Assembly (NCBI RefSeq): GCF_029210385.1
Contig: NZ_JARGDQ010000004.1
Coordinates: 124,001 to 188,000 of the forward strand
Reading direction: 5' to 3'
Source of the DNA: Desulfurivibrio dismutans
GTDB taxonomy: Bacteria > Desulfobacterota > Desulfobulbia > Desulfobulbales > Desulfurivibrionaceae
DNA: 64,000 nucleotides
The translations under genes were made by a program, and so were the position numbers. The notes beneath the pieces are model-generated. The model was given only the letters and a program-made list of their open reading frames with translations, did not search any database and was not told the origin of the DNA. This document shows, in pieces, positions 1-64,000 of the stretch (within the stretch, counting starts at the first letter, position 1; each line of letters opens with the position of its first letter).

Positions 1-261
1 GCGGTTAACTCCACCGGTAATCCCGGCATGGCGGCTGGCGGCATGGGCGATGTCCTGGCCGGGCTGATCGGTAGCCTGCTGGCGCAAGGTTTGCCCCCCT
101 GGCAGGCCGCCTGTCTGGGGGTTTATGTACACGGATTGGCCGGCGATCTGCTGGCCGCCGCCAGCGGCCTGAATTTCGGCTTTACCGCCTCGGAACTGGC
201 GGATAAACTGCCGGCGGCTTTTGGTCGACTGACGAAAACCGGGGAGCGGGAAGGGCTGTGA
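1..261 (+). CDS. nnr: NAD(P)H-hydrate dehydratase domain of Nnr, 3' end only
   Basis: The reading frame is open from the first base and ends in TGA at 259-261, so this is the C-terminal part of a gene that starts outside the window. The residues [19 protein letters not shown] match the conserved nucleotide-binding loop of the ADP-dependent NAD(P)H-hydrate dehydratase (YjeF C-terminal, ribokinase-like) family, whose usual motif is N-x-T-G-N-x-G-x-x-x-G-G-x-G-D-V-L. The following [25 protein letters not shown] also fits. The enzyme repairs hydrated NAD(P)H in the cytosol. Whether the epimerase half is fused upstream cannot be seen. It is followed 57 bp later by a CBS-domain gene on the same strand. 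Confidence 0.85.
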
Positions 262-318
262 TTTTTATCACGTTTGGCTGATTTTTGCGCGGATATCAAT
301 AGATAAGGAGAAATAAAC

Positions 319-768
319 ATGCAACTTGCCAAGGATATCATGACCCAAGAGGTGATTACCGTCAGTCCCGATCTGCCGGTGGAAAAACTGGCCGCCCTGT
401 TCTGGGAAAAGAGGATCAGCGGGGCGCCAGTGGTGGATGAACAGGGCAACCTGGTGGGGGTGGTGACCGAAAGTGACCTGATTGACCAGGCCAAAAAACT
501 GCATATACCCACCGCCATCGCCGTGCTGGAGGCGGTGATCTTCCTGGAGCGGAGCCGCAAGGTGGAAGAGGAACTGAACAAAATGGCCGGCGGCAAGGTT
601 AAAGACATCTGCACTCCCAAACCTGCCACCGTCGCCCCCGATACCCCTCTGGATGAAATCGCCACCATCATGGCTGAAAAACATCAGCATACCCTGCCGG
701 TCATTGAGCAAGGCAAGCTGGTGGGGGTGGTGGGCAAGGCCGACATCATCCGGGCCCTGATCAAATAG
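319..768 (+). CDS. Two-CBS-domain protein
   Basis: This 149-residue cytosolic protein consists almost entirely of two CBS domains, about residues 1-60 and 95-149, each opening with a D-I-M/D-I-C type motif (AKDIMTQEV, VKDICTPKP) and ending in LVGVVTESDL and LVGVVGKADI. CBS pairs bind adenine nucleotides and usually act as energy or redox sensors. The linker, about residues 60-95, is helical and charged. The start ATG has a good ribosome site (AAGGAG, 306-311). No catalytic domain is attached, so the partner is unknown. It lies just after nnr and just before palindromic element A. Confidence 0.85.
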   Translation: MQLAKDIMTQEVITVSPDLPVEKLAALFWEKRISGAPVVDEQGNLVGVVTESDLIDQAKKLHIPTAIAVLEAVIFLERSRKVEEELNKMAGGKVKDICTPKPATVAPDTPLDEIATIMAEKHQHTLPVIEQGKLVGVVGKADIIRALIK

Positions 769-771
769 TCC

Positions 772-880
772 GTAAGCGATCACGGGGCACCGCCGAAAAC
801 GGCGATCGGGCCGGCTCACGTGCTGATGAACACATCGCCGTCCCGCCTGCCGCAACCTGCGGCATCCCATGATCGCTTAC
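772..880. repeat. Palindromic element A (109 bp)
   Basis: Imperfect palindrome lying between the convergent 3' ends of the CBS gene and pabBC. The outer arms GTAAGCGATCA and TGATCGCTTAC pair perfectly and are followed by further pairing (GGGCACCGC with GCGGCATCCC). The core CGGCGATCGGGCCGGC is the reverse orientation of the core seen in most other copies (elements B-F). This copy has the most decayed centre of the nine. It could act as a bidirectional terminator, though it lacks a U-tract. Confidence 0.7.
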
Positions 881-907
881 TAGCTTGTAACCGTTCGGCA
901 GTTCAGC

Positions 908-2914
908 TCAGGCCGTCAGTCGGACCTGGGTCAGGCCGCGCAGAGAGTTGCCGATAAAGATCGCCTCGGCGGCTTGCAGGTCCGCTGGTCGCAGGGTTTC
1001 TTCATGCAGTTTGGGTTGGGGCTGGTCCAGCAGGTGACGGCGCAGCACCCCGTCCAGTAGGCCGGCGCTTACCGGTGGGGTCAGCAGCCGGCTCTGCCGG
1101 CGAACGAAGAGGTTGCTCACCGCCCCTTCCGTCAACTCTCCTCGGGTGTTGATAAACAGCACTTCGCGGTGTCCCGCCGCCAGGGCTTTTTCCCGCTCCC
1201 GGTCGTAAACTTCCCGCCGGCTGGTTTTGTGATACAGCAGTGGCTGGTCGGGGTCAATGGCAATGGGGGCAATGACCACGGTGGGTAAAGGTTGCTCCAC
1301 GTCGCGGCTGGTCGGCGCCGTCTTGCCCTGGTCGACGGCCGCTGGCGGCCAGTTGAAACAGGGGTGGCCGGAAAAGGGGGTGTAGCTCAACTCCAGGGTG
1401 CCGTCCTTGGCCAGGGTAAGCCGGACCCGTTGGGCGTCCATGGCGGCGGCGGTAAAGGCGGCGTCCCGGGCGGTCAGCAGTCGCCGGATCTCTTCCGGGG
1501 CGGCGGCAAAAGCCAGCCGGGTAGCGGAAGCCAACAGCCTTGTTAAGTGCAGCTCCAGCATCCGATAGCCCACGCCCGGCTGCCAGAGTATGGTTTCAAT
1601 GAGCACAAAAGGCGGGGTCGGTCGGCTCAGGAAATTACCTTTCAGTTTGCACTCCCGCCATTCCTGCTCCGGGTCCGAATCATAGACCACCCCGGAACCG
1701 ATGCCCATTTCGGCTACGCCCTGTTCAAGAGTAACGGTGCGAATGGGCACATTGAGCACCATCTCCCGCTTCGGGCTGATAAAACCGATGGCGCCGGTGT
1801 AAACCCCGCGGGGAGCCTGTTCCAGCTTGTGAATAATCTCCATGGTTCTGAGCTTCGGCGCCCCGGTCACCGAGCCGCAGGGAAACAGGGCCCGAAATAT
1901 TTCCGTCAGCCCGGTTTCACGGCGCAATTCGCCCCGGATGGTGGAGGTCATCTGGTGCAGGGTTTCGTAGCTCTCCAGGGTGAACAAATCCAGGGTCTCA
2001 ACGGTGCCGGGAAGACATATTCGTCCCAGGTCGTTGCGCAGGAGATCAACAATCATCACGTTTTCGCTGCGGTTTTTGGGGTCCGCCGGCAGCTCCGCCG
2101 CCCGGCGGGCATCATCGGCCGGGGTCAGGCCCCGGCGGCTGGTGCCCTTCATGGGGCGAACGGTGCACCGATTTCCTTCTCGGCGCAAAAAAAGTTCCGG
2201 TGACAACGAAAGAATATGGCGACCGTTCAGCTTGAGCAGGGCGGCGTAGGAAACCCGCTGGTTGCGGCGCAGGGCGCAGTAAAGGGCGGCGGCGGAGCCC
2301 CGGCAGGGCAGCTGCTGTTTGAGGGTGTAATTTACCTGGTAGGTATCCCCGGCGGCGATATACTCCTTTATTCGTCGGACATTGTGGCGGTATTCCTCGC
2401 CGCTTACATTCAGTCGCAGTTTATGGGTTGCCAGGCCGGGATCACTTTGCGAAGGAGGTGAGACTTGGGCGTTATTAGCGGCCGGTGGGTTTTTCTGCAG
2501 CGCCGCGGCCGGATTGCGGCCATCTAGCCATTCCCCCTTTTCGTGGTCGTAGGTCATCGGGGCGGCAAAAACCCCCAGTTCCGCCAGCGGGGGATGTGAC
2601 GACGGCAACAGCCGCCGCAGCTTGGGTTCCAGCAGATAGCTGAACTCGTAGGCAAACCAGCCGGCCAGAAAGTGGCCCTGCTGCAACTCCGCCTCCATGG
2701 CAGCCAGAAAATCCGCCGCCGTGGTGCCGGGCTCCAGGGTCAGCCGTTTCAGGGGTCGGATAAAGAGCAGCGAGCGGCGGTTTTCGACGGTCAGCCGGGC
2801 CGACTCCAGGAAAACAAAGTTTTCTTCGCCTTCCAGCAAACCCAGCAGGTGATCAAGTTGTCGGTCGGTGAAAGGTCTGCCGGGCCGGCCTTTCGGTGTG
2901 TCGTGTTGTTGCAT
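908..2914 (-). CDS. pabB: Aminodeoxychorismate synthase component I fused to aminodeoxychorismate lyase (PabB-PabC)
   Basis: The 668-residue cytosolic protein makes p-aminobenzoate for folate. The N-terminal ~435 residues are a chorismate-binding (PabB) domain: PMKGTSRRG near residue 254 carries the lysine typical of aminodeoxychorismate synthase, followed by DPKNRSENVMIVDLLRNDLGR and the terminal GIGSGVVYDSDPEQEWRECKLK. The rest, from about residue 440, is a class IV aminotransferase fold with a probable PLP lysine in LLYHKTSRRE and the motif GELTEGAVSNLFV, as in PabC. Such PabB-PabC fusions are known in several bacterial groups. The glutamine amidotransferase PabA is not in the window. The stop codon lies inside the motif GTTCAGCTCA, which also ends the penicillin-binding protein gene downstream. 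Confidence 0.9.
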   Translation of the reverse strand: MQQHDTPKGRPGRPFTDRQLDHLLGLLEGEENFVFLESARLTVENRRSLLFIRPLKRLTLEPGTTAADFLAAMEAELQQGHFLAGWFAYEFSYLLEPKLRRLLPSSHPPLAELGVFAAPMTYDHEKGEWLDGRNPAAALQKNPPAANNAQVSPPSQSDPGLATHKLRLNVSGEEYRHNVRRIKEYIAAGDTYQVNYTLKQQLPCRGSAAALYCALRRNQRVSYAALLKLNGRHILSLSPELFLRREGNRCTVRPMKGTSRRGLTPADDARRAAELPADPKNRSENVMIVDLLRNDLGRICLPGTVETLDLFTLESYETLHQMTSTIRGELRRETGLTEIFRALFPCGSVTGAPKLRTMEIIHKLEQAPRGVYTGAIGFISPKREMVLNVPIRTVTLEQGVAEMGIGSGVVYDSDPEQEWRECKLKGNFLSRPTPPFVLIETILWQPGVGYRMLELHLTRLLASATRLAFAAAPEEIRRLLTARDAAFTAAAMDAQRVRLTLAKDGTLELSYTPFSGHPCFNWPPAAVDQGKTAPTSRDVEQPLPTVVIAPIAIDPDQPLLYHKTSRREVYDREREKALAAGHREVLFINTRGELTEGAVSNLFVRRQSRLLTPPVSAGLLDGVLRRHLLDQPQPKLHEETLRPADLQAAEAIFIGNSLRGLTQVRLTA

Positions 2915-3123
2915 CCTGGCTTTTTACGGGGTTGTGCGCTTCTTGGCAAGTCGTTTGTGGCCGGATTCTGGCCGCCGTCGTTTTTCGCTGCCGGCAGCGG
3001 TTGCCTTGCTTATTGATCTTGCGATGGCGGCCGGAATACTTTATAAAACGAGGGTTAACGTTATCATGTATTGTCGCAATTTTGCCGTTTGCGCGAGTCT
3101 ATACATTTTTCTAGGAGGGAAAC

Positions 3124-3810
3124 ATGCTGATTGAAGATTGGATGGCCAAAAATGTTTTGACCGTTGATGAAAATACTTCCCTGATGCGGGCGACCCGGAT
3201 CATGAAGGAAAACAACATCCGCCGTCTGCCGGTGGTGTCCCATGGCAAGCTGATCGGCATTGTCACCGATCGCGATGTCAAAGACGCTTCGCCATCCAAG
3301 ACCGCCACCCTGGATATTCATGAACTCTACTACCTGCTTTCCGAGATGAAGGTCAAGGACGTGATGACCGCCTCGCCTCTCACCCTCAAGGGCAAGGACA
3401 GCCTGGAACTGGCGGCGGTGATCATGCTGGAAGACAAGATATCCGGCCTGCCGGTCGTGGATGACGCCGGGCGACTCATCGGCCTGCTCAGCGAAACCGA
3501 TCTGTTGCGGGCCTTTGTGCGCAGCACCGGGATCAAAGACGGTTCCCGCCGTTATGTTTTCGATCTGCCCGACGCGCCTGGTTCCGTTACCAAGGTCATG
3601 GATAGCCTGCGCCGTTATGACGCCCGGGTGATCAGTATCCTGACCTCCTTTGAAGACGCCCCGGAAGGCCAGAAGCGGGTGTCAATCCGTATTACCATGG
3701 ACGATGCGGCCCGGGCCGAAGAGCTGCACCAGGATCTGCTGGCCAGCTTTACGGTGGTTGATTTCGGCATCGACGATATCAAAAACCGGCCCCGCAAACA
3801 GCAGGTTTAG
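3124..3810 (+). CDS. AcuB-like protein: two CBS domains plus ACT domain
   Basis: This 228-residue protein has a CBS pair (about residues 1-58 and 75-132, with MLIEDWMAKNVLTV and MKVKDVMTASPLTL) followed by an ACT-like domain from about residue 143 (YVFDLPDAPGSVTKVMDSLRRYDARVISILTS). This is the AcuB arrangement, in which the CBS pair senses nucleotides and the ACT domain a small ligand. In Bacillus AcuB is linked to acetoin use, but no acetoin genes are here, so the substrate is not assigned. The ATG at 3124 has a strong AGGAGG site. Upstream, 2915-3123 is AT-richer than its surroundings and probably holds the promoter. Confidence 0.85.
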   Translation: MLIEDWMAKNVLTVDENTSLMRATRIMKENNIRRLPVVSHGKLIGIVTDRDVKDASPSKTATLDIHELYYLLSEMKVKDVMTASPLTLKGKDSLELAAVIMLEDKISGLPVVDDAGRLIGLLSETDLLRAFVRSTGIKDGSRRYVFDLPDAPGSVTKVMDSLRRYDARVISILTSFEDAPEGQKRVSIRITMDDAARAEELHQDLLASFTVVDFGIDDIKNRPRKQQV

Positions 3811-3822
3811 CGCAGCTGTAAT

Positions 3823-3873
3823 CGTTCACCAGGGCCAACAGAGTATTGATTTAACGGGCTGTAAACGTTCAGC
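3823..3873 (+). repeat. 51-bp repeat R1 (second copy at 29467-29517)
   Basis: The 51-base segment filling the gap between two convergent genes has a same-length relative at 29467-29517. The first 12 bases (CGTTCACCAGGG) and the last 27 bases (TGATTTAAC, one variable base, then GGCTGTAAACGTTCAGC) are shared; only the 12 bases between them differ. In the second copy the final GTAAACGTTCAGC is the left arm of palindromic element E. Here no element follows, so this looks like an unoccupied version of the same site. Confidence 0.65.
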
Positions 3874-5925
3874 TCAGCCTTCCGCCGGCATTTCCCGCAG
3901 TTTTTTAAGCCGCGGGGTCTCCGCTGCCGGGGTGGGCGAAAGCAGGGCGGGGGGCAGGTTGTCGGTCCGGAAGGCCTCCAGCGTCACGCGGTGCGGCGTT
4001 TCCTCTTCGAAATGCCCCACCGCGTTATCGATTGGCACCAGAACGATCCCGGCCGGGCGGGGAAAATCCTTGCCCGCCAACTGCGCTTTGACCCCCTGCA
4101 TGAAATGCAGCCAGATCGGCGCGGCGGCCCGGGCGCCGGTTTCGTGGCGGCCCAAGGGACGGGCCCGGTCAAACCCCATCCAGACGCCGGTAACCAGTTC
4201 CGGGCTGTAGCCGATGAACCAGGCGTCCATGTAACGGTCGGTGGTGCCGGTTTTGCCGGCCACCGGCAGACCGATGGCCGCCACGCTGCGGCCGGTTCCT
4301 TCTTTGACCACGCCCTCCAGCAGCCGGGTTACCTGATAGGCGGTACGCTCGTCCAGCGCCCGCCGACCATTCAGGTTGGCCTGTTCAAGAACCCTGCCGT
4401 TACTGTCCCGAATACTTTTAATGAACACCGGCTGGTGGTAAACGCCGCCGTTGGCCAACGCCCCGTAGGCCGCCGTCAGTTCCAGGGCTGAAATCTCCGC
4501 CGACCCCAGAGCCAGGGAGAGGTTGTTGCTGAGCGGGCTGCTGATTCCCATTTGTCGGGCCTGCTTTACCACCGGCGAGATACCGATTTCCTGCATGATC
4601 TTGACCGACAGGATGTTCCGCGAGTAGACCAAGCCATCCCGCAGGGTGGTGGGGCCGTAAAAGCGGTTGCTGAAGTTCTTAGGCTCCCAGAACCGGCCAC
4701 GGTCGGCACCGGGCAAACGCAGCGGTTCATCGACAATAATGGTGGCCGGGGTCATGCCCTGCTCCAGGGCGGCGGCGTAAATTATCGGCTTGAAAGCGGA
4801 ACCGGGCTGGCGCCGGGCCTGAGTGGCGCGGTTAAACTGGCTGGCGGCAAAGTCGGTGCCGCCGCTTACTGCCCGGACCAGGCCGCTACCGGTTTCCATG
4901 GCGATCAAGGCCGCCTGGGGCCGATCTTTCTGGTCCGTCCGCCGTTGCCGGCGCTCCCAGTTCTCCACTCCCAGGGCGACCCCCACCGCCGCCCGCTGCT
5001 GCAGATCCTGGTCCAGTCCGGTGTAAATTCGCAACCCGCCGGTGTAAAGCATTTCCCGCCCGTAAGCTTGCTCTACCTGGTTTCTGACCTGTTGTAAAAA
5101 ATAGCCGTTTTCTTGTCCAGTTGGCTCGGGGGAGGCCCAAAGCAGAGGGTGCAGGTAGGCTCGTCGGGCGGCGGTGGGAGTGATGTAACCCTCTTCCGCC
5201 ATTCGGTTTAACACGTAGGCCTGGCGCCGTTTGGCGGCGGTGTAATCCCGGAAAGGAGTATAACGGCTTGGCGCCTGGGGAAGGCCGGCCAGCAGAGCCA
5301 TTTCCGCCAGTTCGAGTTCTCCGGCGGTTTTGCCGTAATAAGTAAGGGCGGCAGCTTCCACCCCGTAAGCGCCGCTGCCGAGATAAATGTGATTAAGGTA
5401 AATGTGCAGGATCTCATCTTTGTTAAGCCGTCGGTCAATGCGGTATGCGAGAATAGCTTCGCGGATCTTGCGGATGTAGGTCTTTTCCCGGCTGAGCAGC
5501 AGGGCCCGGGCCACCTGCTGGGTAATGGTGCTGCCCCCCTGGCGGCGTTCTCCGGCCCGTAGATTATGAACCAGCGCCCGCACAATGGACCAGCCATCCA
5601 CTCCGCTGTGCTCATAAAAACGGGCGTCTTCGGCGGCGATGAAGGCCTGGGGAAGCTGCTCCGGCAGCTTGGCCAGCGGGACGACGATCCGGTTTTCCTC
5701 AAAAATCCGGTCCACCACGGTTCCATGGCGGTCGTAGATCAGGCTGGCTTGGGCCGGCTGGTAGCTGTCCAAGGAGCTGATATCGGGTAAATCAAGGGTG
5801 ATGTAGACAAACAGCACAGTCCCGATCAAACCGGTGAGGCCGCCGGCAATGCCTAGAAAAAAGAGCGAAAGCTGGTTCTGGCTCCAGATGCGTACGCGAT
5901 TTTTGGGGTTACGCTTGGTTGCCAC
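3874..5925 (-). CDS. mrcA: Class A penicillin-binding protein 1A
   Basis: The 683-residue bifunctional peptidoglycan synthase has a short cytosolic N-terminus, one membrane segment (about residues 19-44), a glycosyltransferase family 51 domain (EDARFYEHSGVD near residue 97, GGSTITQQVAR near 131) and a transpeptidase domain. The transpeptidase motifs are intact: SxxK in GSAFKP (about 377), SxN in SRN (about 435) and KTG in AGKTGTT (about 554). It polymerises and cross-links glycan strands at the outer face of the inner membrane. It is shorter than the E. coli enzyme because it lacks most of the OB-fold insertion. The stop TGA overlaps the repeated motif GTTCAGCTCA. Confidence 0.93.
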   Translation of the reverse strand: MATKRNPKNRVRIWSQNQLSLFFLGIAGGLTGLIGTVLFVYITLDLPDISSLDSYQPAQASLIYDRHGTVVDRIFEENRIVVPLAKLPEQLPQAFIAAEDARFYEHSGVDGWSIVRALVHNLRAGERRQGGSTITQQVARALLLSREKTYIRKIREAILAYRIDRRLNKDEILHIYLNHIYLGSGAYGVEAAALTYYGKTAGELELAEMALLAGLPQAPSRYTPFRDYTAAKRRQAYVLNRMAEEGYITPTAARRAYLHPLLWASPEPTGQENGYFLQQVRNQVEQAYGREMLYTGGLRIYTGLDQDLQQRAAVGVALGVENWERRQRRTDQKDRPQAALIAMETGSGLVRAVSGGTDFAASQFNRATQARRQPGSAFKPIIYAAALEQGMTPATIIVDEPLRLPGADRGRFWEPKNFSNRFYGPTTLRDGLVYSRNILSVKIMQEIGISPVVKQARQMGISSPLSNNLSLALGSAEISALELTAAYGALANGGVYHQPVFIKSIRDSNGRVLEQANLNGRRALDERTAYQVTRLLEGVVKEGTGRSVAAIGLPVAGKTGTTDRYMDAWFIGYSPELVTGVWMGFDRARPLGRHETGARAAAPIWLHFMQGVKAQLAGKDFPRPAGIVLVPIDNAVGHFEEETPHRVTLEAFRTDNLPPALLSPTPAAETPRLKKLREMPAEG

Positions 5926-6086
5926 AGGGTCCGGAATGCCGTTAAGGTGATTTTTGGAAAGCGGCGACGGCCGCTGTTTGCGCCAATGCTCCTAAGTTGC
6001 CTATGATAACAAGCAATCCGGTATCTGACAAGCAGCGAGCGTCGGCCTGGCAAGGCTTGGGAAAAATGGTGTTTTAGTGGCGCAAC

Positions 6087-6121
6087 AAAAAAAGCCGCCC
6101 TGAGCCAGGGCGGCTTTTTTT
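6087..6121. terminator. Strong bidirectional intrinsic terminator
   Basis: A 12-bp stem (AAAGCCGCCCTG / CAGGGCGGCTTT) with an AGC loop is flanked by runs of A on the left and T on the right. It ends the cytochrome c7 gene, whose stop is at 6141 on the minus strand, and would also work on the plus strand. It separates cytochrome c7 from the penicillin-binding protein gene. Confidence 0.9.
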
Positions 6122-6140
6122 GTAATGCGATCGGCAGTAA

Positions 6141-6449
6141 CTAATTCTGATGGCAGCGGGCGCAGTTGTCGCCGGCAAAGGCTTTACCGCCTTCCTGGTG
6201 ACAGGAGAAGCAGTAGTTACCGGCATTGTGGTCGGCCATGGTGATCTTTACTTCCCGCTTCATCTGAAAAATATCGGTGTGGCAATCGTTGCAGCTCATG
6301 CCCGCGTCAGCGTGAATCTGGCCGCTGAAGACGACCTTACCCATGGGGCCACCGTCGAATTCCGCAGTGTTGCCGGGCATGCTGGCAATGGCGGTACCTA
6401 CGAAGGCCAGGGCGGCCAGGATGGTGATAATGGTTGCTGTCAGTTTCAT
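6141..6449 (-). CDS. Periplasmic tri-haem cytochrome c7-type protein
   Basis: This 102-residue precursor has a cleavable signal peptide (about residues 1-22, MKLTATIITILAALAFVGTAIAS) and three CXXCH haem-binding sites: CNDCH, CFSCH and CARCH. Three haems in a mature chain of about 80 residues fits the cytochrome c7 class of small multi-haem electron carriers of sulfur- and metal-reducing bacteria. Other histidines (HADAG, DHNAG) could be distal ligands. It would shuttle electrons in the periplasm. It is preceded by a strong site (GAGGAGG) and lies directly downstream of the resB/resC maturation genes on the same strand. Confidence 0.85.
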   Translation of the reverse strand: MKLTATIITILAALAFVGTAIASMPGNTAEFDGGPMGKVVFSGQIHADAGMSCNDCHTDIFQMKREVKITMADHNAGNYCFSCHQEGGKAFAGDNCARCHQN

Positions 6450-6563
6450 GTGGTTAATCCTCCTCTCTATTTTTTTGAACCCTAATGCTGCTTTGGCCCG
6501 TTGGCGGGCGGACTGTTCCTGTAACGGCCGGCTAAGCAGTCACAAGAGGCTTGTATAAACGAG

Positions 6564-6602
6564 TGCCGGGGCAGCGTCAATCAGAAAAACACCGCCCCGG
6601 CA
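6564..6602 (-). terminator. Possible hairpin after resC
   Basis: TGCCGGGGC at 6564-6572 pairs perfectly with GCCCCGGCA at 6594-6602 across a 21-base loop, 24 bp past the resC stop on the minus strand. The stem is strong but no U-tract follows it on that strand, so it may be a processing or attenuation hairpin rather than a terminator. Confidence 0.3.
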
Positions 6603-6625
6603 AGTCGGTTCTACCTCAGGATCTT

Positions 6626-7489
6626 TTACGCGTAGCTGTGCAGGCCGGAAAGCAGGAAGTTGACGCCATAATAGGTGAACAGGGTGGAGACAAAACCCAG
6701 CACCGCCAGCCAGGCGATCTTTTTGCCGCTCCAGCCCCGGGTATAGCGCACATGCAGGGTGGCGGCATAAACAAACCAGGTGATCAGCGACCAGGTCTCC
6801 TTGGGGTCCCAACTCCAGTAGGTACCCCAGGCCGAGTTGGCCCAGATGGCGCCGAAGATCAAGCCGCCCACGGTAAACCAGATAAAGCCGAAAAAGATGG
6901 TTTTGTAAATCACCTCATCGATGGTCTTCAGTGGCGGCAGGGAGGCAAAAACACCGGTCCCTTCGGGCTGGCCGCTTCTTTCCACATTCCAGGCCTTGGT
7001 GAGGTACATCACCGCCATGCCAAAGGCAATGGCAAAGCAGGCGTAACCCACAAAACTGGCAATAACGTGGGCGATCAGCCAGTTACTTTGCAGGGCGGGC
7101 ATCAGCGGCTTGAGCTGCTGGTCCCACTGCGGCCAGTATTCGGCGAAAGCCTGGGCCAGAAAGGCGAAAGGCATGGCAAAGGCACCCAATGTCTGGTTTT
7201 TGTACATGTATTCCAGCACTAGGTAGGTCAGGGCGATACACCAGGCAAAAAAGACCAGGGATTCGTACATGTTGGAGAAAGGCGCGTAGTAGCCAAAATC
7301 CAGCTTGTAAGCCTCGTACCAGCGGATGGAAATCCCCATGGTGCTTAGCAGCAGGCCGCCCATGGTCACCAGGGTGGCGGTAAGCCCCAGGGTTTTGTTC
7401 TTACTGCCGAAAACCAGGATGGCCACATACAGGAAGGCTGCGGCCATATAGACGAATGTGGTGATGCTGAGCAGTTGCGCGCTTTGCAT
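6626..7489 (-). CDS. resC: System II cytochrome c biogenesis protein ResC/CcsA
   Basis: The 287-residue multi-pass membrane protein contains the tryptophan-rich haem-handling motif WGTYWSWDPKETWSLITW (about residues 222-239) and several conserved histidines at membrane edges. With ResB it carries haem across the inner membrane and attaches it to CXXCH motifs of apocytochromes in the periplasm. About eight membrane segments can be counted by eye. It lies downstream of resB on the same strand, but the 164-bp gap between them contains palindromic element B, unusual for two genes whose products form one complex. Confidence 0.92.
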   Translation of the reverse strand: MQSAQLLSITTFVYMAAAFLYVAILVFGSKNKTLGLTATLVTMGGLLLSTMGISIRWYEAYKLDFGYYAPFSNMYESLVFFAWCIALTYLVLEYMYKNQTLGAFAMPFAFLAQAFAEYWPQWDQQLKPLMPALQSNWLIAHVIASFVGYACFAIAFGMAVMYLTKAWNVERSGQPEGTGVFASLPPLKTIDEVIYKTIFFGFIWFTVGGLIFGAIWANSAWGTYWSWDPKETWSLITWFVYAATLHVRYTRGWSGKKIAWLAVLGFVSTLFTYYGVNFLLSGLHSYA

Positions 7490-7543
7490 GGTCCTACCTC
7501 ATTACTTAATTGATAACCCCAAAAACCGGATACTTTGTCTGGC

Positions 7544-7653
7544 GAACAACGTGCAGGAGTGCCGCAGGTTCGGGCAAGCGGCCCGGTGCCGCGTACCCTG
7601 GGTACGTAAACCGGGCCGATTGTCCAAAGATGCGGTGCTCCTGCCCGTTGTTC
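7544..7653. repeat. Palindromic element B (110 bp) between resB and resC
   Basis: Outer arms GAACAACG and CGTTGTTC pair perfectly, followed by GCAGGAGTGCCGCA with TGCGGTGCTCCTGC. The core is typical of the family (GCCGCGTAC, short loop, GTACG). The right end touches the TAA stop of resB (7654-7656 on the plus strand reads TTA). This copy is the only one lying inside an apparent operon whose two products work together. Confidence 0.8.
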
Positions 7654-8997
7654 TTAGTTAATGACCTGATCCTGGCGCAAACGCTGGGCCAGGGCGGCAA
7701 AACGTTGGTCGAAGGTTTCCTTGTTGCGGTTACTGCCGCCGCAGAGCAGCAACTTGGACCCGCCTTTCTCGTCTGGCCTTACGTAGGCCCATACACGACG
7801 GTGGGTAACCATGAAACAGGCGTAAAGCCCCAGAATCATCAGCCCGCAGCCGGCGTAGACAATCCAAACGCCGGGGTCGTTGGCCACCTGCAGGCCGGTG
7901 GCGTAACGCTGCTGAATGTAAAAGCTGTAGTTGGCCTCCGGCCGTTGCACGGTGACCGTCTGCTTATCACTCATGTTAAAGACCGAAGGTTCGGCTTCCT
8001 GGTCGGAAAACCAGATTTCGTACTCATGCACCCGGCCAACACGGTCGCTCATGGTGTTCATCACCCCGAAAGTGAGCCCCTCTTCCCGCCAGTTGATTTG
8101 CCGGCCGGGGCGGGCCATGGAGACCCTCTGCTGGCCGGTTTCCTCGTTGCGGACTTCGATCAGATATTCGCTCAAGGGCTGATAGCTGGACTGATAAAAG
8201 GTCAGACCCCGGTGTTTAAAGGGATGGTTGACCAGAATTGAGGTCCGGAAGGGTTCGTTAAGCTCAGGATCGCGGATCACCACGTCCGAGCGAAACTCCC
8301 GCACCATGCCTATGGGGTAGTATTTAATATCGAAGTTCTCCAGGTGCATTTCGAAACCCAGAGGGATGGGCTCACTGGTTTTCCGGTCGAACACATGGGC
8401 CACCGTTTCCCCCTCGGGGAACATGATGCTGGCTTTATAGCCGAAAACCGCCCCCACCAAGGCGCCGATGAAGATGACCAGGATGCCGGTGTGAACCATA
8501 TAAGCGCCCAGACGCGACCAGGCCCCCTTTTGGGAAAAGAGCATCACCCCGTCTTCCTTGTCCCTCGACTGGGCTTTCCATCCGGCCTGGGCCAGTACGT
8601 TACTTACCTTGTCGGCCGCAGCGGCGGGGGAATCAGCCGATACGCTCAACTCCGCTTTCAGCGGCATTTTCTGCAGCCGTTCGGGGGTGGTGTTGAGATT
8701 GTCCAGCACCACCATCCGCCAGGCGTTGGGCAGCCGATCGATGCTGCACACAATAATGTTGACGGAAAAGACGATCAGCAGGGTGATGAACCACCAGGAA
8801 TTGTACATGTTGGTGAAGTCCAGCACCTGGAAGAGCCGGGCCAGTTCCGGGCCGTATTCCTGAACATAGAATTCGTGGTTTTTTCCTTGCTGGATGAGCG
8901 TGCCAATGATTGAGGTGACGGCAAGGATGAAAATGACCGTAATGGCCAGCTTGACGGAGGCAAAAAAACGCCACACCTGGTTTTGTTCTTTAGTCAT
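7654..8997 (-). CDS. resB: System II cytochrome c biogenesis protein ResB/Ccs1
   Basis: The 447-residue membrane protein shows the ResB pattern: membrane segments near residues 11-31, 66-86 and 156-176, a large periplasmic domain from about 190 to 370 and a final membrane segment (VWIVYAGCGLMILGLYACFMVTHRRVW, about 373-399). It holds the apocytochrome and haem at the periplasmic face together with ResC. The motif YNSWWFITLLIVFSVNIIVCSIDR is typical of the family. The likely clients include the cytochrome c7 just downstream and the CXXCH-bearing sensor kinase at 35 kb (inference). Confidence 0.92.
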   Translation of the reverse strand: MTKEQNQVWRFFASVKLAITVIFILAVTSIIGTLIQQGKNHEFYVQEYGPELARLFQVLDFTNMYNSWWFITLLIVFSVNIIVCSIDRLPNAWRMVVLDNLNTTPERLQKMPLKAELSVSADSPAAAADKVSNVLAQAGWKAQSRDKEDGVMLFSQKGAWSRLGAYMVHTGILVIFIGALVGAVFGYKASIMFPEGETVAHVFDRKTSEPIPLGFEMHLENFDIKYYPIGMVREFRSDVVIRDPELNEPFRTSILVNHPFKHRGLTFYQSSYQPLSEYLIEVRNEETGQQRVSMARPGRQINWREEGLTFGVMNTMSDRVGRVHEYEIWFSDQEAEPSVFNMSDKQTVTVQRPEANYSFYIQQRYATGLQVANDPGVWIVYAGCGLMILGLYACFMVTHRRVWAYVRPDEKGGSKLLLCGGSNRNKETFDQRFAALAQRLRQDQVIN

Positions 8998-9177
8998 GGG
9001 AACCTGTAGGATGCAATTAGAAGTTGTGAAGGGAAGCTAAGCTCCGGTTAGCAATCAAAACGGAGTCTGATGGTTTGGCCGGTCGGAAACCACGGTTGTT
9101 AATGGCAGGGTTTTTACAATATTCATCGGCGTTGTGTCAACAGGAAAAGACGATGGTGGTAGTTGCCAACAAAATAC

Positions 9178-9206
9178 TTGTCAAAAAAGGCCGAAGGGGT
9201 TATATG
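9178..9206 (+). promoter_or_regulatory. Sigma-70 promoter for rpmB
   Basis: TTGTCA (9178-9183) and TATATG (9201-9206) are separated by 17 bases, a near-consensus housekeeping promoter. Transcription would start near 9213, about 60 bases before the rpmB ATG. Confidence 0.6.
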
Positions 9207-9271
9207 TCCGGGTCTTGTTCCTTGCGAGTCCGCCATTACTGATTACCCATAATAAATTGTGGAGTTTAGAT

Positions 9272-9460
9272 ATGTCCAAAGTATGTTCCGTTTGCGGCAA
9301 GAAACCGGAAGTAGGCAACAACGTCAGCCACGCTCACAACAAGTCCCGTCGTCGCTGGTTGCCCAACCTGCAGAGCGTTCGGGTGGCAGTTCCCGGCGGT
9401 AACACCCGCCGCACCCGCGTTTGCACCCGCTGTCTGCGTTCCGGTGCGGTGGCTAAATAA
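9272..9460 (+). CDS. rpmB: 50S ribosomal protein L28
   Basis: The protein is 62 residues: [12 protein letters not shown] at the start, then [23 protein letters not shown] and [10 protein letters not shown], a clear L28 of the zinc-binding (two CxxC pairs) type. The open frame extends upstream, but the ATG at 9272 is chosen because GGAG (9261-9264) lies seven bases before it and family members begin here. It is a single-gene unit with its own promoter, and its stop lies only 20 bp from the convergent rel stop. Confidence 0.95.
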
Positions 9461-9480
9461 GCCGCGTCAGGCTGGAAAAG

Positions 9481-11685
9481 TTATTTGCGGTCGGCGTCGG
9501 TGATCCCCGCCAGTTGTCGGATATGCTGAAGGATGCGGTTCAAGTGATCGATGCCGTCCACTTCCAGAATCATGTTGAAACGGGCCTGGTCGCTGCTGGT
9601 GTTTACCTCCAGGTTGGCGATGTTGGCATCGTCGTTGCTGATGGTGCTGGAAAGAGCGGCCAGCAGCCCCTTGCGGTTTTCGCCCACCGCCTGAATTGAA
9701 GCCCGGAAAGGGGTCTTGCCGGCCCCGCTCCAGCGTACCCCGATCCTTCTCTCCGCTTCCCCTCCCAGCAGATTGGCACAGTTGCTTTTGTGCACCGTAA
9801 TGCCGCGACCGGTGGTGATAAAGCCGATTATCTCGTCGCCAGGCACCGGCCGGCAGCAGTTGGCCAGCTTGGTGGGAATCCCGGTGGCTCCTTCCACGAT
9901 AACCGCTTCCCCCCCGCCTCTGCTCTTTCGGCTCTGTCGCCGCTGAACCTGTTCCATCAGGGCGCTTTCTGCTTCTTCAGTGTCTTCATCCCGGCGTAGT
10001 TCTTCCGGTTGCAGTATGCGAGTAAGGGCGGTCATGCCGATCTTGCCGGAACCCACCTTGCGCAGCAGATCATCCAGGGAATTACATGATAAGCCTTTCA
10101 ACAGTTCCTGCAAGTGGCCGGTCTTGATCAGCTTTTTTAAGCTGATATCGTGTTTGCGCAACTCCCGCTCGCAGATCTCCCGGCCCTTTTCCAGGTCGTG
10201 CTCCCGTTGCTCCTGGTTAAGCCACTGGCGGATGCGGTTGCGGGCCCGGCTGGTTTTGACAATGTGCAGCCAGTTGCGGCTGGGCTTCTGGTGGGGGGAG
10301 GTAATGATCTCCACCACGTCGCCGTTTTTCAGTGGCGTGCGCAAAGGGGCGATCTGGCCGTTGATCTTGGCGCCGCTGCAGCGGTTGCCCACCTCGGTGT
10401 GCACGCTGTAGGCGAAATCCAGCGGGGTGCTGCCTTTGGGAAGGCCCTTGACCTCGCCGTTGGGGGTAAGCACGTAGATATCATCCTCATACAGCTCGCC
10501 CTTCACCGTTTCCAGCAGCTCCTTGGGGTCTTCCAGTTCCTGGAGCATGGCCACCAGTTGCTTGAGCCACTTAAAAAGTTTGACGTCCTGGGGGCTGGCG
10601 GCCTGGCCTTCTTTGTAGGCCCAGTGGGCGGCAATGCCCTCGGCGGCGATGCGGTCCATGTCCTCGGTGCGGATCTGGATCTCCATGAAATCGCCGTTGG
10701 GACCGATCACCGAGGTGTGTACCGATTGGTAGCCGTTGGCCTTGGGGTGGCTGATGAAATCCTTGAAACGGCCGTCGATGGGTGGCCACAGGGAATGAAT
10801 GACTCCCAGGGCCTGGTAGCAATCCTTGACGTCGCCGACGATGATCCGGAAGGCCACTTTGTCGTAAACTTTGTCGATGGTGATGTTTTGCACCAGCAGC
10901 TTCTTGTGAATGCTGTAGAGGTGCTTTGGGCGACCCAGGATGCGGAAGTTTGTCAGGCCGCTTTCCCTCAGATGGTGGGTCAGCAGCCCCTTAATCCGCT
11001 CCACGTAAGCTTCGCGGTCCGGCAGCGAGGTCTGGATCTTGGACATCAGGTACTGATAATCCTCGGGCTGCAGGTGGGCAAAGGCCAGATCCTCCAGCTC
11101 CCGCTTGATCCAGTCGATCCCCAGGCGTCCGGCCAACGGCGCGTAGAGATCCATGGTTTCCTGGGCGATCTCCCGGCGATGCTCCTGGTCGCTGATGTTG
11201 AGGGTTTGCATGTCGTGCAGGCGGTCGGCCAGGCGGACCAGCAGGACTCGGATGTCGGTGGCCATGGCCAGCAGCATCTTACGGATGTTTTCCGCCTGGT
11301 AGGCCAGGCGGTTGTTGAACTGCACGGCGGTGATTCGGGTGGCGCCGGCGACAATGCCGGCCACGTCCTCACCGTACTCCTCCCGCAGTTTAGCCTGACT
11401 GACGGGATGTTCCTTCTGCTTCAATATCCCGTGCAACAGCCCGGCGGTGAGGGTGGCGACATCCAGCCGCATGGCGGTGAGGATCTCGGTGACCGCCAGC
11501 ACGTGCTCCAGGTAAGGCCGGCCGGAATAGCGGTGGCGCGAACTGTTATGCGCCCGTTTAGCCAGGGCGTAGGCCCGGCGCAAGGGGTCCAGATCCTCGT
11601 CGGGCATGTAGTTGGCGGCCTGGCGCAGGATATCGTCGATGCCGGCAAGCGGTGGTGATGAGGTCGGCGGCTTGGCTTTAGTCAT
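9481..11685 (-). CDS. rel: RelA/SpoT-type (p)ppGpp synthetase with degenerate hydrolase motif
   Basis: The 734-residue protein has the full long-RSH layout: HD hydrolase-like domain (about 40-190), synthetase (about 235-350), TGS (about 405-465), helical and zinc-finger region, and C-terminal ACT (about 660-734). The synthetase looks intact, with the RFKD signature ([19 protein letters not shown] near 306) and EIQIRT. In the hydrolase domain the metal-binding HD pair reads HG (H85-G86) and the usual following ED is replaced by lysine and glutamine (GILKQK), while [11 protein letters not shown] is kept. Hydrolysis of ppGpp is therefore probably lost. It starts inside the end of proS (8-bp overlap), so the two are co-transcribed. 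Confidence 0.9.
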
Positions 11686-13408
11686 GGTCGCTGGTTGTGG
11701 CTTTGTCGGCTGCTGCCACCATCTCCCGGATCACCGCCTCGGCGGCGGCGGGGGTGGCCTCGCTGGTCTGGCCGTCTGAACGGGTGCGGAGCTCCAGCAG
11801 GCCGTCGTTCTTGAAGCGCTTGCCCACCATCAGGCGGATGGGAATGCCGATCAGGTCGGCGTCCTTGAACTTGCTGCCGGGCCGCTCGTCGCGGTCATCC
11901 AGCAGCACCTCGATGCCGGCGGCGGTCAGCGCACGGTACAGCCGTTCGGCCTCGGCGGTGATTTCGGCGTCCTTGGGGGTAAGGTTAAGCAGGATCACCT
12001 GGAAGGGCGCGATGGGCAGCGGAAAGATCATGCCGTCCCGGTCGTGGCTCTGCTCGATGGCCGCCGCCACCGTGCGGCTGACCCCGATGCCGAAACAGCC
12101 CATGACAAAATGCCGGCTCTGCCCCTGGTCGTCCAGGAAGGTGGCGTTCAGGGCCTTGCTGTAGTTTTTTCCCAGCTTGAAGATGTGCCCCACCTCAATA
12201 CCGCGGGTCAAGGCCAGCTTGCCGCCGCAGCGGGGGCAACGGTCGTCCTCGTTGACCATGCGGATATCGCCGGTATGCTGGGGGGTGAAATCGCGGCCGG
12301 AGTTGACGTTGACCAGGTGGCAGTCGGCCTCGTTGGCGCCGGTGACGAAGTTGACCAGGCCGGCCACCGCCTGGTCCATCACCAGGGGGATTTTCAGTCC
12401 CACCGGACCCAGGTAGCCCGCCGGCGCGCCGGCCAGTTGTGTCACCTTGCCGTCGTCCGCCAGTTCCACCTCCTGGGCGCCCAGCAGATTCTGCAGCTTC
12501 ACCGGCTGCACCTCATGGTCGCCGCGCAGCAGGACGGCCACCGGCTGGCCGTCGGCCAGGTAGATCATGGTCTTGACCAGGTTTTCATGGGGAATCTGCA
12601 GAAACTCGCAGACCTCGCTGACGGTTTTGCGGCCCGGGGTGGCGATCTTTTCCGCTTCCTTGGGGGCCTCGCTGCGGCTGTCCTTTTCCGCTTGGGCGGT
12701 GGCCTTTTCCAGGTTGGCGGCGTAATCGCAGTGCTGGCAGATTACCACCACATCCTCGCCGGTGGCGGCCAGCACCATAAATTCGTGGGAGAAGCTGCCG
12801 CCGATGGTGCCGGTGTCGGCCTCCACCGCCCGGAAGGCCAGGCCGCAGCGGGTGAAGATGCGCTGGTAGGCGTCATGCATTTTCTGGTAGGTAACATCGG
12901 CTCCGGCCTCGTCCACGTCGAAGCTGTAGCCGTCCTTCATGATAAACTCCCGGCCCCGCATGAGGCCGAAGCGGGGCCGGATCTCATCGCGGAACTTGGT
13001 CTGGATCTGGTACAGGTTCACCGGCAACTGGCGGTAGGAGTGGATGTTTTTTCGCACCAGGTCGGTGATTACCTCCTCGTGGGTGGGCCCCAGGCAGCTC
13101 TCCCGCTGGTGGCGATCCTTGAAACGCAGCAGCTCCGGGCCGTACTTTTCCCAGCGGCCCGACTCTTCCCATAAATCGGCGGGCTGGACCATGGGCAGCA
13201 GCACCTCCTGGGCCCCGGCCCGGTTCATCTCCTCGCGGACAATTTGCTCCACCTTGCGGATGGCGGCCAGCCCCAGGGGCAGGTAGGAGTAAACCCCGGC
13301 GGTGAGCTTGCGGATCATCCCGCCCCGCAGCATCAGTTTATGGCTGATAACCTCGGCCTCGGCCGGATCTTCCTTGAGGGTGGGCAGCAGCAGTTGAGAA
13401 AAACGCAT
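11678..13408 (-). CDS. proS: Prolyl-tRNA synthetase
   Basis: This 576-residue class II aminoacyl-tRNA synthetase is of the bacterial type with an editing insertion. Class II motifs are visible: motif 2 in [25 protein letters not shown] (about 139-163) and motif 3 in GCFGIGVSR (about 443-451). The region from about 225 to 380 is the YbaK-like domain that clears alanyl-tRNA(Pro). The C-terminal anticodon-binding domain begins near 475 ([15 protein letters not shown]). It overlaps the start of rel by 8 bp. Palindromic element C lies between it and the upstream ispG gene. Confidence 0.95.
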
Positions 13409-13438
13409 GTCGGTGATCCTTATTCATAGTTGATGTTC

Positions 13439-13546
13439 GTAATCGTTCAGCAGTGCCGCAGGTTCGGGCAAGCAGCTGGGCGCCGCGTACCCCGTGTACG
13501 TAAGCCCGGCTGATCGCCCGAAGATGCGGTGCTGCTGAACGATTAC
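13439..13546. repeat. Palindromic element C (108 bp)
   Basis: Arms GTAATCGTTCAGCAG and CTGCTGAACGATTAC are perfectly complementary, and pairing continues through GTGCCGCA/TGCGGTGC and CGGGC/GCCCG. The centre reads CCGCGTAC, a short loop, GTACG. The right end contains the TAA stop codon of ispG (TTA at 13543-13545). It sits between ispG and proS, both on the minus strand. Confidence 0.85.
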
Positions 13547-14610
13547 TGATGTTCCAAGGTCATTTTTTCGATCTCAGCCAGAAAAACCGCCAGCAGTTCC
13601 GCTTCCGGCACTTTCTTGAAAATTTTACCCTTTTTGAAGATAATTCCTACCCCGTGGCCGCCGGCCACCCCGATGTCGGCCTCCCGGGCCTCGCCGGGGC
13701 CGTTGACCACACAGCCCATGACGGCGATCTTGAGCGGTGTCTTGATCTTCTGAATATAACGCTCAACCTCCTCGGCCAGGCTAAACAGGTTGACCTGGCA
13801 GCGGCCGCAGGTGGGGCAGGAGATCAGCTCCGGGCCGCGGAAGCGCAGGTGCAGGCTGCGCAGCAGTTCGTAGGCCACCCGGATTTCCTCCACTGGGTCG
13901 CGGGTTAGAGAAATGCGAAAGGTGTCGCCGATCCCTTCGTAAAGCAAGATCCCCAGGGCGACGCTGGACTTGACGGTGCCGGCGATCAGCCCGCCGGCCT
14001 CGGTGACCCCCAGGTGCAGGGGGTAGTCGGAGACCGCGCTCAGTTGCCGGTAGGCCTCGACGGTGGTCAGGGCATCGGAGGATTTCAGGGAAATTTTGAT
14101 TTCCTCAAAACCCAGCTTCTCCAGCTTTGCCACGTTGCGCCGGGCGCTTTCCACCAGGGCGGCGGGGGTGGGGTGGCCGTGGCGGGCCAGGATGTCCTTT
14201 TCCAGCGAACCGGCGTTGACCCCCACCCGGATCGCCACCCCATGGGCCTTGGCGGCGTCGGCCACCCGGGCCAGCTTCTCCTCGCCGCCAAGGTTGCCGG
14301 GGTTGATGCGAATACCCTGGGCGCCGTGCTCCATGGCGGCAATGGCCAGCCGGTGGTCAAAGTGGATGTCGGCGATCAGGGGGATGGTGATTTGCTCCCG
14401 GATCGCCTTGATGGCCGCCGCCGCCTCCAGGTCCAGCACCGCCACCCGGATGATCTCGCAGCCGGCCTCCTCCAGCCGCCCGATCTGGGCCACGGTGGCC
14501 GCCACATCCCGGGTATCGGTGTTGGTCATGGACTGCACGGCAATGGGCGCCCCACCGCCGATGGGCACCGGTCCCACTCGGATCTGTCTGGTATTTTTCC
14601 TGGCTTGCAT
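13543..14610 (-). CDS. ispG: 4-hydroxy-3-methylbut-2-en-1-yl diphosphate synthase
   Basis: IspG (GcpE) is the iron-sulfur enzyme of the penultimate MEP-pathway step to isoprenoids. Conserved parts include IAVQSMTNTDTRD, the TIM-barrel stretch PLIADIHFDHRLA, INPGNLGG and the cluster cysteines in SCPTCGRCQVN, with a third in GCVVNGPGEA. I choose ATG 14610 (MQARKNTRQIRVGPVPIGG), which fits the family start. The frame could extend to a TTG at 14628, but a TATAAT-like box lies in that stretch. The protein would have 355 residues. Its last codons and stop fall in the arm of element C. Confidence 0.92.
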   Translation of the reverse strand: MQARKNTRQIRVGPVPIGGGAPIAVQSMTNTDTRDVAATVAQIGRLEEAGCEIIRVAVLDLEAAAAIKAIREQITIPLIADIHFDHRLAIAAMEHGAQGIRINPGNLGGEEKLARVADAAKAHGVAIRVGVNAGSLEKDILARHGHPTPAALVESARRNVAKLEKLGFEEIKISLKSSDALTTVEAYRQLSAVSDYPLHLGVTEAGGLIAGTVKSSVALGILLYEGIGDTFRISLTRDPVEEIRVAYELLRSLHLRFRGPELISCPTCGRCQVNLFSLAEEVERYIQKIKTPLKIAVMGCVVNGPGEAREADIGVAGGHGVGIIFKKGKIFKKVPEAELLAVFLAEIEKMTLEHQ

Positions 14611-14703
14611 AACCACGATATTATACAACCAAACCCGGAAAATGCACCCGTAAAGCCAGCGGCTCCCTCGTTGTGAGAATGCGGCCCTGCAGGAGGCCCG
14701 GGA

Positions 14704-14968
14704 CTAGAGCCCCCATTGAACCACTTCCGAGAGGGAAGGGTGGATATGAATGGCGCTTCGTATCGCGTTTACCCCGGCGCCGCTGGCCATGGCAAACTTC
14801 TCGACGCCGGCCAGGTTATAGGCCAGGGTCATCGCCGACCTGCATCTTGTTGGGTGAGAGAAAGGCGGCTTCCCCTTTGTAGTAGCCCACCACATCCTGA
14901 TCTTGCATCGATCTTTCCATGGCGGCGGCCTGTCGGGCCATATATTCGTTGGCGTTGCGGACGATCAT
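14704..14968 (-). pseudogene. Remnant of an NAD(P)-disulfide oxidoreductase (lipoamide dehydrogenase/mercuric reductase family)
   Basis: Two short frames on the minus strand carry separate pieces of one family. The first (from ATG 14968) reads MIVRNANEYMARQAAAMERS and continues into VVGYYKGEAAFLSPNKMQVGD, like the segment after the FAD-binding domain. The second, ending at a TAG at 14704, reads AYNLAGVEKFAMASGAGVNA followed by HIHPSLSEVV, like the dimerisation-domain C-terminus (HPTLSE motif). The middle of the protein, about 250 residues, is missing and the pieces are out of frame. I read this as an internally deleted, decayed gene; the family call rests on short motifs. Confidence 0.5.
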
Positions 14969-15185
14969 ATTTCCCCTGGTTGATTTCTTTCAGCTATAGA
15001 TAAATTAAAGTTAAAAATCAGCCCGTCGCCGACAGATTTCCACATTTTGAACCGTCGTTCGGCATAAAATCAAGTAAAAAACCGTCCGTGCGGAAATACG
15101 GCTATTTAACGTGATGGTGGCGGCCGGGTGAAATTATACTTTTGTCTTTAAAGTTTTATGGGTAATAATTATTGTCAGGACCATT

Positions 15186-15377
15186 GTGGTGGACGCGCTG
15201 CTTGACCGGGGGGAGGGGGTGATTGCCCAAGTTTTACGATTGGTGATCGCCTATGAACAGGCAAACTGGCAAACAGCGGAGCAGATCGCCCGGTTGTTGC
15301 AGATTGATTTTGCCGCGCTGCCGACGCTTTTTGAGCGCTCATTAGATCTGCTGGAGGCCTTTGATCTTACCCTTTGA
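15186..15377 (+). pseudogene. C-terminal remnant of an EAL/HDOD (YuxH-like) signalling protein
   Basis: The 63-residue frame (GTG start, no clear ribosome site) reads MVDALLDRGEGVIAQVLRLV followed by AYEQANWQTAEQIARLLQID and ends SLDLLEAFDLTL. This resembles the extreme C-terminus of EAL-HDOD proteins (a DALLDRP-type segment, then AYERGDWE-type residues), with the rest of the HDOD domain absent. The surrounding 15000-15185 is AT-rich and shows no gene. It is probably debris, but it could be a small unrelated protein. Confidence 0.35.
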
Positions 15378-15425
15378 AAATGCTCTTTGTGTCCGGTTGC
15401 CCATTGCAGAAGGCACGGTTACAGG

Positions 15426-15454
15426 TTGATCTTTAAAAGAAAACAAAATAGGAT
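15426..15454 (+). promoter_or_regulatory. Candidate promoter for ferritin
   Basis: TTGATC (15426-15431) and TAGGAT (15449-15454) with a 17-base AT-rich spacer lie 60 bases upstream of the ferritin ATG. The -35 is good and the -10 only moderate. No clear Fur or PerR palindrome overlaps it. Confidence 0.4.
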
Positions 15455-15513
15455 GCTCAATCCATATAGTGGCTTATGCTACCATTTTTTTCCAAAACCA
15501 AAGAGGTTAAAAA

Positions 15514-16014
15514 ATGTTCAGCCGGAAAATCGAGACCGCACTTAATCAGCAGGTAAATGCCGAACTTTACTCTTCTTACCTTTATCTTTCAATGTCTGCC
15601 TATTTCAGCGAAATAAACCTCGCTGGCTGTGCGCACTGGATGCGCCTTCAGGCCCAAGAAGAACTGAGTCATGCGCTCAAAATCTACGACTGCATCAATG
15701 AGCGGGGAGGGCGGGCAGAGTTGAGCGGGATTGAGGCGCCGCCGCAAAAATGGGAGTCTCCCACTGCCGTTTTTAAAGAGGTTTTGCTCCATGAACAAAA
15801 GGTGACCGGACTGATTAACCAATTGGTCGATTTGGCGATCAGTGAAAAGGATCACGCCACCAATAATTTTCTACAATGGTTCGTGGCCGAGCAGGTGGAG
15901 GAGGAGGCCAGCGCCAATGAAGTGTTGCAGAAGATGCAACTGGCGGCCAGGGAAGGCGGTCTGTTCATCCTCGATCAGGAGCTGGCCAAGCGAGTGCTGA
16001 CCCCGGCGGCGTAG
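15514..16014 (+). CDS. ftnA: Ferritin (FtnA type)
   Basis: This 166-residue four-helix protein, FtnA-like, shows the non-haem ferritin ferroxidase residues: E17 ([12 protein letters not shown]), E50 and H53 (QAQEELSHA), E94 region ([14 protein letters not shown]) and [10 protein letters not shown]. There is no bacterioferritin haem methionine pattern. It oxidises Fe(II) and stores iron as a 24-mer in the cytosol, which also limits Fenton chemistry. It stands next to katG and a PerR/Fur-like regulator, so it belongs to a peroxide and iron defence neighbourhood. The start has AAAGAGG eight bases upstream. Confidence 0.93.
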
Positions 16015-16142
16015 GGTGAAGGTCCGTCGGCCCGGGCTGGTTGTGGGCAATGTTGGTCGGGGTCGTCCGCCAATTGGGCGCCCACCAGGGCGCGAAGGGT
16101 TCTGCGGGCCAAAACTGATTTCTCCGTGATCGCTTACATCGT

Positions 16143-16184
16143 AAAAGCCCCTGCGTCCAGGCGAATCCTGATGCAGGGGCTTTG
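16143..16184. terminator. Terminator between ftnA and katG
   Basis: AAAGCCCCTGC pairs with GCAGGGGCTTT across an 18-base loop that itself can fold. It lies between two convergent genes, with A-rich and T-rich flanks, so it can end transcription from both sides. Confidence 0.75.
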
Positions 16185-16222
16185 TCTTTACGGCCTTTCG
16201 GTTATGGGTACTGGTAGTACAA

Positions 16223-18481
<2,259 letters not shown>

Positions 18482-18504
18482 TCATGTTGTTTCTGCTTCT
18501 TTAT

Positions 18505-18521
18505 ACTATTTAGGAAATACT
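18505..18521 (-). promoter_or_regulatory. Candidate PerR/Fur operator upstream of katG
   Basis: The AT-rich near-palindrome ACTATTT-AGG-AAATACT (one mismatch between halves) lies about 90 bp upstream of katG and about 40 bp past the stop of the regulator gene. The spacing and AT-richness suit a PerR or Fur box, but the match to the Bacillus PerR consensus is partial and no clean -35/-10 pair was found around it. Confidence 0.35.
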
Positions 18522-18558
18522 CCGAATAAGCAATAAAAAAAATGACCGGCCGGGTAAA

Positions 18559-19023
18559 TTATTTCTTTTCGGCCTGCTCGTAGCACTGGCGGCAAATGCC
18601 GGTGATGACCACGTTTCTGGCCACGCTCTGCCCCCAGCGGTCCACTTCCGGGGGCCGGGGCAGGGTGTCAAACGCGTCCCAAATGAAATCTCTGATTTGG
18701 TGGCATTTCATGCAAATAAGATGATGGTGGGGGATCCCGCGATCCGCTTCGTAGCGCACCAGGCCCTCGGTGGTATCGACCCGGTTGATCATTCCGGCCT
18801 CTTCCAGAGTAGCCAGAGTCCGGTAGACGGTATCGATGGAAATGGTGGGAATATGCCGGCGCACCCGCTGAAAAATGGTCTCCACCGCAGGGTGGTCCCG
18901 GGAGGAGAGCAGCTCGCGATAAATGGTGAGCCGCTGATGGGTCATCTTCAAACCATTTTCCCGGCAGCGTTTTTCAAAATCGGCAAGCCGCCCCTGAATA
19001 ATGTGCTGATCCGGTTCATGCAT
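18559..19023 (-). CDS. perR: PerR-like Fur family regulator
   Basis: This 154-residue transcription factor has an N-terminal winged helix (KMTHQRLTIYRELLSS ... ISIDTVYRTLATLEEAGMI, about residues 26-78) and a C-terminal metal-binding dimerisation domain. The structural zinc cysteines are present as CMKC and CRQC, and histidines for the regulatory metal in GIPHHHLIC. The position directly before katG, and next to ferritin, favours a peroxide-sensing PerR role over iron-sensing Fur. PerR and Fur cannot be separated firmly from sequence alone. The ATG is preceded by GAGGTG. Confidence 0.85.
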   Translation of the reverse strand: MHEPDQHIIQGRLADFEKRCRENGLKMTHQRLTIYRELLSSRDHPAVETIFQRVRRHIPTISIDTVYRTLATLEEAGMINRVDTTEGLVRYEADRGIPHHHLICMKCHQIRDFIWDAFDTLPRPPEVDRWGQSVARNVVITGICRQCYEQAEKK

Positions 19024-19136
19024 GGCAAAACACCTCAGTGTAAGTTTTTCCTGATGCTACCTGGCCTGCCTTCGAGCGTCAATAAACATCACGTTCTTAT
19101 TTGTTGAGGCAGTAACTATCCAGCTCAACTCAGCAG

Positions 19137-19244
19137 ATAACTATTCAGCCGTGCCCCATATTGCGGTAAGCAGGTCGGCGTAGCGTACATCAGGTACTCA
19201 AGCCGACCTGATCGCCGCAAGATGGGGTGCTGCTGGATAGTTAC
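19137..19244. repeat. Palindromic element D (108 bp) with a tandem extra arm
   Basis: Arms ATAACTATTCAGC and GCTGGATAGTTAC pair with two mismatches or G-T pairs. The core GCGGTAAGCAGGTCGGC / GCCGACCTGATCGCCGC pairs around GCGTAC. Just upstream, at 19112-19127, stands a separate arm-like sequence GTAACTATCCAGCTCA, which would be an even better partner for the right arm and which recurs exactly at 39398-39413. The element lies between the divergent perR and DUF2065 genes. Confidence 0.75.
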
Positions 19245-19342
19245 TTGGGGCATTAATTGCGTCCGGCCTGTGCTTCGGGTATAGTGCCGCCGCCTGAGTG
19301 AATTTTACCTTGAAATCCCATTGTTTGCCCGGAGTTCTGCCT

Positions 19343-19540
19343 ATGGAATTGTTGCTTACCCTGGTCGGTTTGATCTTGATCGTTGAAGGATTGCCCTATG
19401 CGGCATTCCCCGAGTCCATGCAGCGCTGGCTGGCCCAGGTGCAGGAGCTGCCGCCGGCGGTTTTGCGCAACTTCGGTCTGGTGGCCCTGGGGCTGGGCTT
19501 TTTTCTTTGCTATCTGGCTCAGCGTACAAATTTTTTCTAG
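19343..19540 (+). CDS. DUF2065 (YjeT-like) small membrane protein
   Basis: This 65-residue inner-membrane protein has two hydrophobic helices (MELLLTLVGLILIVEGLPYA and VLRNFGLVALGLGFFLCYLA) joined by a loop with PESMQRWL, the pattern of the DUF2065 family. In other bacteria the family often sits near hflC or purA; no function is established. ATG 19343 is chosen because GGAG lies eight bases upstream and the longer frame adds only non-family residues. It is probably co-transcribed with queA, which begins 15 bp after its stop. Confidence 0.8.
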   Translation: MELLLTLVGLILIVEGLPYAAFPESMQRWLAQVQELPPAVLRNFGLVALGLGFFLCYLAQRTNFF

Positions 19541-19555
19541 CTTGGGGAACCCGTC

Positions 19556-20629
19556 TTGGCCGCTTTTTCATTGGATGATTACGACTACCACCTGCCGACG
19601 GAGCTGATTGCCCAGCAGCCGGCCCCGCAGCGCGATGCCTCCCGCCTCTTGGTCTGCGACGGCGGGAATGGTTTTGTCTTGGCCGACCGGCGTTTTCCCG
19701 ATCTGTTCGATTTGCTTTCCCCCGGTGATCTGCTGGTTTTTAACGATACCCGGGTTTTTCCCGCCCGTTTGCTGGGGCACAAGGAAAGCGGCGGCCGAGT
19801 GGAGTTGTTGCTGTTGGAGTATCCCGTGTGTCATGGGGTGGGAGGAAAGGAAAGCGAGGCCGTGGCCTGGGGGTTGTTGAAAAGCTCCAAAGGGGCCAGG
19901 CCAGGCACCTGGTTGTTGTTTGGCGATGACTGCCGGGTGCTGGTGGAGGAAAAGGGAGAGGGGGGCAAGGTGCGGGTGCGCCTGCAGCTGACCGCTCCTT
20001 TGGATGACTGCCTGGCCCGCTACGGCCGCATGCCCCTGCCGCCATACATCAAGCGGGAGGCCGACAGCGAAGAGGATCGTCGACGCTATCAGACGGTCTA
20101 TGCCCAGGCCCCCGGGGCGGTGGCCGCGCCCACCGCCGGGCTGCACTTCACCGAGGAATTACTGGCAAAAATCAAGGCAAAGGGGGTAGGGCTGGCCCGC
20201 ATCACTCTGCATGTGGGTTACGGCACCTTTGCCCCGGTGCGCAGCCAGGATATCCGCCGACATGAGATCCATGCCGAGGATTATTTGATCAGTGAGGAAA
20301 GCGCCGAATTGATCAATCAGGCCAAGGCCGCCGGCGGCCGGATCTGGGCGGTGGGTACCACCTCGGTGCGGACCCTGGAAGCCGCCGCCGCTGAAGATGG
20401 CCGGGTAACCCCGGGCAGCGGCAGTTGCCGTCTTTACATCTACCCGGGCTACTCTTTCAAAGTGGTGGATAACCTGCTCACCAACTTCCACCTGCCCCGC
20501 TCATCCCTGCTGTTTTTGGTCAGCGCCCTGGCCGGCCGGGAAAACATTCTCCGGGCCTACCGGCACGCCGTAGCCGCGCGTTACCGTTTCTTCAGCTACG
20601 GCGACGCCATGGCCATCATTAAAAAATAG
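19556..20629 (+). CDS. queA: S-adenosylmethionine:tRNA ribosyltransferase-isomerase
   Basis: QueA transfers the ribosyl part of SAM to preQ1-tRNA to form epoxyqueuosine. The 357-residue chain contains FDLLSPGDLLVFNDTRVFPARLLG, GRMPLPPYIKR, YQTVYAQAPGAVAAPTAGLHF, RITLHVGYGTFAPVR and FHLPRSSLLFLVSALAG, all diagnostic. The start is a TTG at 19556 (protein start MAAFSLDDYDYHLPTELIAQ), which fits the family N-terminus; no ATG is available. It forms an operon with the DUF2065 gene upstream. Confidence 0.94.
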   Translation: MAAFSLDDYDYHLPTELIAQQPAPQRDASRLLVCDGGNGFVLADRRFPDLFDLLSPGDLLVFNDTRVFPARLLGHKESGGRVELLLLEYPVCHGVGGKESEAVAWGLLKSSKGARPGTWLLFGDDCRVLVEEKGEGGKVRVRLQLTAPLDDCLARYGRMPLPPYIKREADSEEDRRRYQTVYAQAPGAVAAPTAGLHFTEELLAKIKAKGVGLARITLHVGYGTFAPVRSQDIRRHEIHAEDYLISEESAELINQAKAAGGRIWAVGTTSVRTLEAAAAEDGRVTPGSGSCRLYIYPGYSFKVVDNLLTNFHLPRSSLLFLVSALAGRENILRAYRHAVAARYRFFSYGDAMAIIKK

Positions 20630-20640
20630 GCCGGGTAACC

Positions 20641-20934
20641 TCAGCAGCCGCAGGTGGCGCCGCAGGCCGGGGTTGAGGTCGGGGCCTTTGAGGTCGAGGG
20701 GGAAGAAGCCGCCGCGCAGTCGCCGGCGGCGGCACAACTTTTACCTTTGCCGTTGCTGTTGGAATAACCGTCGGCGTACCATCCTCCGCCTTTGAGCTGG
20801 AAGCTGCTCTGGGAAATGATTTTGCTTAACACTCCGCCGCAGCTTTCGCAGGTGGTCAGTGGGGCATCGCTGATGCTTTGCCTGGTTTCGGTGATTTTTT
20901 GACAGGACTGACATTCGTACTCATAGATCGGCAT
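20641..20934 (-). CDS. FmdB-family zinc-ribbon protein
   Basis: The 97-residue protein opens with MPIYEYECQSCQKITETRQSIS and has paired cysteines (C8/C11 and C29/C32) that make the FmdB/CxxC zinc ribbon, followed by GGGWYADGYS and a low-complexity Ser/Ala/Cys tail ending CGATCGC. FmdB proteins are called putative regulators, but their role is unknown. The ATG is good and no operon partner is on this strand. It converges with queA, with 11 bp between stops. Confidence 0.85.
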   Translation of the reverse strand: MPIYEYECQSCQKITETRQSISDAPLTTCESCGGVLSKIISQSSFQLKGGGWYADGYSNSNGKGKSCAAAGDCAAASSPSTSKAPTSTPACGATCGC

Positions 20935-21160
20935 GACAGCAATTCCTCAGCGGTTGCGATTTTTTTGTCTTTGGTGCATCCTGCCGATAAGCTGTGCGGG
21001 TGGCTGGCTTATACCGGCCGAGAAGGCCTTGCAATCTGCGGTTATCCGGTTCTCGGACCGGGCACGGGTTGGGCCAGGCCGACAATTTCAGGATGACCAC
21101 GACAAAAAAATCAGTTAAGTAGTTACATTGGTTGGTTTCGGGAAATACAGGTAAAGCCGA

Positions 21161-21442
21161 AAATTGTCGGCGTCGTAAAAAGCGGCGCCACCGACTGGGC
21201 TCGCTTGGTAACTGACTGTTTTCGCGTTATCGGCCAACCAGTTTGGCGGGTTTTTGCGAGGCCATCAAAGTTGTGCCCCTTCGGCGCTCAACACTCTAAT
21301 GCCGCCGGGGCAATATGTCAACGTAAGGGCGGTAAATTTGTCGGCGTTGCCGGTGCCGCGCCGCCTAATGGGCACGCACTGCAACTCATTGTTGCGGCGC
21401 TGCCGAGCAACACGTTTGGTGAGTTTTTGCGAGGCCATCAAA
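21161..21442. repeat. Two diverged direct repeats, 173-bp period, in a 550-bp gene-free stretch
   Basis: The 20935-21484 gap carries no credible gene. Within it two units of about 110 bp repeat at an offset of 173. Both begin near ATTGTCGGCG/TTTGTCGGCG (21163 and 21336) and end with an identical 20-mer GTTTTTGCGAGGCCATCAAA (21250-21269 and 21423-21442). The ends are best conserved, the middles are diverged. The right unit ends 42 bp before the GTG start of the signalling operon. This may be a dispersed repeat or leader element; no known riboswitch pattern was recognised. Confidence 0.6.
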
Positions 21443-21484
21443 TTTTTGCAGTTGGCGATCGTTGGAACATCGGGAGACAATTAA

Positions 21485-21826
21485 GTGCAGCAGATAGCGA
21501 CGGTACAAGCGACCGAAGGCATGGTGCTGGCCAAGGATGTGGAAACCGGGGATAACCGGGTACTCTGTGGTAGGGGTACCACCCTGACGGCGGCCATGAT
21601 CGATCGTTTCAAGCGGATGGATATCACCCACATCACGGTGGAGGGCCATCCGGTGGTGGTGGAGGGGGCCAGAACCCTCAAGGAAGAAGTGATGGATGTG
21701 GAGGAACGGTTTAGCCGGGTGCGGCACATCAAACCGTTGATGTATCTGAAAAAACGGATTCAGGAACGGCTGATAGCGGCGCGGCGACCGGCGGCCCCGC
21801 CGGCCGGCCAGGGAGATGGCGCATGA
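21485..21826 (+). CDS. Small protein resembling the N-terminal module of HD-GYP proteins
   Basis: The 113-residue protein (GTG start, GGGAG nine bases upstream) has TEGMVLAKDVETGDNRVLCGRGTTLTAAMIDRFKRMDITHITVEG. This pattern (PGMVLAKDV...LL.KGT.LTE..I..L) is found before or after catalytic domains in HD-GYP proteins; the same module ends the HD-GYP protein at 53100-54464. The C-terminal third is basic and possibly coiled. The stop overlaps the start of the next gene (ATGA), so it is translationally coupled to an HDOD protein. Function is unknown; a protein-interaction role in c-di-GMP signalling is an inference. Confidence 0.65.
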   Translation: MQQIATVQATEGMVLAKDVETGDNRVLCGRGTTLTAAMIDRFKRMDITHITVEGHPVVVEGARTLKEEVMDVEERFSRVRHIKPLMYLKKRIQERLIAARRPAAPPAGQGDGA

Positions 21827-22713
21827 GTCCGGAACAGGATCAAAAAAGGGAGGCGATCCGCAAGGCGCTGCGGGAGGTGAAAAACCTGCCCACCTTACCT
21901 GGGATCATCAGCAAACTCACCAAGATGGCCGATGATCCGGACACCACCACCGAGCAGATGGGGCGGACCATCAGCAAGGATCATATTCTGGCGGCCAAAC
22001 TGCTTAAACTGGTCAACTCGGCCTTTTACGGATTTCCCCAGCGGATCAGTTCGTTAAGCAGCGCCATTGTTTTGCTGGGCTTCAATGTTATCAAGAGTCT
22101 GATTATCAGCGCCTCCATCTTTGAGCTGATGGAAGACCAGGACATGGAGTTGTGGGAGCATTCTCTGGGGTGCGCGGTGGTCTGCAGCGTACTGGCTAAG
22201 CGGCTGGGGGTCAGTGACCCGGAAGAGGTCAGCACCGCCGGGTTGATCCATGACCTGGGCAAAGTGGCCATCAAAATGGAACTGCCCAAGGAAAGCGAGG
22301 AACTCTCCGCTTTGGTGGTCTCCCGCCAGATTAACCGTTTCGAGGCCGAGCGCGAGTTGCTGGGGCTGGATCATGCCGAGGTCGGCGGCTGGCTGGCCAA
22401 GACCTGGAATCTGCCGGCCAAGCTGGTGGAGCCCATCAGCTGTCATCATGATCCTGGCCAGGCCAAAGCCGAACCTTTGGCCGCTGCCATTGTCCATTTC
22501 TCGGATATTGTTATTCGGGGTATGGGTTACGGGCATGGGCGGGATATATGGGTGCCGACCCTGGATCCCAAGGCCTGGGAGCTGTTGCGCCTCAAGCCGG
22601 TGGATATCGACGAGATCCTGGCTGAGGTGGAAGAGAAGTTGTGGGATGTGAAGGGGTTCAGCCTGGATATCAAGGCCGAGGCCCAAAGCATGGCGCAGGG
22701 AACCAAAGGATGA
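21823..22713 (+). CDS. HDOD domain protein
   Basis: This 296-residue cytosolic protein is essentially one HDOD domain (about residues 17-210): LPTLPGIISKLTKMADDPD, SKDHILAAKLLKLVNSAFYGFPQRISSLSSAIVLLGFNVIKSL and GLIHDLGKVAIKM. HDOD is a non-catalytic relative of HD phosphohydrolases used as a signalling scaffold. The HD pair H-D is present in IHDLGK, but the wider metal site is not that of an active HD-GYP. It overlaps its neighbours by 4 bp at both ends (ATGA), so the three genes are one translationally coupled unit with a GGDEF protein. Confidence 0.88.
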   Translation: MSPEQDQKREAIRKALREVKNLPTLPGIISKLTKMADDPDTTTEQMGRTISKDHILAAKLLKLVNSAFYGFPQRISSLSSAIVLLGFNVIKSLIISASIFELMEDQDMELWEHSLGCAVVCSVLAKRLGVSDPEEVSTAGLIHDLGKVAIKMELPKESEELSALVVSRQINRFEAERELLGLDHAEVGGWLAKTWNLPAKLVEPISCHHDPGQAKAEPLAAAIVHFSDIVIRGMGYGHGRDIWVPTLDPKAWELLRLKPVDIDEILAEVEEKLWDVKGFSLDIKAEAQSMAQGTKG

Positions 22714-23657
22714 GCATGTCGCGTTTGCTGATGGTTGGTTCGCCTGGCTTCCTGGCTCCCCAGGCCCGGACCCTGCTGGAGGCCAAAGGATATCAGCTGA
22801 AAGTCTGTGAACGTCTGCAGGATGCGGTGGGGCTGGTGCTGGAAGATCCGCCGGATTTGCTGGTGGTGGAAAAAGGTTTTGCCGGAGATGGTGACCGCCG
22901 GTTGATCAAGGCCGTTTCCGGATGTTTGCAGAAGGGTAATATCCCCATCCTGCTGGTCCTGGAACTGGAGGAACTGGAAGCGGAACTGGACTGGGATGTT
23001 TACCCGGTGGATGACATCATCACCCTGCCGCTGATACCGTCGTTGATGCTGGCCCGGCTGCAACTGGCCGAGGCTCGGATGCTCAGGGTGTTCGATAACA
23101 ATCCCTTAAGCCGCCTGCCCGGCAACACCTCTATTTTGCGGGCCATTCGTCGGGTGCTGGCGGAAGGTGGCGATTATGCGGTCTGTTATGTCGATATCGA
23201 CAATTTTAAGCCCTACAACGACCGGTATGGTTTCTCCCGCGGTGATGAGGTGATCCTGATGGTGGCCCGGATCATTGTCAACGTCATCGAGGAAAAGGCC
23301 CGCGAAGGCAGCTTTATCGGCCATGTCGGCGGCGATGATTATGTGTTCATCGTCACAGCGGAAAAGGCCGAGGAGGTTTGTCGGCAGATCATCGATAATT
23401 TCAACATGGTCCGCAACCTCTTTCTCAACGCCGAGGACATCGCCGCCGGTGCTTTTATCGGCCGGGATCGCCGGGACCAGGAAACCCGGTTCCCGTTGCT
23501 CAGCATTTCCATTGCCGTAGTGACCACCGGAAATGGACGTTATCGCCACTCCGGCGAGGTGGCCGTCGCCGCCTCCCAGTTGAAGCATTACGTAAAACGG
23601 TTGGCGGGCAGCAATTACCTGATTGAGCGGCGCGACAGTTGCGTCAGTGGCCAGTAG
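22710..23657 (+). CDS. Diguanylate cyclase-type GGDEF protein with receiver-like N-terminus
   Basis: The 315-residue protein starts at ATG 22710, overlapping the HDOD stop by 4 bp. Residues 1-125 look like a degenerate response receiver (SRLLMVGSPGFLAPQARTLL and DLLVVEKGF, with no clear phosphoacceptor Asp). From about 135 a GGDEF domain follows, with YAVCYVDIDNFKPYNDRYGFSRGDEVI and the active loop HVGGDDYVFIV. The loop reads GGDDY rather than GGDEF/GGEEF, so cyclase activity is uncertain. It is the last gene of the three-gene operon. Confidence 0.85.
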   Translation: MSMSRLLMVGSPGFLAPQARTLLEAKGYQLKVCERLQDAVGLVLEDPPDLLVVEKGFAGDGDRRLIKAVSGCLQKGNIPILLVLELEELEAELDWDVYPVDDIITLPLIPSLMLARLQLAEARMLRVFDNNPLSRLPGNTSILRAIRRVLAEGGDYAVCYVDIDNFKPYNDRYGFSRGDEVILMVARIIVNVIEEKAREGSFIGHVGGDDYVFIVTAEKAEEVCRQIIDNFNMVRNLFLNAEDIAAGAFIGRDRRDQETRFPLLSISIAVVTTGNGRYRHSGEVAVAASQLKHYVKRLAGSNYLIERRDSCVSGQ

Positions 23658-23733
23658 TTGTCGGCGGTGTGATTATCTTAATGACTGTTGCTGTTCAGTG
23701 ACCGGGCTCGGTGGCTGTTTACAGGTGTTTTAT

Positions 23734-26043
23734 ATGAGTATTGTAAGGTTTGCCCATACCTTGAGTTCTTGTCGAACGATTGCCGGGGTGATGGCGGTGT
23801 TCGGCCTGTTGTTTTTTGTGACTTGCCCTTCCGTAAGCCGGGCCGAAATTTTTCCTGTTTACGAGGAAATTAAACCCAAAGTCGCCTTTTGGAAGGACAT
23901 TTACGGGCGCTATTATTCCACTCAGGGGTTGCTCCACGATCGCTATGATCTCGATTTGGTCTATACCGTATTGGAAGTGGAGAACACCTGGGATAACGCC
24001 GCTCGCCGGCGGACTCGCAACAAAATTAACGCCGCCCGGGAAGAATACCGGGGCATTCTGCTCCATCTGGCGGCCGGCCACAAACCACGTAATGCCAGGG
24101 AAGAGCGGGTGCTTGATTTGTTCGGCGACCGGGCTACCCCGGAGCGGCTACGTCAGGCGGCCGGGCATATCCGTTTTCAGCGCGGCCTGAAGGATCGTTT
24201 TCAGAAGGGAGTGATCCGCTCCGGGGCCTATCTGGAACAGATCAAGGAGATTCTGCGCCAGTACGGGCTGCCGGAAGATCTGGCCTATCTGCCCCACGTC
24301 GAATCTTCTTTCAATTACGAAGCTTACAGCCGCCTGGGGGCGGCGGGGATCTGGCAGTTCATGCGGGCCACCGGGCGTCAGTACATGACCATCGACTATG
24401 TGCTGGATGAACGCCGAGATCCCATTCGGTCCACCCATGCCGCCGCTCAATTGCTGCAGGAAAATTACCAGCGGCTGGGGAACTGGCCCTTGGCCATCAC
24501 GGCATATAACCACGGAGCCACCGGCATGATCCGGGCCCGTAGCCGGCACGGTGATTACCCGGCCATCATTCTGCATTATACCGGCAACCGCTTCGGCTTT
24601 GCCTCCCGCAACTTCTATTCCGAGTTTCTGGCCGCCCGGGAGGTGGCCAAGAATGCCGAGCGTTACTTCGGTCTTTTGGAACTTGAGCCGGAGCGGCGCA
24701 GCCATGAAATTGTGTTAGGCGGTTATGCGTCCCTGGCGGAACTGGCCGTTCATCTGGGGTTGGACTTGACGACCCTGCACCGGTACAACCAGGGGCTGCG
24801 GGAACCGGTGCTGCGCGGTGAAAAATATGTACCCAAAGGCTACCATTTGCGGGTGCCGGCGACCCAGTCCACCGTTCGATTGGCCGCAGCCCTGCCGGAG
24901 GCCATGCTCCGGGAGCACCAGCGGCGCAGCGCTTTTTACACCGTGCGCCGGGGGGATACCGCCTGGGAGATTGCCCGCCGTCATGGGGTCAGTCTCAGTG
25001 CCTTGATGGCCGCCAATCAGCTCAACTCCCGGGCCACCATTTATGCCGGGCAAAATCTGCGTATTCCCGGAGTGGATGAACCGGCGGTGGTGCTGGCTGC
25101 CGCTTCCGGCGCCGGAGGCGGCAAGAGGCCGCCGGGTGAAAATGTGACCACTGCGGCGCCGGCCGCTCCTGCGGAACCTGCGGCTCCGTCGGCTTCTGCG
25201 GGGGCGGAAACCGTGATGGCGGCAGCCTCGGCCGAGAGTTTGGCCGGGGTGGACTTTATTCTGGCGGAAACCATGGCGGCGCCGGCCGACGAAGATCACC
25301 AGCCGGTCGAGATCAGACCGGACCAGGAAGATGTGGCCGGTTTAGGGGTTCTTTTGGCCTCCGCTCGGGAGAACGGCTGGAGCCTGGCCACGGCTGAACT
25401 GGCGATTAAGACCAGCCCGGTCGCCGGTGGTGAAAAAGTGGTGGCGGATGCTTCTGCCGACCTGCTGGGCAGCCGACTGGCCCTGTCGCTGTCTGGGGAC
25501 GGTTCCCGGCTACCGGCCATGACCCTGGCGGTGGCCGGGGCCGGTGAGCCCGATCCCGGGGCGGTCAACCCGGCGGTGGTCTGGGGAAACCTGTCGGTGG
25601 AAGAGGTACGGCAAACCACTGATGGCCGCCGGATCGGTTACATTCGGGTGGAGGTGGAAGAGACCCTGGGGCATTACGCCGACTGGCTGGGGATTCCCAC
25701 CCAGGAGTTACGGCGGCTCAACGGTTTCCCCTTCGGCCGGCCCATTCGGCTTGATCAGCGGTTGATGATTCCGCTGGACCGGGGAGTTGGGCAGGCGGTT
25801 TTCGAAGAACATCGTTACGAATACCACAAGAGCCTGGAAGAGGATTTTTATGCCGCGTACCGGGTGGAAGGAGTGGAGCCCTACCTGATCCAGGCCGGCG
25901 ACAACATCTGGGTGCTGGGTCGCGACGAGTTTGAACTGCCTTTATGGCTGATCCGCAAGTACAACCCCGACCTGGTCCTTGACCGCCTGCGCCCCGGTGA
26001 TAAGATCCGGATACCGGTGGTGGTGGCGGTCGATAAACGATAG
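23734..26043 (+). CDS. mltD: MltD-like lytic transglycosylase with LysM repeats
   Basis: The open frame begins at 23623, but ATG 23734 is chosen: it opens a signal peptide (RTIAGVMAVFGLLFFVTCPSVSRA) and has AGGTG upstream. The 769-residue product has a soluble transglycosylase domain (about 170-290), with catalytic E190 in HVESSFNYEAYS, GIWQFM and AITAYNHG, then LysM motifs at about 402-447 (YTVRRGDTAWEIARRHGVS) and 718-765 (YLIQAGDNIW). Between them lies a ~270-residue Ala/Glu-rich region. It cleaves peptidoglycan in the periplasm. LysM-bearing MltD proteins are usually lipoproteins; no lipobox is evident here. Confidence 0.9.
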   Translation: MSIVRFAHTLSSCRTIAGVMAVFGLLFFVTCPSVSRAEIFPVYEEIKPKVAFWKDIYGRYYSTQGLLHDRYDLDLVYTVLEVENTWDNAARRRTRNKINAAREEYRGILLHLAAGHKPRNAREERVLDLFGDRATPERLRQAAGHIRFQRGLKDRFQKGVIRSGAYLEQIKEILRQYGLPEDLAYLPHVESSFNYEAYSRLGAAGIWQFMRATGRQYMTIDYVLDERRDPIRSTHAAAQLLQENYQRLGNWPLAITAYNHGATGMIRARSRHGDYPAIILHYTGNRFGFASRNFYSEFLAAREVAKNAERYFGLLELEPERRSHEIVLGGYASLAELAVHLGLDLTTLHRYNQGLREPVLRGEKYVPKGYHLRVPATQSTVRLAAALPEAMLREHQRRSAFYTVRRGDTAWEIARRHGVSLSALMAANQLNSRATIYAGQNLRIPGVDEPAVVLAAASGAGGGKRPPGENVTTAAPAAPAEPAAPSASAGAETVMAAASAESLAGVDFILAETMAAPADEDHQPVEIRPDQEDVAGLGVLLASARENGWSLATAELAIKTSPVAGGEKVVADASADLLGSRLALSLSGDGSRLPAMTLAVAGAGEPDPGAVNPAVVWGNLSVEEVRQTTDGRRIGYIRVEVEETLGHYADWLGIPTQELRRLNGFPFGRPIRLDQRLMIPLDRGVGQAVFEEHRYEYHKSLEEDFYAAYRVEGVEPYLIQAGDNIWVLGRDEFELPLWLIRKYNPDLVLDRLRPGDKIRIPVVVAVDKR

Positions 26044-26087
26044 CCGGCAATGGCCGAAGCAATAAATATTTATTTCAGGAGTTGCCT

Positions 26088-29000
26088 GTGTCTACCGATA
26101 GTGAACGGCCCCGGCCGGTACTGCTTGCCGAGTACCGGCCGCCCTTTTTTCTGGTTGATGAGATCAAGCTGCAAGTTGATCTTTATGACGATCATGCCTT
26201 GGTGCGTGCATCATTGCGCTTGCGCCGAAATCCGGCGGCGGCGTCCGGTGAGGCCAACCTGGCGCTGGAGGGTGAAGAGTTGGAACTGCTGGAGTTGCGG
26301 CTGGACGGCGCCGAGTTGCCGCCAGAGCGGTATCTGGTGCAGGGAGACGGCAATCGTGATTTAACCGGACGCGCTTCCGTTGTCGGGGTAGAAGAGGGTT
26401 CCGCCCCAACAGCTGACCCCGGGGCCGCCGCCGGGGGGACAGATGACAACCGGGGACGGTTGCTGATCCTCGCTCCCCCGGAACAGTGCACCCTGGAAAC
26501 GGTAAGCCGCATCTATCCCGCCGCCAACACCGCCCTGGAGGGCCTGTACCGTTCCGGGCCGATGTTCTGCACCCAATGCGAGCCGGAGGGCTTCCGCCGC
26601 ATCACCTGGTACCCCGACCGGCCCGATGTCTCGGCCCCCTTCACGGTGACCATCAGCGCCGATAAGCAACAGTGCCCGGTGCTGCTGGCCGGGGGCAACC
26701 CCGCCGGCCAAGGTGAATGGCCGAACGGTCGCCACTGGGCCTCCTTCAAAGATCCCTTTCCCAAGCCCTCCTACCTTTTTGCTTTGGTGGCCGGCGATCT
26801 GGTGGGTATTCACGACCACTTCACCACCGCCTCGGGCCGGGAGGTGGCCCTGGCCATTTATGTGGAGGCCCACAACCGGGAACAGTGCAAGCATGCCATG
26901 GCGGCGCTGCAAAAGGCCATGCGCTGGGACGAGGAGACCTTCGGCCTGGAATATGATCTTGACCACTACCTGATTGTGGCGGTGGACGACTTCACCATGG
27001 GGGCCATGGAAAACAAGGGGCTCAACATCTTCAACGCCCGCTATGTCCTGGCCCGGCCGGAAAGCGCCACCGACGACGATTTTGAAAACATCGAGGCGGT
27101 GATCGCCCACGAATATTTCCATAACTGGACCGGCAACCGGGTCACCTGCCGGGACTGGTTTCAGTTGAGCCTCAAGGAAGGGCTCACCGTCTTCCGGGAC
27201 CAGCTCTTCAGCCAGCACCTGCACTCGCCGGGGGTCAAGCGGATCAACGACGTGCGGCTGCTGCGGGAGCATCAGTTCGCCGAAGATGCCGGGCCGCTGG
27301 CCCATCCGGTGCGGCCGGAATCGTACCTTGAGATCAACAACTTTTATACCCTCACCGTCTATGAAAAGGGCGCCGAGCTGGTGCGGATGCTCCACACCCT
27401 GCTGGGGCCGGAAAAATTCCGGGTCGGTCTGCGCCTTTATCTTACGCGCCACGACGGCGGGGCGGCCACCATCGAGGATTTTTTGGCCGCCATGGCCGAG
27501 GCCGGCGGCCGCGACCTGGCCGGTTTTGCCCGCTGGTACGCTCGGGCTGGAACGCCGGTGCTCCAGGTTACCGATGATTACGATCCGGTCGGCGGCCGTT
27601 ACCGGCTGCGGCTAAGCCAGCAGGCCGGTGCGCCGATCTCCGGCAAAGGCCAGGGTATTGGTTATGGCAACGGGGTGGGGGCCGCAAACCCCGTCGAAGT
27701 CGCACTTGGACGGGGGGCGCAAAACCCGGTAGCGACGGGTTCGCCGGCGGCCGGGCGCATGGACGCGCAGGAGGCCGCTGGCGCCTCGGAGGCCGGCAGG
27801 ATGCCGGCCGAGAATGAGTCGCTACCGGGTTTTGCGCCCCCCACCCCGGTGCCAAAGCCAACATCTTTGGCAGGGGCCTCCGCGCCGGCCGGCCATGACC
27901 AATACCGGCCGGCGGCGGCACCGTTGTTGATCCCCGTGGCCTTCGGGCTGCTGGAACCGGCGGGCGGGGAGGTGGCCGCCGGTTTGCTGGAACTGGTCGA
28001 TCATGAGCGGGAATTCGTCTTCGACGGTCTGGCCGCCCGGCCGGTCCCCTCGTTGCTGCGCGGTTTTTCGGCCCCGGTGCGACTGGCGTATGACTACCGT
28101 GAGGAGCAGTTGCGCCTGCTGCTGGCCCATGACTCCGACCCCTTCTGTCGCTGGGAGGCAGGTCAGCGGTTAAGCGGCGGCCTGATCCTGGAGCTGGCCC
28201 GTAAGTGGCGGGCCGGGGAAGAGCAGTCGCTGCCGGCGGCCTTTGTCGACACCTACCGGCAACTGTTGGCCCGGCTGCCGGCCCTGGAGGATAAATCCCT
28301 GGCCGCCCAACTGCCGGCCCTGCCGGCCGAGGATTACCTGGCCGAGCAGATGGCACAAATCGATGTCGAGGCGCTGCATGCCGCCCGCGAGTTGGTGCGC
28401 CGGGAGCTGGCCGTCGCCCTGCGGTCGGAGTGGATGGAGCTTTATCACCATAGCCGGGAGGAGGCCGCAGCCCTTGCGACCGGGGCCAAAGACGGCGGCT
28501 CCCTGTACAATCCCCGCCAGGCCGGCTGCCGGCGCCTGCAAAATCTGGCCCTCTCCTTTCTGCTGGCCCTGGATGAAGCCGAAGTGGTCGCCCTGGCCCG
28601 GAGCCAGTTCATTCAAGCCGACAACATGACCGACACCCTGGCCGCCATGCGGGGCCTGGTCCATGCCGCGGCCCTGGCGCAAAACCCGATAATTGCCGGC
28701 CGGCCGGTGACCGGCGCCGGGCCGGTGGCCCAGGTCGCAGTCTCAGAAACTCGGGCCGTTAATGATCCGGGCAATGATGCTCCCAGCGGCGATGTTACGG
28801 GCCGCGATGATTCTGCTTCAGCCACTGCCGCCGCCCGGGAGGTGCTGGCGGAATTTGCCGCCCGCTGGCGGCATGATCACTTGGTGCTGGACAAGTGGTT
28901 CAGTGTTCAGGCCACCGCCCCGGCTCCGGTGACCCTGGAGCAGGTGAAGGCGCTAATGGATCATCCGGCCTTTCGCCTGGCCAATCCCAACCGGGTGCGG

Positions 29001-29279
29001 GCCCTGATCGGGGCCTTTGCCGCCGGCAATGCGCCGGCCTTCCACCGGGCCGACGGCGCCGGGTACCGTTTCCTGACCGAACAGATTCTGGCTCTTGATC
29101 CACTCAATCCCCAGGTTGCCGCCCGGCTGGCGGCCCGTTTCAGCCGTTGGCGGCGCTACGACCCGGCCCGCCAGGCACTGATGCGCGCCGAGCTGAGCAA
29201 AATAGCCGCCGCCCCCAAGCTCTCCCGCGATGTCTACGAAATGGTCAGCAAGAGCCTGGGCCAACCGGATGCCAGCTGA
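26088..29279 (+). CDS. pepN: Aminopeptidase N with internal insertions
   Basis: A 1063-residue M1 zinc aminopeptidase, against about 870 in E. coli. GAMENKG (about 305), HEYFHNWTGNR (zinc ligands from 341) and LKEGLTVFRDQ are intact, so it should be active in the cytosol. The start is GTG 26088 because AGGAG lies just upstream; a TTG at 26082 would abut that site. Two low-complexity insertions account for much of the extra length: about residues 524-592, which contains a perfect 25-bp DNA inverted repeat, and about 865-915 (AQNPIIAGRPVTGAGPVAQV and following). Both begin close to a GCGCAAAACCCG sequence. The insertions lie after the catalytic domain, so they may be tolerated. Confidence 0.92.
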   Translation: MSTDSERPRPVLLAEYRPPFFLVDEIKLQVDLYDDHALVRASLRLRRNPAAASGEANLALEGEELELLELRLDGAELPPERYLVQGDGNRDLTGRASVVGVEEGSAPTADPGAAAGGTDDNRGRLLILAPPEQCTLETVSRIYPAANTALEGLYRSGPMFCTQCEPEGFRRITWYPDRPDVSAPFTVTISADKQQCPVLLAGGNPAGQGEWPNGRHWASFKDPFPKPSYLFALVAGDLVGIHDHFTTASGREVALAIYVEAHNREQCKHAMAALQKAMRWDEETFGLEYDLDHYLIVAVDDFTMGAMENKGLNIFNARYVLARPESATDDDFENIEAVIAHEYFHNWTGNRVTCRDWFQLSLKEGLTVFRDQLFSQHLHSPGVKRINDVRLLREHQFAEDAGPLAHPVRPESYLEINNFYTLTVYEKGAELVRMLHTLLGPEKFRVGLRLYLTRHDGGAATIEDFLAAMAEAGGRDLAGFARWYARAGTPVLQVTDDYDPVGGRYRLRLSQQAGAPISGKGQGIGYGNGVGAANPVEVALGRGAQNPVATGSPAAGRMDAQEAAGASEAGRMPAENESLPGFAPPTPVPKPTSLAGASAPAGHDQYRPAAAPLLIPVAFGLLEPAGGEVAAGLLELVDHEREFVFDGLAARPVPSLLRGFSAPVRLAYDYREEQLRLLLAHDSDPFCRWEAGQRLSGGLILELARKWRAGEEQSLPAAFVDTYRQLLARLPALEDKSLAAQLPALPAEDYLAEQMAQIDVEALHAARELVRRELAVALRSEWMELYHHSREEAAALATGAKDGGSLYNPRQAGCRRLQNLALSFLLALDEAEVVALARSQFIQADNMTDTLAAMRGLVHAAALAQNPIIAGRPVTGAGPVAQVAVSETRAVNDPGNDAPSGDVTGRDDSASATAAAREVLAEFAARWRHDHLVLDKWFSVQATAPAPVTLEQVKALMDHPAFRLANPNRVRALIGAFAAGNAPAFHRADGAGYRFLTEQILALDPLNPQVAARLAARFSRWRRYDPARQALMRAELSKIAAAPKLSRDVYEMVSKSLGQPDAS
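27712..27842. repeat. Perfect 25-bp inverted repeat inside the pepN reading frame
   Basis: The left arm (27712-27736, core CGCAAAACCCGGTAGCGAC) and right arm (27818-27842, core GTCGCTACCGGGTTTTGCG) are perfectly complementary over 25 bp with an 81-bp GC-rich spacer. A second, imperfect pair lies outside it (27659-27681 with 27837-27862, both built on CGGGGTGGGGG). The frame stays open through the whole element, encoding a Gly/Ala/Pro-rich stretch absent from ordinary PepN. It looks like an inserted palindromic element. Confidence 0.85.
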
Positions 29280-29466
29280 CGGGCAGTTGAACGGTTACGA
29301 TTTTTCTTGCCGCCGTCGGCATTTTCAGTTAATCAAGAACGTTTTTTGAGCGGTTTGCGAACCTGAGCCGTTTGGCTGAGGGTAACCGTTTGTCAGAGTT
29401 GATAACCTGTCTGATTAAACGGGCCGGGACGCCCCGGTTTTCTGAACGTTTACGCAAAATGGCGAC

Positions 29467-29517
29467 CGTTCACCAGGGGCGCTAACCTACTGATTTAACA
29501 GGCTGTAAACGTTCAGC
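29467..29517 (+). repeat. 51-bp repeat R2, with flanking 21-bp direct repeats
   Basis: Relative of 3823-3873 with the same length and shared ends; it runs into the left arm of element E. In addition, a 21-bp direct repeat (core CTGAACGTTTACGCAAAATG) stands at 29442-29462 and 29601-29621, the second copy being the right arm of element E plus its flank. The pepN-efp gap (29280-29633) is otherwise empty of genes. Confidence 0.65.
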
Positions 29518-29612
29518 CGTGCCCCAGATTCGGGCAAGCAGCCAAGCGCCGCGTACCCCGTGTACGTAAGCTTGGCTGATCGCCCGAAGGTGGGGTGCGG
29601 CTGAACGTTTAC
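29505..29612. repeat. Palindromic element E (108 bp) in the efp leader
   Basis: Arms GTAAACGTTCAGCCG and CGGCTGAACGTTTAC pair perfectly, continuing through GTGCCCC/GGGGTG and CGGGC/GCCCG, with the centre CGCGTAC and GTACG. The element ends seven bases before the GGAG of efp, so in a transcript starting upstream the hairpin would lie in the leader beside the ribosome site. Confidence 0.85.
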
Positions 29613-29633
29613 GCAAAATGGAGAACACAGTTC

Positions 29634-30197
29634 ATGTACACCACTTCCGACCTGCGCAAGGGGCTTAAGATCCAGATCGACGGTGAGCCCTATATCATCA
29701 CCGATTTTGAATTTTCCAAGCCCGGCAAGGGCCAGGCCCTCTATCGCTGCCGGCTGCGCAACATGATCACCGGCAACGCCTTCGATCGCACCTACCGCTC
29801 CAACGACAAGTTCGAGCCCGCCGCCCTGGAAGAGCGGACCATGCAGTTTCTCTACGCCCAGGGCGAGGAGTACAACTTCATGGACAACAAGAGCTTTGAG
29901 CAGCTCACCATCCAAAAAGACCTGCTGGGCGATGACGTCAACTTCCTCATCGACAACATGGAGGTCGACGTGCTGCTGTTCAAGGAGCGGGCCATCGGGG
30001 TGACCATGCCCAACTTCGTCAACCTGACGGTGACCCGGGCCGACCCCTGGGTCAAGGGGGACACCAGCGGCAGCGATTCTAAGCCGGTGACGGTGGAAAC
30101 CGGTTACGTGCTGCAGGTACCGCCTTTCGTCAACGAGGGCGAGAAGATCCAGATCGACACCCGCACCGGCCAGTACGTCACCCGGGTCAAGGAATAA
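29634..30197 (+). CDS. efp: Translation elongation factor P
   Basis: The 187-residue EF-P rescues ribosomes stalled at polyproline. ATG 29634 is used: it gives the family start MYTTSDLRKGLKIQIDGEPY and has GGAG about ten bases upstream; the longer frame adds residues encoded by element E. The tip of domain I reads SKPGKGQA, with K32 as the residue modified by beta-lysylation in bacteria that have EpmA. The C-terminal OB domain ends GEKIQIDTRTGQYVTRVKE. The gene for the modifying enzyme follows after 10 bp, so the pair forms an operon. Confidence 0.96.
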   Translation: MYTTSDLRKGLKIQIDGEPYIITDFEFSKPGKGQALYRCRLRNMITGNAFDRTYRSNDKFEPAALEERTMQFLYAQGEEYNFMDNKSFEQLTIQKDLLGDDVNFLIDNMEVDVLLFKERAIGVTMPNFVNLTVTRADPWVKGDTSGSDSKPVTVETGYVLQVPPFVNEGEKIQIDTRTGQYVTRVKE

Positions 30198-30207
30198 AGG
30201 GCGAAAG

Positions 30208-31251
30208 ATGCCCGATCTGTGGGGCCGGGCCCGGGTTATCCAGGCGGTGCGCCGCTTCTTTGACCAGCGGGGGTTTCTGGAAGTGGAAACGCCGTTGCGG
30301 ATTCCGGCCCCGGCCCCGGAACCCCATCTGCTGCCCCAGCCCGCCGGCCGCTGGTTTCTCCAGACCTCGCCGGAACTTTGCATGAAGCGGCTGCTGGCCC
30401 GGGGCCATGCCAGGATCTACCAGCTTTGCAAATGCTTCCGCCGGGCCGAGCGCGGCCGGCGCCATGTGCCCGAGTTCACCATGCTGGAGTGGTACCGGGC
30501 CGGGGCCGATTACTTGGCCCTGATGGACGACAGTGAGCAGCTCTTGAGCGCGGTGGCCACCGAGCTGGCTTTGGCGGCCGCCGGCGACGACCAGGCCCGG
30601 GGTTTGGCCAGCAGGCCGAAGGTCGTTGCTTTGGCCGATGATGCTGCTGGGGGGGCGGGAGTTACCGATTTGCTGGGCGCTACCGAGCCGGCGGGCCGGC
30701 CGGCCGTGGCGGTGCCGGTGACCTTGCCGGTGCCGGGTAAGCCCGGTCGCCAAATATCCCTGGCCTTACCTTGGGAGAGGCTTTCCGTGGCCGAGGCCTT
30801 TCGCCGTTACACCGACCTGGAAGCCGACGAGGCCGTGCGGCTTGAGTTGTTCGACCAGTTGCTGGTGGAGAAAATCGAGCCGCACCTGGGCTTTACCCGG
30901 CCCACTTTCCTTTACGACTACCCGGCGCCGCTGGCCGCCCTGGCCCGGCGCAAGCCCGGGCGGCCGGAGCTGGCCGAGCGGTTCGAGCTTTACGTGGCCG
31001 GTTTGGAACTGGCCAACGGCTTTTCCGAATTGATCGACCCGGTGGAACAGCGTCGCCGCTTTCAGGCCGACCGCCGTCAGATCCGGGCCGCCGGCCACAA
31101 ACCGCCGCCCATGCCCGAGCCCTTCCTGGCGGAGCTTAACGCCATGCCGGAAGCCGCCGGCATCGCCCTGGGCGTTGATCGCCTGGTGATGATTATGCTG
31201 GGCCGGGAGCGGATTGATGAGGTACTGGCTTTTACCCCGGAAATACTTTGA
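30208..31251 (+). CDS. epmA: EF-P lysine lysyltransferase (EpmA/GenX)
   Basis: The 347-residue protein is a class II lysyl-tRNA synthetase-like catalytic domain without an anticodon-binding domain. Conserved parts are FLEVETPLRIPAPAPEPHL, FLQTSPELCMKRLLARGHARIYQLCKCFR, PEFTMLEWYR and the motif 3 region GIALGVDRLVMIMLG. It attaches a lysine to K32 of EF-P. It is about 20 residues longer than E. coli EpmA, with a low-complexity Ala/Gly insertion at about residues 127-190. The partner EpmB (lysine 2,3-aminomutase) is not in this window. Confidence 0.92.
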   Translation: MPDLWGRARVIQAVRRFFDQRGFLEVETPLRIPAPAPEPHLLPQPAGRWFLQTSPELCMKRLLARGHARIYQLCKCFRRAERGRRHVPEFTMLEWYRAGADYLALMDDSEQLLSAVATELALAAAGDDQARGLASRPKVVALADDAAGGAGVTDLLGATEPAGRPAVAVPVTLPVPGKPGRQISLALPWERLSVAEAFRRYTDLEADEAVRLELFDQLLVEKIEPHLGFTRPTFLYDYPAPLAALARRKPGRPELAERFELYVAGLELANGFSELIDPVEQRRRFQADRRQIRAAGHKPPPMPEPFLAELNAMPEAAGIALGVDRLVMIMLGRERIDEVLAFTPEIL

Positions 31252-31262
31252 GGAGTAAGGTA

Positions 31263-31895
31263 ATGGAAGAGCAGGAACTGCAGCGGCGGCTGGAACTGAT
31301 TCGGGAATATGAAGCGTGGTTTGCCCATCGACTGGGCACCCGGGTAGTCCATAAACCAAAACTGAATATCTGGCTTTTCCTGGTGCCTTTTTTGTTTATT
31401 TATCACTTCAGCGAGTTGAAACGCTACAAGGAGAACCTGCCCGGCTTCAGCCAGGGGTTTATCCGTTCCAAATTGCATGCCCTGGAGTTGGCGGCGGAGG
31501 AAATTCGCCAGGGAAGGCGCAAAACCGAAGCCGAGATCGTGCCGCCGGCGGACCCGGAACTGGATAAGCCCGCCATGGCGCAAGTGCGTCGCCAGCAGGA
31601 AGATGAACTGCGCCTGTTGCTGGCCCATTACCGGCGCCTGTTGGCCAGCCCGGCGGTGAGTTATGCCGGGATGTTGCAGGAAGTCTATGGAGAGCGGCGC
31701 AAGTTTCAGGACTTTGTGGAAGCCCTGCAACAGTTGGAAGCTGACCTGAACCAAACCCTGTTGGCCACCATGTCCGAAGCTGAGGCGGGCGGCGAGGAGG
31801 CCAGGGCGGTGGTGGAACGGATGGAAAGAGAGAGTCTGAAGCTGCGGGTGGCCGACATGCAGCAGTTTTTTCCCGCCGCCGATCAGCGCAACTGA
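31263..31895 (+). CDS. Uncharacterised protein with one hydrophobic segment
   Basis: The 210-residue product has an N-terminal charged helix, one hydrophobic segment at about residues 36-49 (NIWLFLVPFLFIYHF), a KRYKENLPGFSQGFIRSKLHALELA stretch and long helical, glutamate-rich regions to the end. I do not recognise a family with known function. ATG 31263 is preceded by AGGAG at 31250-31254, overlapping the epmA stop, so it may be expressed with efp-epmA. It converges with the next small gene, overlapping it by 13 bp. A membrane-anchored cytosolic helical protein is the most that can be said. Confidence 0.7.
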   Translation: MEEQELQRRLELIREYEAWFAHRLGTRVVHKPKLNIWLFLVPFLFIYHFSELKRYKENLPGFSQGFIRSKLHALELAAEEIRQGRRKTEAEIVPPADPELDKPAMAQVRRQQEDELRLLLAHYRRLLASPAVSYAGMLQEVYGERRKFQDFVEALQQLEADLNQTLLATMSEAEAGGEEARAVVERMERESLKLRVADMQQFFPAADQRN

Positions 31896-32095
31896 TTCTC
31901 CTTGCCCTTGATCTCCCGGTAAACATCCAAATCGGCGTACCAGATGGCCGACACCTCGATCTGGGTGGCGGCAAAGGCCGCCCGCACGGTCTGCACCGGA
32001 GGCAGCCGGTAAAATTCGCCCACCGCCCAGCCCCCCAGCAGCACCAGCAAAACCACCGGCCACAACAGTTTCTTGGGTTTGCGTTTTTCGGTCAT
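31883..32095 (-). CDS. Uncharacterised small single-pass membrane protein
   Basis: The 70-residue chain begins MTEKRKPKKLLWPVVLLVLLGGWAVGEF: a basic cytosolic start and one membrane helix (about 10-28), then a 40-residue periplasmic tail containing FAATQIEVSAIWYADLDVYR. The reading is supported by a strong GGAGGG site upstream of the ATG. It overlaps the end of the convergent gene by 13 bp and lies downstream of the transporter gene and element F. No family was recognised. Confidence 0.55.
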   Translation of the reverse strand: MTEKRKPKKLLWPVVLLVLLGGWAVGEFYRLPPVQTVRAAFAATQIEVSAIWYADLDVYREIKGKENQLR

Positions 32096-32151
32096 GATAC
32101 CCTCCGCTAAGTTTGTTCTCTTAAGATCATCAACCTGCAGTTGGTCGAGGA

Positions 32152-32258
32152 GTAACTGAACAGCCGTGCCCCAGGTTGCGGCAAGCGGCCCGGCGCCGCG
32201 TACTCAGGTACGCAAGCCGGGCCGATCGCCGCAAAATGGGGTGCTGCTGGACAGTTAC
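32152..32258. repeat. Palindromic element F (107 bp)
   Basis: Arms GTAACTGAACAGC and GCTGGACAGTTAC pair with one mismatch, then GTGCCCC/GGGGTGC, GCGGC/GCCGC and GCCCGGC/GCCGGGC around GCGTAC-TCAG-GTACGC. The last base of the element is the first base of the transporter's stop triplet (CTA on the plus strand, 32258-32260). Confidence 0.85.
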
Positions 32259-34054
32259 TAACGGATGGCCATCAGGTGCTCGGTGACGCCGGGAAAGGCG
32301 ACTATGAACATCAGCCAGGCCAGGACCAGGGTCAGGACCACGTTGAAGCCCTGGCTGAAGGCGTAGTGGTAAAGGATCTTGCCGCCTTCAAAGTACTTGG
32401 CCAGTTCGCGGAAGTTGGTGGCCAGCCCGATGCTGACAAAGGCCATGCAGAACAACCAGCCGCGCAGCGGGTTGGCCCAGCCGCGCAGGGCGCCGTCGCT
32501 GATGATTACCTCGCCCACACCGGTGGCCATCAGCTCGTAGATGATGGTGAAGACCACGGAAGCACCGATGAAGCCGATGACGAACTTGGGAAAACGAACC
32601 CAGATTTCCTTCATGGCCGCGCCGAAGGTCAACTTCACGTTGCCGGCCCGGGTTTCCACCCGGGTGGCCCAGTAAGCGGCGATGGCGAAGGCGATCACGC
32701 CGATCATCACGTTCTGGATCATCTTCAGGGTGGCGGCGGTGTACATGGCCCCCGGCCCTAACAATTCGCCGGCCGCCACCACCGCGCCGGTGGAGTCCAC
32801 CGTGCCGCCGATCCAGGCGCCGCCCACGATGGGGTTCATCCCCAGGGCCAGCACCAGGGCCGGCATGGCGAACATCATGACGGCGGTAAAGGCGATAGAA
32901 AGACCCACCGCGATGGTCAGCTCCTCGTTTTTGGCCTTGCTGGCTGCGGCGGCGGCAATGGCCGCCGACACCCCGCAGACGCTGGCGGCGGCGGCGATGG
33001 TGACGTTAAGCGGCTTGGAAGGCAGCTTGATGAACTTGTCGCCCACCCAGTAACCGATGATTAACACGGCGGGGGTCACACCCCAGGCGATGACGATTCC
33101 GGGGGCGCCGATCATCAGGATCAGCCCGAAGAGAATACTGCCGCCCAGCAGCACCAGGCCGGTTTTGATGTAATACTCCACCTGCACCGCCGGCTTGGCC
33201 CACTTGGGGGTGCCCACGGTGTTGCTGATCAGCAGCCCCAGCAGTACCGCCCAGAGCACATAGCTCAGTCCGTACTGGGTGGAGAAGCTGTGGCCGGCAA
33301 TGAAATAGGCGACGATGCTGAGCGCGAAGATAAAGGGAAAGCCGATGAAAAAGCCGCCCAGCTTCTGGCCCATGAAGTGCATGCCCACCGAGAAGAGCAG
33401 GGCGATGAGCACCATCAGCACGATCATCGAAGGGATCACGTTGTAGGCCTGGATGTTGGCCGCGCTGCGGGCCCGTGACTCGGCGCTGAGGGCTCGGCCC
33501 CAGGCCTCAATGGCCTCGTCGGCGACCTGGTTCAAGGCCGGATCGGTAAAATTGGCCGCCTCCGCCGCTGCCTGGGCCGCTTCGGCCCGGTCCCGGGCCT
33601 GAACCCGCAGCTGTTGCGCTTCTTCGTAGCGGGGCTGGGCCGCTGCCCGCCGTTCGGCCGCCGCCTCTTTTGTCAGGATAAAGGCCTGGCCCGGCGCGGT
33701 GTCCCAGCGTTTGGGCCGCTGCAGCAGGGTGCCCAGCTTCTGCCCCAGGGGGGTTTTTCGGGCCTGCAAGCCGCTTAGTTGACGTTCGGCCTCCATGTAC
33801 TCAATGGTGGGGAAGGGGGCCCTCTGTTGCTCGGCCGCCATGGTCGCCTGGGTATCGGCGATGATCTGTTTCATGTTGTCCGGTGAGCTGTAAAGAAAGA
33901 AACCCAGGCCGGCCAGCAGCAGAAAGGCGCCCAGCCAGTTGGCCCACCAGTCTTCCTTCTTCCAGAGATCTTCCCATTTGCTCTTACCCTTGCTCAGGGC
34001 GCCTTCTTCCTCTTTGATGGCATCGCTGATGCCTTTTTTGGCTTCTTCAGACAT
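32258..34054 (-). CDS. YeiH/UPF0324-family membrane transporter with long N-terminal extension
   Basis: The 598-residue protein contains the YeiH (putative sulfate exporter) core in its C-terminal ~390 residues, with about ten membrane segments, AASVCGVSAAIAAA and the signature WIGGTVDSTGAVVAAGELLG. Ordinary members have about 340 residues. Here an N-terminal membrane helix (about 38-57) and a ~130-residue Ala/Gln/Glu-rich extracytoplasmic coil (about 60-205) are added. The substrate is not proven for the family; sulfate or sulfonate export is only a proposal, but it would suit this organism. It lies downstream of a universal stress protein gene and is likely driven by the sigma-54 promoter at 34786-34801. 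Confidence 0.82.
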   Translation of the reverse strand: MSEEAKKGISDAIKEEEGALSKGKSKWEDLWKKEDWWANWLGAFLLLAGLGFFLYSSPDNMKQIIADTQATMAAEQQRAPFPTIEYMEAERQLSGLQARKTPLGQKLGTLLQRPKRWDTAPGQAFILTKEAAAERRAAAQPRYEEAQQLRVQARDRAEAAQAAAEAANFTDPALNQVADEAIEAWGRALSAESRARSAANIQAYNVIPSMIVLMVLIALLFSVGMHFMGQKLGGFFIGFPFIFALSIVAYFIAGHSFSTQYGLSYVLWAVLLGLLISNTVGTPKWAKPAVQVEYYIKTGLVLLGGSILFGLILMIGAPGIVIAWGVTPAVLIIGYWVGDKFIKLPSKPLNVTIAAAASVCGVSAAIAAAAASKAKNEELTIAVGLSIAFTAVMMFAMPALVLALGMNPIVGGAWIGGTVDSTGAVVAAGELLGPGAMYTAATLKMIQNVMIGVIAFAIAAYWATRVETRAGNVKLTFGAAMKEIWVRFPKFVIGFIGASVVFTIIYELMATGVGEVIISDGALRGWANPLRGWLFCMAFVSIGLATNFRELAKYFEGGKILYHYAFSQGFNVVLTLVLAWLMFIVAFPGVTEHLMAIR

Positions 34055-34124
34055 GGTTTGCCTCCTTGGACTTGGCCGCCGTGTCGGGTGATAAGTCCGG
34101 CGGGGAAATGATTGTCCGGGCTTG

Positions 34125-34279
34125 CGGGCTTAACAGCCCGTTGAAAAATGGGTTGTTAGCGGCCCATGGGTGGGCCGCCGAATTTATTGGCACTGAAAGT
34201 GGCAATGAATTCGTGAGGTTGGCCAAAGCCATCTTTGGCCAACCGTTCGTTGAAAAAGCCAGGGATGGCTTTTTCAACG
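34125..34279 (-). other. Array of five hairpins between usp and the transporter gene
   Basis: Within the 230-bp gap are consecutive inverted repeats: CGGGCT-TAAC-AGCCCG (34125-34140), GCGGCCCA-TGGG-TGGGCCGC (34159-34178), ATTGGCACT-GAA-AGTGGCAAT (34186-34206, one mismatch), GGTTGGCCAAAG with CTTTGGCCAACC (34217-34244) and CGTTGAAAAAGCC with GGCTTTTTCAACG (34248-34279). On the minus strand the last-named comes first after the usp stop. They may tune expression of the two genes by partial termination or RNA stability. Confidence 0.6.
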
Positions 34280-34284
34280 GACTG

Positions 34285-34710
34285 TCAACGAATGACCATG
34301 ACGCTGTGGTCGCTTTTGTTCACCACCTTGTCGGTCACGCTGCCCAGCCGCCCGCTGCGTCCGGCACCGTGTTTGCCGGCGGCGCCGATGACGATGAAAT
34401 CGGCCGGAAGTTCGTCGGCGCATTTGAGGATGTTGTCAACCTCATTGCCCGCCTCGATCCGGATTTCGGCGCTGGCCCCTAAACCGGCAAGTTTTTCGTT
34501 GACTTTAGTCCTGATGCCCTGCGCTTCCTTGTAAAGGGTGCCGGTGATTGTGTCGCATTCGTTAATGCCCACGTCCACCAGGCAGAGATCGGGGACCACG
34601 ATTATCACTTCGATTTTCACTGCTCCTCCCAGTTTTTTGGACAGTTCCACGGTTTGCTCCAAAGCCTTGTAAGCGTGTTCCGAGCCGTCGTGCGGGACTA
34701 GAAAATTCAT
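34285..34710 (-). CDS. Universal stress protein (UspA family)
   Basis: The 141-residue single UspA domain starts MNFLVPHDGSEHAYKALEQTV and ends with GAAGKHGAGRSGRLGSVTDKVVNKSDHSVMVIR. The loop has spacing close to the G-2x-G-9x-G-S/T ATP-binding motif, so it is probably of the ATP-binding subclass. It is the first gene of the unit with the YeiH-like transporter, and has a strong AAAGGAG site. Family members act as stress-linked nucleotide binders; some bind and regulate membrane transporters, which would suit the neighbour (inference). Confidence 0.9.
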   Translation of the reverse strand: MNFLVPHDGSEHAYKALEQTVELSKKLGGAVKIEVIIVVPDLCLVDVGINECDTITGTLYKEAQGIRTKVNEKLAGLGASAEIRIEAGNEVDNILKCADELPADFIVIGAAGKHGAGRSGRLGSVTDKVVNKSDHSVMVIR

Positions 34711-34785
34711 GTTGGATCTCCTTTATTTTGGAGTTGTTGGGCGGCGTGTGTGCCGTTGGCCGGGTGATTGGTCAACCACGTTCAG

Positions 34786-34801
34786 AGCAACATGCGTGCC
34801 A
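34786..34801 (-). promoter_or_regulatory. Sigma-54 promoter for usp-transporter operon
   Basis: Read on the minus strand the sequence is TGGCACG-CATG-TTGCT, a full match to the -24/-12 consensus TGGCACRNNNNTTGCW. It lies 75 bp upstream of the usp ATG and points at it. The divergent gene pair encodes a sigma-54-dependent (NtrC-type) activator and its kinase, the expected regulators. Confidence 0.85.
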
Positions 34802-34898
34802 GTTTTTTAAAGGTGCGGTTTGTTTTGTCTAAACCTCGTTGTTACAGTACGTTGGGTGTGTCTGTCGGCCACGCCGGTGGTACCTGAGGGTGGCGACT

Positions 34899-34915
34899 GG
34901 CACCCGATTGGTGCC
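34899..34915. promoter_or_regulatory. Dyad GGCACC-N5-GGTGCC, candidate activator (UAS) site
   Basis: A perfect 6-5-6 inverted repeat lies about 100 bp upstream of the sigma-54 promoter, at normal enhancer distance, and about 50 bp upstream of the -35 of the divergent kinase promoter. It is a plausible binding site for the NtrC-type regulator, which would also allow autoregulation. Confidence 0.5.
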
Positions 34916-34965
34916 TCCGGTTGGCAGCAGGTGCTAACTTTGGTTGTCACCGGCGGCGGAGGTTT

Positions 34966-34995
34966 TTGGTAAAATGCGGCCGGTTGCGTTATAAT
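34966..34995 (+). promoter_or_regulatory. Sigma-70 promoter for the haem-sensor kinase operon
   Basis: TTGGTA (34966-34971), an 18-base spacer and a perfect TATAAT (34990-34995). The start point would be near 35002, giving a leader of about 64 bases before the kinase ATG. Confidence 0.6.
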
Positions 34996-35065
34996 CATCC
35001 CGGTCTATTCAGTATCGGGTGCTGGGCAAGGGTGGCGGCGATGATTCTCAACGGAGAAGAGCGGG

Positions 35066-36931
35066 ATGCCGAACGAAAACCACAACAGAGCTGAACACCG
35101 GCCCTTGGAGAGGGCGAGTCTTGGGCAGCGGTTGCATGACGCCTTCGGGATTCAATTCAAGTTCCTGGTTGGTACCGGTTTTATTCTGTTGTTCAACTGT
35201 CTGCTCACCGTTTTCATCGTTTACCAGCACGAAAAGGGCCAACTGGAAGAACGGGCCTTTGCGCAGTCGGAACTGGTGATGGCGGCGGTGGAGGCCAGCC
35301 GGGCTTATGTGCGCGAGGAGTTGCGGCCGGCCATGTATCGGCAACTGGGTCACGACCATTTTGTGCCCGAAGCCATGAGCACCTCCTATGTGGGCCGAGC
35401 AGTGATGGAGCGTTTCTCCCCGGCCATGGCGGAAGAATACCAGTACCGTCGAGTGGCGCTGCAGGCCCGTAATCCATCCTACGAGGCCAACGCGCTGGAA
35501 CGCCGGATGATTGCTTTCTTTAACGAAAACCCCGGCGAGGCGGAATGGCGGGGCCTGGTGGAAGCAAACGGTAAGAAAAAATTTAAACGCTTCCGGCCGG
35601 TGGTTTTCGAAGCCGAATGCCTGCTTTGCCACGGTAACCCCGCCGACGCCCCCCAGGGGCTGGTGGCCACCTATGGCGATGTGTTGGGGTTTCATCGCCA
35701 GGTCGGGGAGCTGGCGGGGGCAGTGGTGGTGGGGGTGCCGGTGGCCGGCGCTATGGCCGACGCCCGGGAGAAAGCCATTTCGGTTTTTTTACTGGTCTTT
35801 CTCGGCATGGCCCTGGTGTTCATCCTGCTGAGCTTTTTCTTCCACCGCATGGTGGTGACCAACCTTCGCGGGGTACTGAATATTTTTCGGGAACAGGAGG
35901 AGAGCGACAGCGAGGTGATCCCGCCTTTATCTGCTCCTGTGCACGAATTCGATCAGCAGTTGGGCAAGGCAAAAGCTGAAGATGGCTATTCCGGCTACAC
36001 CTTAACCGTTGCCACGGGCCTGGGCAGCAAGGATGAACTGGCGGAGCTGACGGCGGCGGCTTACAGCATGGCCGGGGATCTGCGCCGCACCAGGGAGCAG
36101 TTGCGGCAGTACAACCGGGAGTTGGAACGGCGGGTGGCCGAGCGCACCCGGGCCCTGCGGGATTCCGAGGCTCGGCTGCTGCAGCAGGAACTGGAAAAGA
36201 AGATCCAGCAGACCGAAAAGATGGTGGCCATGGGCCAGTTGGTGGCGGGCCTGGCCCATGAGATCAACAACCCGCTGGGGATTATTATCTGCTACGTCGA
36301 TCTGGTTAAGCGTCAGCCCAACCTCAGCCCCCGGGCCCGGCAGGACCTGGCGGTGATCGCTAAGCAGGCCCGCGATTGCAAGAGGATTGTCGGCGATCTG
36401 CTGGCTTTTGCCCGTGGTGGTGAAAGCCGCAAGCAACCGGCGGATCTTAACCGGCTCATTGAAGAGGTGGCCAGGATTGTGGCGCCGCAGTTCGGCAAGC
36501 AGGGGGTGGCCATCAACCTGGAGTTGGCCGGCGGCCTGCCAGAACTGGAACTGGATGAAAACAAGATCAAGCAGGTTTTTCTCAACCTGCTGCTCAACGC
36601 CCGCCAGGCGATGCAGGATGAAGGGGGAGAAATTGAGATCAAGAGCCGGCTGGCTGCCCCCCAGGGTCCGGTGCGGGTGCAGGTATGGGATAACGGCCCG
36701 GGGATTGCGGCCGAGGATCTTAACAGAATCTTTGATCCCTTTTTCAGCACCAAGCGCACCGGCGAGGGCACCGGCCTGGGGCTGTCGGTCAGTTACGGGA
36801 TTATCAAGGAACACGGCGGCGAGCTCCGGGTGGCAAGCCGGGCCGGCGAGTGGGCCTGCTTTACCCTGGAATTGCCGTTGTCAATGGACCAGCCTTTAAT
36901 CAACGTCCCGCCGCCGACGGCGAAGGAGTGA
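35066..36931 (+). CDS. Membrane histidine kinase with CXXCH haem-binding periplasmic domain
   Basis: The 621-residue kinase has a membrane helix (about 31-54), a periplasmic DUF3365/Tll0287-like domain of about 170 residues ending in AECLLCHGNPADAP (CXXCH at 185-189), a second helix (about 236-258), a linker with coiled coil, then HisKA with H398 in GLAHEINNPLGI and an HATPase domain (NLLLNARQAM, DNGPGI, GTGLGLSVSYGI). The CXXCH in a periplasmic sensor domain indicates covalent c-type haem, so it probably senses redox state or a gas. ATG 35066 has GGAGAAGAG upstream. The regulator gene follows after 7 bp. Confidence 0.88.
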   Translation: MPNENHNRAEHRPLERASLGQRLHDAFGIQFKFLVGTGFILLFNCLLTVFIVYQHEKGQLEERAFAQSELVMAAVEASRAYVREELRPAMYRQLGHDHFVPEAMSTSYVGRAVMERFSPAMAEEYQYRRVALQARNPSYEANALERRMIAFFNENPGEAEWRGLVEANGKKKFKRFRPVVFEAECLLCHGNPADAPQGLVATYGDVLGFHRQVGELAGAVVVGVPVAGAMADAREKAISVFLLVFLGMALVFILLSFFFHRMVVTNLRGVLNIFREQEESDSEVIPPLSAPVHEFDQQLGKAKAEDGYSGYTLTVATGLGSKDELAELTAAAYSMAGDLRRTREQLRQYNRELERRVAERTRALRDSEARLLQQELEKKIQQTEKMVAMGQLVAGLAHEINNPLGIIICYVDLVKRQPNLSPRARQDLAVIAKQARDCKRIVGDLLAFARGGESRKQPADLNRLIEEVARIVAPQFGKQGVAINLELAGGLPELELDENKIKQVFLNLLLNARQAMQDEGGEIEIKSRLAAPQGPVRVQVWDNGPGIAAEDLNRIFDPFFSTKRTGEGTGLGLSVSYGIIKEHGGELRVASRAGEWACFTLELPLSMDQPLINVPPPTAKE

Positions 36932-36938
36932 GCCCTGT

Positions 36939-38348
36939 ATGGCAGCCAGTTTGCTGATTATCGATGATGAAACCGACCTGCTGGAGGCCCTGGCTCGGAT
37001 TCTGCCCGAGGAACTGGCCGAGGTGGAGGTGGCAACCACCAGTGAAGCCGCCGCCGGGCTGGAACTGATCCGGGAGCAGAGCATCGACGTGCTGCTGCTG
37101 GATATCCGGATGCCGGAGGTCAGCGGCCTGGATCTGCTGACCGAGGTGAAAAAGATCGACCCCTGGGTGACGGTGGTGATGATGACCGCTTACGGCGGCA
37201 TTGAAACGGCGGTGACGGCGGTCAAGCGCGGCGCCTACGATTTCATCACCAAGCCCTTTGAGATTCCAGATCTGGTCAGGGTTTTGCTGCAAGCCCTGGA
37301 GCGCAGCCGCCTGATCCGGGAAAACATGAACCTGCGCCAGCAGTTGCCGGAGCAGGCCGGCTTTGCCGGTTTAATCGGCCAGTCCCCGCGGATGCGCAAG
37401 CTTTATGAGGGTGTCCAGGCCCTGGCCAATACCGATTACAGTGTGCTGATTAGGGGGGAGTCCGGTACCGGCAAGGAACTGGTGGCCCGGGCCATTCATC
37501 AACTGAGCAAGCGTGGCCAGCGTCCCATGGTCACCGTCAACTGCCCGGCGATCCCCGAGCACCTGTTGGAAAGCGAGTTGTTCGGTCACAAGAAAGGGTC
37601 CTTTACCGGGGCGGAAAAGGACCATGCCGGCCTGTTTCTGGAGGCCGACGGCTCCACCCTGCTGCTGGATGAAATCGGCGATATTCCGGTGAGCGTGCAG
37701 ACCAAACTGTTGCGGGCCCTGCAGGAACGGGAGATCCGCCCGGTGGGCGGCGATAAGCCCCGCAAGATCAATGTTCGCATCATCTCCAGCACCAACCAGG
37801 ATTTGGAAACCAAGATCAAGGAGCACAGCTTCCGGGAAGATCTCTATTATCGCCTCAATGTGGTTACCCTGCACACGCCCTCGCTGGCCGAGATTCCCGA
37901 GGATGTGCCGCTGCTGGCCGATTACTGCCTGCGGGCCGTCTGCCGGGAGCTGGAATTACCGCCCAAGGGTTTCAGTGTCGCCGCCCTGCGGGAGATCGCC
38001 CGCCGCAAGTGGCCCGGCAATGTCCGGGAGTTACAGAATTTTGTCCGCCGTATGGTGCTGTTTGCCCCGGACCAGGAGATCGGGCTGGCGGAAATCGGCG
38101 CCGTGGAGGAACAGACGGCGGGTCCGGCCGCGGCCGGTAACGGTGCCGAGGGTCGGCGGTCGGCCATCGAGCCTTATCTGCAGAGTAAGGATGAACTGGT
38201 GGACCGCTTCACCGCCGACTATCTCCAGCAACTGCTGACCATGACCCAGGGTAATGTCACCCAGGCGGCGGGGTTGGCGGTGTTAAGCCGGGTGGCCCTG
38301 CAGAAGATCATCAAGCGGCAGGGTCTGAAATCCGAAAATTTCCGGTAA
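36939..38348 (+). CDS. NtrC-family sigma-54-dependent response regulator
   Basis: The 469-residue regulator has a receiver domain with phosphoacceptor D55 (DVLLLDIRMPE), an AAA+ ATPase (Walker A GESGTGKE near 173; the sigma-54 contact loop reads GSFTGA near 221) and a C-terminal Fis-type helix-turn-helix (GNVTQAAGLAVLSRVALQKIIKRQGL). It is the cognate partner of the haem kinase. The sigma-54 promoter and dyad in the divergent region make usp and the transporter its likely targets. Its TAA stop is supplied by the left arm of element G. Confidence 0.92.
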   Translation: MAASLLIIDDETDLLEALARILPEELAEVEVATTSEAAAGLELIREQSIDVLLLDIRMPEVSGLDLLTEVKKIDPWVTVVMMTAYGGIETAVTAVKRGAYDFITKPFEIPDLVRVLLQALERSRLIRENMNLRQQLPEQAGFAGLIGQSPRMRKLYEGVQALANTDYSVLIRGESGTGKELVARAIHQLSKRGQRPMVTVNCPAIPEHLLESELFGHKKGSFTGAEKDHAGLFLEADGSTLLLDEIGDIPVSVQTKLLRALQEREIRPVGGDKPRKINVRIISSTNQDLETKIKEHSFREDLYYRLNVVTLHTPSLAEIPEDVPLLADYCLRAVCRELELPPKGFSVAALREIARRKWPGNVRELQNFVRRMVLFAPDQEIGLAEIGAVEEQTAGPAAAGNGAEGRRSAIEPYLQSKDELVDRFTADYLQQLLTMTQGNVTQAAGLAVLSRVALQKIIKRQGLKSENFR

Positions 38349-38453
38349 GCGGGCATCAGCACCGCACCTTGCGGCGATAAGCCCGGCTTGCGTCCTGGGG
38401 GTAAGCGGCGTCGGTCTGCTTGCCGCAATCTGTGGCACCGCTGCCCGCTTACC
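38344..38453. repeat. Palindromic element G (110 bp) carrying the stops of both flanking genes
   Basis: Arms GGTAAGCGGGCA and TGCCCGCTTACC are perfect complements. The core is in reverse orientation (GCTTGCG...GCTTGCCGC). TAA at 38346-38348 ends the regulator gene and TTA at 38449-38451 ends the UDG-like gene on the other strand, so both convergent reading frames stop within the arms. Confidence 0.85.
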
Positions 38454-39318
38454 TGGCTGGTTGTTTTTGCTCATTTTTTTGCAGGAATTTTTGGATTATT
38501 TGTAGATCCTGCCAGGCGGCTTTTTTCATTTCCGGGTTGTGCCGCAGAAAATCCGGGGCCAGGGTGGGCATCAGGGGGATTTGGCGGTATTGGTGGAATC
38601 GCCCCCGCAGTTGCAGCAGGTTTTTGTTGGTGTTCAGCAGGGTTTGGGCCGCCAGGGGGCCCAGGGTGCAGATCAGGGTCGGGCGGATGGCCGCAATTTG
38701 CTGCTGTAAAACAGGCAGACAGGCGCGGATGGAGGCCGGGTCGGGTTTGGCGGTTTTCGCCGAATACTGCGCGGCCGGCGCTGGAAGGCATTTGACCAGG
38801 GTGGTCAGGTAAACCTCTTGTCTTTTGAGCTGGATGGCAGCCAGCATGCGGTCCAGCAGCTCGCCGGCCTCTCCTTGGCAAGGCAGGCCGGCGCTTTCTT
38901 CCGCCGGGCCGGGAAAATCAGCCACCAGCAGCAGTTTGGCCGTTGCTGCTCCCTGGCCGAAGATAACTTTTTGGCGCCATTGATGGTGGGGGCACTGTTG
39001 GCAATCCTGGAGCCGTTCTGCCAACAGGGCCAGGTTCGGGGGTTCCCGGTCGGTCTCGGGCGTCGTTCGACGTTCGGGCCCGGGGGAGCGGTTGGCGGGG
39101 CGGCCCGGGTGTACGGTTTTTTCCCCGGTCGGCCTTTTTTCGGAGGCGCGTGGCCCCGGTTGCTGTTCCGCCGAGGCCTTTACCAGGCGTTGTAGTCCGG
39201 CGGCAGCCGGGTAGGACTCGATGCCCAATTCCCGGTGCAAAAGCACCAGGCCGCGCAGTTCGGTCAGAAAGCGGCGCAATTGGCGTGGATCGGCTGGGGG
39301 CGAGGGTTTGTCGGGCAT
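38449..39318 (-). CDS. Type-4-like uracil-DNA glycosylase superfamily protein with altered catalytic motifs
   Basis: The 289-residue protein has a disordered, proline-rich N-terminal third and a UDG superfamily domain from about residue 100. The four Fe-S cysteines of type 4 enzymes are present in order: CQQC, KCLP and the C of RACLPVL. The catalytic motifs differ. The usual GEGPGEEED reads ADFPGPAEES, and the second-motif HPAYLLRNP reads APDFLRHNP, so its histidine is replaced by alanine. It may therefore have a different base specificity, or no glycosylase activity. The stop lies in element G. Confidence 0.75.
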   Translation of the reverse strand: MPDKPSPPADPRQLRRFLTELRGLVLLHRELGIESYPAAAGLQRLVKASAEQQPGPRASEKRPTGEKTVHPGRPANRSPGPERRTTPETDREPPNLALLAERLQDCQQCPHHQWRQKVIFGQGAATAKLLLVADFPGPAEESAGLPCQGEAGELLDRMLAAIQLKRQEVYLTTLVKCLPAPAAQYSAKTAKPDPASIRACLPVLQQQIAAIRPTLICTLGPLAAQTLLNTNKNLLQLRGRFHQYRQIPLMPTLAPDFLRHNPEMKKAAWQDLQIIQKFLQKNEQKQPAR

Positions 39319-39519
39319 GGCTGGGATATCCTGGGAAGCCGGGGGGGCAAACCCGGGGCTGGCTCTTTTGCTCTTCTTCCGTTATGTTGAACTGTTCGTA
39401 ACTATCCAGCTCATTCTGGCACGTAACTGTTCAATCAAATAACACGACCGGGAAGCGTCGGCAAGTGACATTCCCCCAGGAACTCTTAAGGCACCATCAC
39501 TGCAGGGAGGCGCAGTCTT

Positions 39520-40122
39520 ATGGAAACCATCAAGGCCATTGAAAGCAGAAGGGCCATCAAGCATTTCGATCCCAATCACCGGATGAGCGAGGCCGAGGAG
39601 CACCAGCTGCTTTCCATGGCTTTGCTCTCGCCCACCGCTTTCAATATCCAGAACTGGCGTTTTGTGCTGGTGAAGGACCCCATCCTCCGCCAGTTGATCC
39701 GGGCTGAGGCCTGGGACCAGGCCCAGGTGACCGATGCTTCGCTGCTCATTGTGCTGTGTGCCGATCTTAACAGTTGGGAGAATAATCCGGAGCGTTACTG
39801 GCACAACGCCCCGCAAGAGGTGCAGGAATATCTGCTGCCGGCCATCGAATTTTATTACCGGGATAAACCCCAGGTCCAGCGGGACGAGGCCATGCGCTCC
39901 TGCGGTATTGCCGCCCAGACCCTGATGTTGGCGGCGCAAAGCATGGGCTACGATTCGTGCCCCATGGACGGTTTTGACTACGAGGCGGTGTCCCGCCTGA
40001 TCAACCTGCCCGAGGATCATGTGGTGGCAATGTTTGTGGCCATCGGCAAAGGGACCAAGCCGGCCTGGCCGCGGGGCGGGCAACTGCCTTTGGAAGAAGT
40101 GGTGGTGGTTGATCGTTTTTAG
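39520..40122 (+). CDS. Nitroreductase family flavoprotein
   Basis: The 200-residue FMN enzyme starts METIKAIESRRAIKHFDPNHRM, with the S-R-R motif that binds FMN phosphate, then LLSPTAFNIQNWRFVLV, MRSCGIAAQTLMLAAQSMGYDSCPMDGFD and the final VAIGKG. Family members use NAD(P)H to reduce nitro compounds, quinones or other acceptors as cytosolic dimers; the natural substrate cannot be told. A strong GGGAGG site precedes the ATG. The 201-bp gap upstream contains two copies of the arm-like motif (GTAACTATCCAGCTCA, 39398-39413, then GTAACTGTTCA). Confidence 0.88.
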   Translation: METIKAIESRRAIKHFDPNHRMSEAEEHQLLSMALLSPTAFNIQNWRFVLVKDPILRQLIRAEAWDQAQVTDASLLIVLCADLNSWENNPERYWHNAPQEVQEYLLPAIEFYYRDKPQVQRDEAMRSCGIAAQTLMLAAQSMGYDSCPMDGFDYEAVSRLINLPEDHVVAMFVAIGKGTKPAWPRGGQLPLEEVVVVDRF

Positions 40123-40236
40123 TTCATATTGAGTAAAATACTTGAATTTAACTGCTTAATAAGCTAATCCTGCCTCCATTGAAGTTTAGTCAAGTGGTCA
40201 GAGATTAATTGAACGATACTTGTCGCGGAGATTATT

Positions 40237-40743
40237 ATGGGAAAGTCACTGGTTGAAATGGCAGCGGAGCTGGTTCAGGCCCAATGTTCATCAACAAGCA
40301 TGTCGGCGGAAGAGATGGTGCAGTCTTTACAGTCGACCTACAATGTGCTGCATTCATTGCAGCATGATGAGGCCCGCGGGGCCGCAACTGAGGCTGGTCA
40401 GGCGCAGGGGGCTTTCAGCGATAAGCCCGAGAAGTCGATCCAGAAACATAAAATAGTTTGTCTGGAGTGTGGCGAGGAGTTCAAAATGCTCTCTCCCAAG
40501 CATCTCTTCTCCCACGGCCTGACCGGCCGTGAATATCGCCAGAAATGGGGCCTGTCCCTGCGTCAGCCCCTGTGCGCCAAAGAGTTGTCCGACCGGCGCA
40601 AGAAGTCCGGCAAGGCTCGGGGACTGCCGGAAAATCTGCGCAAAGCCATTGTCGCCCGTAGCGGTAAAGGCGCCAAGAAGGCCCCGACCGGCGCCAAAAA
40701 AACCGTGGTCCGCAAGAACAAAGCGTCGGCCGCTAAGTCCTGA
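40237..40743 (+). CDS. MucR/Ros-family zinc-finger transcriptional regulator
   Basis: The 168-residue protein has a MucR/Ros core at about residues 70-125: HKIVCLECGEEFKMLSPKHLFSHGLTGREYRQKWGL, with the C-x2-C and H-x3-H zinc ligands, followed by a basic Lys/Ala-rich tail. These proteins bind AT-rich DNA and control surface polysaccharide and cell-cycle genes in alphaproteobacteria; deltaproteobacterial members are little studied. The N-terminal ~65 residues are helical and are not part of the zinc domain. Good GGAG site. It stands alone between nitroreductase and murI. Confidence 0.88.
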   Translation: MGKSLVEMAAELVQAQCSSTSMSAEEMVQSLQSTYNVLHSLQHDEARGAATEAGQAQGAFSDKPEKSIQKHKIVCLECGEEFKMLSPKHLFSHGLTGREYRQKWGLSLRQPLCAKELSDRRKKSGKARGLPENLRKAIVARSGKGAKKAPTGAKKTVVRKNKASAAKS

Positions 40744-40783
40744 TGTCCTGATGCAATTCTTAAAGCTTTAACCGGCCCGGCAA

Positions 40784-41587
40784 ATGATAGGTGTTTTTGA
40801 TTCCGGGGTGGGCGGCATGACGGTGGCCCGAGCCATTGAGCAGGCCCTGCCCGACTACCGCTTGGTCTATTTCGGAGATCTGGCCCGCACGCCCTACGGC
40901 TCCAAGAGTGCGGCCACCATTTCCCGTTATTCCTGCCAGAATGTCGATTTCCTGCTCGCCCGTGGAGCCCGGATCATCGTGGTGGCTTGCAACTCGGCCG
41001 CCAGTGTGGCTACCGCAACCCTGCGGGCAACCTATGACCTGCCCCTTTTCGAGGTGATCGGCCCGGCGGTGGCCCAGGCCGCCCGCCTCAGCACCCATGG
41101 TCGGGTGGGGGTGATCGGCACCCGGGCCACCATCCGCAGCGGGGTTTATGAGCAGCTACTGCAGCAGCAAAACGCCGCTTGCCGGGTTTTCTCCGCCCCC
41201 TGTCCGCTGCTGGTCCCTCTGGTGGAAGAGGGCTGGCTCGATAAACGGGAAACCAAGATGATCCTGCGCCGCTATCTGGCGCCTCTGCAGCAGCAGCAGG
41301 TGGATACCCTGGTGCTGGGCTGCACTCATTATCCCTTGCTCAAGGAACTGATCCAGCGCCGAATCGGCTCCCGGGTTCGGGTGATCGATTCCTCCAAGGC
41401 GCTGGCCGAGGAACTGGCCGCCTTTCTCAAAGCCAACCCAGAGGTAGCCCAAACCCTAAACCGCCGGGACGAGGGAGATAATCTCTATTATGTCTCCGAT
41501 GTCACCGAGGCGGCCACCCAGACCGCCCGGCGCATCTTCGGCCGTTCCATTGAGTTGCACGCTGCTACCGGTACCGGCGATATTTAA
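40784..41587 (+). CDS. murI: Glutamate racemase
   Basis: This 267-residue cofactor-free racemase supplies D-glutamate for peptidoglycan. Both catalytic cysteines are present, C69 in VACNSA and the second in LGCTHYPLL (about residue 183), together with the FDSGVGG and YFGDLARTPYG motifs. The ribosome site is weak, and the ATG at 40784 gives the expected family N-terminus. It heads a short plus-strand run with lolA and a phosphodiesterase. Confidence 0.94.
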   Translation: MIGVFDSGVGGMTVARAIEQALPDYRLVYFGDLARTPYGSKSAATISRYSCQNVDFLLARGARIIVVACNSAASVATATLRATYDLPLFEVIGPAVAQAARLSTHGRVGVIGTRATIRSGVYEQLLQQQNAACRVFSAPCPLLVPLVEEGWLDKRETKMILRRYLAPLQQQQVDTLVLGCTHYPLLKELIQRRIGSRVRVIDSSKALAEELAAFLKANPEVAQTLNRRDEGDNLYYVSDVTEAATQTARRIFGRSIELHAATGTGDI

Positions 41588-41625
41588 ACGTATTACCGGC
41601 TTAACCCCATCCCGAGAGAAGGAAA

Positions 41626-42333
41626 ATGTCCTTGTTGCTGCGAAAAAACATGTTTTTTGGCGGCCGGCCCCTGCTGCTGCCCTTACTGTGCTTTTTGTTG
41701 CTGTCTTACGGCCAGGCGGCCATGGCGACCGACGTGGAACCGGAGCCGGAAGAACTGGCCGGCCGGTTGCAGGAAATCTATGACCAGGTTGCCGGTTTTA
41801 AGGCCGAATTTCGGCAACGGACGGCCATGCCCATGAGCCGTCGGCAGCGGGTGGGGGAAGGGCGAGTGATGTTTCTCAAACCCCATCAGATGCGCTGGGA
41901 GTACGAGACGCCGGACCACCAGGTGCTGGTGGGCGACGGTAAGGAGGTCAGGCTGTATCTGGCTCGCAGCAACCAGATGATGATCAGCGAGGTGGATACC
42001 TACCTGGACTCCGATGTAACGTACGCCTTTTTCGCCGGTACCGGCGATATCCTGCGTGATTTTGTCGTAACGGCGGTGCCGGAGTGGGAACGGCCCACTC
42101 TTCCGGCCGGTTATTACGCCCTGCGTCTGGAGCCTCGCGAACTGCATTCCCAGGTGGAGTATCTCGATCTGCTGGTGGGGGGGGAGCCCTTTTTTATCCG
42201 GCGGCTGGACATCGTCGATCACTTTGGCAGTGTCACCACCCTGGAATTCTCCGGGGTTGAACTGGACCCCGACCTGCCCGCCGATTTTTACCGCTTCGAG
42301 CCGCCGGCCGACACCGAAATTATGCGCAACTAG
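41626..42333 (+). CDS. lolA: Outer-membrane lipoprotein carrier LolA-like protein
   Basis: The 235-residue protein has an N-terminal signal peptide (hydrophobic run LLLPLLCFLLLSYGQAAMA) and a LolA fold: FKAEFRQRTAMPMSRRQRVGEGRVMFLKPHQMRWEYETPDHQVLVGDGKEVRLY is the usual beta core of the carrier. It would shuttle lipoproteins across the periplasm between LolCDE and the outer membrane. The start is backed by AAGGA just upstream. Confidence 0.88.
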   Translation: MSLLLRKNMFFGGRPLLLPLLCFLLLSYGQAAMATDVEPEPEELAGRLQEIYDQVAGFKAEFRQRTAMPMSRRQRVGEGRVMFLKPHQMRWEYETPDHQVLVGDGKEVRLYLARSNQMMISEVDTYLDSDVTYAFFAGTGDILRDFVVTAVPEWERPTLPAGYYALRLEPRELHSQVEYLDLLVGGEPFFIRRLDIVDHFGSVTTLEFSGVELDPDLPADFYRFEPPADTEIMRN

Positions 42334-42391
42334 AGCAGTTTTCGGCAATTGTTTTTTGGTTTAACTTCTTGATTTACAAAGGTGGCTGTCA

Positions 42392-42913
42392 ATGCGGATT
42401 GCCGTTATTTCCGATACCCATGATCACATCGCCCACCTGCGGGCGGCGGTGACTTATTGCAATTCTTACCAGGTGGGTCTGATCATCCATTGCGGGGATT
42501 TGATTTCGCCCTTCATGCTCTCCGAGTTGGCCGCCTTTGGTGGGACGGTACATCTGGTCTACGGCAACAACCCCGGGGACCGGCACCTGATCTCCCAGTT
42601 CTGCGGCACCAAATTTCCCGGCCTGACTCATCACGGCGAATTCGGCGCGGTGGAAGCGGCGGGGCTCAAGTTTGCCTTTACCCACTACCCCCAGCTGGCC
42701 CGGGGCATGGCGGCCCAGGGCAACTTCGATGTGGTCTGCTGTGGCCATAACCATCGTTACCAGGTGGAGCAGATCGGTGAGACCCTGCTGATCAACCCCG
42801 GCGAACTGCTGGGCAAGGACGACCAGCCCGGCTTTGCCATCCTCGATGCGGCCAGCCGTCGGGTGGAAAGGGTGGAGATCGGCGATCGTCGCCGGGCCGG
42901 GGCGGACAAGTAA
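42392..42913 (+). CDS. YfcE/MJ0936-type metallophosphoesterase
   Basis: The 173-residue cytosolic phosphodiesterase carries the dimetal motifs in order: D and H in VISDTHDHIAHL, GD in IHCGDLISPF, YGNNPGD, and GHNH in CCGHNHRYQVE. Family members hydrolyse simple phosphodiesters in vitro; the natural substrate is unknown. It converges with rlmB, with 25 bp between stop codons. Confidence 0.9.
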   Translation: MRIAVISDTHDHIAHLRAAVTYCNSYQVGLIIHCGDLISPFMLSELAAFGGTVHLVYGNNPGDRHLISQFCGTKFPGLTHHGEFGAVEAAGLKFAFTHYPQLARGMAAQGNFDVVCCGHNHRYQVEQIGETLLINPGELLGKDDQPGFAILDAASRRVERVEIGDRRRAGADK

Positions 42914-42938
42914 GCGCAGCGCCGGCGGTGGCTGGTAA

Positions 42939-43814
42939 TCAGCCCTGCTGGCGGCGTATTTCGCTCAGGATCACCCCGGTGGCCACCGCCACGTTGAGGG
43001 ACTCCACCCCGGCGGCCATGGGGATGGCGATCTGGTGGTCGCAATGGCGGCTAACCAGGGGGCGGAGGCCTTTTTGTTCGTTGCCCATCACCAGGCAGAC
43101 CGGACCGCTGAAACTGGTGTGATACAACTGCTGCGGGGCCCGGCCGCCGGCGCCGTAGATCCAGAATCCGTGTTTTTTCAGCTCTGCCAGGGTGTTGGCC
43201 AGGTTGGTCACTTGGCAAATGTTGACCAGTGGCAGGGTGCCGGCGGCGGCCTTCATCACCGTGCCGCTCAGCGGGGCGCTGCGGTCCTTGGGGATGATCA
43301 GGCCGTCGGCGCCGAAGGCGGCGGCGGTGCGGATGATGGCCCCCAGGTTACGTGGATCCTGGATGGAATCCAGCGCCACCAGCAGGGGGTTGCTTTTGCC
43401 CGCCAGCCCGGTGAGCAGGTTTTCCAGGGTTGTGTTGGCGTCGGCTTTAACCTGGGCCACCACCCCCTGGTGACTGATCCCTTCCTGGGCAAAGGCCGGC
43501 GGCAACTCTTCATGCACCGCAATGCCGTGGCGCCTGGCCAGTTCGGCCAACTCCCGGCGGCGCTGGTCGTTACGATGCGCGCTGATGAACAGTTGCTCGA
43601 TGCTTGCCGGACGGTGGGCCAGCAGGGCCCGGACGGCATGGAAACCCCAGGCCGCGTTGGCGGGCAGCGACTCGTGTGGTGCAGGGCGGCGTTCCTGGTC
43701 AGCCCTTGGTTTTGCTGGCCTGGCGGCCCTGGCTGACCGGGGATGCTTGCCGGGTAGGGATGGACTGTCGGCCGAGGGTGGCCGGCGTGTTTGATCTGGC
43801 GGCCGCTTTTTCAT
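42939..43814 (-). CDS. rlmB: SpoU/TrmH-family 23S rRNA 2'-O-methyltransferase
   Basis: The 291-residue protein has a basic, disordered first ~45 residues, an RNA-binding substrate domain (about 50-125) and a SPOUT methyltransferase domain with the three motifs NLGAIIRTAAAFGADGLI, VMGNEQKGLRPLV and IPMAAGVESLNVAVATGVILSEI. This layout matches RlmB, which methylates G2251 of 23S rRNA, though closely related enzymes act on other sites. It overlaps the gmk stop by 4 bp, so it is translationally coupled at the end of the yicC-remA-gmk-rlmB unit. Confidence 0.88.
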   Translation of the reverse strand: MKKRPPDQTRRPPSADSPSLPGKHPRSARAARPAKPRADQERRPAPHESLPANAAWGFHAVRALLAHRPASIEQLFISAHRNDQRRRELAELARRHGIAVHEELPPAFAQEGISHQGVVAQVKADANTTLENLLTGLAGKSNPLLVALDSIQDPRNLGAIIRTAAAFGADGLIIPKDRSAPLSGTVMKAAAGTLPLVNICQVTNLANTLAELKKHGFWIYGAGGRAPQQLYHTSFSGPVCLVMGNEQKGLRPLVSRHCDHQIAIPMAAGVESLNVAVATGVILSEIRRQQG

Positions 43815-44422
43815 GAGCTGAACGGGGGCAGAGGGTTGCCGTCGGGTCGGCGCCGGCGGCGGCAGCGCTCAGCGGCAATGATGGCCCGCAGCAGCCCTTC
43901 GGCCTCGGCCAGAACATCGTTGATCACCAGGTAATCATACCAGTCGGCCTCCTGCATCTCTTGCCTGGCGTTTTCCAGGCGCCGGGCGATTACCTCCGGG
44001 GTGTCGGTGCCGCGGCCTCGTAATCGCTCTTCCAAAACCCTGGCCGAGGGCGGGGCGATGAAAAGAAAAACGGCCGGCAAGTCCACTTGCTCTTTAAGTT
44101 GCCGGGCGCCTTGGACATCGATGTCCAGCAGGATGTCCTTGCCGTCGGCCAGCCCCTGCTCTATCGCCCCCCGGCTGGTGCCGTAGAAGTTGCCGTGCAC
44201 TTCGGCCCATTCCAGAAAATCTCCCGTCTCCCGGCGGCGGAGAAACTCCTCCCGGTCGACAAAATGGTAATCTATTCCGTGCTGTTCGCCGGGGCGCGGC
44301 GGCCGGGTGGTGTGAGATACGGAAAAGCCGATGCGCGGAGTATCAACCAGGATTCTTTTCAGCAGGGTGGTCTTGCCGGCCCCGGAGGGGGCGGAAACCA
44401 CCAGCAGGCATCCTTGGCTCAT
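43811..44422 (-). CDS. gmk: Guanylate kinase
   Basis: This 203-residue P-loop kinase converts GMP to GDP. It has the Walker [51 protein letters not shown], and the Walker B-like [13 protein letters not shown]. It overlaps remA by 4 bp upstream and rlmB by 4 bp downstream. The remA-gmk order is common in bacteria. Confidence 0.96.
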
Positions 44423-44712
44423 CTGGTTGCGTCCTTAAGCTGTTCTTCCTCGCCCTTGCCCCGTTGCTCCAGCGGGGTGGAAAAGCGCAGGGAGATGGTC
44501 TCCGGCTGCACGGCCGAGAGCACCACGTGGTTGCTGTCCAGGATGATGATGGAGCGGGTGCGGCGGCCTTCGGTGACGTCGATCAGCCTTTTCTGTTCCT
44601 TGGCCTCTTCCCGCAGTTTTTTCATCGGCGAGGATTTGGTGTTGACCACTGCCAGTATTCGCCCGGCCGGCACGGCATTGCCGAAACCGACATTGATCAT
44701 GCGCTGATCCAT
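44419..44712 (-). CDS. remA: RemA-like (DUF370) DNA-binding protein
   Basis: The 97-residue protein matches Rem[60 protein letters not shown]. In Bacillus RemA activates matrix genes by binding DNA as a ring-shaped oligomer. In other phyla the gene is usually found, as here, between yicC and gmk. The frame is open to 44784, but ATG 44712 gives the expected short N-terminus and has AGGA upstream; 44700 is an alternative. The tail ([16 protein letters not shown]) is polar. Confidence 0.85.
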
Positions 44713-44794
44713 TGTCTGTTTTTTCCTCATCTTGGTTGCGGCCGCTTGCGGCCGAGGGGCCAGGCCCCGGGGTACGGACTGCATGCAATCGGGC

Positions 44795-45676
44795 TTACTC
44801 CAGATTCTGCACCTGTTCCCGCATCTTTTCCACTTCGTTTTTCATCTCCACACTTAACTGGGCCACCCCCGCCTCGCTGATCTTGGAGGCGATGGTGTTG
44901 ATCTCCCGGAAGAACTCCTGCAGCAGAAAATCCAGCCGCCGGCCGGTGGGCTCATTGGCGGCAAGAAAGGCGGCAAACTGGTTCAGGTGGCTGTCCAGCC
45001 GGGCCAGCTCTTCGCTGATGTCGGCCTTGTCGGTAAGCAGGGCGATCTCCTGGGCCAGCCGGATGGGTTCGAGGTCGGTGTCGCCCAGCAGCTTGCTCAG
45101 GCGCTGCTGCAGCTTGTCGCTCCGCCGGGCGATCAACGTCGGCAGTTCAACCTGCAGGCGTTCCAGGTGGCGGTGCAGCCCGGCCAGGTACTGGCGCAAC
45201 TCTTCCCTGGTGGCGGCCCCCTCCTGTTGGCGCATGATCCTGGTGCTCTCCAGGGCGGCCACCAGGGCCTGGCGGATCAAGGGCCAGTCGCCTTCCGGGT
45301 CTTGTCTGATTTCGTCGGTGGTAAAAATACCGGGGAGGTCTTTTAACATGTTTAGCGAAGGCCGGTCGGCCAGGCTCAACTCATCCCGCAGCAGGTTTAA
45401 ACCGCGCAGGTATTCCCGGGCCAGTGGCAGATCCACCGCCAGAGCGGCGTCGCTCGCGCCACCTCTCTGGCTCAGGGTTACCTCCACATGCCCGCGGCTG
45501 TATTCCCGGCCCACTTCCCGTTTGGCCGCTTCTTCCAAAGAGGTGTAGGCGCGGGGAAGGCGTACCTTGATATCACAGTAGCGGTGGTTGACCGAACGGA
45601 TCTCCACCGTCCAGGTGCGTTCGCCGGCGGTGGCCTCGCCACGGCCGAAGGCGGTCATGCTGCGGGGAAAATTCAT
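44795..45676 (-). CDS. yicC: YicC/YloC family endoribonuclease-like protein
   Basis: This 293-residue protein starts, with ATG 45676, as [22 protein letters not shown], the conserved family opening (SMTGFGR), and ends [45 protein letters not shown], the conserved C-terminal signature. YicC proteins form toroidal hexamers that cleave RNA in E. coli. The open frame reaches 45730, but the extra 18 residues are not family-like. It is the first gene of a four-gene unit with remA, gmk and rlmB; the upstream 45677-45910 has no gene. Confidence 0.9.
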
Positions 45677-45910
45677 TAATTTCGATCTCGTTACGGGTTG
45701 GTCGAACTTATAAGCTAAACAGGAGTGCAACTATAAACCAAGGTACCGGGCCATGGCAAGATTCTCTTACGTGCAAGCACATCCTAAGTATATGGTCATA
45801 TCGGCCCAACTGCCTGGAGGGTATATGATCAGCCCCAGGTTTTGAGTTAGATGTTGGTTTTTGTTTGATTTTTAGTGCGTTATGTGAGACCACTTTAGTT
45901 GGTGGTCTTT

Positions 45911-47611
45911 ATGACTAAGGTGATCGGTGAATCTAAAAATACCGCCGCGCGGTGGCATCTGTTGACCGGTGCCGTGGTCTTTTGCGCCCTGATGGTGGCC
46001 GGTCTGGGCGGGATGACCCTGGTGGGCTGGTTGGCGGAGATTGACGATCTGGCTTCGTTCGGGACCGACAAAATTCCCATGGCCCCCAGCACCGCGCTGT
46101 TTTTTCTGTTGTATGGCGTAATGATTTTGCTGCAGGTGTCGCCGCCGGCTGCCGATCGCCGGCGGGTGCTGATGTCGCTGCCGGCGCTGCCGGTCACGGC
46201 CGTCGCCGTCGCCTTGCTGATCAGCTCCTCGCTGGATCGCCATTTCACCATCGAGCACTTGGGTCTGGATATTACCGGTACGCTCAACGGGATGCCGTTG
46301 GGACACATGTCGCCCCTTACCGCCTTCTCTTTTCTGCTGGCCGGGGCAGCGCTGCTGAGTCTGGTCGTTGGTCGGGCCGGCCGGCGTTTGCTGCCGTTCC
46401 TGGTGGCCTTTGCTCTGGCTTCCCTGCTCAGCCTGCTTGGCCTTGCCTTGCTGCTGGCCTACCTGCTTGGTTCCCCGATTTTTTACGGCAGCGGGTTGAT
46501 CCCACCGGCTTTGCCTACGGCGCTGGCCTTTTTTCTACTGGCTTTTTGTCTACAGGGGCTGGCCTTGCCCGGTTTGTGGCAGTTTGCCCTCTGGTCCCGC
46601 TTTCATCCTTCCTATTACGCTTTGCTGCTGATTTTTGTGATCCTGATCGGCGGGATTATGGTGGTGGGCTTCGTCTCTTTTCGTCATGAAGAACAGGAGC
46701 ACCGCTCGGCCATGTCCCGCCAGCTCACGGCGGTGGCCGATCTCAAAACTGAAATGATTGCTGCCTGGCTTCGGGAACGGGACAGTCATGGCTGGGAGCT
46801 GATGTCCAACCAAGGATTTGCCGAGCGGGTCGAACAGTGGCTGCGCCACGATTCCGCCGTCGACCGGCACATTATTATGACCCGTCTGGAAAGCCATTTC
46901 GCCAACTATGATTATGACGGGATCGTTCTTTACGATCCCGAGCTGCGTCGGCAGTACGGTCTGGGCGACTGTCAGGAGCTTGATCCGGTGATGGTGGCGA
47001 CCATTGAGCAGGCGGCGCAAAGCCGACAGGTCGAGCGCAGCGATTTGTACCGCTGTCCCGCCGGGTTTGTGCGCATGCACTGGGTGGTGCCGATCCTGGA
47101 TCTGGCCGACGGTCGACTTTTGGCTTTTGTGGTGCGCCATGTGCAGGTGCAGAGTTTTTTACAGCCGCTGCTGGCCGGTTGGGCGGGTTCCGGTCGCAGT
47201 TCGGAAACGCTGCTGGTGCGCCGTGAGGGAGAAGCGGTAATGTTCTTGGGCGGCCGCTGGCTGGCGGAGGAGCAGTTTCTTGCTCTGCGCCTTGGTCTTG
47301 ACCGGACGGAGGTGCCGGCGGTGCAGGCGGTACTGGACCATGAAGGTCTGACGGAAGGGCGCGATTACCGTGGGGTGCCGGTTATGGCGGCAGTAAAGCC
47401 GGTGCCGGGGTCGTCCTGGTATCTGGTGGCCCGGATTGATCTGGCCGAGGTTTATGGGCCTTTGGGCGGCATTTTATGGGCTATCGTGGTGCTTGTGTTA
47501 TTCCTGCTGCTTGGGGGCGGCCGGCGGCACTTTCCTGCTCTGGCGCCGCCAGTTGAGCGTCCATGGCTTTGCCCTGCTGGCCCTGGCGGCAGCGCGGGAC
47601 CAGCAGATTAA
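45911..47611 (+). CDS. Membrane sensor part of a histidine kinase split by a frameshift
   Basis: From ATG 45911 (GGTGG just upstream) the frame encodes about eight membrane helices (residues ~15-235), then an extracellular sensing domain (about 255-500) and a final helix, GGILWAIVVLVLFLLLGGG. At this point the frame runs into a short unrelated tail and a TAA at 47609. The continuation of the same protein lies in the next frame. Reading four instead of five Gs at 47513-47517 would join the parts as LLLGAAGGTFLLWRRQLSV. It is either a slipped gene or a sequence error. Together the two parts would make a kinase of about 825 residues. Confidence 0.75.
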   Translation: MTKVIGESKNTAARWHLLTGAVVFCALMVAGLGGMTLVGWLAEIDDLASFGTDKIPMAPSTALFFLLYGVMILLQVSPPAADRRRVLMSLPALPVTAVAVALLISSSLDRHFTIEHLGLDITGTLNGMPLGHMSPLTAFSFLLAGAALLSLVVGRAGRRLLPFLVAFALASLLSLLGLALLLAYLLGSPIFYGSGLIPPALPTALAFFLLAFCLQGLALPGLWQFALWSRFHPSYYALLLIFVILIGGIMVVGFVSFRHEEQEHRSAMSRQLTAVADLKTEMIAAWLRERDSHGWELMSNQGFAERVEQWLRHDSAVDRHIIMTRLESHFANYDYDGIVLYDPELRRQYGLGDCQELDPVMVATIEQAAQSRQVERSDLYRCPAGFVRMHWVVPILDLADGRLLAFVVRHVQVQSFLQPLLAGWAGSGRSSETLLVRREGEAVMFLGGRWLAEEQFLALRLGLDRTEVPAVQAVLDHEGLTEGRDYRGVPVMAAVKPVPGSSWYLVARIDLAEVYGPLGGILWAIVVLVLFLLLGGGRRHFPALAPPVERPWLCPAGPGGSAGPAD

Positions 47612-48386
47612 AGGTGAATTGGAAGCAAGGGTGGCCCAGCGGACCGCGCAACTGGAAACCCTTAACCGGGAACTGGAATCCTTTTCCTATTCGATCTCTC
47701 ATGATCTTAAGGCCCCCCTGCGGGGTGTTCAGGGCTACAGCCGGCTGCTGGCAAGGGATTATCGGGATCGGCTGGATGAAGACGGCCGCCTGTTCGTAGC
47801 TTATATCGCCAAAGGCGTGGCCGAGATGCAGCAACTGGTCGACGGGCTGCTGGCCTATTCACGGATGGAACGGCGCCAGGAACAGCCGCGGCCGGTCAAT
47901 CTGGCCGACCTGGTGCGTGATGTGCTGGCCGGATTCGGTGAAGAACTGGCGACCCATGGCGTTGAGTTGGCGGTGGAGGTGCCGGAGGAGTTGATCACGG
48001 TAGATCCCGAAGGGCTGTCCATGGTACTGCGCAACCTGGTGGACAATGCCGTCAAGTTCAGTCAAGGCAGCCGGCCGCCGCGCCTCTTCATCGGGGCCGA
48101 GATCAGCAGCCAGCGGTTATTGCTGAAGGTGCGGGACAACGGAATCGGTTTCGACATGAAATTTGGTGAGCGGATATTCGAGATATTTTCCCGGTTGGAT
48201 AACGCCCGGCAAGTGGCCGGCACCGGCGTGGGGCTGGCCATGGTGCGCCGGGCCGTGCAGCGGCTGGGCGGGCGCCTGGAGGTTGCCAGCGCGCCGGGAG
48301 ATGGCACGGTTTTCGAGTTGGAAATCCCTTTGCCGGCGGTTGACGATAAAAAAACCGGGACGGAACGGGGTGGTAATGAACATTGA
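47436..48386 (+). CDS. Kinase part of the frameshifted histidine kinase
   Basis: Homologous sequence runs from about 47520: TFLLWRRQLSVHGFALLALA, a coiled linker, HisKA (ESFSYSISHDLKAPLRGVQGYSRLL) and HATPase (LVDNAVKFSQGSRPP, DNGIGFDMKFGERIFEIFSRL, GTGVGLAMVRRAV). The 5' part of the open frame, 47436-47520, only overlaps the preceding membrane segment in another frame, and no convincing start codon with ribosome site exists, so on its own this part is probably not translated. Similar kinases in this group feed response regulators such as the one that follows 38 bp downstream. Confidence 0.7.
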   Translation: MIWPRFMGLWAAFYGLSWCLCYSCCLGAAGGTFLLWRRQLSVHGFALLALAAARDQQIKGELEARVAQRTAQLETLNRELESFSYSISHDLKAPLRGVQGYSRLLARDYRDRLDEDGRLFVAYIAKGVAEMQQLVDGLLAYSRMERRQEQPRPVNLADLVRDVLAGFGEELATHGVELAVEVPEELITVDPEGLSMVLRNLVDNAVKFSQGSRPPRLFIGAEISSQRLLLKVRDNGIGFDMKFGERIFEIFSRLDNARQVAGTGVGLAMVRRAVQRLGGRLEVASAPGDGTVFELEIPLPAVDDKKTGTERGGNEH

Positions 48387-48423
48387 GCTGCCGAGGGTTG
48401 AGACTTGGCTGTAGGGGTGACGT

Positions 48424-48957
48424 ATGGCTGAAATATCGCAAAGCATCAGGATTCTCTACCTGGAAGACAACCCGGCGGATGCCGATCTGGTGCGGCGCAG
48501 TCTGGCCCGCTCTGCTCCTGAACACCGGTTGACGGTGGTCAACAGGGTGGCGGCGGCCCTGGAGTGTCTGCGGCCGGAAGAGCCTTCCTACGATCTGTTG
48601 CTGGTTGATTTACGTTTGCCCGACGGCAGCGGCCTGGAGGTGCTGGCCGAGGTCAAGGCCCGCAATCTGCCGGTGGCGGTGGTGCTGCTCACCGGTTCCG
48701 GCACCCAGCAGGCCGCCATCGCTGCCCTTAAGGCCGGAGCGGACGATTACCTGGTCAAAGAGGGAGATTATCTGGAAAATCTGCCGGCCATTTTGGCCAA
48801 CGCCTTGGGCCACTTCCGGCAGCGTGGCCAGGGGGCCCCCCTGCGGGTGCTGTATGGTGCCAATAGTCTGGCCGATCTGGAAGGGGCGCCCGGCAGCACC
48901 TGCTGGAGCATGCCCCTTACATTAAGATCGAGGGCGTGGTGGGCGGCAAGGGGGTAG
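48424..48957 (+). CDS. Receiver-domain N-terminus of a frameshifted multi-domain c-di-GMP protein
   Basis: Residues 8-125 are a complete receiver domain (RILYLEDNPADADLVRRSL, LLLVDLRLPDGSGLEVL with the phospho-Asp, and LLTGSGTQQAAIAALKAGADDYLVK). A second receiver starts at about residue 138 (PLRVLYGANSLADLEG) but the frame then slips into an unrelated tail and stop. If the GGGG at 48883-48886 were GGGGG the chain would continue as LEGGARQHLLEHAPYIKIEG into the long downstream frame. As it stands it would be a truncated single-receiver protein of 177 residues. The ATG has AGGGG upstream. Confidence 0.7.
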   Translation: MAEISQSIRILYLEDNPADADLVRRSLARSAPEHRLTVVNRVAAALECLRPEEPSYDLLLVDLRLPDGSGLEVLAEVKARNLPVAVVLLTGSGTQQAAIAALKAGADDYLVKEGDYLENLPAILANALGHFRQRGQGAPLRVLYGANSLADLEGAPGSTCWSMPLTLRSRAWWAARG

Positions 48958-51743
48958 TCGGGTCGCTGCGGGACCGGGAAGGACTCGCCGCCTATGACGT
49001 GTTGCTGCTTGATTTTCAGTTGGCGGCTGTCAGTGCGTTGGAGATCGTTAAAAAAATACGCGATACCCCGGAACTGGATTTGCCGGTGGTGCTGGTGGGG
49101 GAGCCGGGCAGCGAAGAGGAGGTCGCCGAGGCCATGCGCCTGGGGGTGGCCGATTACCTGATCAAGCAACCCGGTTATCTTTTCGGTCTGCCCGCTACTC
49201 TTGGGCAAACGGCGCGCGTGGTCCAGCTGCAGCGGGAAAAGGATGCCCTGCGGGCCAGCGAACAGCGGCTGCGGCTAATGGAAGAGCGGTTCCGGGTTAT
49301 TTTTGAAGGCGCTAACGATGGCATTCTGCTGGCGGATCCCGAAACCCGGCAATTTGTCCTTGGCAACCCGGCTATCTGTCTGATGCTCGGCTGCCGGCCC
49401 GAGGAAATTGTCGAGATGGGGGTGGCCGACATTCATCCGGCCAAGGATTTACCCTGGATCATGGAACGTCTTGAAGGGCATCAGCGGGGAGAAAAGGGCG
49501 TATCAAGGGATATCCCCACGCAGCGTTGCGACGGTTCGGTGTTTTATGCCGATGTCAATTCCTCGTCCGTCCACCTTGATGATCGGGTTTACATGATGGG
49601 GGTTTTTCGGGATGTCACCGAACGGCGCGTCATCGAAGAAAAGGTTCGCCTGCAGGTGGCGGCCCTGGACGCCAGCCGCGACGGGGTGGTGATCACCGAT
49701 CTCGAACCGCAGATCATCACCGTCAACCCGGCTTTTACCGCCATTACCGGCTATCGTGAGGATGAGGTGGTGGGCCGGAACCCCCGGATATTGCATTCCG
49801 GTCGCCACGACCGGGCCTTTTTTCAGGCCATGTGGGCCAGCATCAAGGAAAACGGCCACTGGCAGGGGGAGGTCTGGAACCGGCGCAAGAACGGTGAGAT
49901 TTATCCGGAACTGCTGACCATCAGCACCGTCTACGATGCTCGGCAGCGCCCCAGCCATTATGTCGGGGTCAAGACCGACCTGACCAGCCTGCGGCGCAGT
50001 GAGGAAAAACTGCAACACCTGGCCCACCATGATCCGCTGACTGGCCTGCCTAACCGGTTGCTGCTGGAGGCCCGGCTGGAACACGGGATGGATCGGGCCC
50101 GGCGGGAAAAAGGCAAACTGGCGGTACTGTTGCTTAACCTGGATCGCTTTCGGCTGATCAACGACAGCCATGGTTATGCTGCCGGAGATAAGGTGCTGGT
50201 GGAGATTGGCGAACGGTTGCGGACCTGTTTGCGTCTGGAGGATACCATTGCCCGGCTGGCCGGCGACGAGTTTGTGCTGGTGATGGAGCATCTGGAAGAA
50301 TACCGGGAGGCGGAACTGATGGCCCGCCGCCTGTTCGCGGCCCTGGAGGAAGCCTTCAGTCTGCCGGAAGGCAATGAGGTTTTCCTGCGGCCCAGCCTGG
50401 GTATCAGTCTTTATCCCCAGGATGGCGACACGGTGTCGGCGCTGCTGGCCGGGGCCGACCTGGCGGTGCATCAGGCCAAAGAGGCCGGCGGCAACCAGTT
50501 CGTCTTTGCCGACAACACCTTAAACGAGCAGGTATGCCGTTCTCTGGAACTGGAAACCGCCATGCGCCGGGCCTTAGAGCATCGAGAGTTCGTTCTTCAT
50601 TATCAGCCCAAGGTTGATTGCCGCAGCGGCCGGGTGGTGGGCTCCGAGGCCCTGGTCCGCTGGCAGCGTCATGACCGGGGTTTGGTGTCGCCCGGCGAGT
50701 TCATCCCGGTAGCGGAACGCAGCGGCTTTATCGTTGAGCTGGGCGCCTGGGTGCTGGACGAGGCCTGCCGACAGTTGTCGCAGTGGCGGGAAGCCGACCT
50801 GCGGGCCGGCGATCTGGCGGTTAACGTTTCGGCCCGACAGTTTCAGAGCGGCGACCTGAAAGCCTTGGTGCGAGATGCTCTAGCCCGCCACCGGCTGCCG
50901 CCCCACCGGTTAATCCTGGAACTCACCGAAAGTATGCTGATGCTCAACCCCGAGCAGTCCATCTCCCGGATGGCGGAGCTGAAAGAGTTGGGAGTCAAGC
51001 TGTCCCTGGATGATTTTGGCACCGGTTATTCCAGTTTTGCCAGCCTCAGCCGTTTTCCCATCGATCAATTGAAAATCGACCGCAGTTTCATCAACGAGAT
51101 CGTCACCAGCCCCGATGCCGCCACCATTACCGTCTCCATCATCGCCATGGCCCACCGGATGGGGCTTGGGGTGGTGGCGGAAGGGGTGGAGACCGAGGCC
51201 CAGTGTGGTTACCTGCGCCAGAACGGCTGCGATGAACTGCAGGGGTTTATCTTCAGTCGCGCCTTGCCGCCGGATGAATATGCCGAACTGGTTACCTTGG
51301 GACGCGGACTAGCAGTGCCCGATGAGTCGCCGGATACTCGGACCATTTTGGTCGTCGATGACGACCCCAATATTTTGAAAGCCCTGCAGCGGCTGCTGAT
51401 GGATGAGAACTACCGGGTGCTGATAGCCGCTGATGCCCCCACCGGTCTGGAGATGCTGGCCATTAATCAGGTCCAGGTCATTATTTCCGATCAGCGGATG
51501 CCCGGGATGAGCGGGATTGAATTTTTGCGCCGGGTCAAGGATATTTACCCGGACACGGTACGCATGGTTCTTTCTGGCTATGCCGACCTGGAAACGGTGG
51601 TGGAGGCGGTCAACGAGGGGGCGCTGTACAAGTTTCTGGCCAAACCCTGGAAGGATGAATTGTTGCTGCGGCATATCCGGGAAGCATTTTTGTATTATGA
51701 AATGCTTATCAAGCCGCGCCGGCAAAAGCGGGAGGAGGGTTAG
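48936..51743 (+). CDS. Receiver-PAS-PAS-GGDEF-EAL-receiver protein, downstream part of frameshifted gene
   Basis: The 935-residue frame (possible GTG start at 48936, no good ribosome site) continues the second receiver (DVLLLDFQLAAVSALEIV), then two PAS domains (about 115-225 and 240-350; FEGANDGILL and DASRDGVVITDLEPQ), a GGDEF domain whose motif reads AGDEF and is probably inactive, an EAL domain with E571 (EALVRW), ELTESMLM and DDFGTGYSS intact, and a C-terminal receiver (ILVVDDDPNILKAL, SDQRMPGMSG). It should degrade c-di-GMP. The terminal receiver closely resembles that of the HD-GYP protein two genes on. Confidence 0.82.
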   Translation: MVGGKGVVGSLRDREGLAAYDVLLLDFQLAAVSALEIVKKIRDTPELDLPVVLVGEPGSEEEVAEAMRLGVADYLIKQPGYLFGLPATLGQTARVVQLQREKDALRASEQRLRLMEERFRVIFEGANDGILLADPETRQFVLGNPAICLMLGCRPEEIVEMGVADIHPAKDLPWIMERLEGHQRGEKGVSRDIPTQRCDGSVFYADVNSSSVHLDDRVYMMGVFRDVTERRVIEEKVRLQVAALDASRDGVVITDLEPQIITVNPAFTAITGYREDEVVGRNPRILHSGRHDRAFFQAMWASIKENGHWQGEVWNRRKNGEIYPELLTISTVYDARQRPSHYVGVKTDLTSLRRSEEKLQHLAHHDPLTGLPNRLLLEARLEHGMDRARREKGKLAVLLLNLDRFRLINDSHGYAAGDKVLVEIGERLRTCLRLEDTIARLAGDEFVLVMEHLEEYREAELMARRLFAALEEAFSLPEGNEVFLRPSLGISLYPQDGDTVSALLAGADLAVHQAKEAGGNQFVFADNTLNEQVCRSLELETAMRRALEHREFVLHYQPKVDCRSGRVVGSEALVRWQRHDRGLVSPGEFIPVAERSGFIVELGAWVLDEACRQLSQWREADLRAGDLAVNVSARQFQSGDLKALVRDALARHRLPPHRLILELTESMLMLNPEQSISRMAELKELGVKLSLDDFGTGYSSFASLSRFPIDQLKIDRSFINEIVTSPDAATITVSIIAMAHRMGLGVVAEGVETEAQCGYLRQNGCDELQGFIFSRALPPDEYAELVTLGRGLAVPDESPDTRTILVVDDDPNILKALQRLLMDENYRVLIAADAPTGLEMLAINQVQVIISDQRMPGMSGIEFLRRVKDIYPDTVRMVLSGYADLETVVEAVNEGALYKFLAKPWKDELLLRHIREAFLYYEMLIKPRRQKREEG

Positions 51744-51798
51744 CCGCATTGCGGGATGAGCGCTGCGGCCCGTTTGGCCAAGGTGCGGAGGATGAGGG

Positions 51799-53103
51799 AT
51801 GCTTATGAAAGAAGAAAAAATGCCGACAACAGTGGCGGCGAAACTGGCCCTGTCCCATCGGGAACTGCTGGCTTGCCACTGCAGGGTTTGGCGGGCCAAG
51901 CGGGAGTGGGAGTCCATCATGGACTGCCTGGATTACATGGTGCTGCTGGCCGATGAAAATGGCCGGGTAATCCGTTGCAACCAGGCTTTGGCTTGTTTTT
52001 TGGGCAAACCATTTGAAGAAATTAACGGGCTGCCCTGGGAGGCGCTGCTGACCGAGCAGGGTCTGGTTAAAGAGGTCGGGGTTGACGGTGTCGCCGAGTA
52101 CAGTCAAGCTACGACCGACAGGGTATTTTGTGGGCGTTTTTTCCCTTTTGCCGCCGAATATACCGACACCAGGGGAACCGTGGTTATTCTGCAGGATGTC
52201 ACCGAACAGCAGCGGATTGCCCGGGAGTTGCAGCACAAGAATTATGAACTGGCGGGAGCTTATGAGGAACTTAAAGGTTCCCAGGTCAAGATGCTGCAGC
52301 AGGAAAAACTGGCCTCCATCGGCCAGTTGGCGGCCGGGGTGGCTCATGAAATCAACAACCCGGTGGGGTTCGTCACCAGTAATCTGGGCTCCATGGTCAA
52401 GTACCTGGAGCGCCTGCGGGAATTCGTCCAAGGGCAGCAACGTCTGCTGCTGGCGGAGGGTGACCCGGCTGAACGGCGTCGGCAGGTTGAGGAACTGCAC
52501 CGGCGGCTGAAGATCGATTTCGTGCTGGAAGACGCTGCCGATCTTTTGCGGGAGTCTTTGGAAGGGGTGGAGCGGGTCAAGGTGATCGTGCAGAACTTGA
52601 AGAAATTTTCCCGGGGGGACCAGGCTCGCAGCGGCAAATTCGATCTTAACCAGTGCCTGGAGGAAACCCTTAACATCATCTGGAACGAGCTGAAATACAA
52701 AGCCAAGATTAACAAGGATTACGGTGATCTGCCTTTGACCTGGGGTTACCCGCAGCAGCTCAACCAGGTGTTCATGAACCTGCTGCTCAACGCGGTGCAG
52801 GCCCTGGATGGCCCGGGGGAGATCACCCTGCGAACCCGGGCCGAGGGTGATGAAGTGCATATCATCATCAGCGACACCGGCTGTGGGGTGCCACCGGAAA
52901 ACCTGGACCGGCTTTTTGAGCCTTTTTTCACCACCAAGGAGGTGGGCAAGGGTACTGGTCTGGGGTTGAGTATTGTCTACGATATTGTGGTGAAACAGCA
53001 CGGCGGTGATATCACCGTCGACAGTGCGCCGGGGCAGGGCACCACTTTTCTGATCCGCCTGCCGGTGCGCCAACAGCAAGTGGAGGCAAAGACAACTTCA
53101 TGA
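51799..53103 (+). CDS. Soluble PAS histidine kinase
   Basis: The 434-residue kinase has no membrane segment. A PAS domain (about 42-145: MDCLDYMVLLADENGRVIRCNQAL) is followed by a coiled segment, HisKA with H183 in GVAHEINNPVGFV, an unusual helical spacer before the last dimer helix, and HATPase motifs NLLLNAVQAL, DTGCGVPPENLDRLFEPFFTTKEVGKGTGLGLSIVYDIV. It overlaps the HD-GYP regulator by 4 bp (ATGA), so that protein is the likely phosphorylation target, and perhaps also the EAL protein upstream, whose receiver is very similar. Confidence 0.88.
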   Translation: MLMKEEKMPTTVAAKLALSHRELLACHCRVWRAKREWESIMDCLDYMVLLADENGRVIRCNQALACFLGKPFEEINGLPWEALLTEQGLVKEVGVDGVAEYSQATTDRVFCGRFFPFAAEYTDTRGTVVILQDVTEQQRIARELQHKNYELAGAYEELKGSQVKMLQQEKLASIGQLAAGVAHEINNPVGFVTSNLGSMVKYLERLREFVQGQQRLLLAEGDPAERRRQVEELHRRLKIDFVLEDAADLLRESLEGVERVKVIVQNLKKFSRGDQARSGKFDLNQCLEETLNIIWNELKYKAKINKDYGDLPLTWGYPQQLNQVFMNLLLNAVQALDGPGEITLRTRAEGDEVHIIISDTGCGVPPENLDRLFEPFFTTKEVGKGTGLGLSIVYDIVVKQHGGDITVDSAPGQGTTFLIRLPVRQQQVEAKTTS

Positions 53104-54464
53104 GCGACCAGAAAGTTGAGCGGCAAGTCGTTTCGTCGGTGGCGACCGGCGGCTGCGTACTTTTTGTCGATGATGAGACGAATATTCTCAAGGCTCTGCG
53201 CCGGCTGTTTGATGAGGAAGCCTTTGAGGTGCTCACCGCCTTTTCCGGTGAAGAGGCTTTGGAGATCATTGCCGGGCGGGACGACTGTGCAGTGGTGGTT
53301 TCCGATCAGCGGATGCCGGGAATGAGCGGGGTGGAACTGTTGAGCCGGGTACGACAGAAGGCCCCATTGGTGGTCCGAATTCTGCTCACCGGTTATGCCG
53401 ACATCGAGGCGGCCATGGATTCCATTAACCGGGGAGGGGTTTATCGCTACATCACCAAACCCTGGCAGGATGAGGAACTGCTCCAGACGGTGCGGACCGC
53501 CTTTCAGCACCACCAACTGGTCAAGGAAAACCTCCGGCTCAATGAGCTGGTGAAAAAGCAGAACGCCGAACTGCAACGGTGGAATGCCGAACTGGAAAAC
53601 ATGGTGCAGGAGCAAACCGAGGAGTTGCAGCGCAGTTACGATGAATTGAAAGCTTTCAACCGCCGCCTGCGAGCCAATTTTAAAAATGTGATCACCGCCC
53701 TGGCCGGGCTGATGGAGTTGCGCAACAAACGGATGCGCAGTCATGCCCAGAACGTGGCGGAGATCGCCGCCCGGGTGGGGCGGGCGTTGAAACTGCCGAC
53801 GGAAGAGCGGGAAAACCTGGTGGTGGCGGCCCTGCTGCACGATATCGGCAAGCTGGGGATGCCCGATGTGATGCTGCTGGTGGATCCATCCCAGATGGAC
53901 GAGGCGGAAATGGAAGAATATCATAAGCATCCGGTCCGTGGCCAGGCGGCCCTGGACCGGATCGAAGACCTGCGGGAAGCGGCCCGGATTATCCGTCATC
54001 ACCACGAGAATTATGACGGACATGGCTTTCCCGACGGGCTCCGGCAGCGGGATATTCCGCAGTCCTCGCGGATTATCGCCCTGATTGATTTTGTCGACCG
54101 GGAGATCCGCCGCTATCAGGGGAGCAGTGGGGTGTCGATCACCTTTAAAAAAGTGCGGGAAGCGGCGGGCGTCAGGTTCGACCCCAGGCTGATCGCGCCG
54201 GTGGAAAAAGAGGCCCGGGAGTTTTATCGCCACCGCCTGCCCAGGACCGAGCTGGTGGAAATGGAGCTGCAGCCCAAAGACCTGGCCCCCGGCATGACCT
54301 TGAGTCGGGATGTCTTCAGCGGCACCGGCATTCTGCTGCTCAGCAAGGGAACGGTGCTCACCGAAGCCAATGTCGAGATCCTGCGCCGCTACGCCCGCCT
54401 GGATCCGACCAAGCGTGGGGTTTTCGTTTCCATCAGGGAAGAGGGCGAAGGAGCGGAGGATTAA
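53100..54464 (+). CDS. Receiver HD-GYP c-di-GMP phosphodiesterase
   Basis: The 454-residue response regulator is RpfG-like. It has a receiver (about 18-135, FVDDETNILKALRRL and SDQRMPGMSG), a coiled linker (about 150-190), an HD-GYP domain with HD at 247-248 (LLHDIGKLGMPD) and HHENYDGHGFPDG from about 300, and a C-terminal module (LAPGMTLSRDVFSGTGILLLSKGTVLTEANVEIL). The metal ligands look complete, so it should hydrolyse c-di-GMP to GMP. The C-terminal module is the same type as the stand-alone protein at 21485-21826. It is coupled to the PAS kinase. Confidence 0.9.
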   Translation: MSDQKVERQVVSSVATGGCVLFVDDETNILKALRRLFDEEAFEVLTAFSGEEALEIIAGRDDCAVVVSDQRMPGMSGVELLSRVRQKAPLVVRILLTGYADIEAAMDSINRGGVYRYITKPWQDEELLQTVRTAFQHHQLVKENLRLNELVKKQNAELQRWNAELENMVQEQTEELQRSYDELKAFNRRLRANFKNVITALAGLMELRNKRMRSHAQNVAEIAARVGRALKLPTEERENLVVAALLHDIGKLGMPDVMLLVDPSQMDEAEMEEYHKHPVRGQAALDRIEDLREAARIIRHHHENYDGHGFPDGLRQRDIPQSSRIIALIDFVDREIRRYQGSSGVSITFKKVREAAGVRFDPRLIAPVEKEAREFYRHRLPRTELVEMELQPKDLAPGMTLSRDVFSGTGILLLSKGTVLTEANVEILRRYARLDPTKRGVFVSIREEGEGAED

Positions 54465-54588
54465 GCCGCCGCTTGCCATTTACTTTTGAAGCTGTTAGTC
54501 TGCCCGGCCTTCCGGCTGCTTGCGGGGAGCAGCTTTGTTGTCAGGGGAATCCCGATTTTACGATTAAATAATACGGTGCCGGTAAACC

Positions 54589-55347
54589 ATGAGCAATCAG
54601 CCCGATAACCAGCAATTCCCGGAAGGGATGGAACCCTTGGGGGCAGAAGGTTTTACCTTTGCCTGCAACCCAGAAGTTCCCTGTTTCACCCGTTGCTGTC
54701 ACCGGCTGGAGTTGCAGCTTTACCCCTATGATATCATCCGCCTGAAAAACCGGCTTAAGATCAGTTCCGAAGAGTTTCTCGAGGGCCACGCCGCCGTGGT
54801 CCAGGGCGGCAATCCTTATTTCCCGGCGGTGATGCTGCGAATGCGCCAGGAGGAGGGCTACCCCTGTCCTTTCCTCGATCCCGCCGCCGGCTGTACAGTT
54901 TACCGCGATCGTCCCTCGGCCTGCCGTACCTACCCCCTGGAGCGGGCGGTGGATCGCCGCCGGCAAAAAGGTCGCAACCGGGACTTTTACTTCCTGGTGC
55001 GCCACGATTATTGCCTGGGGCATGGCCAGGGCCGGCCGTGGCAGGTGAAAGAGTGGCTGGCTGACCAGCAGCTTTTACCGTACAATACCATGGCCGATCG
55101 TTGGGCCGAGATGGACACCCTCTTTGCCGCCAACCCCTGGCAGGGAGAAGGGGCGGCCGGTCCCCGCCAGTTACTGGCCTTCATGGTCTGCTACAATATC
55201 GATCGTTTCCGTGCTTACGTCCGTGAGCACGATCTATTGCGCCGTCAGCGCCTGGACAAGGCCCGCCGCCGGGCCATTGAAATGGACGACGAGGCGCTGC
55301 TCTCCTTTGGCTTCGACTGGCTCAAGCAGTTGCTGAGCAATCATTAA
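54589..55347 (+). CDS. YkgJ-family metal-chelating cysteine cluster protein
   Basis: The 252-residue protein contains CNPEVPCFTRCC (C-x6-C-x3-CC) near residue 25 and later YPCPFLDPAAGCTVYRDRPSACRTYPL, the pattern of the YkgJ/UPF0153 zinc- or iron-chelating family. The C-terminal ~130 residues are helical and charged. The function of the family is not established; a role in metal binding related to flagella has been suggested because it often neighbours motility genes, and here the flagellar fliD operon follows. The ATG at 54589 has a weak site. Confidence 0.85.
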   Translation: MSNQPDNQQFPEGMEPLGAEGFTFACNPEVPCFTRCCHRLELQLYPYDIIRLKNRLKISSEEFLEGHAAVVQGGNPYFPAVMLRMRQEEGYPCPFLDPAAGCTVYRDRPSACRTYPLERAVDRRRQKGRNRDFYFLVRHDYCLGHGQGRPWQVKEWLADQQLLPYNTMADRWAEMDTLFAANPWQGEGAAGPRQLLAFMVCYNIDRFRAYVREHDLLRRQRLDKARRRAIEMDDEALLSFGFDWLKQLLSNH

Positions 55348-55378
55348 ATCTTTTCCCCTCAAAACCGCAAAAAAAAAT

Positions 55379-55405
55379 TCAAGCCCGCCTTTGATTTTCC
55401 GATAA
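55379..55405 (+). promoter_or_regulatory. Sigma-28 (FliA) flagellar promoter for fliD operon
   Basis: TCAAGCCC, an 11-base spacer and TCCGATAA match the late flagellar promoter pattern (TAAAGTTT/TCAAG-N11-GCCGATAA) with one mismatch in the -10. It lies 73 bp before fliD, a late flagellar gene. Confidence 0.65.
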
Positions 55406-55477
55406 AGAGAGTAAGCCTGCGGCTTTTACCCGCCGCACCGGCTGCCAACCAAGTTCGGTTAAGACGGGAGAACTGAC

Positions 55478-56893
55478 ATGAGTGTCGGTAGCATTTCCAC
55501 CCTGGGCGTAGGCTCCGGGCTGGAGTTACAGAGCATCCTCGAGGATCTGCGGGGGATCGATGAAAAACAGCGGGTGGATCCGCTGAAAAAAAACATCGAT
55601 CGCTACGAGGCCCAACTCGAGGCCTTCACCGTGGTCCAGAACAAGCTGCTGGACATGCGCTCCCATGTTCGTGATCTCGGCCTTGAAACCACCTATCTGA
55701 CCAGTACGGCCAGTAGCTCCAACGAAAGTGTGGCCACCGCCACCGTGTCCGCCGGGGTGGCCGAGCAGTCCCTTCCCCTGGAGGTGGAGCGACTGGCCAG
55801 CCGCAGCACCTGGCTGGCCAATGGGGTGGAGTCCCGGGATACGGTTATTGCTGTTGAAAATACAGACCCGGATGAGCCCAATCTTTTTAACTATAAGGTG
55901 GGTGATGGTGAGTGGGTTTCCCTGGAGGTGCCGGCTGGTACCACCTTGGCGGGGTTTGCCCAGTTGATCAACAATGCCTCCGATAATGGCGGGATCACCG
56001 CCAGCATCATTGACAGTGGTCATCCCGACAACCCTTACCAACTTATCTTGCGGGCCAATGAAACCGGGAGTAATAATTTTATCCGGATCGACCCCGAAAA
56101 TGTGCCCAACAACATACCGGGTATGACTCGCCAGGAAGGCGATGACTTTACTTTGCTGAACGCCAGCTTCGTGATGGACGGTATCAGCTACCAGCGCCAG
56201 GGCAACACGGTTAACAACGTCATCGACGGTCTGACCTTCGAGTTGCAGCAGACCGGCACCACCACCCTCAGCGTCAGCCAGGATACCAGCAATGTGCGCG
56301 AACTGGTGGTTGACCTGGTGGAGGCCTATAACGAGGTGGTCCAGGAGATCGGCGGCAAGAGCCGTTTCGACGAGGAAACCGGCCAGCCCGGCGTGCTGGC
56401 CCGGACCACCGTGGCCGGTCTGCGCCACGAGTTGCAGAACCTGATGACCGCCACCTACCAGGGCGACGAGTCCGGGAGCATCCGCAACATGTTCGACCTG
56501 GGCCTGGAGTTTCAGCGGGACGGCACCATCGTCCTCAATGAAGCAATGCTGGATGAGGCCCTGGCGGCCAATCCGGAGGCGGTGCGGGACTTCATGCTGG
56601 GTGATTTCGAGCGCGAGGCCCCGGGCTTTGCCGACCGGCTCCAGGACCGGTTGGGTTCCATCGCCAGCTACGGCGGGCAGATCAGCACCGAGCGTAACAC
56701 CGCCGAAGATCGTATTCGCGATCTTGAAACCCGGATCGAATCGGAACTTGAACGGCTGGACCGCCGTTACAGCGTACTGACCCGGCAGTTTGTCCAATTG
56801 GACAGTTACATGAACCGGATGACCCAGATGAGCGACTACCTGACTTCGCAGTTTGAAAGTCTGTCGGGCCTGACTCCCGGTCAAAAGAAATAA
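55478..56893 (+). CDS. fliD: Flagellar cap protein FliD
   Basis: This 471-residue hook-associated protein 2 forms the pentameric cap that folds flagellin at the filament tip. It has the N-terminal coil domain (GSISTLGVGSGLELQSILEDL and DPLKKNIDRYEAQLEAF), variable outward-facing middle domains and a C-terminal coil (SYGGQISTERNTAEDRIRDLETRIESELERLDRRYSVLTRQF ... LDSYMNRMTQMSDYLTSQFESL). There is no signal peptide, as it is exported by the flagellar type III system. The ATG has GGGAG upstream. Confidence 0.93.
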   Translation: MSVGSISTLGVGSGLELQSILEDLRGIDEKQRVDPLKKNIDRYEAQLEAFTVVQNKLLDMRSHVRDLGLETTYLTSTASSSNESVATATVSAGVAEQSLPLEVERLASRSTWLANGVESRDTVIAVENTDPDEPNLFNYKVGDGEWVSLEVPAGTTLAGFAQLINNASDNGGITASIIDSGHPDNPYQLILRANETGSNNFIRIDPENVPNNIPGMTRQEGDDFTLLNASFVMDGISYQRQGNTVNNVIDGLTFELQQTGTTTLSVSQDTSNVRELVVDLVEAYNEVVQEIGGKSRFDEETGQPGVLARTTVAGLRHELQNLMTATYQGDESGSIRNMFDLGLEFQRDGTIVLNEAMLDEALAANPEAVRDFMLGDFEREAPGFADRLQDRLGSIASYGGQISTERNTAEDRIRDLETRIESELERLDRRYSVLTRQFVQLDSYMNRMTQMSDYLTSQFESLSGLTPGQKK

Positions 56894-56935
56894 TCAAACT
56901 TAACCATTAACCCGGCAACCCCAAGGAGAGTCACC

Positions 56936-57391
56936 ATGTATGCACGCAACAGGGTTCAGGCCTATCGGCAGACTGAAAGTGCCGCCGTTCATCCGGTGAA
57001 GCTGATTCACATGATGTATGAACGGGTTTTGACCCACCTGACCTTTGCCGAAGAAGCGGTTGCCGCTAACGATCCCCGCCGACGCGGAGAAAACCTGAGC
57101 AAGGCCATCGCCCTGATCAGCGAGCTTAACGCCGCCATCAGCCCCAAGGATGAATCCGAGGCCGCCGCCTTTCTGCGGGGGCTTTACGGGGCCATCATGG
57201 TGGAATTGCCCAGGGTGTCGCTGAGTAACGACGTGGAGATTATACACCAGTCGGCCCGTTACATCGGCGAATTGAAAAAGGTATGGGAAGAGACGGCCAT
57301 GCAGGAAAACGGTTTGCTGGCTGAAAAGGCCGCCATGCAGCCCTCTGCCGAGGCGGCGGCCAAAATAACCCCGGTGTCGGTTTCCATTTAA
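56936..57391 (+). CDS. fliS: Flagellin chaperone FliS
   Basis: The 151-residue helical cytosolic chaperone keeps flagellin unassembled before export. It opens MYARNRVQAYRQTESAAVHPVKLIHMMYERVLTHL, typical of FliS, with a helix bundle to about residue 125 and an Ala-rich tail. It follows fliD by 42 bp with an AAGGAGAG site. Confidence 0.92.
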   Translation: MYARNRVQAYRQTESAAVHPVKLIHMMYERVLTHLTFAEEAVAANDPRRRGENLSKAIALISELNAAISPKDESEAAAFLRGLYGAIMVELPRVSLSNDVEIIHQSARYIGELKKVWEETAMQENGLLAEKAAMQPSAEAAAKITPVSVSI

Positions 57392-57439
57392 TCCGGAGCG
57401 GCATGAGAACGCTGTTTTGGCGGCGTCAAGGAGCAGGCC

Positions 57440-57862
57440 ATGCAAGTGATAACGCGGCAGCCCCATAAAATTTCGGATCTGTGGACGACCTTGGAGCAGT
57501 ACACGGTTATGCAGGAAGCACACCTGGGTGCCCTGCGCCGGGGAGATCTGCGCCGGGGAGATCTGCGCGAGGTTGCGCGCTGGCAAACGGAAAGGGAGCG
57601 AGCTTTTGCTGCCTTGCAGCGGGATTTGGAGAGCCTTGGCAATATGAGCAGCCTGGCCGACCAGGATGTGGTCCGGCATTTGCGGGAACAGATTGGGGCC
57701 TTGCTGGCCAGGGAAAACCACTTGCGCAAAGAAGTGCGCGACCACCGGCAAAGGATCAGGGAGCAGTTGGCCACTTTGCGCCGGGGGCGCAAAGTGGTGC
57801 CCCGTTTGGGCACCCAGCCGGAGTCCGGCCCGCGGCCGCGGTTTGTCAGCAGTTTGGCTTGA
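57440..57862 (+). CDS. Probable FliT/FlgN-like flagellar chaperone
   Basis: The 140-residue, largely helical and arginine-rich protein lies exactly where fliT is usually found (fliD-fliS-fliT). No strong sequence signature is visible, so the assignment rests on context, size and helical content. Residues 31-42 contain a tandem LRRGD repeat, caused by a 15-bp in-frame duplication (57533-57547 and 57548-57562). The ATG has a good AAGGAG site. Confidence 0.6.
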   Translation: MQVITRQPHKISDLWTTLEQYTVMQEAHLGALRRGDLRRGDLREVARWQTERERAFAALQRDLESLGNMSSLADQDVVRHLREQIGALLARENHLRKEVRDHRQRIREQLATLRRGRKVVPRLGTQPESGPRPRFVSSLA

Positions 57863-58016
57863 AAAAGATTTTTTTTGAGATGTGAGTGTTTTGTGCTGGT
57901 CTGACAGGTAGTTGGGTTAAGATATGTAATAATTTGGGTGTGTTAGTGGTTACGGCCAGGGAGGCCGCCGACCAAGATTTGTTGCTCTTTGTACGGGCGA
58001 CATGAGGAGGACAGTC

Positions 58017-58424
58017 ATGGATGTTAATCTGCACAACGATGCCAAGAGTTATGTCGTGCCTGCCGCCACGGCGGTGGAGCGGGAAGAAAAAAATCGCCCC
58101 CCGGTAACTCCGGTGGCAGACAGCGGTGCCGCGGCCAAGGGTAAGCCTGAAGATCGGCCCCGCTTTGAGCATCCCTCTCGGGAGACCCGGCCGGTCTCCG
58201 CCGAAGAGGCCGAAGAACTGGCCAAAGAGATGCAGGCCCGCCTGGATTCCATCGGTAACACCCGGTTGAATTTTTCCCTGCATCGCGACCCGGAAACGGT
58301 GGTGGTGCAGGTCACCGACCGCCAAAGCGGTGATGTAATCAAACAGTTTCCCGCCGAAGAAAGCCTGGCCTTGCGCCAGAAGCTTAATGAACTGGTGGGG
58401 ATGCTGTTCGCCGGCAAGGCCTGA
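58017..58424 (+). CDS. flaG: FlaG family flagellar protein
   Basis: The 135-residue protein has a polar N-terminal ~65 residues and a FlaG core: LAKEMQARLDSIGNTRLNFSLHRDPETVVVQVTDRQSGDVIKQFPAEESLALRQKL. FlaG affects filament length in some bacteria. ATG 58017 is chosen over 58002 because the GAGGAGG lies between them. It is separated from the fliT-like gene by 154 bp, so it may have its own promoter, although none is clear. From 58425 to 58681 I see no gene. Confidence 0.88.
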   Translation: MDVNLHNDAKSYVVPAATAVEREEKNRPPVTPVADSGAAAKGKPEDRPRFEHPSRETRPVSAEEAEELAKEMQARLDSIGNTRLNFSLHRDPETVVVQVTDRQSGDVIKQFPAEESLALRQKLNELVGMLFAGKA

Positions 58425-58681
58425 TTTTTCCTTAATCCGGTCCTGCCGGTCGCTTGCTTTTATTTCACTGCCGGGCCTGGTGCAAAGCCATTGTCCGGGA
58501 CAGCGCTGATTTGCGCCTTAAGCCCCCTGTCATTCTTGATTTTTCTCCGCAACAACCGCTTGCCCTTCCCCACACTGCCCTTATTTGAAGGTATAGTTTT
58601 TGTCGGCTGTATGTTTATTTGTTTGTGTTTACGTCTTTATATTCGTCTGCTTGGCTCTTTGTCAGCGTCAGTGTTTTTCCC

Positions 58682-58710
58682 TTGACAAGTTTTCGGTCCT
58701 TTCGTATAGG
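58682..58710 (+). promoter_or_regulatory. Strong sigma-70 promoter for sat
   Basis: A perfect TTGACA (58682-58687), a 17-base spacer and TATAGG (58705-58710). Transcription would start near 58717, leaving a leader of about 110 bases before sat, consistent with a highly expressed respiratory gene. Confidence 0.75.
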
Positions 58711-58732
58711 TAAACGCTCACAGGATAAAAAA

Positions 58733-58777
58733 ATGAATTGTCGTTCAATTTTTAGGCGCATCATATTAGCTTCCTAA
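58733..58777 (+). CDS. Possible 14-codon leader peptide upstream of sat
   Basis: ATG 58733 with AGGA seven bases upstream opens the peptide MNCRSIFRRIILAS, ending in TAA, inside the sat leader, about 15 bases after the predicted transcription start and 49 bases before the sat ATG. It may be a translated leader acting on sat expression, or chance. No attenuator hairpin is obvious. Confidence 0.3.
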   Translation: MNCRSIFRRIILAS

Positions 58778-58826
58778 CTCATCCTAAATTCATCATAAAA
58801 ACAAAAAACAGAAAGGAGATCCGGTT

Positions 58827-60107
58827 ATGTCGAAATTGGTACCCCCCCATGGCGGAAAAGGTCTGGTTTGTTGCAAACTGCATGGCAGCGAACTGATTGC
58901 CGAACAGGACAAGGCCAAGGGCCTGAAAAAGGTAGGCATCAGCGCCCGCGCCAAAGGCGACCTGATCATGATGGGCATCGGCGGCTTCAGCCCGTTGAAT
59001 GGCTTCATGAACAAGGCCGACTGGAAGAGCGTTTGTGAAAAATACACCCTGGCCGACGGCACCTTCTGGCCGGTACCCATCACCCTGGATGTGAGCCAGG
59101 CCGACGCCGACTCCATCAAGGAAGGCGAAGAGATCGCCCTGGAGCGCGACGGCGTGATCTATGCCACCATGAAGGTCACCGAAAAGTACGCCATGAACGA
59201 GACCGAGAAGAAGTGGGAGTGCGAGAAGGTCTTCAAGGGTCATGGCGAAGAGTCCGCCGACGACAAGTTCTGGAAGATCGCCCTCGAGGATCATCCCGGT
59301 GTACAGATGGTTATGAACCAGAAGGAAGTCAACCTGGCCGGCCCGGTCAAGGTTCTTTCCGAAGGCGAGTACCCGGACCAGTACAAGGGTGTTTACCTGA
59401 CCCCGGCCGAGACCCGCGCCATGTTCGAAGAGCGGGGCTGGAAGGAGGTTGCCGCCCTGCAGCTGCGTAACCCCATGCACCGTTCCCACGAGTTTTTGGC
59501 CAAGATCGCCATCGAGGTTTGCGACGGCGTGTTGATCCACTCCCTGATCGGCAACCTCAAGCCCGGCGACATTCCCGCCGAGGTTCGGGTCAAGGCCATC
59601 GACTGCCTGGTGGACAAGTACTTCGTGAAAGACAACGTCATTCAGGCCGGTTACCCGCTGGATATGCGTTATGCCGGCCCCCGCGAGGCCCTGCTGCACG
59701 CCACTTTCCGTCAGAACTACGGAGTGAGCAAAATGATCATCGGCCGTGACCACGCCGGTGTGGGCGACTTCTACGGCCTGTTCGAGGCCCAGGAAATCTT
59801 CGAGGAGATCCCCGGCAACGACGATCCCGGCAAGGCCCTGCTGTGCAAGCCGCTGAAGATCGACTGGACCTTCTACTGCCACAAGTGCGACGGCATGGCT
59901 TCCCTGCGGACCTGCCCCCACGGCAAGGAAGACCGGGTTATCCTCTCCGGCACCAAGCTGCGCAAGGCCCTGTCCGAGGGCGCCGAGATCGTCGACCATT
60001 TCGGTCGCGACGAGGTTCTGGAGATTCTCAAGGCTTACTATCAGGGTCTCACCGAGAAGGTTGAGGTCAAGATGCAGGGTGCGGCCTCCGGCGACACCAT
60101 GAAATAA
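58827..60107 (+). CDS. sat: Dissimilatory sulfate adenylyltransferase (ATP sulfurylase)
   Basis: The 426-residue homo-oligomeric Sat activates sulfate to APS, the first step of sulfate respiration, or forms ATP from APS in sulfur oxidation. The active-site motifs [11 protein letters not shown] (about 212-222, QxRN and HxxH) and GRDHAG (about 306-311) are intact, and a zinc site is suggested by [18 protein letters not shown]. Codon use is strongly biased to C-ending codons, as in highly expressed genes. AAGGAG precedes the ATG. Its usual partners aprBA and qmoABC are not in the window. Element H begins 2 bp after the stop. Confidence 0.96.
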
Positions 60108-60108
60108 T

Positions 60109-60216
60109 GTAAACGTCCAGCAGCACCGCAGCTTGCGGCGATCGGACCGGCTTGCGTACCTGGGGTACGCGGCTCCGGTCCGCTTGCCGCAAGCTGCGGC
60201 ACTGTTGAACGTTTAC
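60109..60216. repeat. Palindromic element H (108 bp) at the sat 3' end
   Basis: Arms GTAAACGTCCAGCAG and CTGTTGAACGTTTAC pair with two G-T or mismatch positions; the next segment CACCGCAGCTTGCGGC pairs with GCCGCAAGCTGCGGCAC nearly throughout. It is in the reverse orientation compared with elements B-F (core GATCGGACCGGCTTGCGTAC). It begins just after the sat TAA and probably ends or stabilises the sat transcript. Confidence 0.85.
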
Positions 60217-60248
60217 TGCGTTGGGTCGTGTTTTTTGGCGGCCCTTAT

Positions 60249-60292
60249 AAGGGGCGGGGAGAGTGCGTGGCGCTTTCCCCCGCCCCTTTTTT
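60249..60292. terminator. Intrinsic terminator downstream of sat
   Basis: AAGGGGCGGGGA pairs with TCCCCCGCCCCTT (one bulge) over a loop of about 18 bases, followed by TTTTTT. It lies after element H, so sat has a hairpin element and then a classic terminator. Confidence 0.75.
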
Positions 60293-60348
60293 ATTGGTGG
60301 TTGGGGGTGAAAAATAGCTGAGCGGGGCTGGGGGGAACGTGGTAATTT

Positions 60349-60446
60349 GCTCTTGGCTCTTGGCTCTTGGCTCTTGGCTCTTGGCTCTTGGCTCTTGGCT
60401 CTTGGCTCTTTGCTCTTTGCTCTTGGCTCTTGGCTCTTGGCACTTG
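60349..60446. repeat. Heptanucleotide tandem repeat, 14 units of GCTCTTG
   Basis: Fourteen consecutive 7-mers; eleven are exactly GCTCTTG, two are GCTCTTT and the last is GCACTTG. It lies in the 460-bp gap between sat and aroB, ending about 120 bp before the aroB ATG. Because 7 is not a multiple of 3, three units encode a seven-residue period on either strand, which gives spurious repeated frames (PRAKSQE on the minus strand). Copy number is likely to vary among strains. Confidence 0.95.
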
Positions 60447-60567
60447 GGTTTGCCAACCCTGGTTGCTTTGTTGGTATTGTCTGTCCGGGCTTGCCCCTTT
60501 GCTGATGGCGGCGGGCTGTCCGCTCGGCAGGGCCTTGGCTTAACAGTTGTCATAAAGGATTATTTGT

Positions 60568-61671
60568 ATGGAACAACAGGTTGGTAGCGATGAAACTACG
60601 GTGGTGCCGGTGGGGTTGGGGGCGCGTTCTTATCAGATCCTGATCCGGGCCGGCCTGTTGGCCGAGGTGGGGCGGGATCTGGCCGGGCTGGGGATTGCCC
60701 GGCGATGGGCGGTAGTGGCCGATGATCGGGTGGCCTCGCTCTTTGGCCGGGAATTATTGGACAGCCTGGCGGCGGCGGGAATCAGCGCCGAACTGCTGAC
60801 CTTTCCCCATGGCGAGGCCAGCAAGCACCTGGCCACGGTGGCCGAGTTGGCCAGCGGCCTGGCGCAGCTGGGGCTTGATCGCGGTGATGGGCTGATCGCC
60901 CTGGGTGGCGGGGTTAGCGGCGATATCACCGGTTTTCTGGCCTCCATTTACCTGCGTGGCATTCCCTTTGTCCAGGTCCCCACCACCTTGCTGGCCCAGG
61001 TGGACAGCTCGGTGGGGGGCAAGACCGGGGTGGATATCCCCGAGGGCAAAAACCTGGTGGGGACCTTCTACCAGCCTCGTCGGGTTTACATCGATACGGC
61101 GGTGCTGGAGCGACTGCCGGAGAGCGAACTGCTCAACGGTCTGGCCGAGGTCATCAAGTACGGCATGATCTACGATGCCGCCTTTCTGCGGCAACTCAAG
61201 GCCCAGCGGCCGGCCATCATGGCCCTGGAGCGGCCGGTGCTGGCCGGGATGATCGCCCGTTGCTGCACCATCAAGGCCGAAGTAGTGGCCGCCGACGAGC
61301 GGGAGGCCGATCTGCGGCGCATCCTCAACTTCGGTCATACCCTGGGCCATGCGGTGGAGGCCGCCTCCGGCTTCACCCTGGCCCACGGCATGGCGGTGGC
61401 CATCGGCATGGCGGCGGTGGGGGAGATCGCCGCCAGCAAAGGGCTCTGGCGCCGCGAGGAGGCCGATGAACTGCGGCAGCTGCTCACGGAGTACGGCTTG
61501 CCGGTGCAGGTGCCGCCGGAGCTGGACCGCCAACAAATTAAAAAATACCTCAAGACCGACAAAAAGACCGTTGCCGGCCGCCCCTTCTTCGTCCTGCCCA
61601 CCGCCCCGGGTCGGGTGATCATCACCGACGAGGTAAGCGAGGCCCAGATCGACCAGGCCCTGGCTGCCTGA
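60568..61671 (+). CDS. aroB: 3-dehydroquinate synthase
   Basis: This 367-residue cytosolic NAD- and zinc-dependent enzyme performs the second step of the shikimate pathway. Diagnostic parts: DGLIALGGGVSGDITGFLASIYLRGIPFVQVPTTLLAQVDSSVGGKTGVDIPEGKNLVGTFYQP, LAEVIKYGMI, and the zinc ligands in RRILNFGHTLGHAVEAASGFTLAHGMAVAIGM. AAGGA precedes the ATG. The heptamer repeat lies immediately upstream. It is convergent with the CoA-disulfide reductase gene. Confidence 0.95.
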   Translation: MEQQVGSDETTVVPVGLGARSYQILIRAGLLAEVGRDLAGLGIARRWAVVADDRVASLFGRELLDSLAAAGISAELLTFPHGEASKHLATVAELASGLAQLGLDRGDGLIALGGGVSGDITGFLASIYLRGIPFVQVPTTLLAQVDSSVGGKTGVDIPEGKNLVGTFYQPRRVYIDTAVLERLPESELLNGLAEVIKYGMIYDAAFLRQLKAQRPAIMALERPVLAGMIARCCTIKAEVVAADEREADLRRILNFGHTLGHAVEAASGFTLAHGMAVAIGMAAVGEIAASKGLWRREEADELRQLLTEYGLPVQVPPELDRQQIKKYLKTDKKTVAGRPFFVLPTAPGRVIITDEVSEAQIDQALAA

Positions 61672-61700
61672 GATAGCAGTTCCATGGGTTAACAGCATCG

Positions 61701-61736
61701 GGTAAAGGCGCAGCATCCCGCAGGTTGTTGCGGCAA
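61701..61736 (+). repeat. Partial copy of a palindromic element arm
   Basis: GGTAAAGGCGCAGCATCCCG and following bases to 61736 repeat the left third of element I, which begins 52 bp later, and are followed by a small dyad GTGGT-AAC-ACCAC. It looks like a truncated or aborted tandem copy. Confidence 0.55.
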
Positions 61737-61752
61737 GTGGTAACACCACGGG

Positions 61753-61862
61753 GGTAAAGGCGCAGCAGCACCGAAGGTTGCGGCGATCGGCCCGGCGCCG
61801 CGTACATCAGTACGCAAGCCGGGCCGATCGCCGCAAGATGCGGTGCTGCTGTGCCTTTACCC
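61753..61862. repeat. Palindromic element I (110 bp)
   Basis: This is the most perfect copy: 21-base outer arms (GGTAAAGGCGCAGCAGCACC and complement) pair without mismatch. The inner TTGCGGCGATCGGCCCGGC pairs with GCCGGGCCGATCGCCGCAA, and the tip is GCGTAC-ATCA-GTACGC. It has GATCGG on both sides, so it is a near-symmetric hybrid of the two orientations. The TTA at 61857-61859 is the stop codon of the CoA-disulfide reductase gene. Confidence 0.9.
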
Positions 61863-63578
61863 GAGCCAGGGAACTCCGAGGCGGCGTATCAGGTTGAAGC
61901 CGCCGCTCAGCACCAGGTTGTTGTTCAGTCCCACGCTGTCTAAAAAGATCTGGATTTCCGAGGAGCGGGTGCCGGCATCGCAGATGATGATCATCATCTT
62001 GTCGGTGGGCAGTTCCTGGTAGCGATCCCGCACCTCGATGTACGGAATGCTCAACCATTGGTCGGTGCCGAATTTATCCACCAGCACCGAGGCCTCGTTG
62101 GGATGGCGGATGTCCAGGGCCACCCAGTCCGGCCGGCTGGCAAAGTCTTCCATCCAGGCGAGATAGTCGGCGTTGTCCACGCAGCGCAGGCGGCCCGCCG
62201 CCAGGTTGTCGGCCACGTTGGCGGTGGCGTTCAAGGCGTCCAGGGCGGTGGCAAAGGGTGGAGCGTAGGCCATTTCCACCTGGCTGACATCATCGATGGT
62301 GGCCCCCTGTTGCAGCAGGGCCGCCGCCGCATCGATGCGGGCCAGTACCGCGTCGCCCATGGGGCCGAAACCCTGCACCCCCAGCAGGCGACGGTCGCGG
62401 CGATCAAATACCATCCTTAAAGGAATCACCGCCTGGGTGGGGAAAAAGTGGGCTCGATCGGACTGGGCGGTGGTCACCGCCGCGGCGTCAAAACCTTCGG
62501 CCCGGGCGGTTTCCAGGGTCAGTCCGGTGGCGCCGAGGCAGCGCTCGAAAGCCTTGAGGATGAAGCTGCCCACCCAGCCCTGGTAGCGGGTGGGAATGCC
62601 GGCCAGGTTGTCGGCCACAATCCGGCCTTCCTTGTTGGCCAGCGAGCCCATGGGGGCGATACCGGATTTGCCGGTGAGTCGGTTTTTTACCGCAATGCAG
62701 TCGCCGGCGGCGTAAATATCCGGGTCCGAAGTCTGCAGGTGTTCGTTGACCACGATATTGCCCTGGGGGTCCACCAGCAGCCCGGCTTCCTGGGCCAGTT
62801 CGCTGCGAGCCCGCACTCCCACCGCCATTACCACCAGATCCGCCTCCAGGGTCCGTTGCGGGGTTACCACCCTTTGCGCCCGCCCGGCTTCGCCTTCGAT
62901 GGCGGTGGCCCCTTCGCCGGTGAAAACATCCACCCCCTTGTCCTTTAAATGCTGCTCCAGCATACCGGCAAACTCCCAGTCCACCAGGCGGGGCAGCAGT
63001 TGGGGCATGAACTCCAGTATGCTCGCCTTCAGCCCCCACAGGTCGACAAAGGCCTCGGCCATTTCAATGCCGATGGCGCCGCCACCGATCACCACCGCCT
63101 TGTCGACCTGGCCTTTGGCGATCAGCTCCTTGATGGTAATGGCCTGGTGCAGATCACTGATGGTGAAAACCCGCTCCAGGTCGGCACCGGGAATGGGCAG
63201 CACGTTGGGGCGGCTGCCGGTGGCCAGCACCAGTTGGTCGTAGGGAATTTCCTCCCGACTACCGTCACCAAGTTTTTCCACCAGTACCTTTTTACCCTGG
63301 CGATTGACACTCAGGGCCCGGGTTCGGGTGCTTACCGTTACCCCCTTGGCCTTGGCAAAAAAAGGCTCATCCCGGGTCAGGTGAAAGGAGGTGTTGCGCA
63401 ACTCCTTTTCATCGGAAACGTCACCGGAAACATAGTAGGGGATGCCGCAGCCGCCATAGGAGATCAGGCTGTCCTGGTCGATGATGCGGACCTCGGCGTC
63501 GGGGAGCAGCCGCTTAAGGCGGCAGGCGGTTTTGGGGCCGGCGGCTACCCCGCCGATAATCACGATTTTTCTGCTCAT
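61857..63578 (-). CDS. CoA-disulfide (persulfide) reductase fused to rhodanese
   Basis: The 573-residue protein has a FAD/NAD(P)-binding reductase (KIVIIGGVAAGPKTACRLKR at the start, VVIGGGAIGIEMAEAF near 160) with the single active cysteine C44 in SYGGCGIPYYVSG typical of CoA-disulfide reductases, and a C-terminal rhodanese domain with C533 in CDAGTRS. Such fusions reduce CoA-persulfide and polysulfide to sulfide with NAD(P)H. ATG 63578 is chosen because GAAGGAG lies six bases upstream; the longer frame runs through its promoter. It is divergent from dsrA, which suits a role in sulfur supply or sulfide release. Confidence 0.9.
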   Translation of the reverse strand: MSRKIVIIGGVAAGPKTACRLKRLLPDAEVRIIDQDSLISYGGCGIPYYVSGDVSDEKELRNTSFHLTRDEPFFAKAKGVTVSTRTRALSVNRQGKKVLVEKLGDGSREEIPYDQLVLATGSRPNVLPIPGADLERVFTISDLHQAITIKELIAKGQVDKAVVIGGGAIGIEMAEAFVDLWGLKASILEFMPQLLPRLVDWEFAGMLEQHLKDKGVDVFTGEGATAIEGEAGRAQRVVTPQRTLEADLVVMAVGVRARSELAQEAGLLVDPQGNIVVNEHLQTSDPDIYAAGDCIAVKNRLTGKSGIAPMGSLANKEGRIVADNLAGIPTRYQGWVGSFILKAFERCLGATGLTLETARAEGFDAAAVTTAQSDRAHFFPTQAVIPLRMVFDRRDRRLLGVQGFGPMGDAVLARIDAAAALLQQGATIDDVSQVEMAYAPPFATALDALNATANVADNLAAGRLRCVDNADYLAWMEDFASRPDWVALDIRHPNEASVLVDKFGTDQWLSIPYIEVRDRYQELPTDKMMIIICDAGTRSSEIQIFLDSVGLNNNLVLSGGFNLIRRLGVPWLG

Positions 63579-63635
63579 GGTGGCTCCTTCAAAAGTGGAT
63601 ATAAAATTAGTGAAATGGTTGGTGAAATAATAAAG

Positions 63636-63664
63636 AGCATATCCTGGAGAGAATGGTCTGTCAA
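63636..63664 (-). promoter_or_regulatory. Sigma-70 promoter for the CoA-disulfide reductase gene
   Basis: On the minus strand: TTGACA (63664-63659), a 17-base spacer, TATGCT (63641-63636). It lies 58 bp upstream of the ATG at 63578 and 40 bp from the divergent dsrA -35. Confidence 0.65.
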
Positions 63665-63703
63665 AGCCAGATAAAAAGGGCGTCCACCGTAGCTTATTTT
63701 TTA

Positions 63704-63732
63704 TTGACAAAGCCGGGTCGGCTGGATATTGT
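63704..63732 (+). promoter_or_regulatory. Sigma-70 promoter for the dsr operon
   Basis: TTGACA (63704-63709), 17 bases, TATTGT (63727-63732). The predicted start near 63740 gives a leader of about 175 bases before dsrA. Confidence 0.7.
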
Positions 63733-63741
63733 CCCAGGAAT

Positions 63742-63757
63742 CTGAATATCCATTCAG
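63742..63757. promoter_or_regulatory. Dyad CTGAAT-ATCC-ATTCAG at the dsr transcription start
   Basis: A perfect 6-4-6 inverted repeat begins about ten bases after the -10 box, overlapping the expected +1 region. It could be a repressor operator or a 5' stabilising hairpin of the dsr mRNA. Confidence 0.45.
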
Positions 63758-63913
63758 GTTTCGGCTCGTTTTGCCAACCTCCGCGGCTTTAATCTGTTCA
63801 GCAGTTTGTTTGAACCGGATTTTCTACGCCGCTTTTCCGCACTCTAATTAAGGTGGTGGCGGGGGAGGTTAAGGGAATTTCGTTTAATACATTCAACCTA
63901 AGGAGGAGTAGAC

Positions 63914-64000
63914 ATGCCGAAGCACGAAACGCCATTAATGGACGAACTTGAGAAGGGTCCATGGCCAAGCTTTGTCAGCGACCTGAAGCGCCAGGCCGAG
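63914..64000 (+). CDS. dsrA: Dissimilatory sulfite reductase alpha subunit, 5' end only
   Basis: The 29 codons before the window edge read [20 protein letters not shown] followed by VSDLKRQAE. This is nearly the DsrA N-terminus of sulfate reducers (for example [25 protein letters not shown] in Desulfovibrio), so the identification is firm despite the short length. DsrAB reduces sulfite to a trisulfide on DsrC in the cytosol. AAGGAGGAG lies just upstream. Whether the enzyme is of the reductive or oxidative type cannot be told from 29 residues, although the N-terminus resembles the reductive bacterial type. Confidence 0.93.

Follow-up and report, generated by a model that had tools for sequence, protein, structure and literature searches.

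The window, a 64,000-nucleotide stretch of DNA, contains a pepN gene whose coding sequence carries a palindromic insertion and a second, low-complexity insertion, together with dispersed copies of another palindrome family. The features, in window coordinates, are as follows.

26082..29279, + strand: pepN, aminopeptidase N, 1065 aa from the first in-frame start, host gene of the insertion (open reading frame, Pfam/NCBIfam, PDB alignment).
27658..27862, + strand: inserted element, ~205 bp as far as delimitable, with worn ends (inverted repeats, family comparison, orthologues without the segment).
27658..27693, − strand: additional, inverted partial copy of the right end of the element, at its left side (36-nt, 86% inverted repeat with 27826-27861; similar to the right end of other copies).
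27712..27736, + strand: 5' arm of the long stem P1, perfect over 25 bp (sequence; covarying helix 1).
27737..27817, + strand: conserved core, a three-way junction with two hairpin arms and the junction letters CGGGTT and AATGAG (family alignment, fold).
27759..27764, + strand: first core hairpin loop, ATGGAC (sequence; hairpin with GGA in 77 of 86 distinct rows of the family alignment).
27798..27802, + strand: second core hairpin loop, AGGAT (sequence; hairpin with GGA in 73 of 86 distinct rows).
27818..27842, + strand: 3' arm of the long stem P1 (sequence, inverted repeats, covariation).
28666..28830, + strand: second pepN insertion, ~50 low-complexity residues, not recognisably related to the element (orthologue alignment, AlphaFold).
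7545-7652, 13439-13546, 19137-19244, 29505-29612, 32149-32258, 38345-38452, 60109-60219 and 61752-61862: copies of the second palindrome family.

The pepN product is recognised as a full PepN (1133.7 bits against TIGR02414), and its reading frame runs through the palindrome. The first-pass annotation had described perfect 25-bp inverted repeats and an outer imperfect pair within an open frame, and all of these are present as claimed: the arms at 27712-27736 and 27818-27842 are exact, the outer pair (27658-27693/27826-27861) matches at 86% over 36 nt, and a single open reading frame of 1065 aa extends over 26082-29279. A 50-nt, 80% inverted pair surrounds the perfect arms. RNA folding of 27690-27870 gives -122.1 kcal/mol, compared with -85.4 +/- 4.5 for 200 shuffles, and the segment folds better than shuffled sequence on both strands (z -8.1 and -8.3, the former for the energy given).

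Alignment to the PDB places the segment where E. coli PepN passes from residue 492 to 522 and the query from 517 to 627. It was found in its own gene only, and none of the 29 other PepN orthologues in the alignment has it, among them three congeneric ones (G001, G002 and G004); it was therefore inserted; these loci came from 37 other genomes searched, the eight that gave no aligned locus being G003, G015, G022, G026, G027, G028, G030 and G032. The comparison of sister-strain pepN and of distant PepN, both named earlier as checks, thus went the way of an insertion, since neither the congeners, the remaining aligned orthologues nor E. coli PepN contain the segment. Linkers at this place are longer in the congeners than in the other families, though they too lack the segment. 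Wear at the ends of the pepN copy, and an inverted piece of a right end at its left side, make its exact borders and target duplication unreadable. In the structural model (AlphaFold, 27 PepN sequences, mean pLDDT 76.5), residues 518-610 have a pLDDT of about 20-40 and lie between two strands of what is otherwise the enzyme fold, and the added residues are predicted to form a disordered loop. Further stretches of low pLDDT are residues 91-121, 399-422 and the ends; the first of these corresponds to another low-complexity stretch (window 26352-26444, residues ~91-121), which is expanded in G001 and G004 too and is predicted to be disordered.

The second pepN insertion (residues 874-906) is likewise of low pLDDT and lies between helices. 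It had been suggested to start with the same sequence as the palindromic element, and GCGCAAAACCCG is indeed shared at 28677 (16 nt, 94%); a link to the element is not supported, as this amounts to just one additional 13-mer in 64 kb, which is weak, and the second insertion had no convincing match among the collected loci, the set compared. At the position of this insertion, the pepN of congener G002 (L101) carries an in-frame repeat of the other palindrome family. That family has GTAAACGTTCAGC-like ends and is unlike the pepN element in sequence; the claim that the pepN palindrome is unrelated to the window's other palindromes agrees with our comparison, in which no sequence relation was seen. 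The window also holds a tandem array of the 7-bp unit TTGGCTC at 60332-60450.

Copies of the pepN element are dispersed through its own genome. BLAST with the segment gave 61 matches at E<=1 (self and opposite-strand matches counted), the long ones covering 134-179 bp at 73-88% identity, with shorter ones besides. A genome search with the arm, which had been proposed at the outset, returned nine matches to a 22-nt piece (<=3 mismatches), two of them the pepN arms themselves, and none for the reversed control. Using a covariance model built from 22 copies, with 150 candidates scored, we obtained 40 matches at E<=0.1 in this 2.84-Mb genome; nine rows were opposite-strand duplicates, leaving 31 distinct places (pepN copy included), 29 of which were used further. 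These copies bear on the view that the segment is a native, fast-evolving PepN linker turned palindromic by chance or template switching, with no insertion. Congeners too have longer linkers here than other families, and template switching is described in the excerpt available as able to make hairpins (PMC8794818), but other copies in the genome match the segment at up to 88% identity over 143-163 bp, and we consider a native origin extremely improbable.

Nine of 38 genomes (the own genome included; 83 candidates scored per genome) have matches to the covariance model at E<=0.01. The richest is congener G002 (one contig, 3,097,763 bp), where 55 matches, less 16 opposite-strand duplicates, correspond to 39 distinct copies, all used, giving 68 copies for the two genomes together. 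A second covariance model detected the family in seven of 297 genomes drawn from the phylum (own genome and G002 included), a lower bound given stricter filters and 10 scored candidates per genome, and the matches fall in three families besides its own. An exact core pattern matched three contigs in a genome-contig collection that may omit records close to the own genome, two belonging to one Nitrospinota MAG and one to an unclassified MAG; the arms of the MAG copies differ in letters yet pair. The core was found on two or more distinct terminal backbones here, and the Nitrospinota MAG has it with yet other arms. In the unclassified MAG (L167:4187-4400), the core is framed by GTAACTATTCAG...CTGAATAGTTAC ends reminiscent of the other palindrome family of the window. 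A literature search of open-licence PMC found no published description of the pepN element family.

Element ends were found in 12 of the 68 copies. Five complete copies measure 197-235 bp, and the best preserved have terminal inverted repeats (CAGGGCAACGTCAAAGTC...), with G002 copies ending in CAGGGCAACGTCAAAGTC and GACTTTGACG...CCCTG, or close to that. Flanking direct repeats agree at 10/10, 10/10 and 9/10 letters in three copies and at 8/9 and 7/10 in two more, counts that stand without a shuffled control; the remaining seven of the twelve have no convincing duplication. The copy in HypF of G002 has inverted ends and comprises 197 bp, which with a 10-bp duplication makes 207 bp, or 69 codons, and HypF is free of the element in G000, G001 and G004, the three other genomes with readable HypF. 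Target duplications and empty sites together indicate that the element is mobile. Like a MITE, it is short, has no transposase gene of its own, occurs in many dispersed copies and has terminal inverted repeats with a duplication, the latter clear in three and weaker in two of the twelve copies and unreadable in pepN. Element ends away from known copies occur in 12 places (11 stretches), mostly as short core-deleted derivatives, and no transposase was noticed within the ~330 bp read beyond each end. These derivatives (L181-L191) keep the ends of the element and have lost the core, L183 consisting of two facing ends 64 bp apart; they are probably palindrome deletions.

Insertion sequences of the ISAs1 family have CAGGG ends and generate duplications of 8-10 bp, and the element shares the CAGGG ends and has a 10-bp duplication. 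An origin as an ISAs1-derived MITE was rejected, and the element is not filed as an ISAs1 member, because an ISAs1-family transposase was found in none of 23 genomes of the same and related organisms. A REP-type repeat moved by a RAYT/Y1 transposase was also considered, as GTAG and GGAG letters adjoin the hairpins and the genome has three Y1 transposase genes. However, no such palindrome lies within ~1.5 kb of any of the three, and the copies have 10-bp target duplications, which Y1 transposases are not known to leave; we judge this reading to be improbable. REP units are described as 20-40 bp long and linked to tyrosine transposases, and GTAG/CGTC REPs are found within genes such as uvrA of Thioalkalivibrio and Opitutus terrae (PMC3733652, the word 'Desulf' being absent from its main text). 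The pepN element is similar in that its palindromes are found inside genes of several species, but differs in its target duplications, in the lack of Y1 flanking and in the size of its complete copies, well beyond that of a REP unit.

Copies in frame are not limited to pepN. Ten open reading frames spanning copies, selected for depth on both sides from among the spanning frames, were scanned with Pfam, and eight had a Pfam family (none for L163 and L144), so that with PepN there are nine Pfam-recognised host proteins, seven in the own genome and two in G002. In the own genome, a copy lies in frame between the domains of MutL, of CobB/CbiA and of a BcrAD/DUF2229 CoA-enzyme activase, ahead of the domain in a transglutaminase-domain protein and near the C-terminus of a methyltransferase, and a 67-nt fragment falls within the domain match of an AMP-binding enzyme, not in a linker. 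The G002 copies lie between YrdC and HypF_C in HypF and between the domains of an aldolase_II/SDR fusion. Three of the nine host proteins (CobB, HypF and aldolase/SDR) read the element from the opposite strand. The first-pass reading of the pepN segment as an in-frame inserted element foreign to PepN is supported by these additional in-frame copies, by the dispersed family, by the 29 orthologues that lack the segment and by the target-site duplication in HypF.

The CobB insert is common to the own genome and G001, at the same place, without gapped codons and open in both. Its 44 codons have one synonymous and seven non-synonymous changes (pN/pS 2.6, compared with 0.27 elsewhere in the protein), which is what an unconstrained linker should show, although the numbers are small. 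MutL is less clear, with other linkers in G001 and G003 and unreadable rows in G002. Reading frames were counted in 47 of the 68 copies (43 non-genic, 4 genic). The pepN sense frame is open in 21 of the 43 non-genic copies against 19.7 expected, and therefore is not kept for translation; the possibility that it is a built-in reading frame of the element was rejected on the same count. Two antisense frames are open above expectation (36 and 37 of 43; expected 27 and 26). The openness of frames reflects composition, conserved letters and survival. If the segment were instead removed before or during translation, by splicing or by ribosome bypassing over the hairpin, PepN would be unaltered, and a very stable fold within a coding region and a three-way junction with conserved letters would suit such a process. 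Against this, the inserts are in frame and without stops, the CobB insert is open and ungapped in two species, which a removed insert would not need, and no Rfam intron matched the pepN segment or the nine loci scanned; we regard removal as very unlikely. Hammerhead-like and intron-like readings of the junction were dropped on inspection by eye.

The family folds into a long stem closing two hairpin arms at a three-way junction. Across 86 distinct rows, drawn from the own genome, G002, further relatives and two MAG loci, pairing holds in 97.3% of 4098 pair cells and both partners change in 39 of 49 pairs, in an alignment fitted to the model, which favours structure. Double-change cells number 852 compared with 211.8 +/- 12.2 in shuffled data, and slid controls are 32-51% paired; an unfitted MAFFT alignment of 22 copies has kept double changes in 31 of 49 pairs. 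Letters in and around the junction are near-invariant, with GGA in both core hairpins in 72 of the 86 rows, and P1 is the opposite: among 56 P1 arm pairs that passed a cut-off of 18 Watson-Crick pairs out of 25, the median identity between left arms is 0.44, although 17 pairs are perfect over 25 bp. In 53 nearest-copy pairs whose cores agree at 90% or more, two-sided changes affect 204 P1 columns and one-sided changes 73. Adjacent P1 double changes number 92 (shuffled 59.6 +/- 4.6, largest 73), a comparison that is not a formal test since copies share ancestry. The orthologous intergenic pair G000 C33:27684 / G002 2724320 has a block change in both arms with P2 and P3 nearly unchanged. Template switching between inverted repeats would give block changes on both arms, going by the excerpts of PMC8794818 and PMC8604942, and the changes in P1 match the pattern expected of such a process. 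A mosaic locus in G001 (L085) was considered as a case of arm conversion and dropped because its left side has no match to the activase gene, so that it may be an assembly chimera.

A different interpretation sees in the core a functional structured RNA (a CsrA-binding or 3'-UTR element, for instance) that travels on mobile DNA and owes its conservation to selection on the RNA rather than to selfish spread, the copies in genes being accidental. The nearly invariant junction letters and the paired GGA hairpins would fit, as would an excess of G.U over A.C in P1 (54 versus 12; without the model 35 versus 13 distinct events, p 0.002), which points to sense RNA and is a sign of selection on it or of mutational bias. 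Two intergenic copies have been retained at orthologous positions in the two species, and the gene upstream runs in the same direction as the element in 40 of 59 copies (of the 68), a weak bias from crude ORF calls. However, the second core hairpin has no G.U excess (7 versus 9), mobility is evident from the duplications and empty sites, and Rfam cmscan, with the TwoAYGGAY model included, returned no match at E<=1 in window 27400-28900, nor at E<=5 in the nine loci. CsrA is encoded in 17 of 18 genomes but equally in G004, G006, G007, G009 and G014, where no element copy was found, and its presence therefore does not discriminate. One copy kept at an orthologous place in G002 has csrA ~4 kb away in both genomes. 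We consider a functional RNA core unlikely as the main explanation. More doubtful still is a mobile CsrA-type RNA module, in which a two-hairpin core with GGA loops on a rigid stem drifting by template switching would spread as DNA, regulate as RNA in 3' regions and serve as a source of disordered linkers. TwoAYGGAY RNA (Rfam RF01731) is described in an excerpt as a pair of GGA-loop hairpins with proposed CsrA binding (PMC4333381); the element core also consists of two hairpins with GGA, but the pepN element is mobile.

Taken together, the pepN palindrome is, with high probability, a real, mobile and structured repeat inserted in frame, namely a non-autonomous, MITE-like palindromic element of ~150-240 bp. 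ERIC, Correia/NEMIS and YPAL are described as non-autonomous MITEs of ~100-200 bp with long hairpin transcripts and occasional in-frame fusion (PMC2229807), and the element resembles them by description, not by sequence, in being non-autonomous, similar in size, hairpin-forming and fused in frame; the passages of that review consulted make no mention of a conserved core flanked by variable but complementary arms. Rickettsia palindromic elements (RPE; Ogata et al. 2000, 2002, via reviews) are dispersed palindromic repeats of 100-150 bp, partly within unrelated protein genes with the frame unbroken (PMC2229807, PMC3767692, PMC10969869), and such in-frame insertions are unusually frequent in Rickettsia (PMC10969869); for their target duplication, PMC2229807 gives the entry 'unknown'. 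The likeness to Rickettsia drawn in the first-pass annotation holds for behaviour, since the pepN element also consists of dispersed palindromes inserted in frame into unrelated protein genes, and by this analogy it behaves like an RPE; the likeness carries no claim of family membership. Unlike RPE, it comes from different bacteria, has 10-bp target duplications and a conserved three-way-junction core, and its stem arms differ between copies yet stay complementary.

We propose that the element is moved by a transposase and that insertions within genes would survive if they are a multiple of three bases and free of stops, chiefly where they fall in a loop or domain linker. Ribosomes would read through the unfolded hairpin, producing a PepN with ~70 extra disordered residues. 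Stem pairing most likely persists despite fast letter change through template switching in replication, which would rewrite either arm from its partner; some selection on the folded RNA may also contribute.

The in-frame copies across several genes suggest that selfish repeats may thus add new stretches to working proteins. Insertion of this Rickettsia-like kind is now seen in the genus of the sulfidogen Desulfurivibrio, together with empty congener sites and target duplications. The cultured congener G002, presumably Desulfurivibrio alkaliphilus AHT2, carries the HypF copy, so that translation and tolerance of inserts are directly testable. The P1 stem, which changes in blocks on both arms with pairing kept, offers a natural setting in which to test template switching as an origin of 'compensatory' changes.
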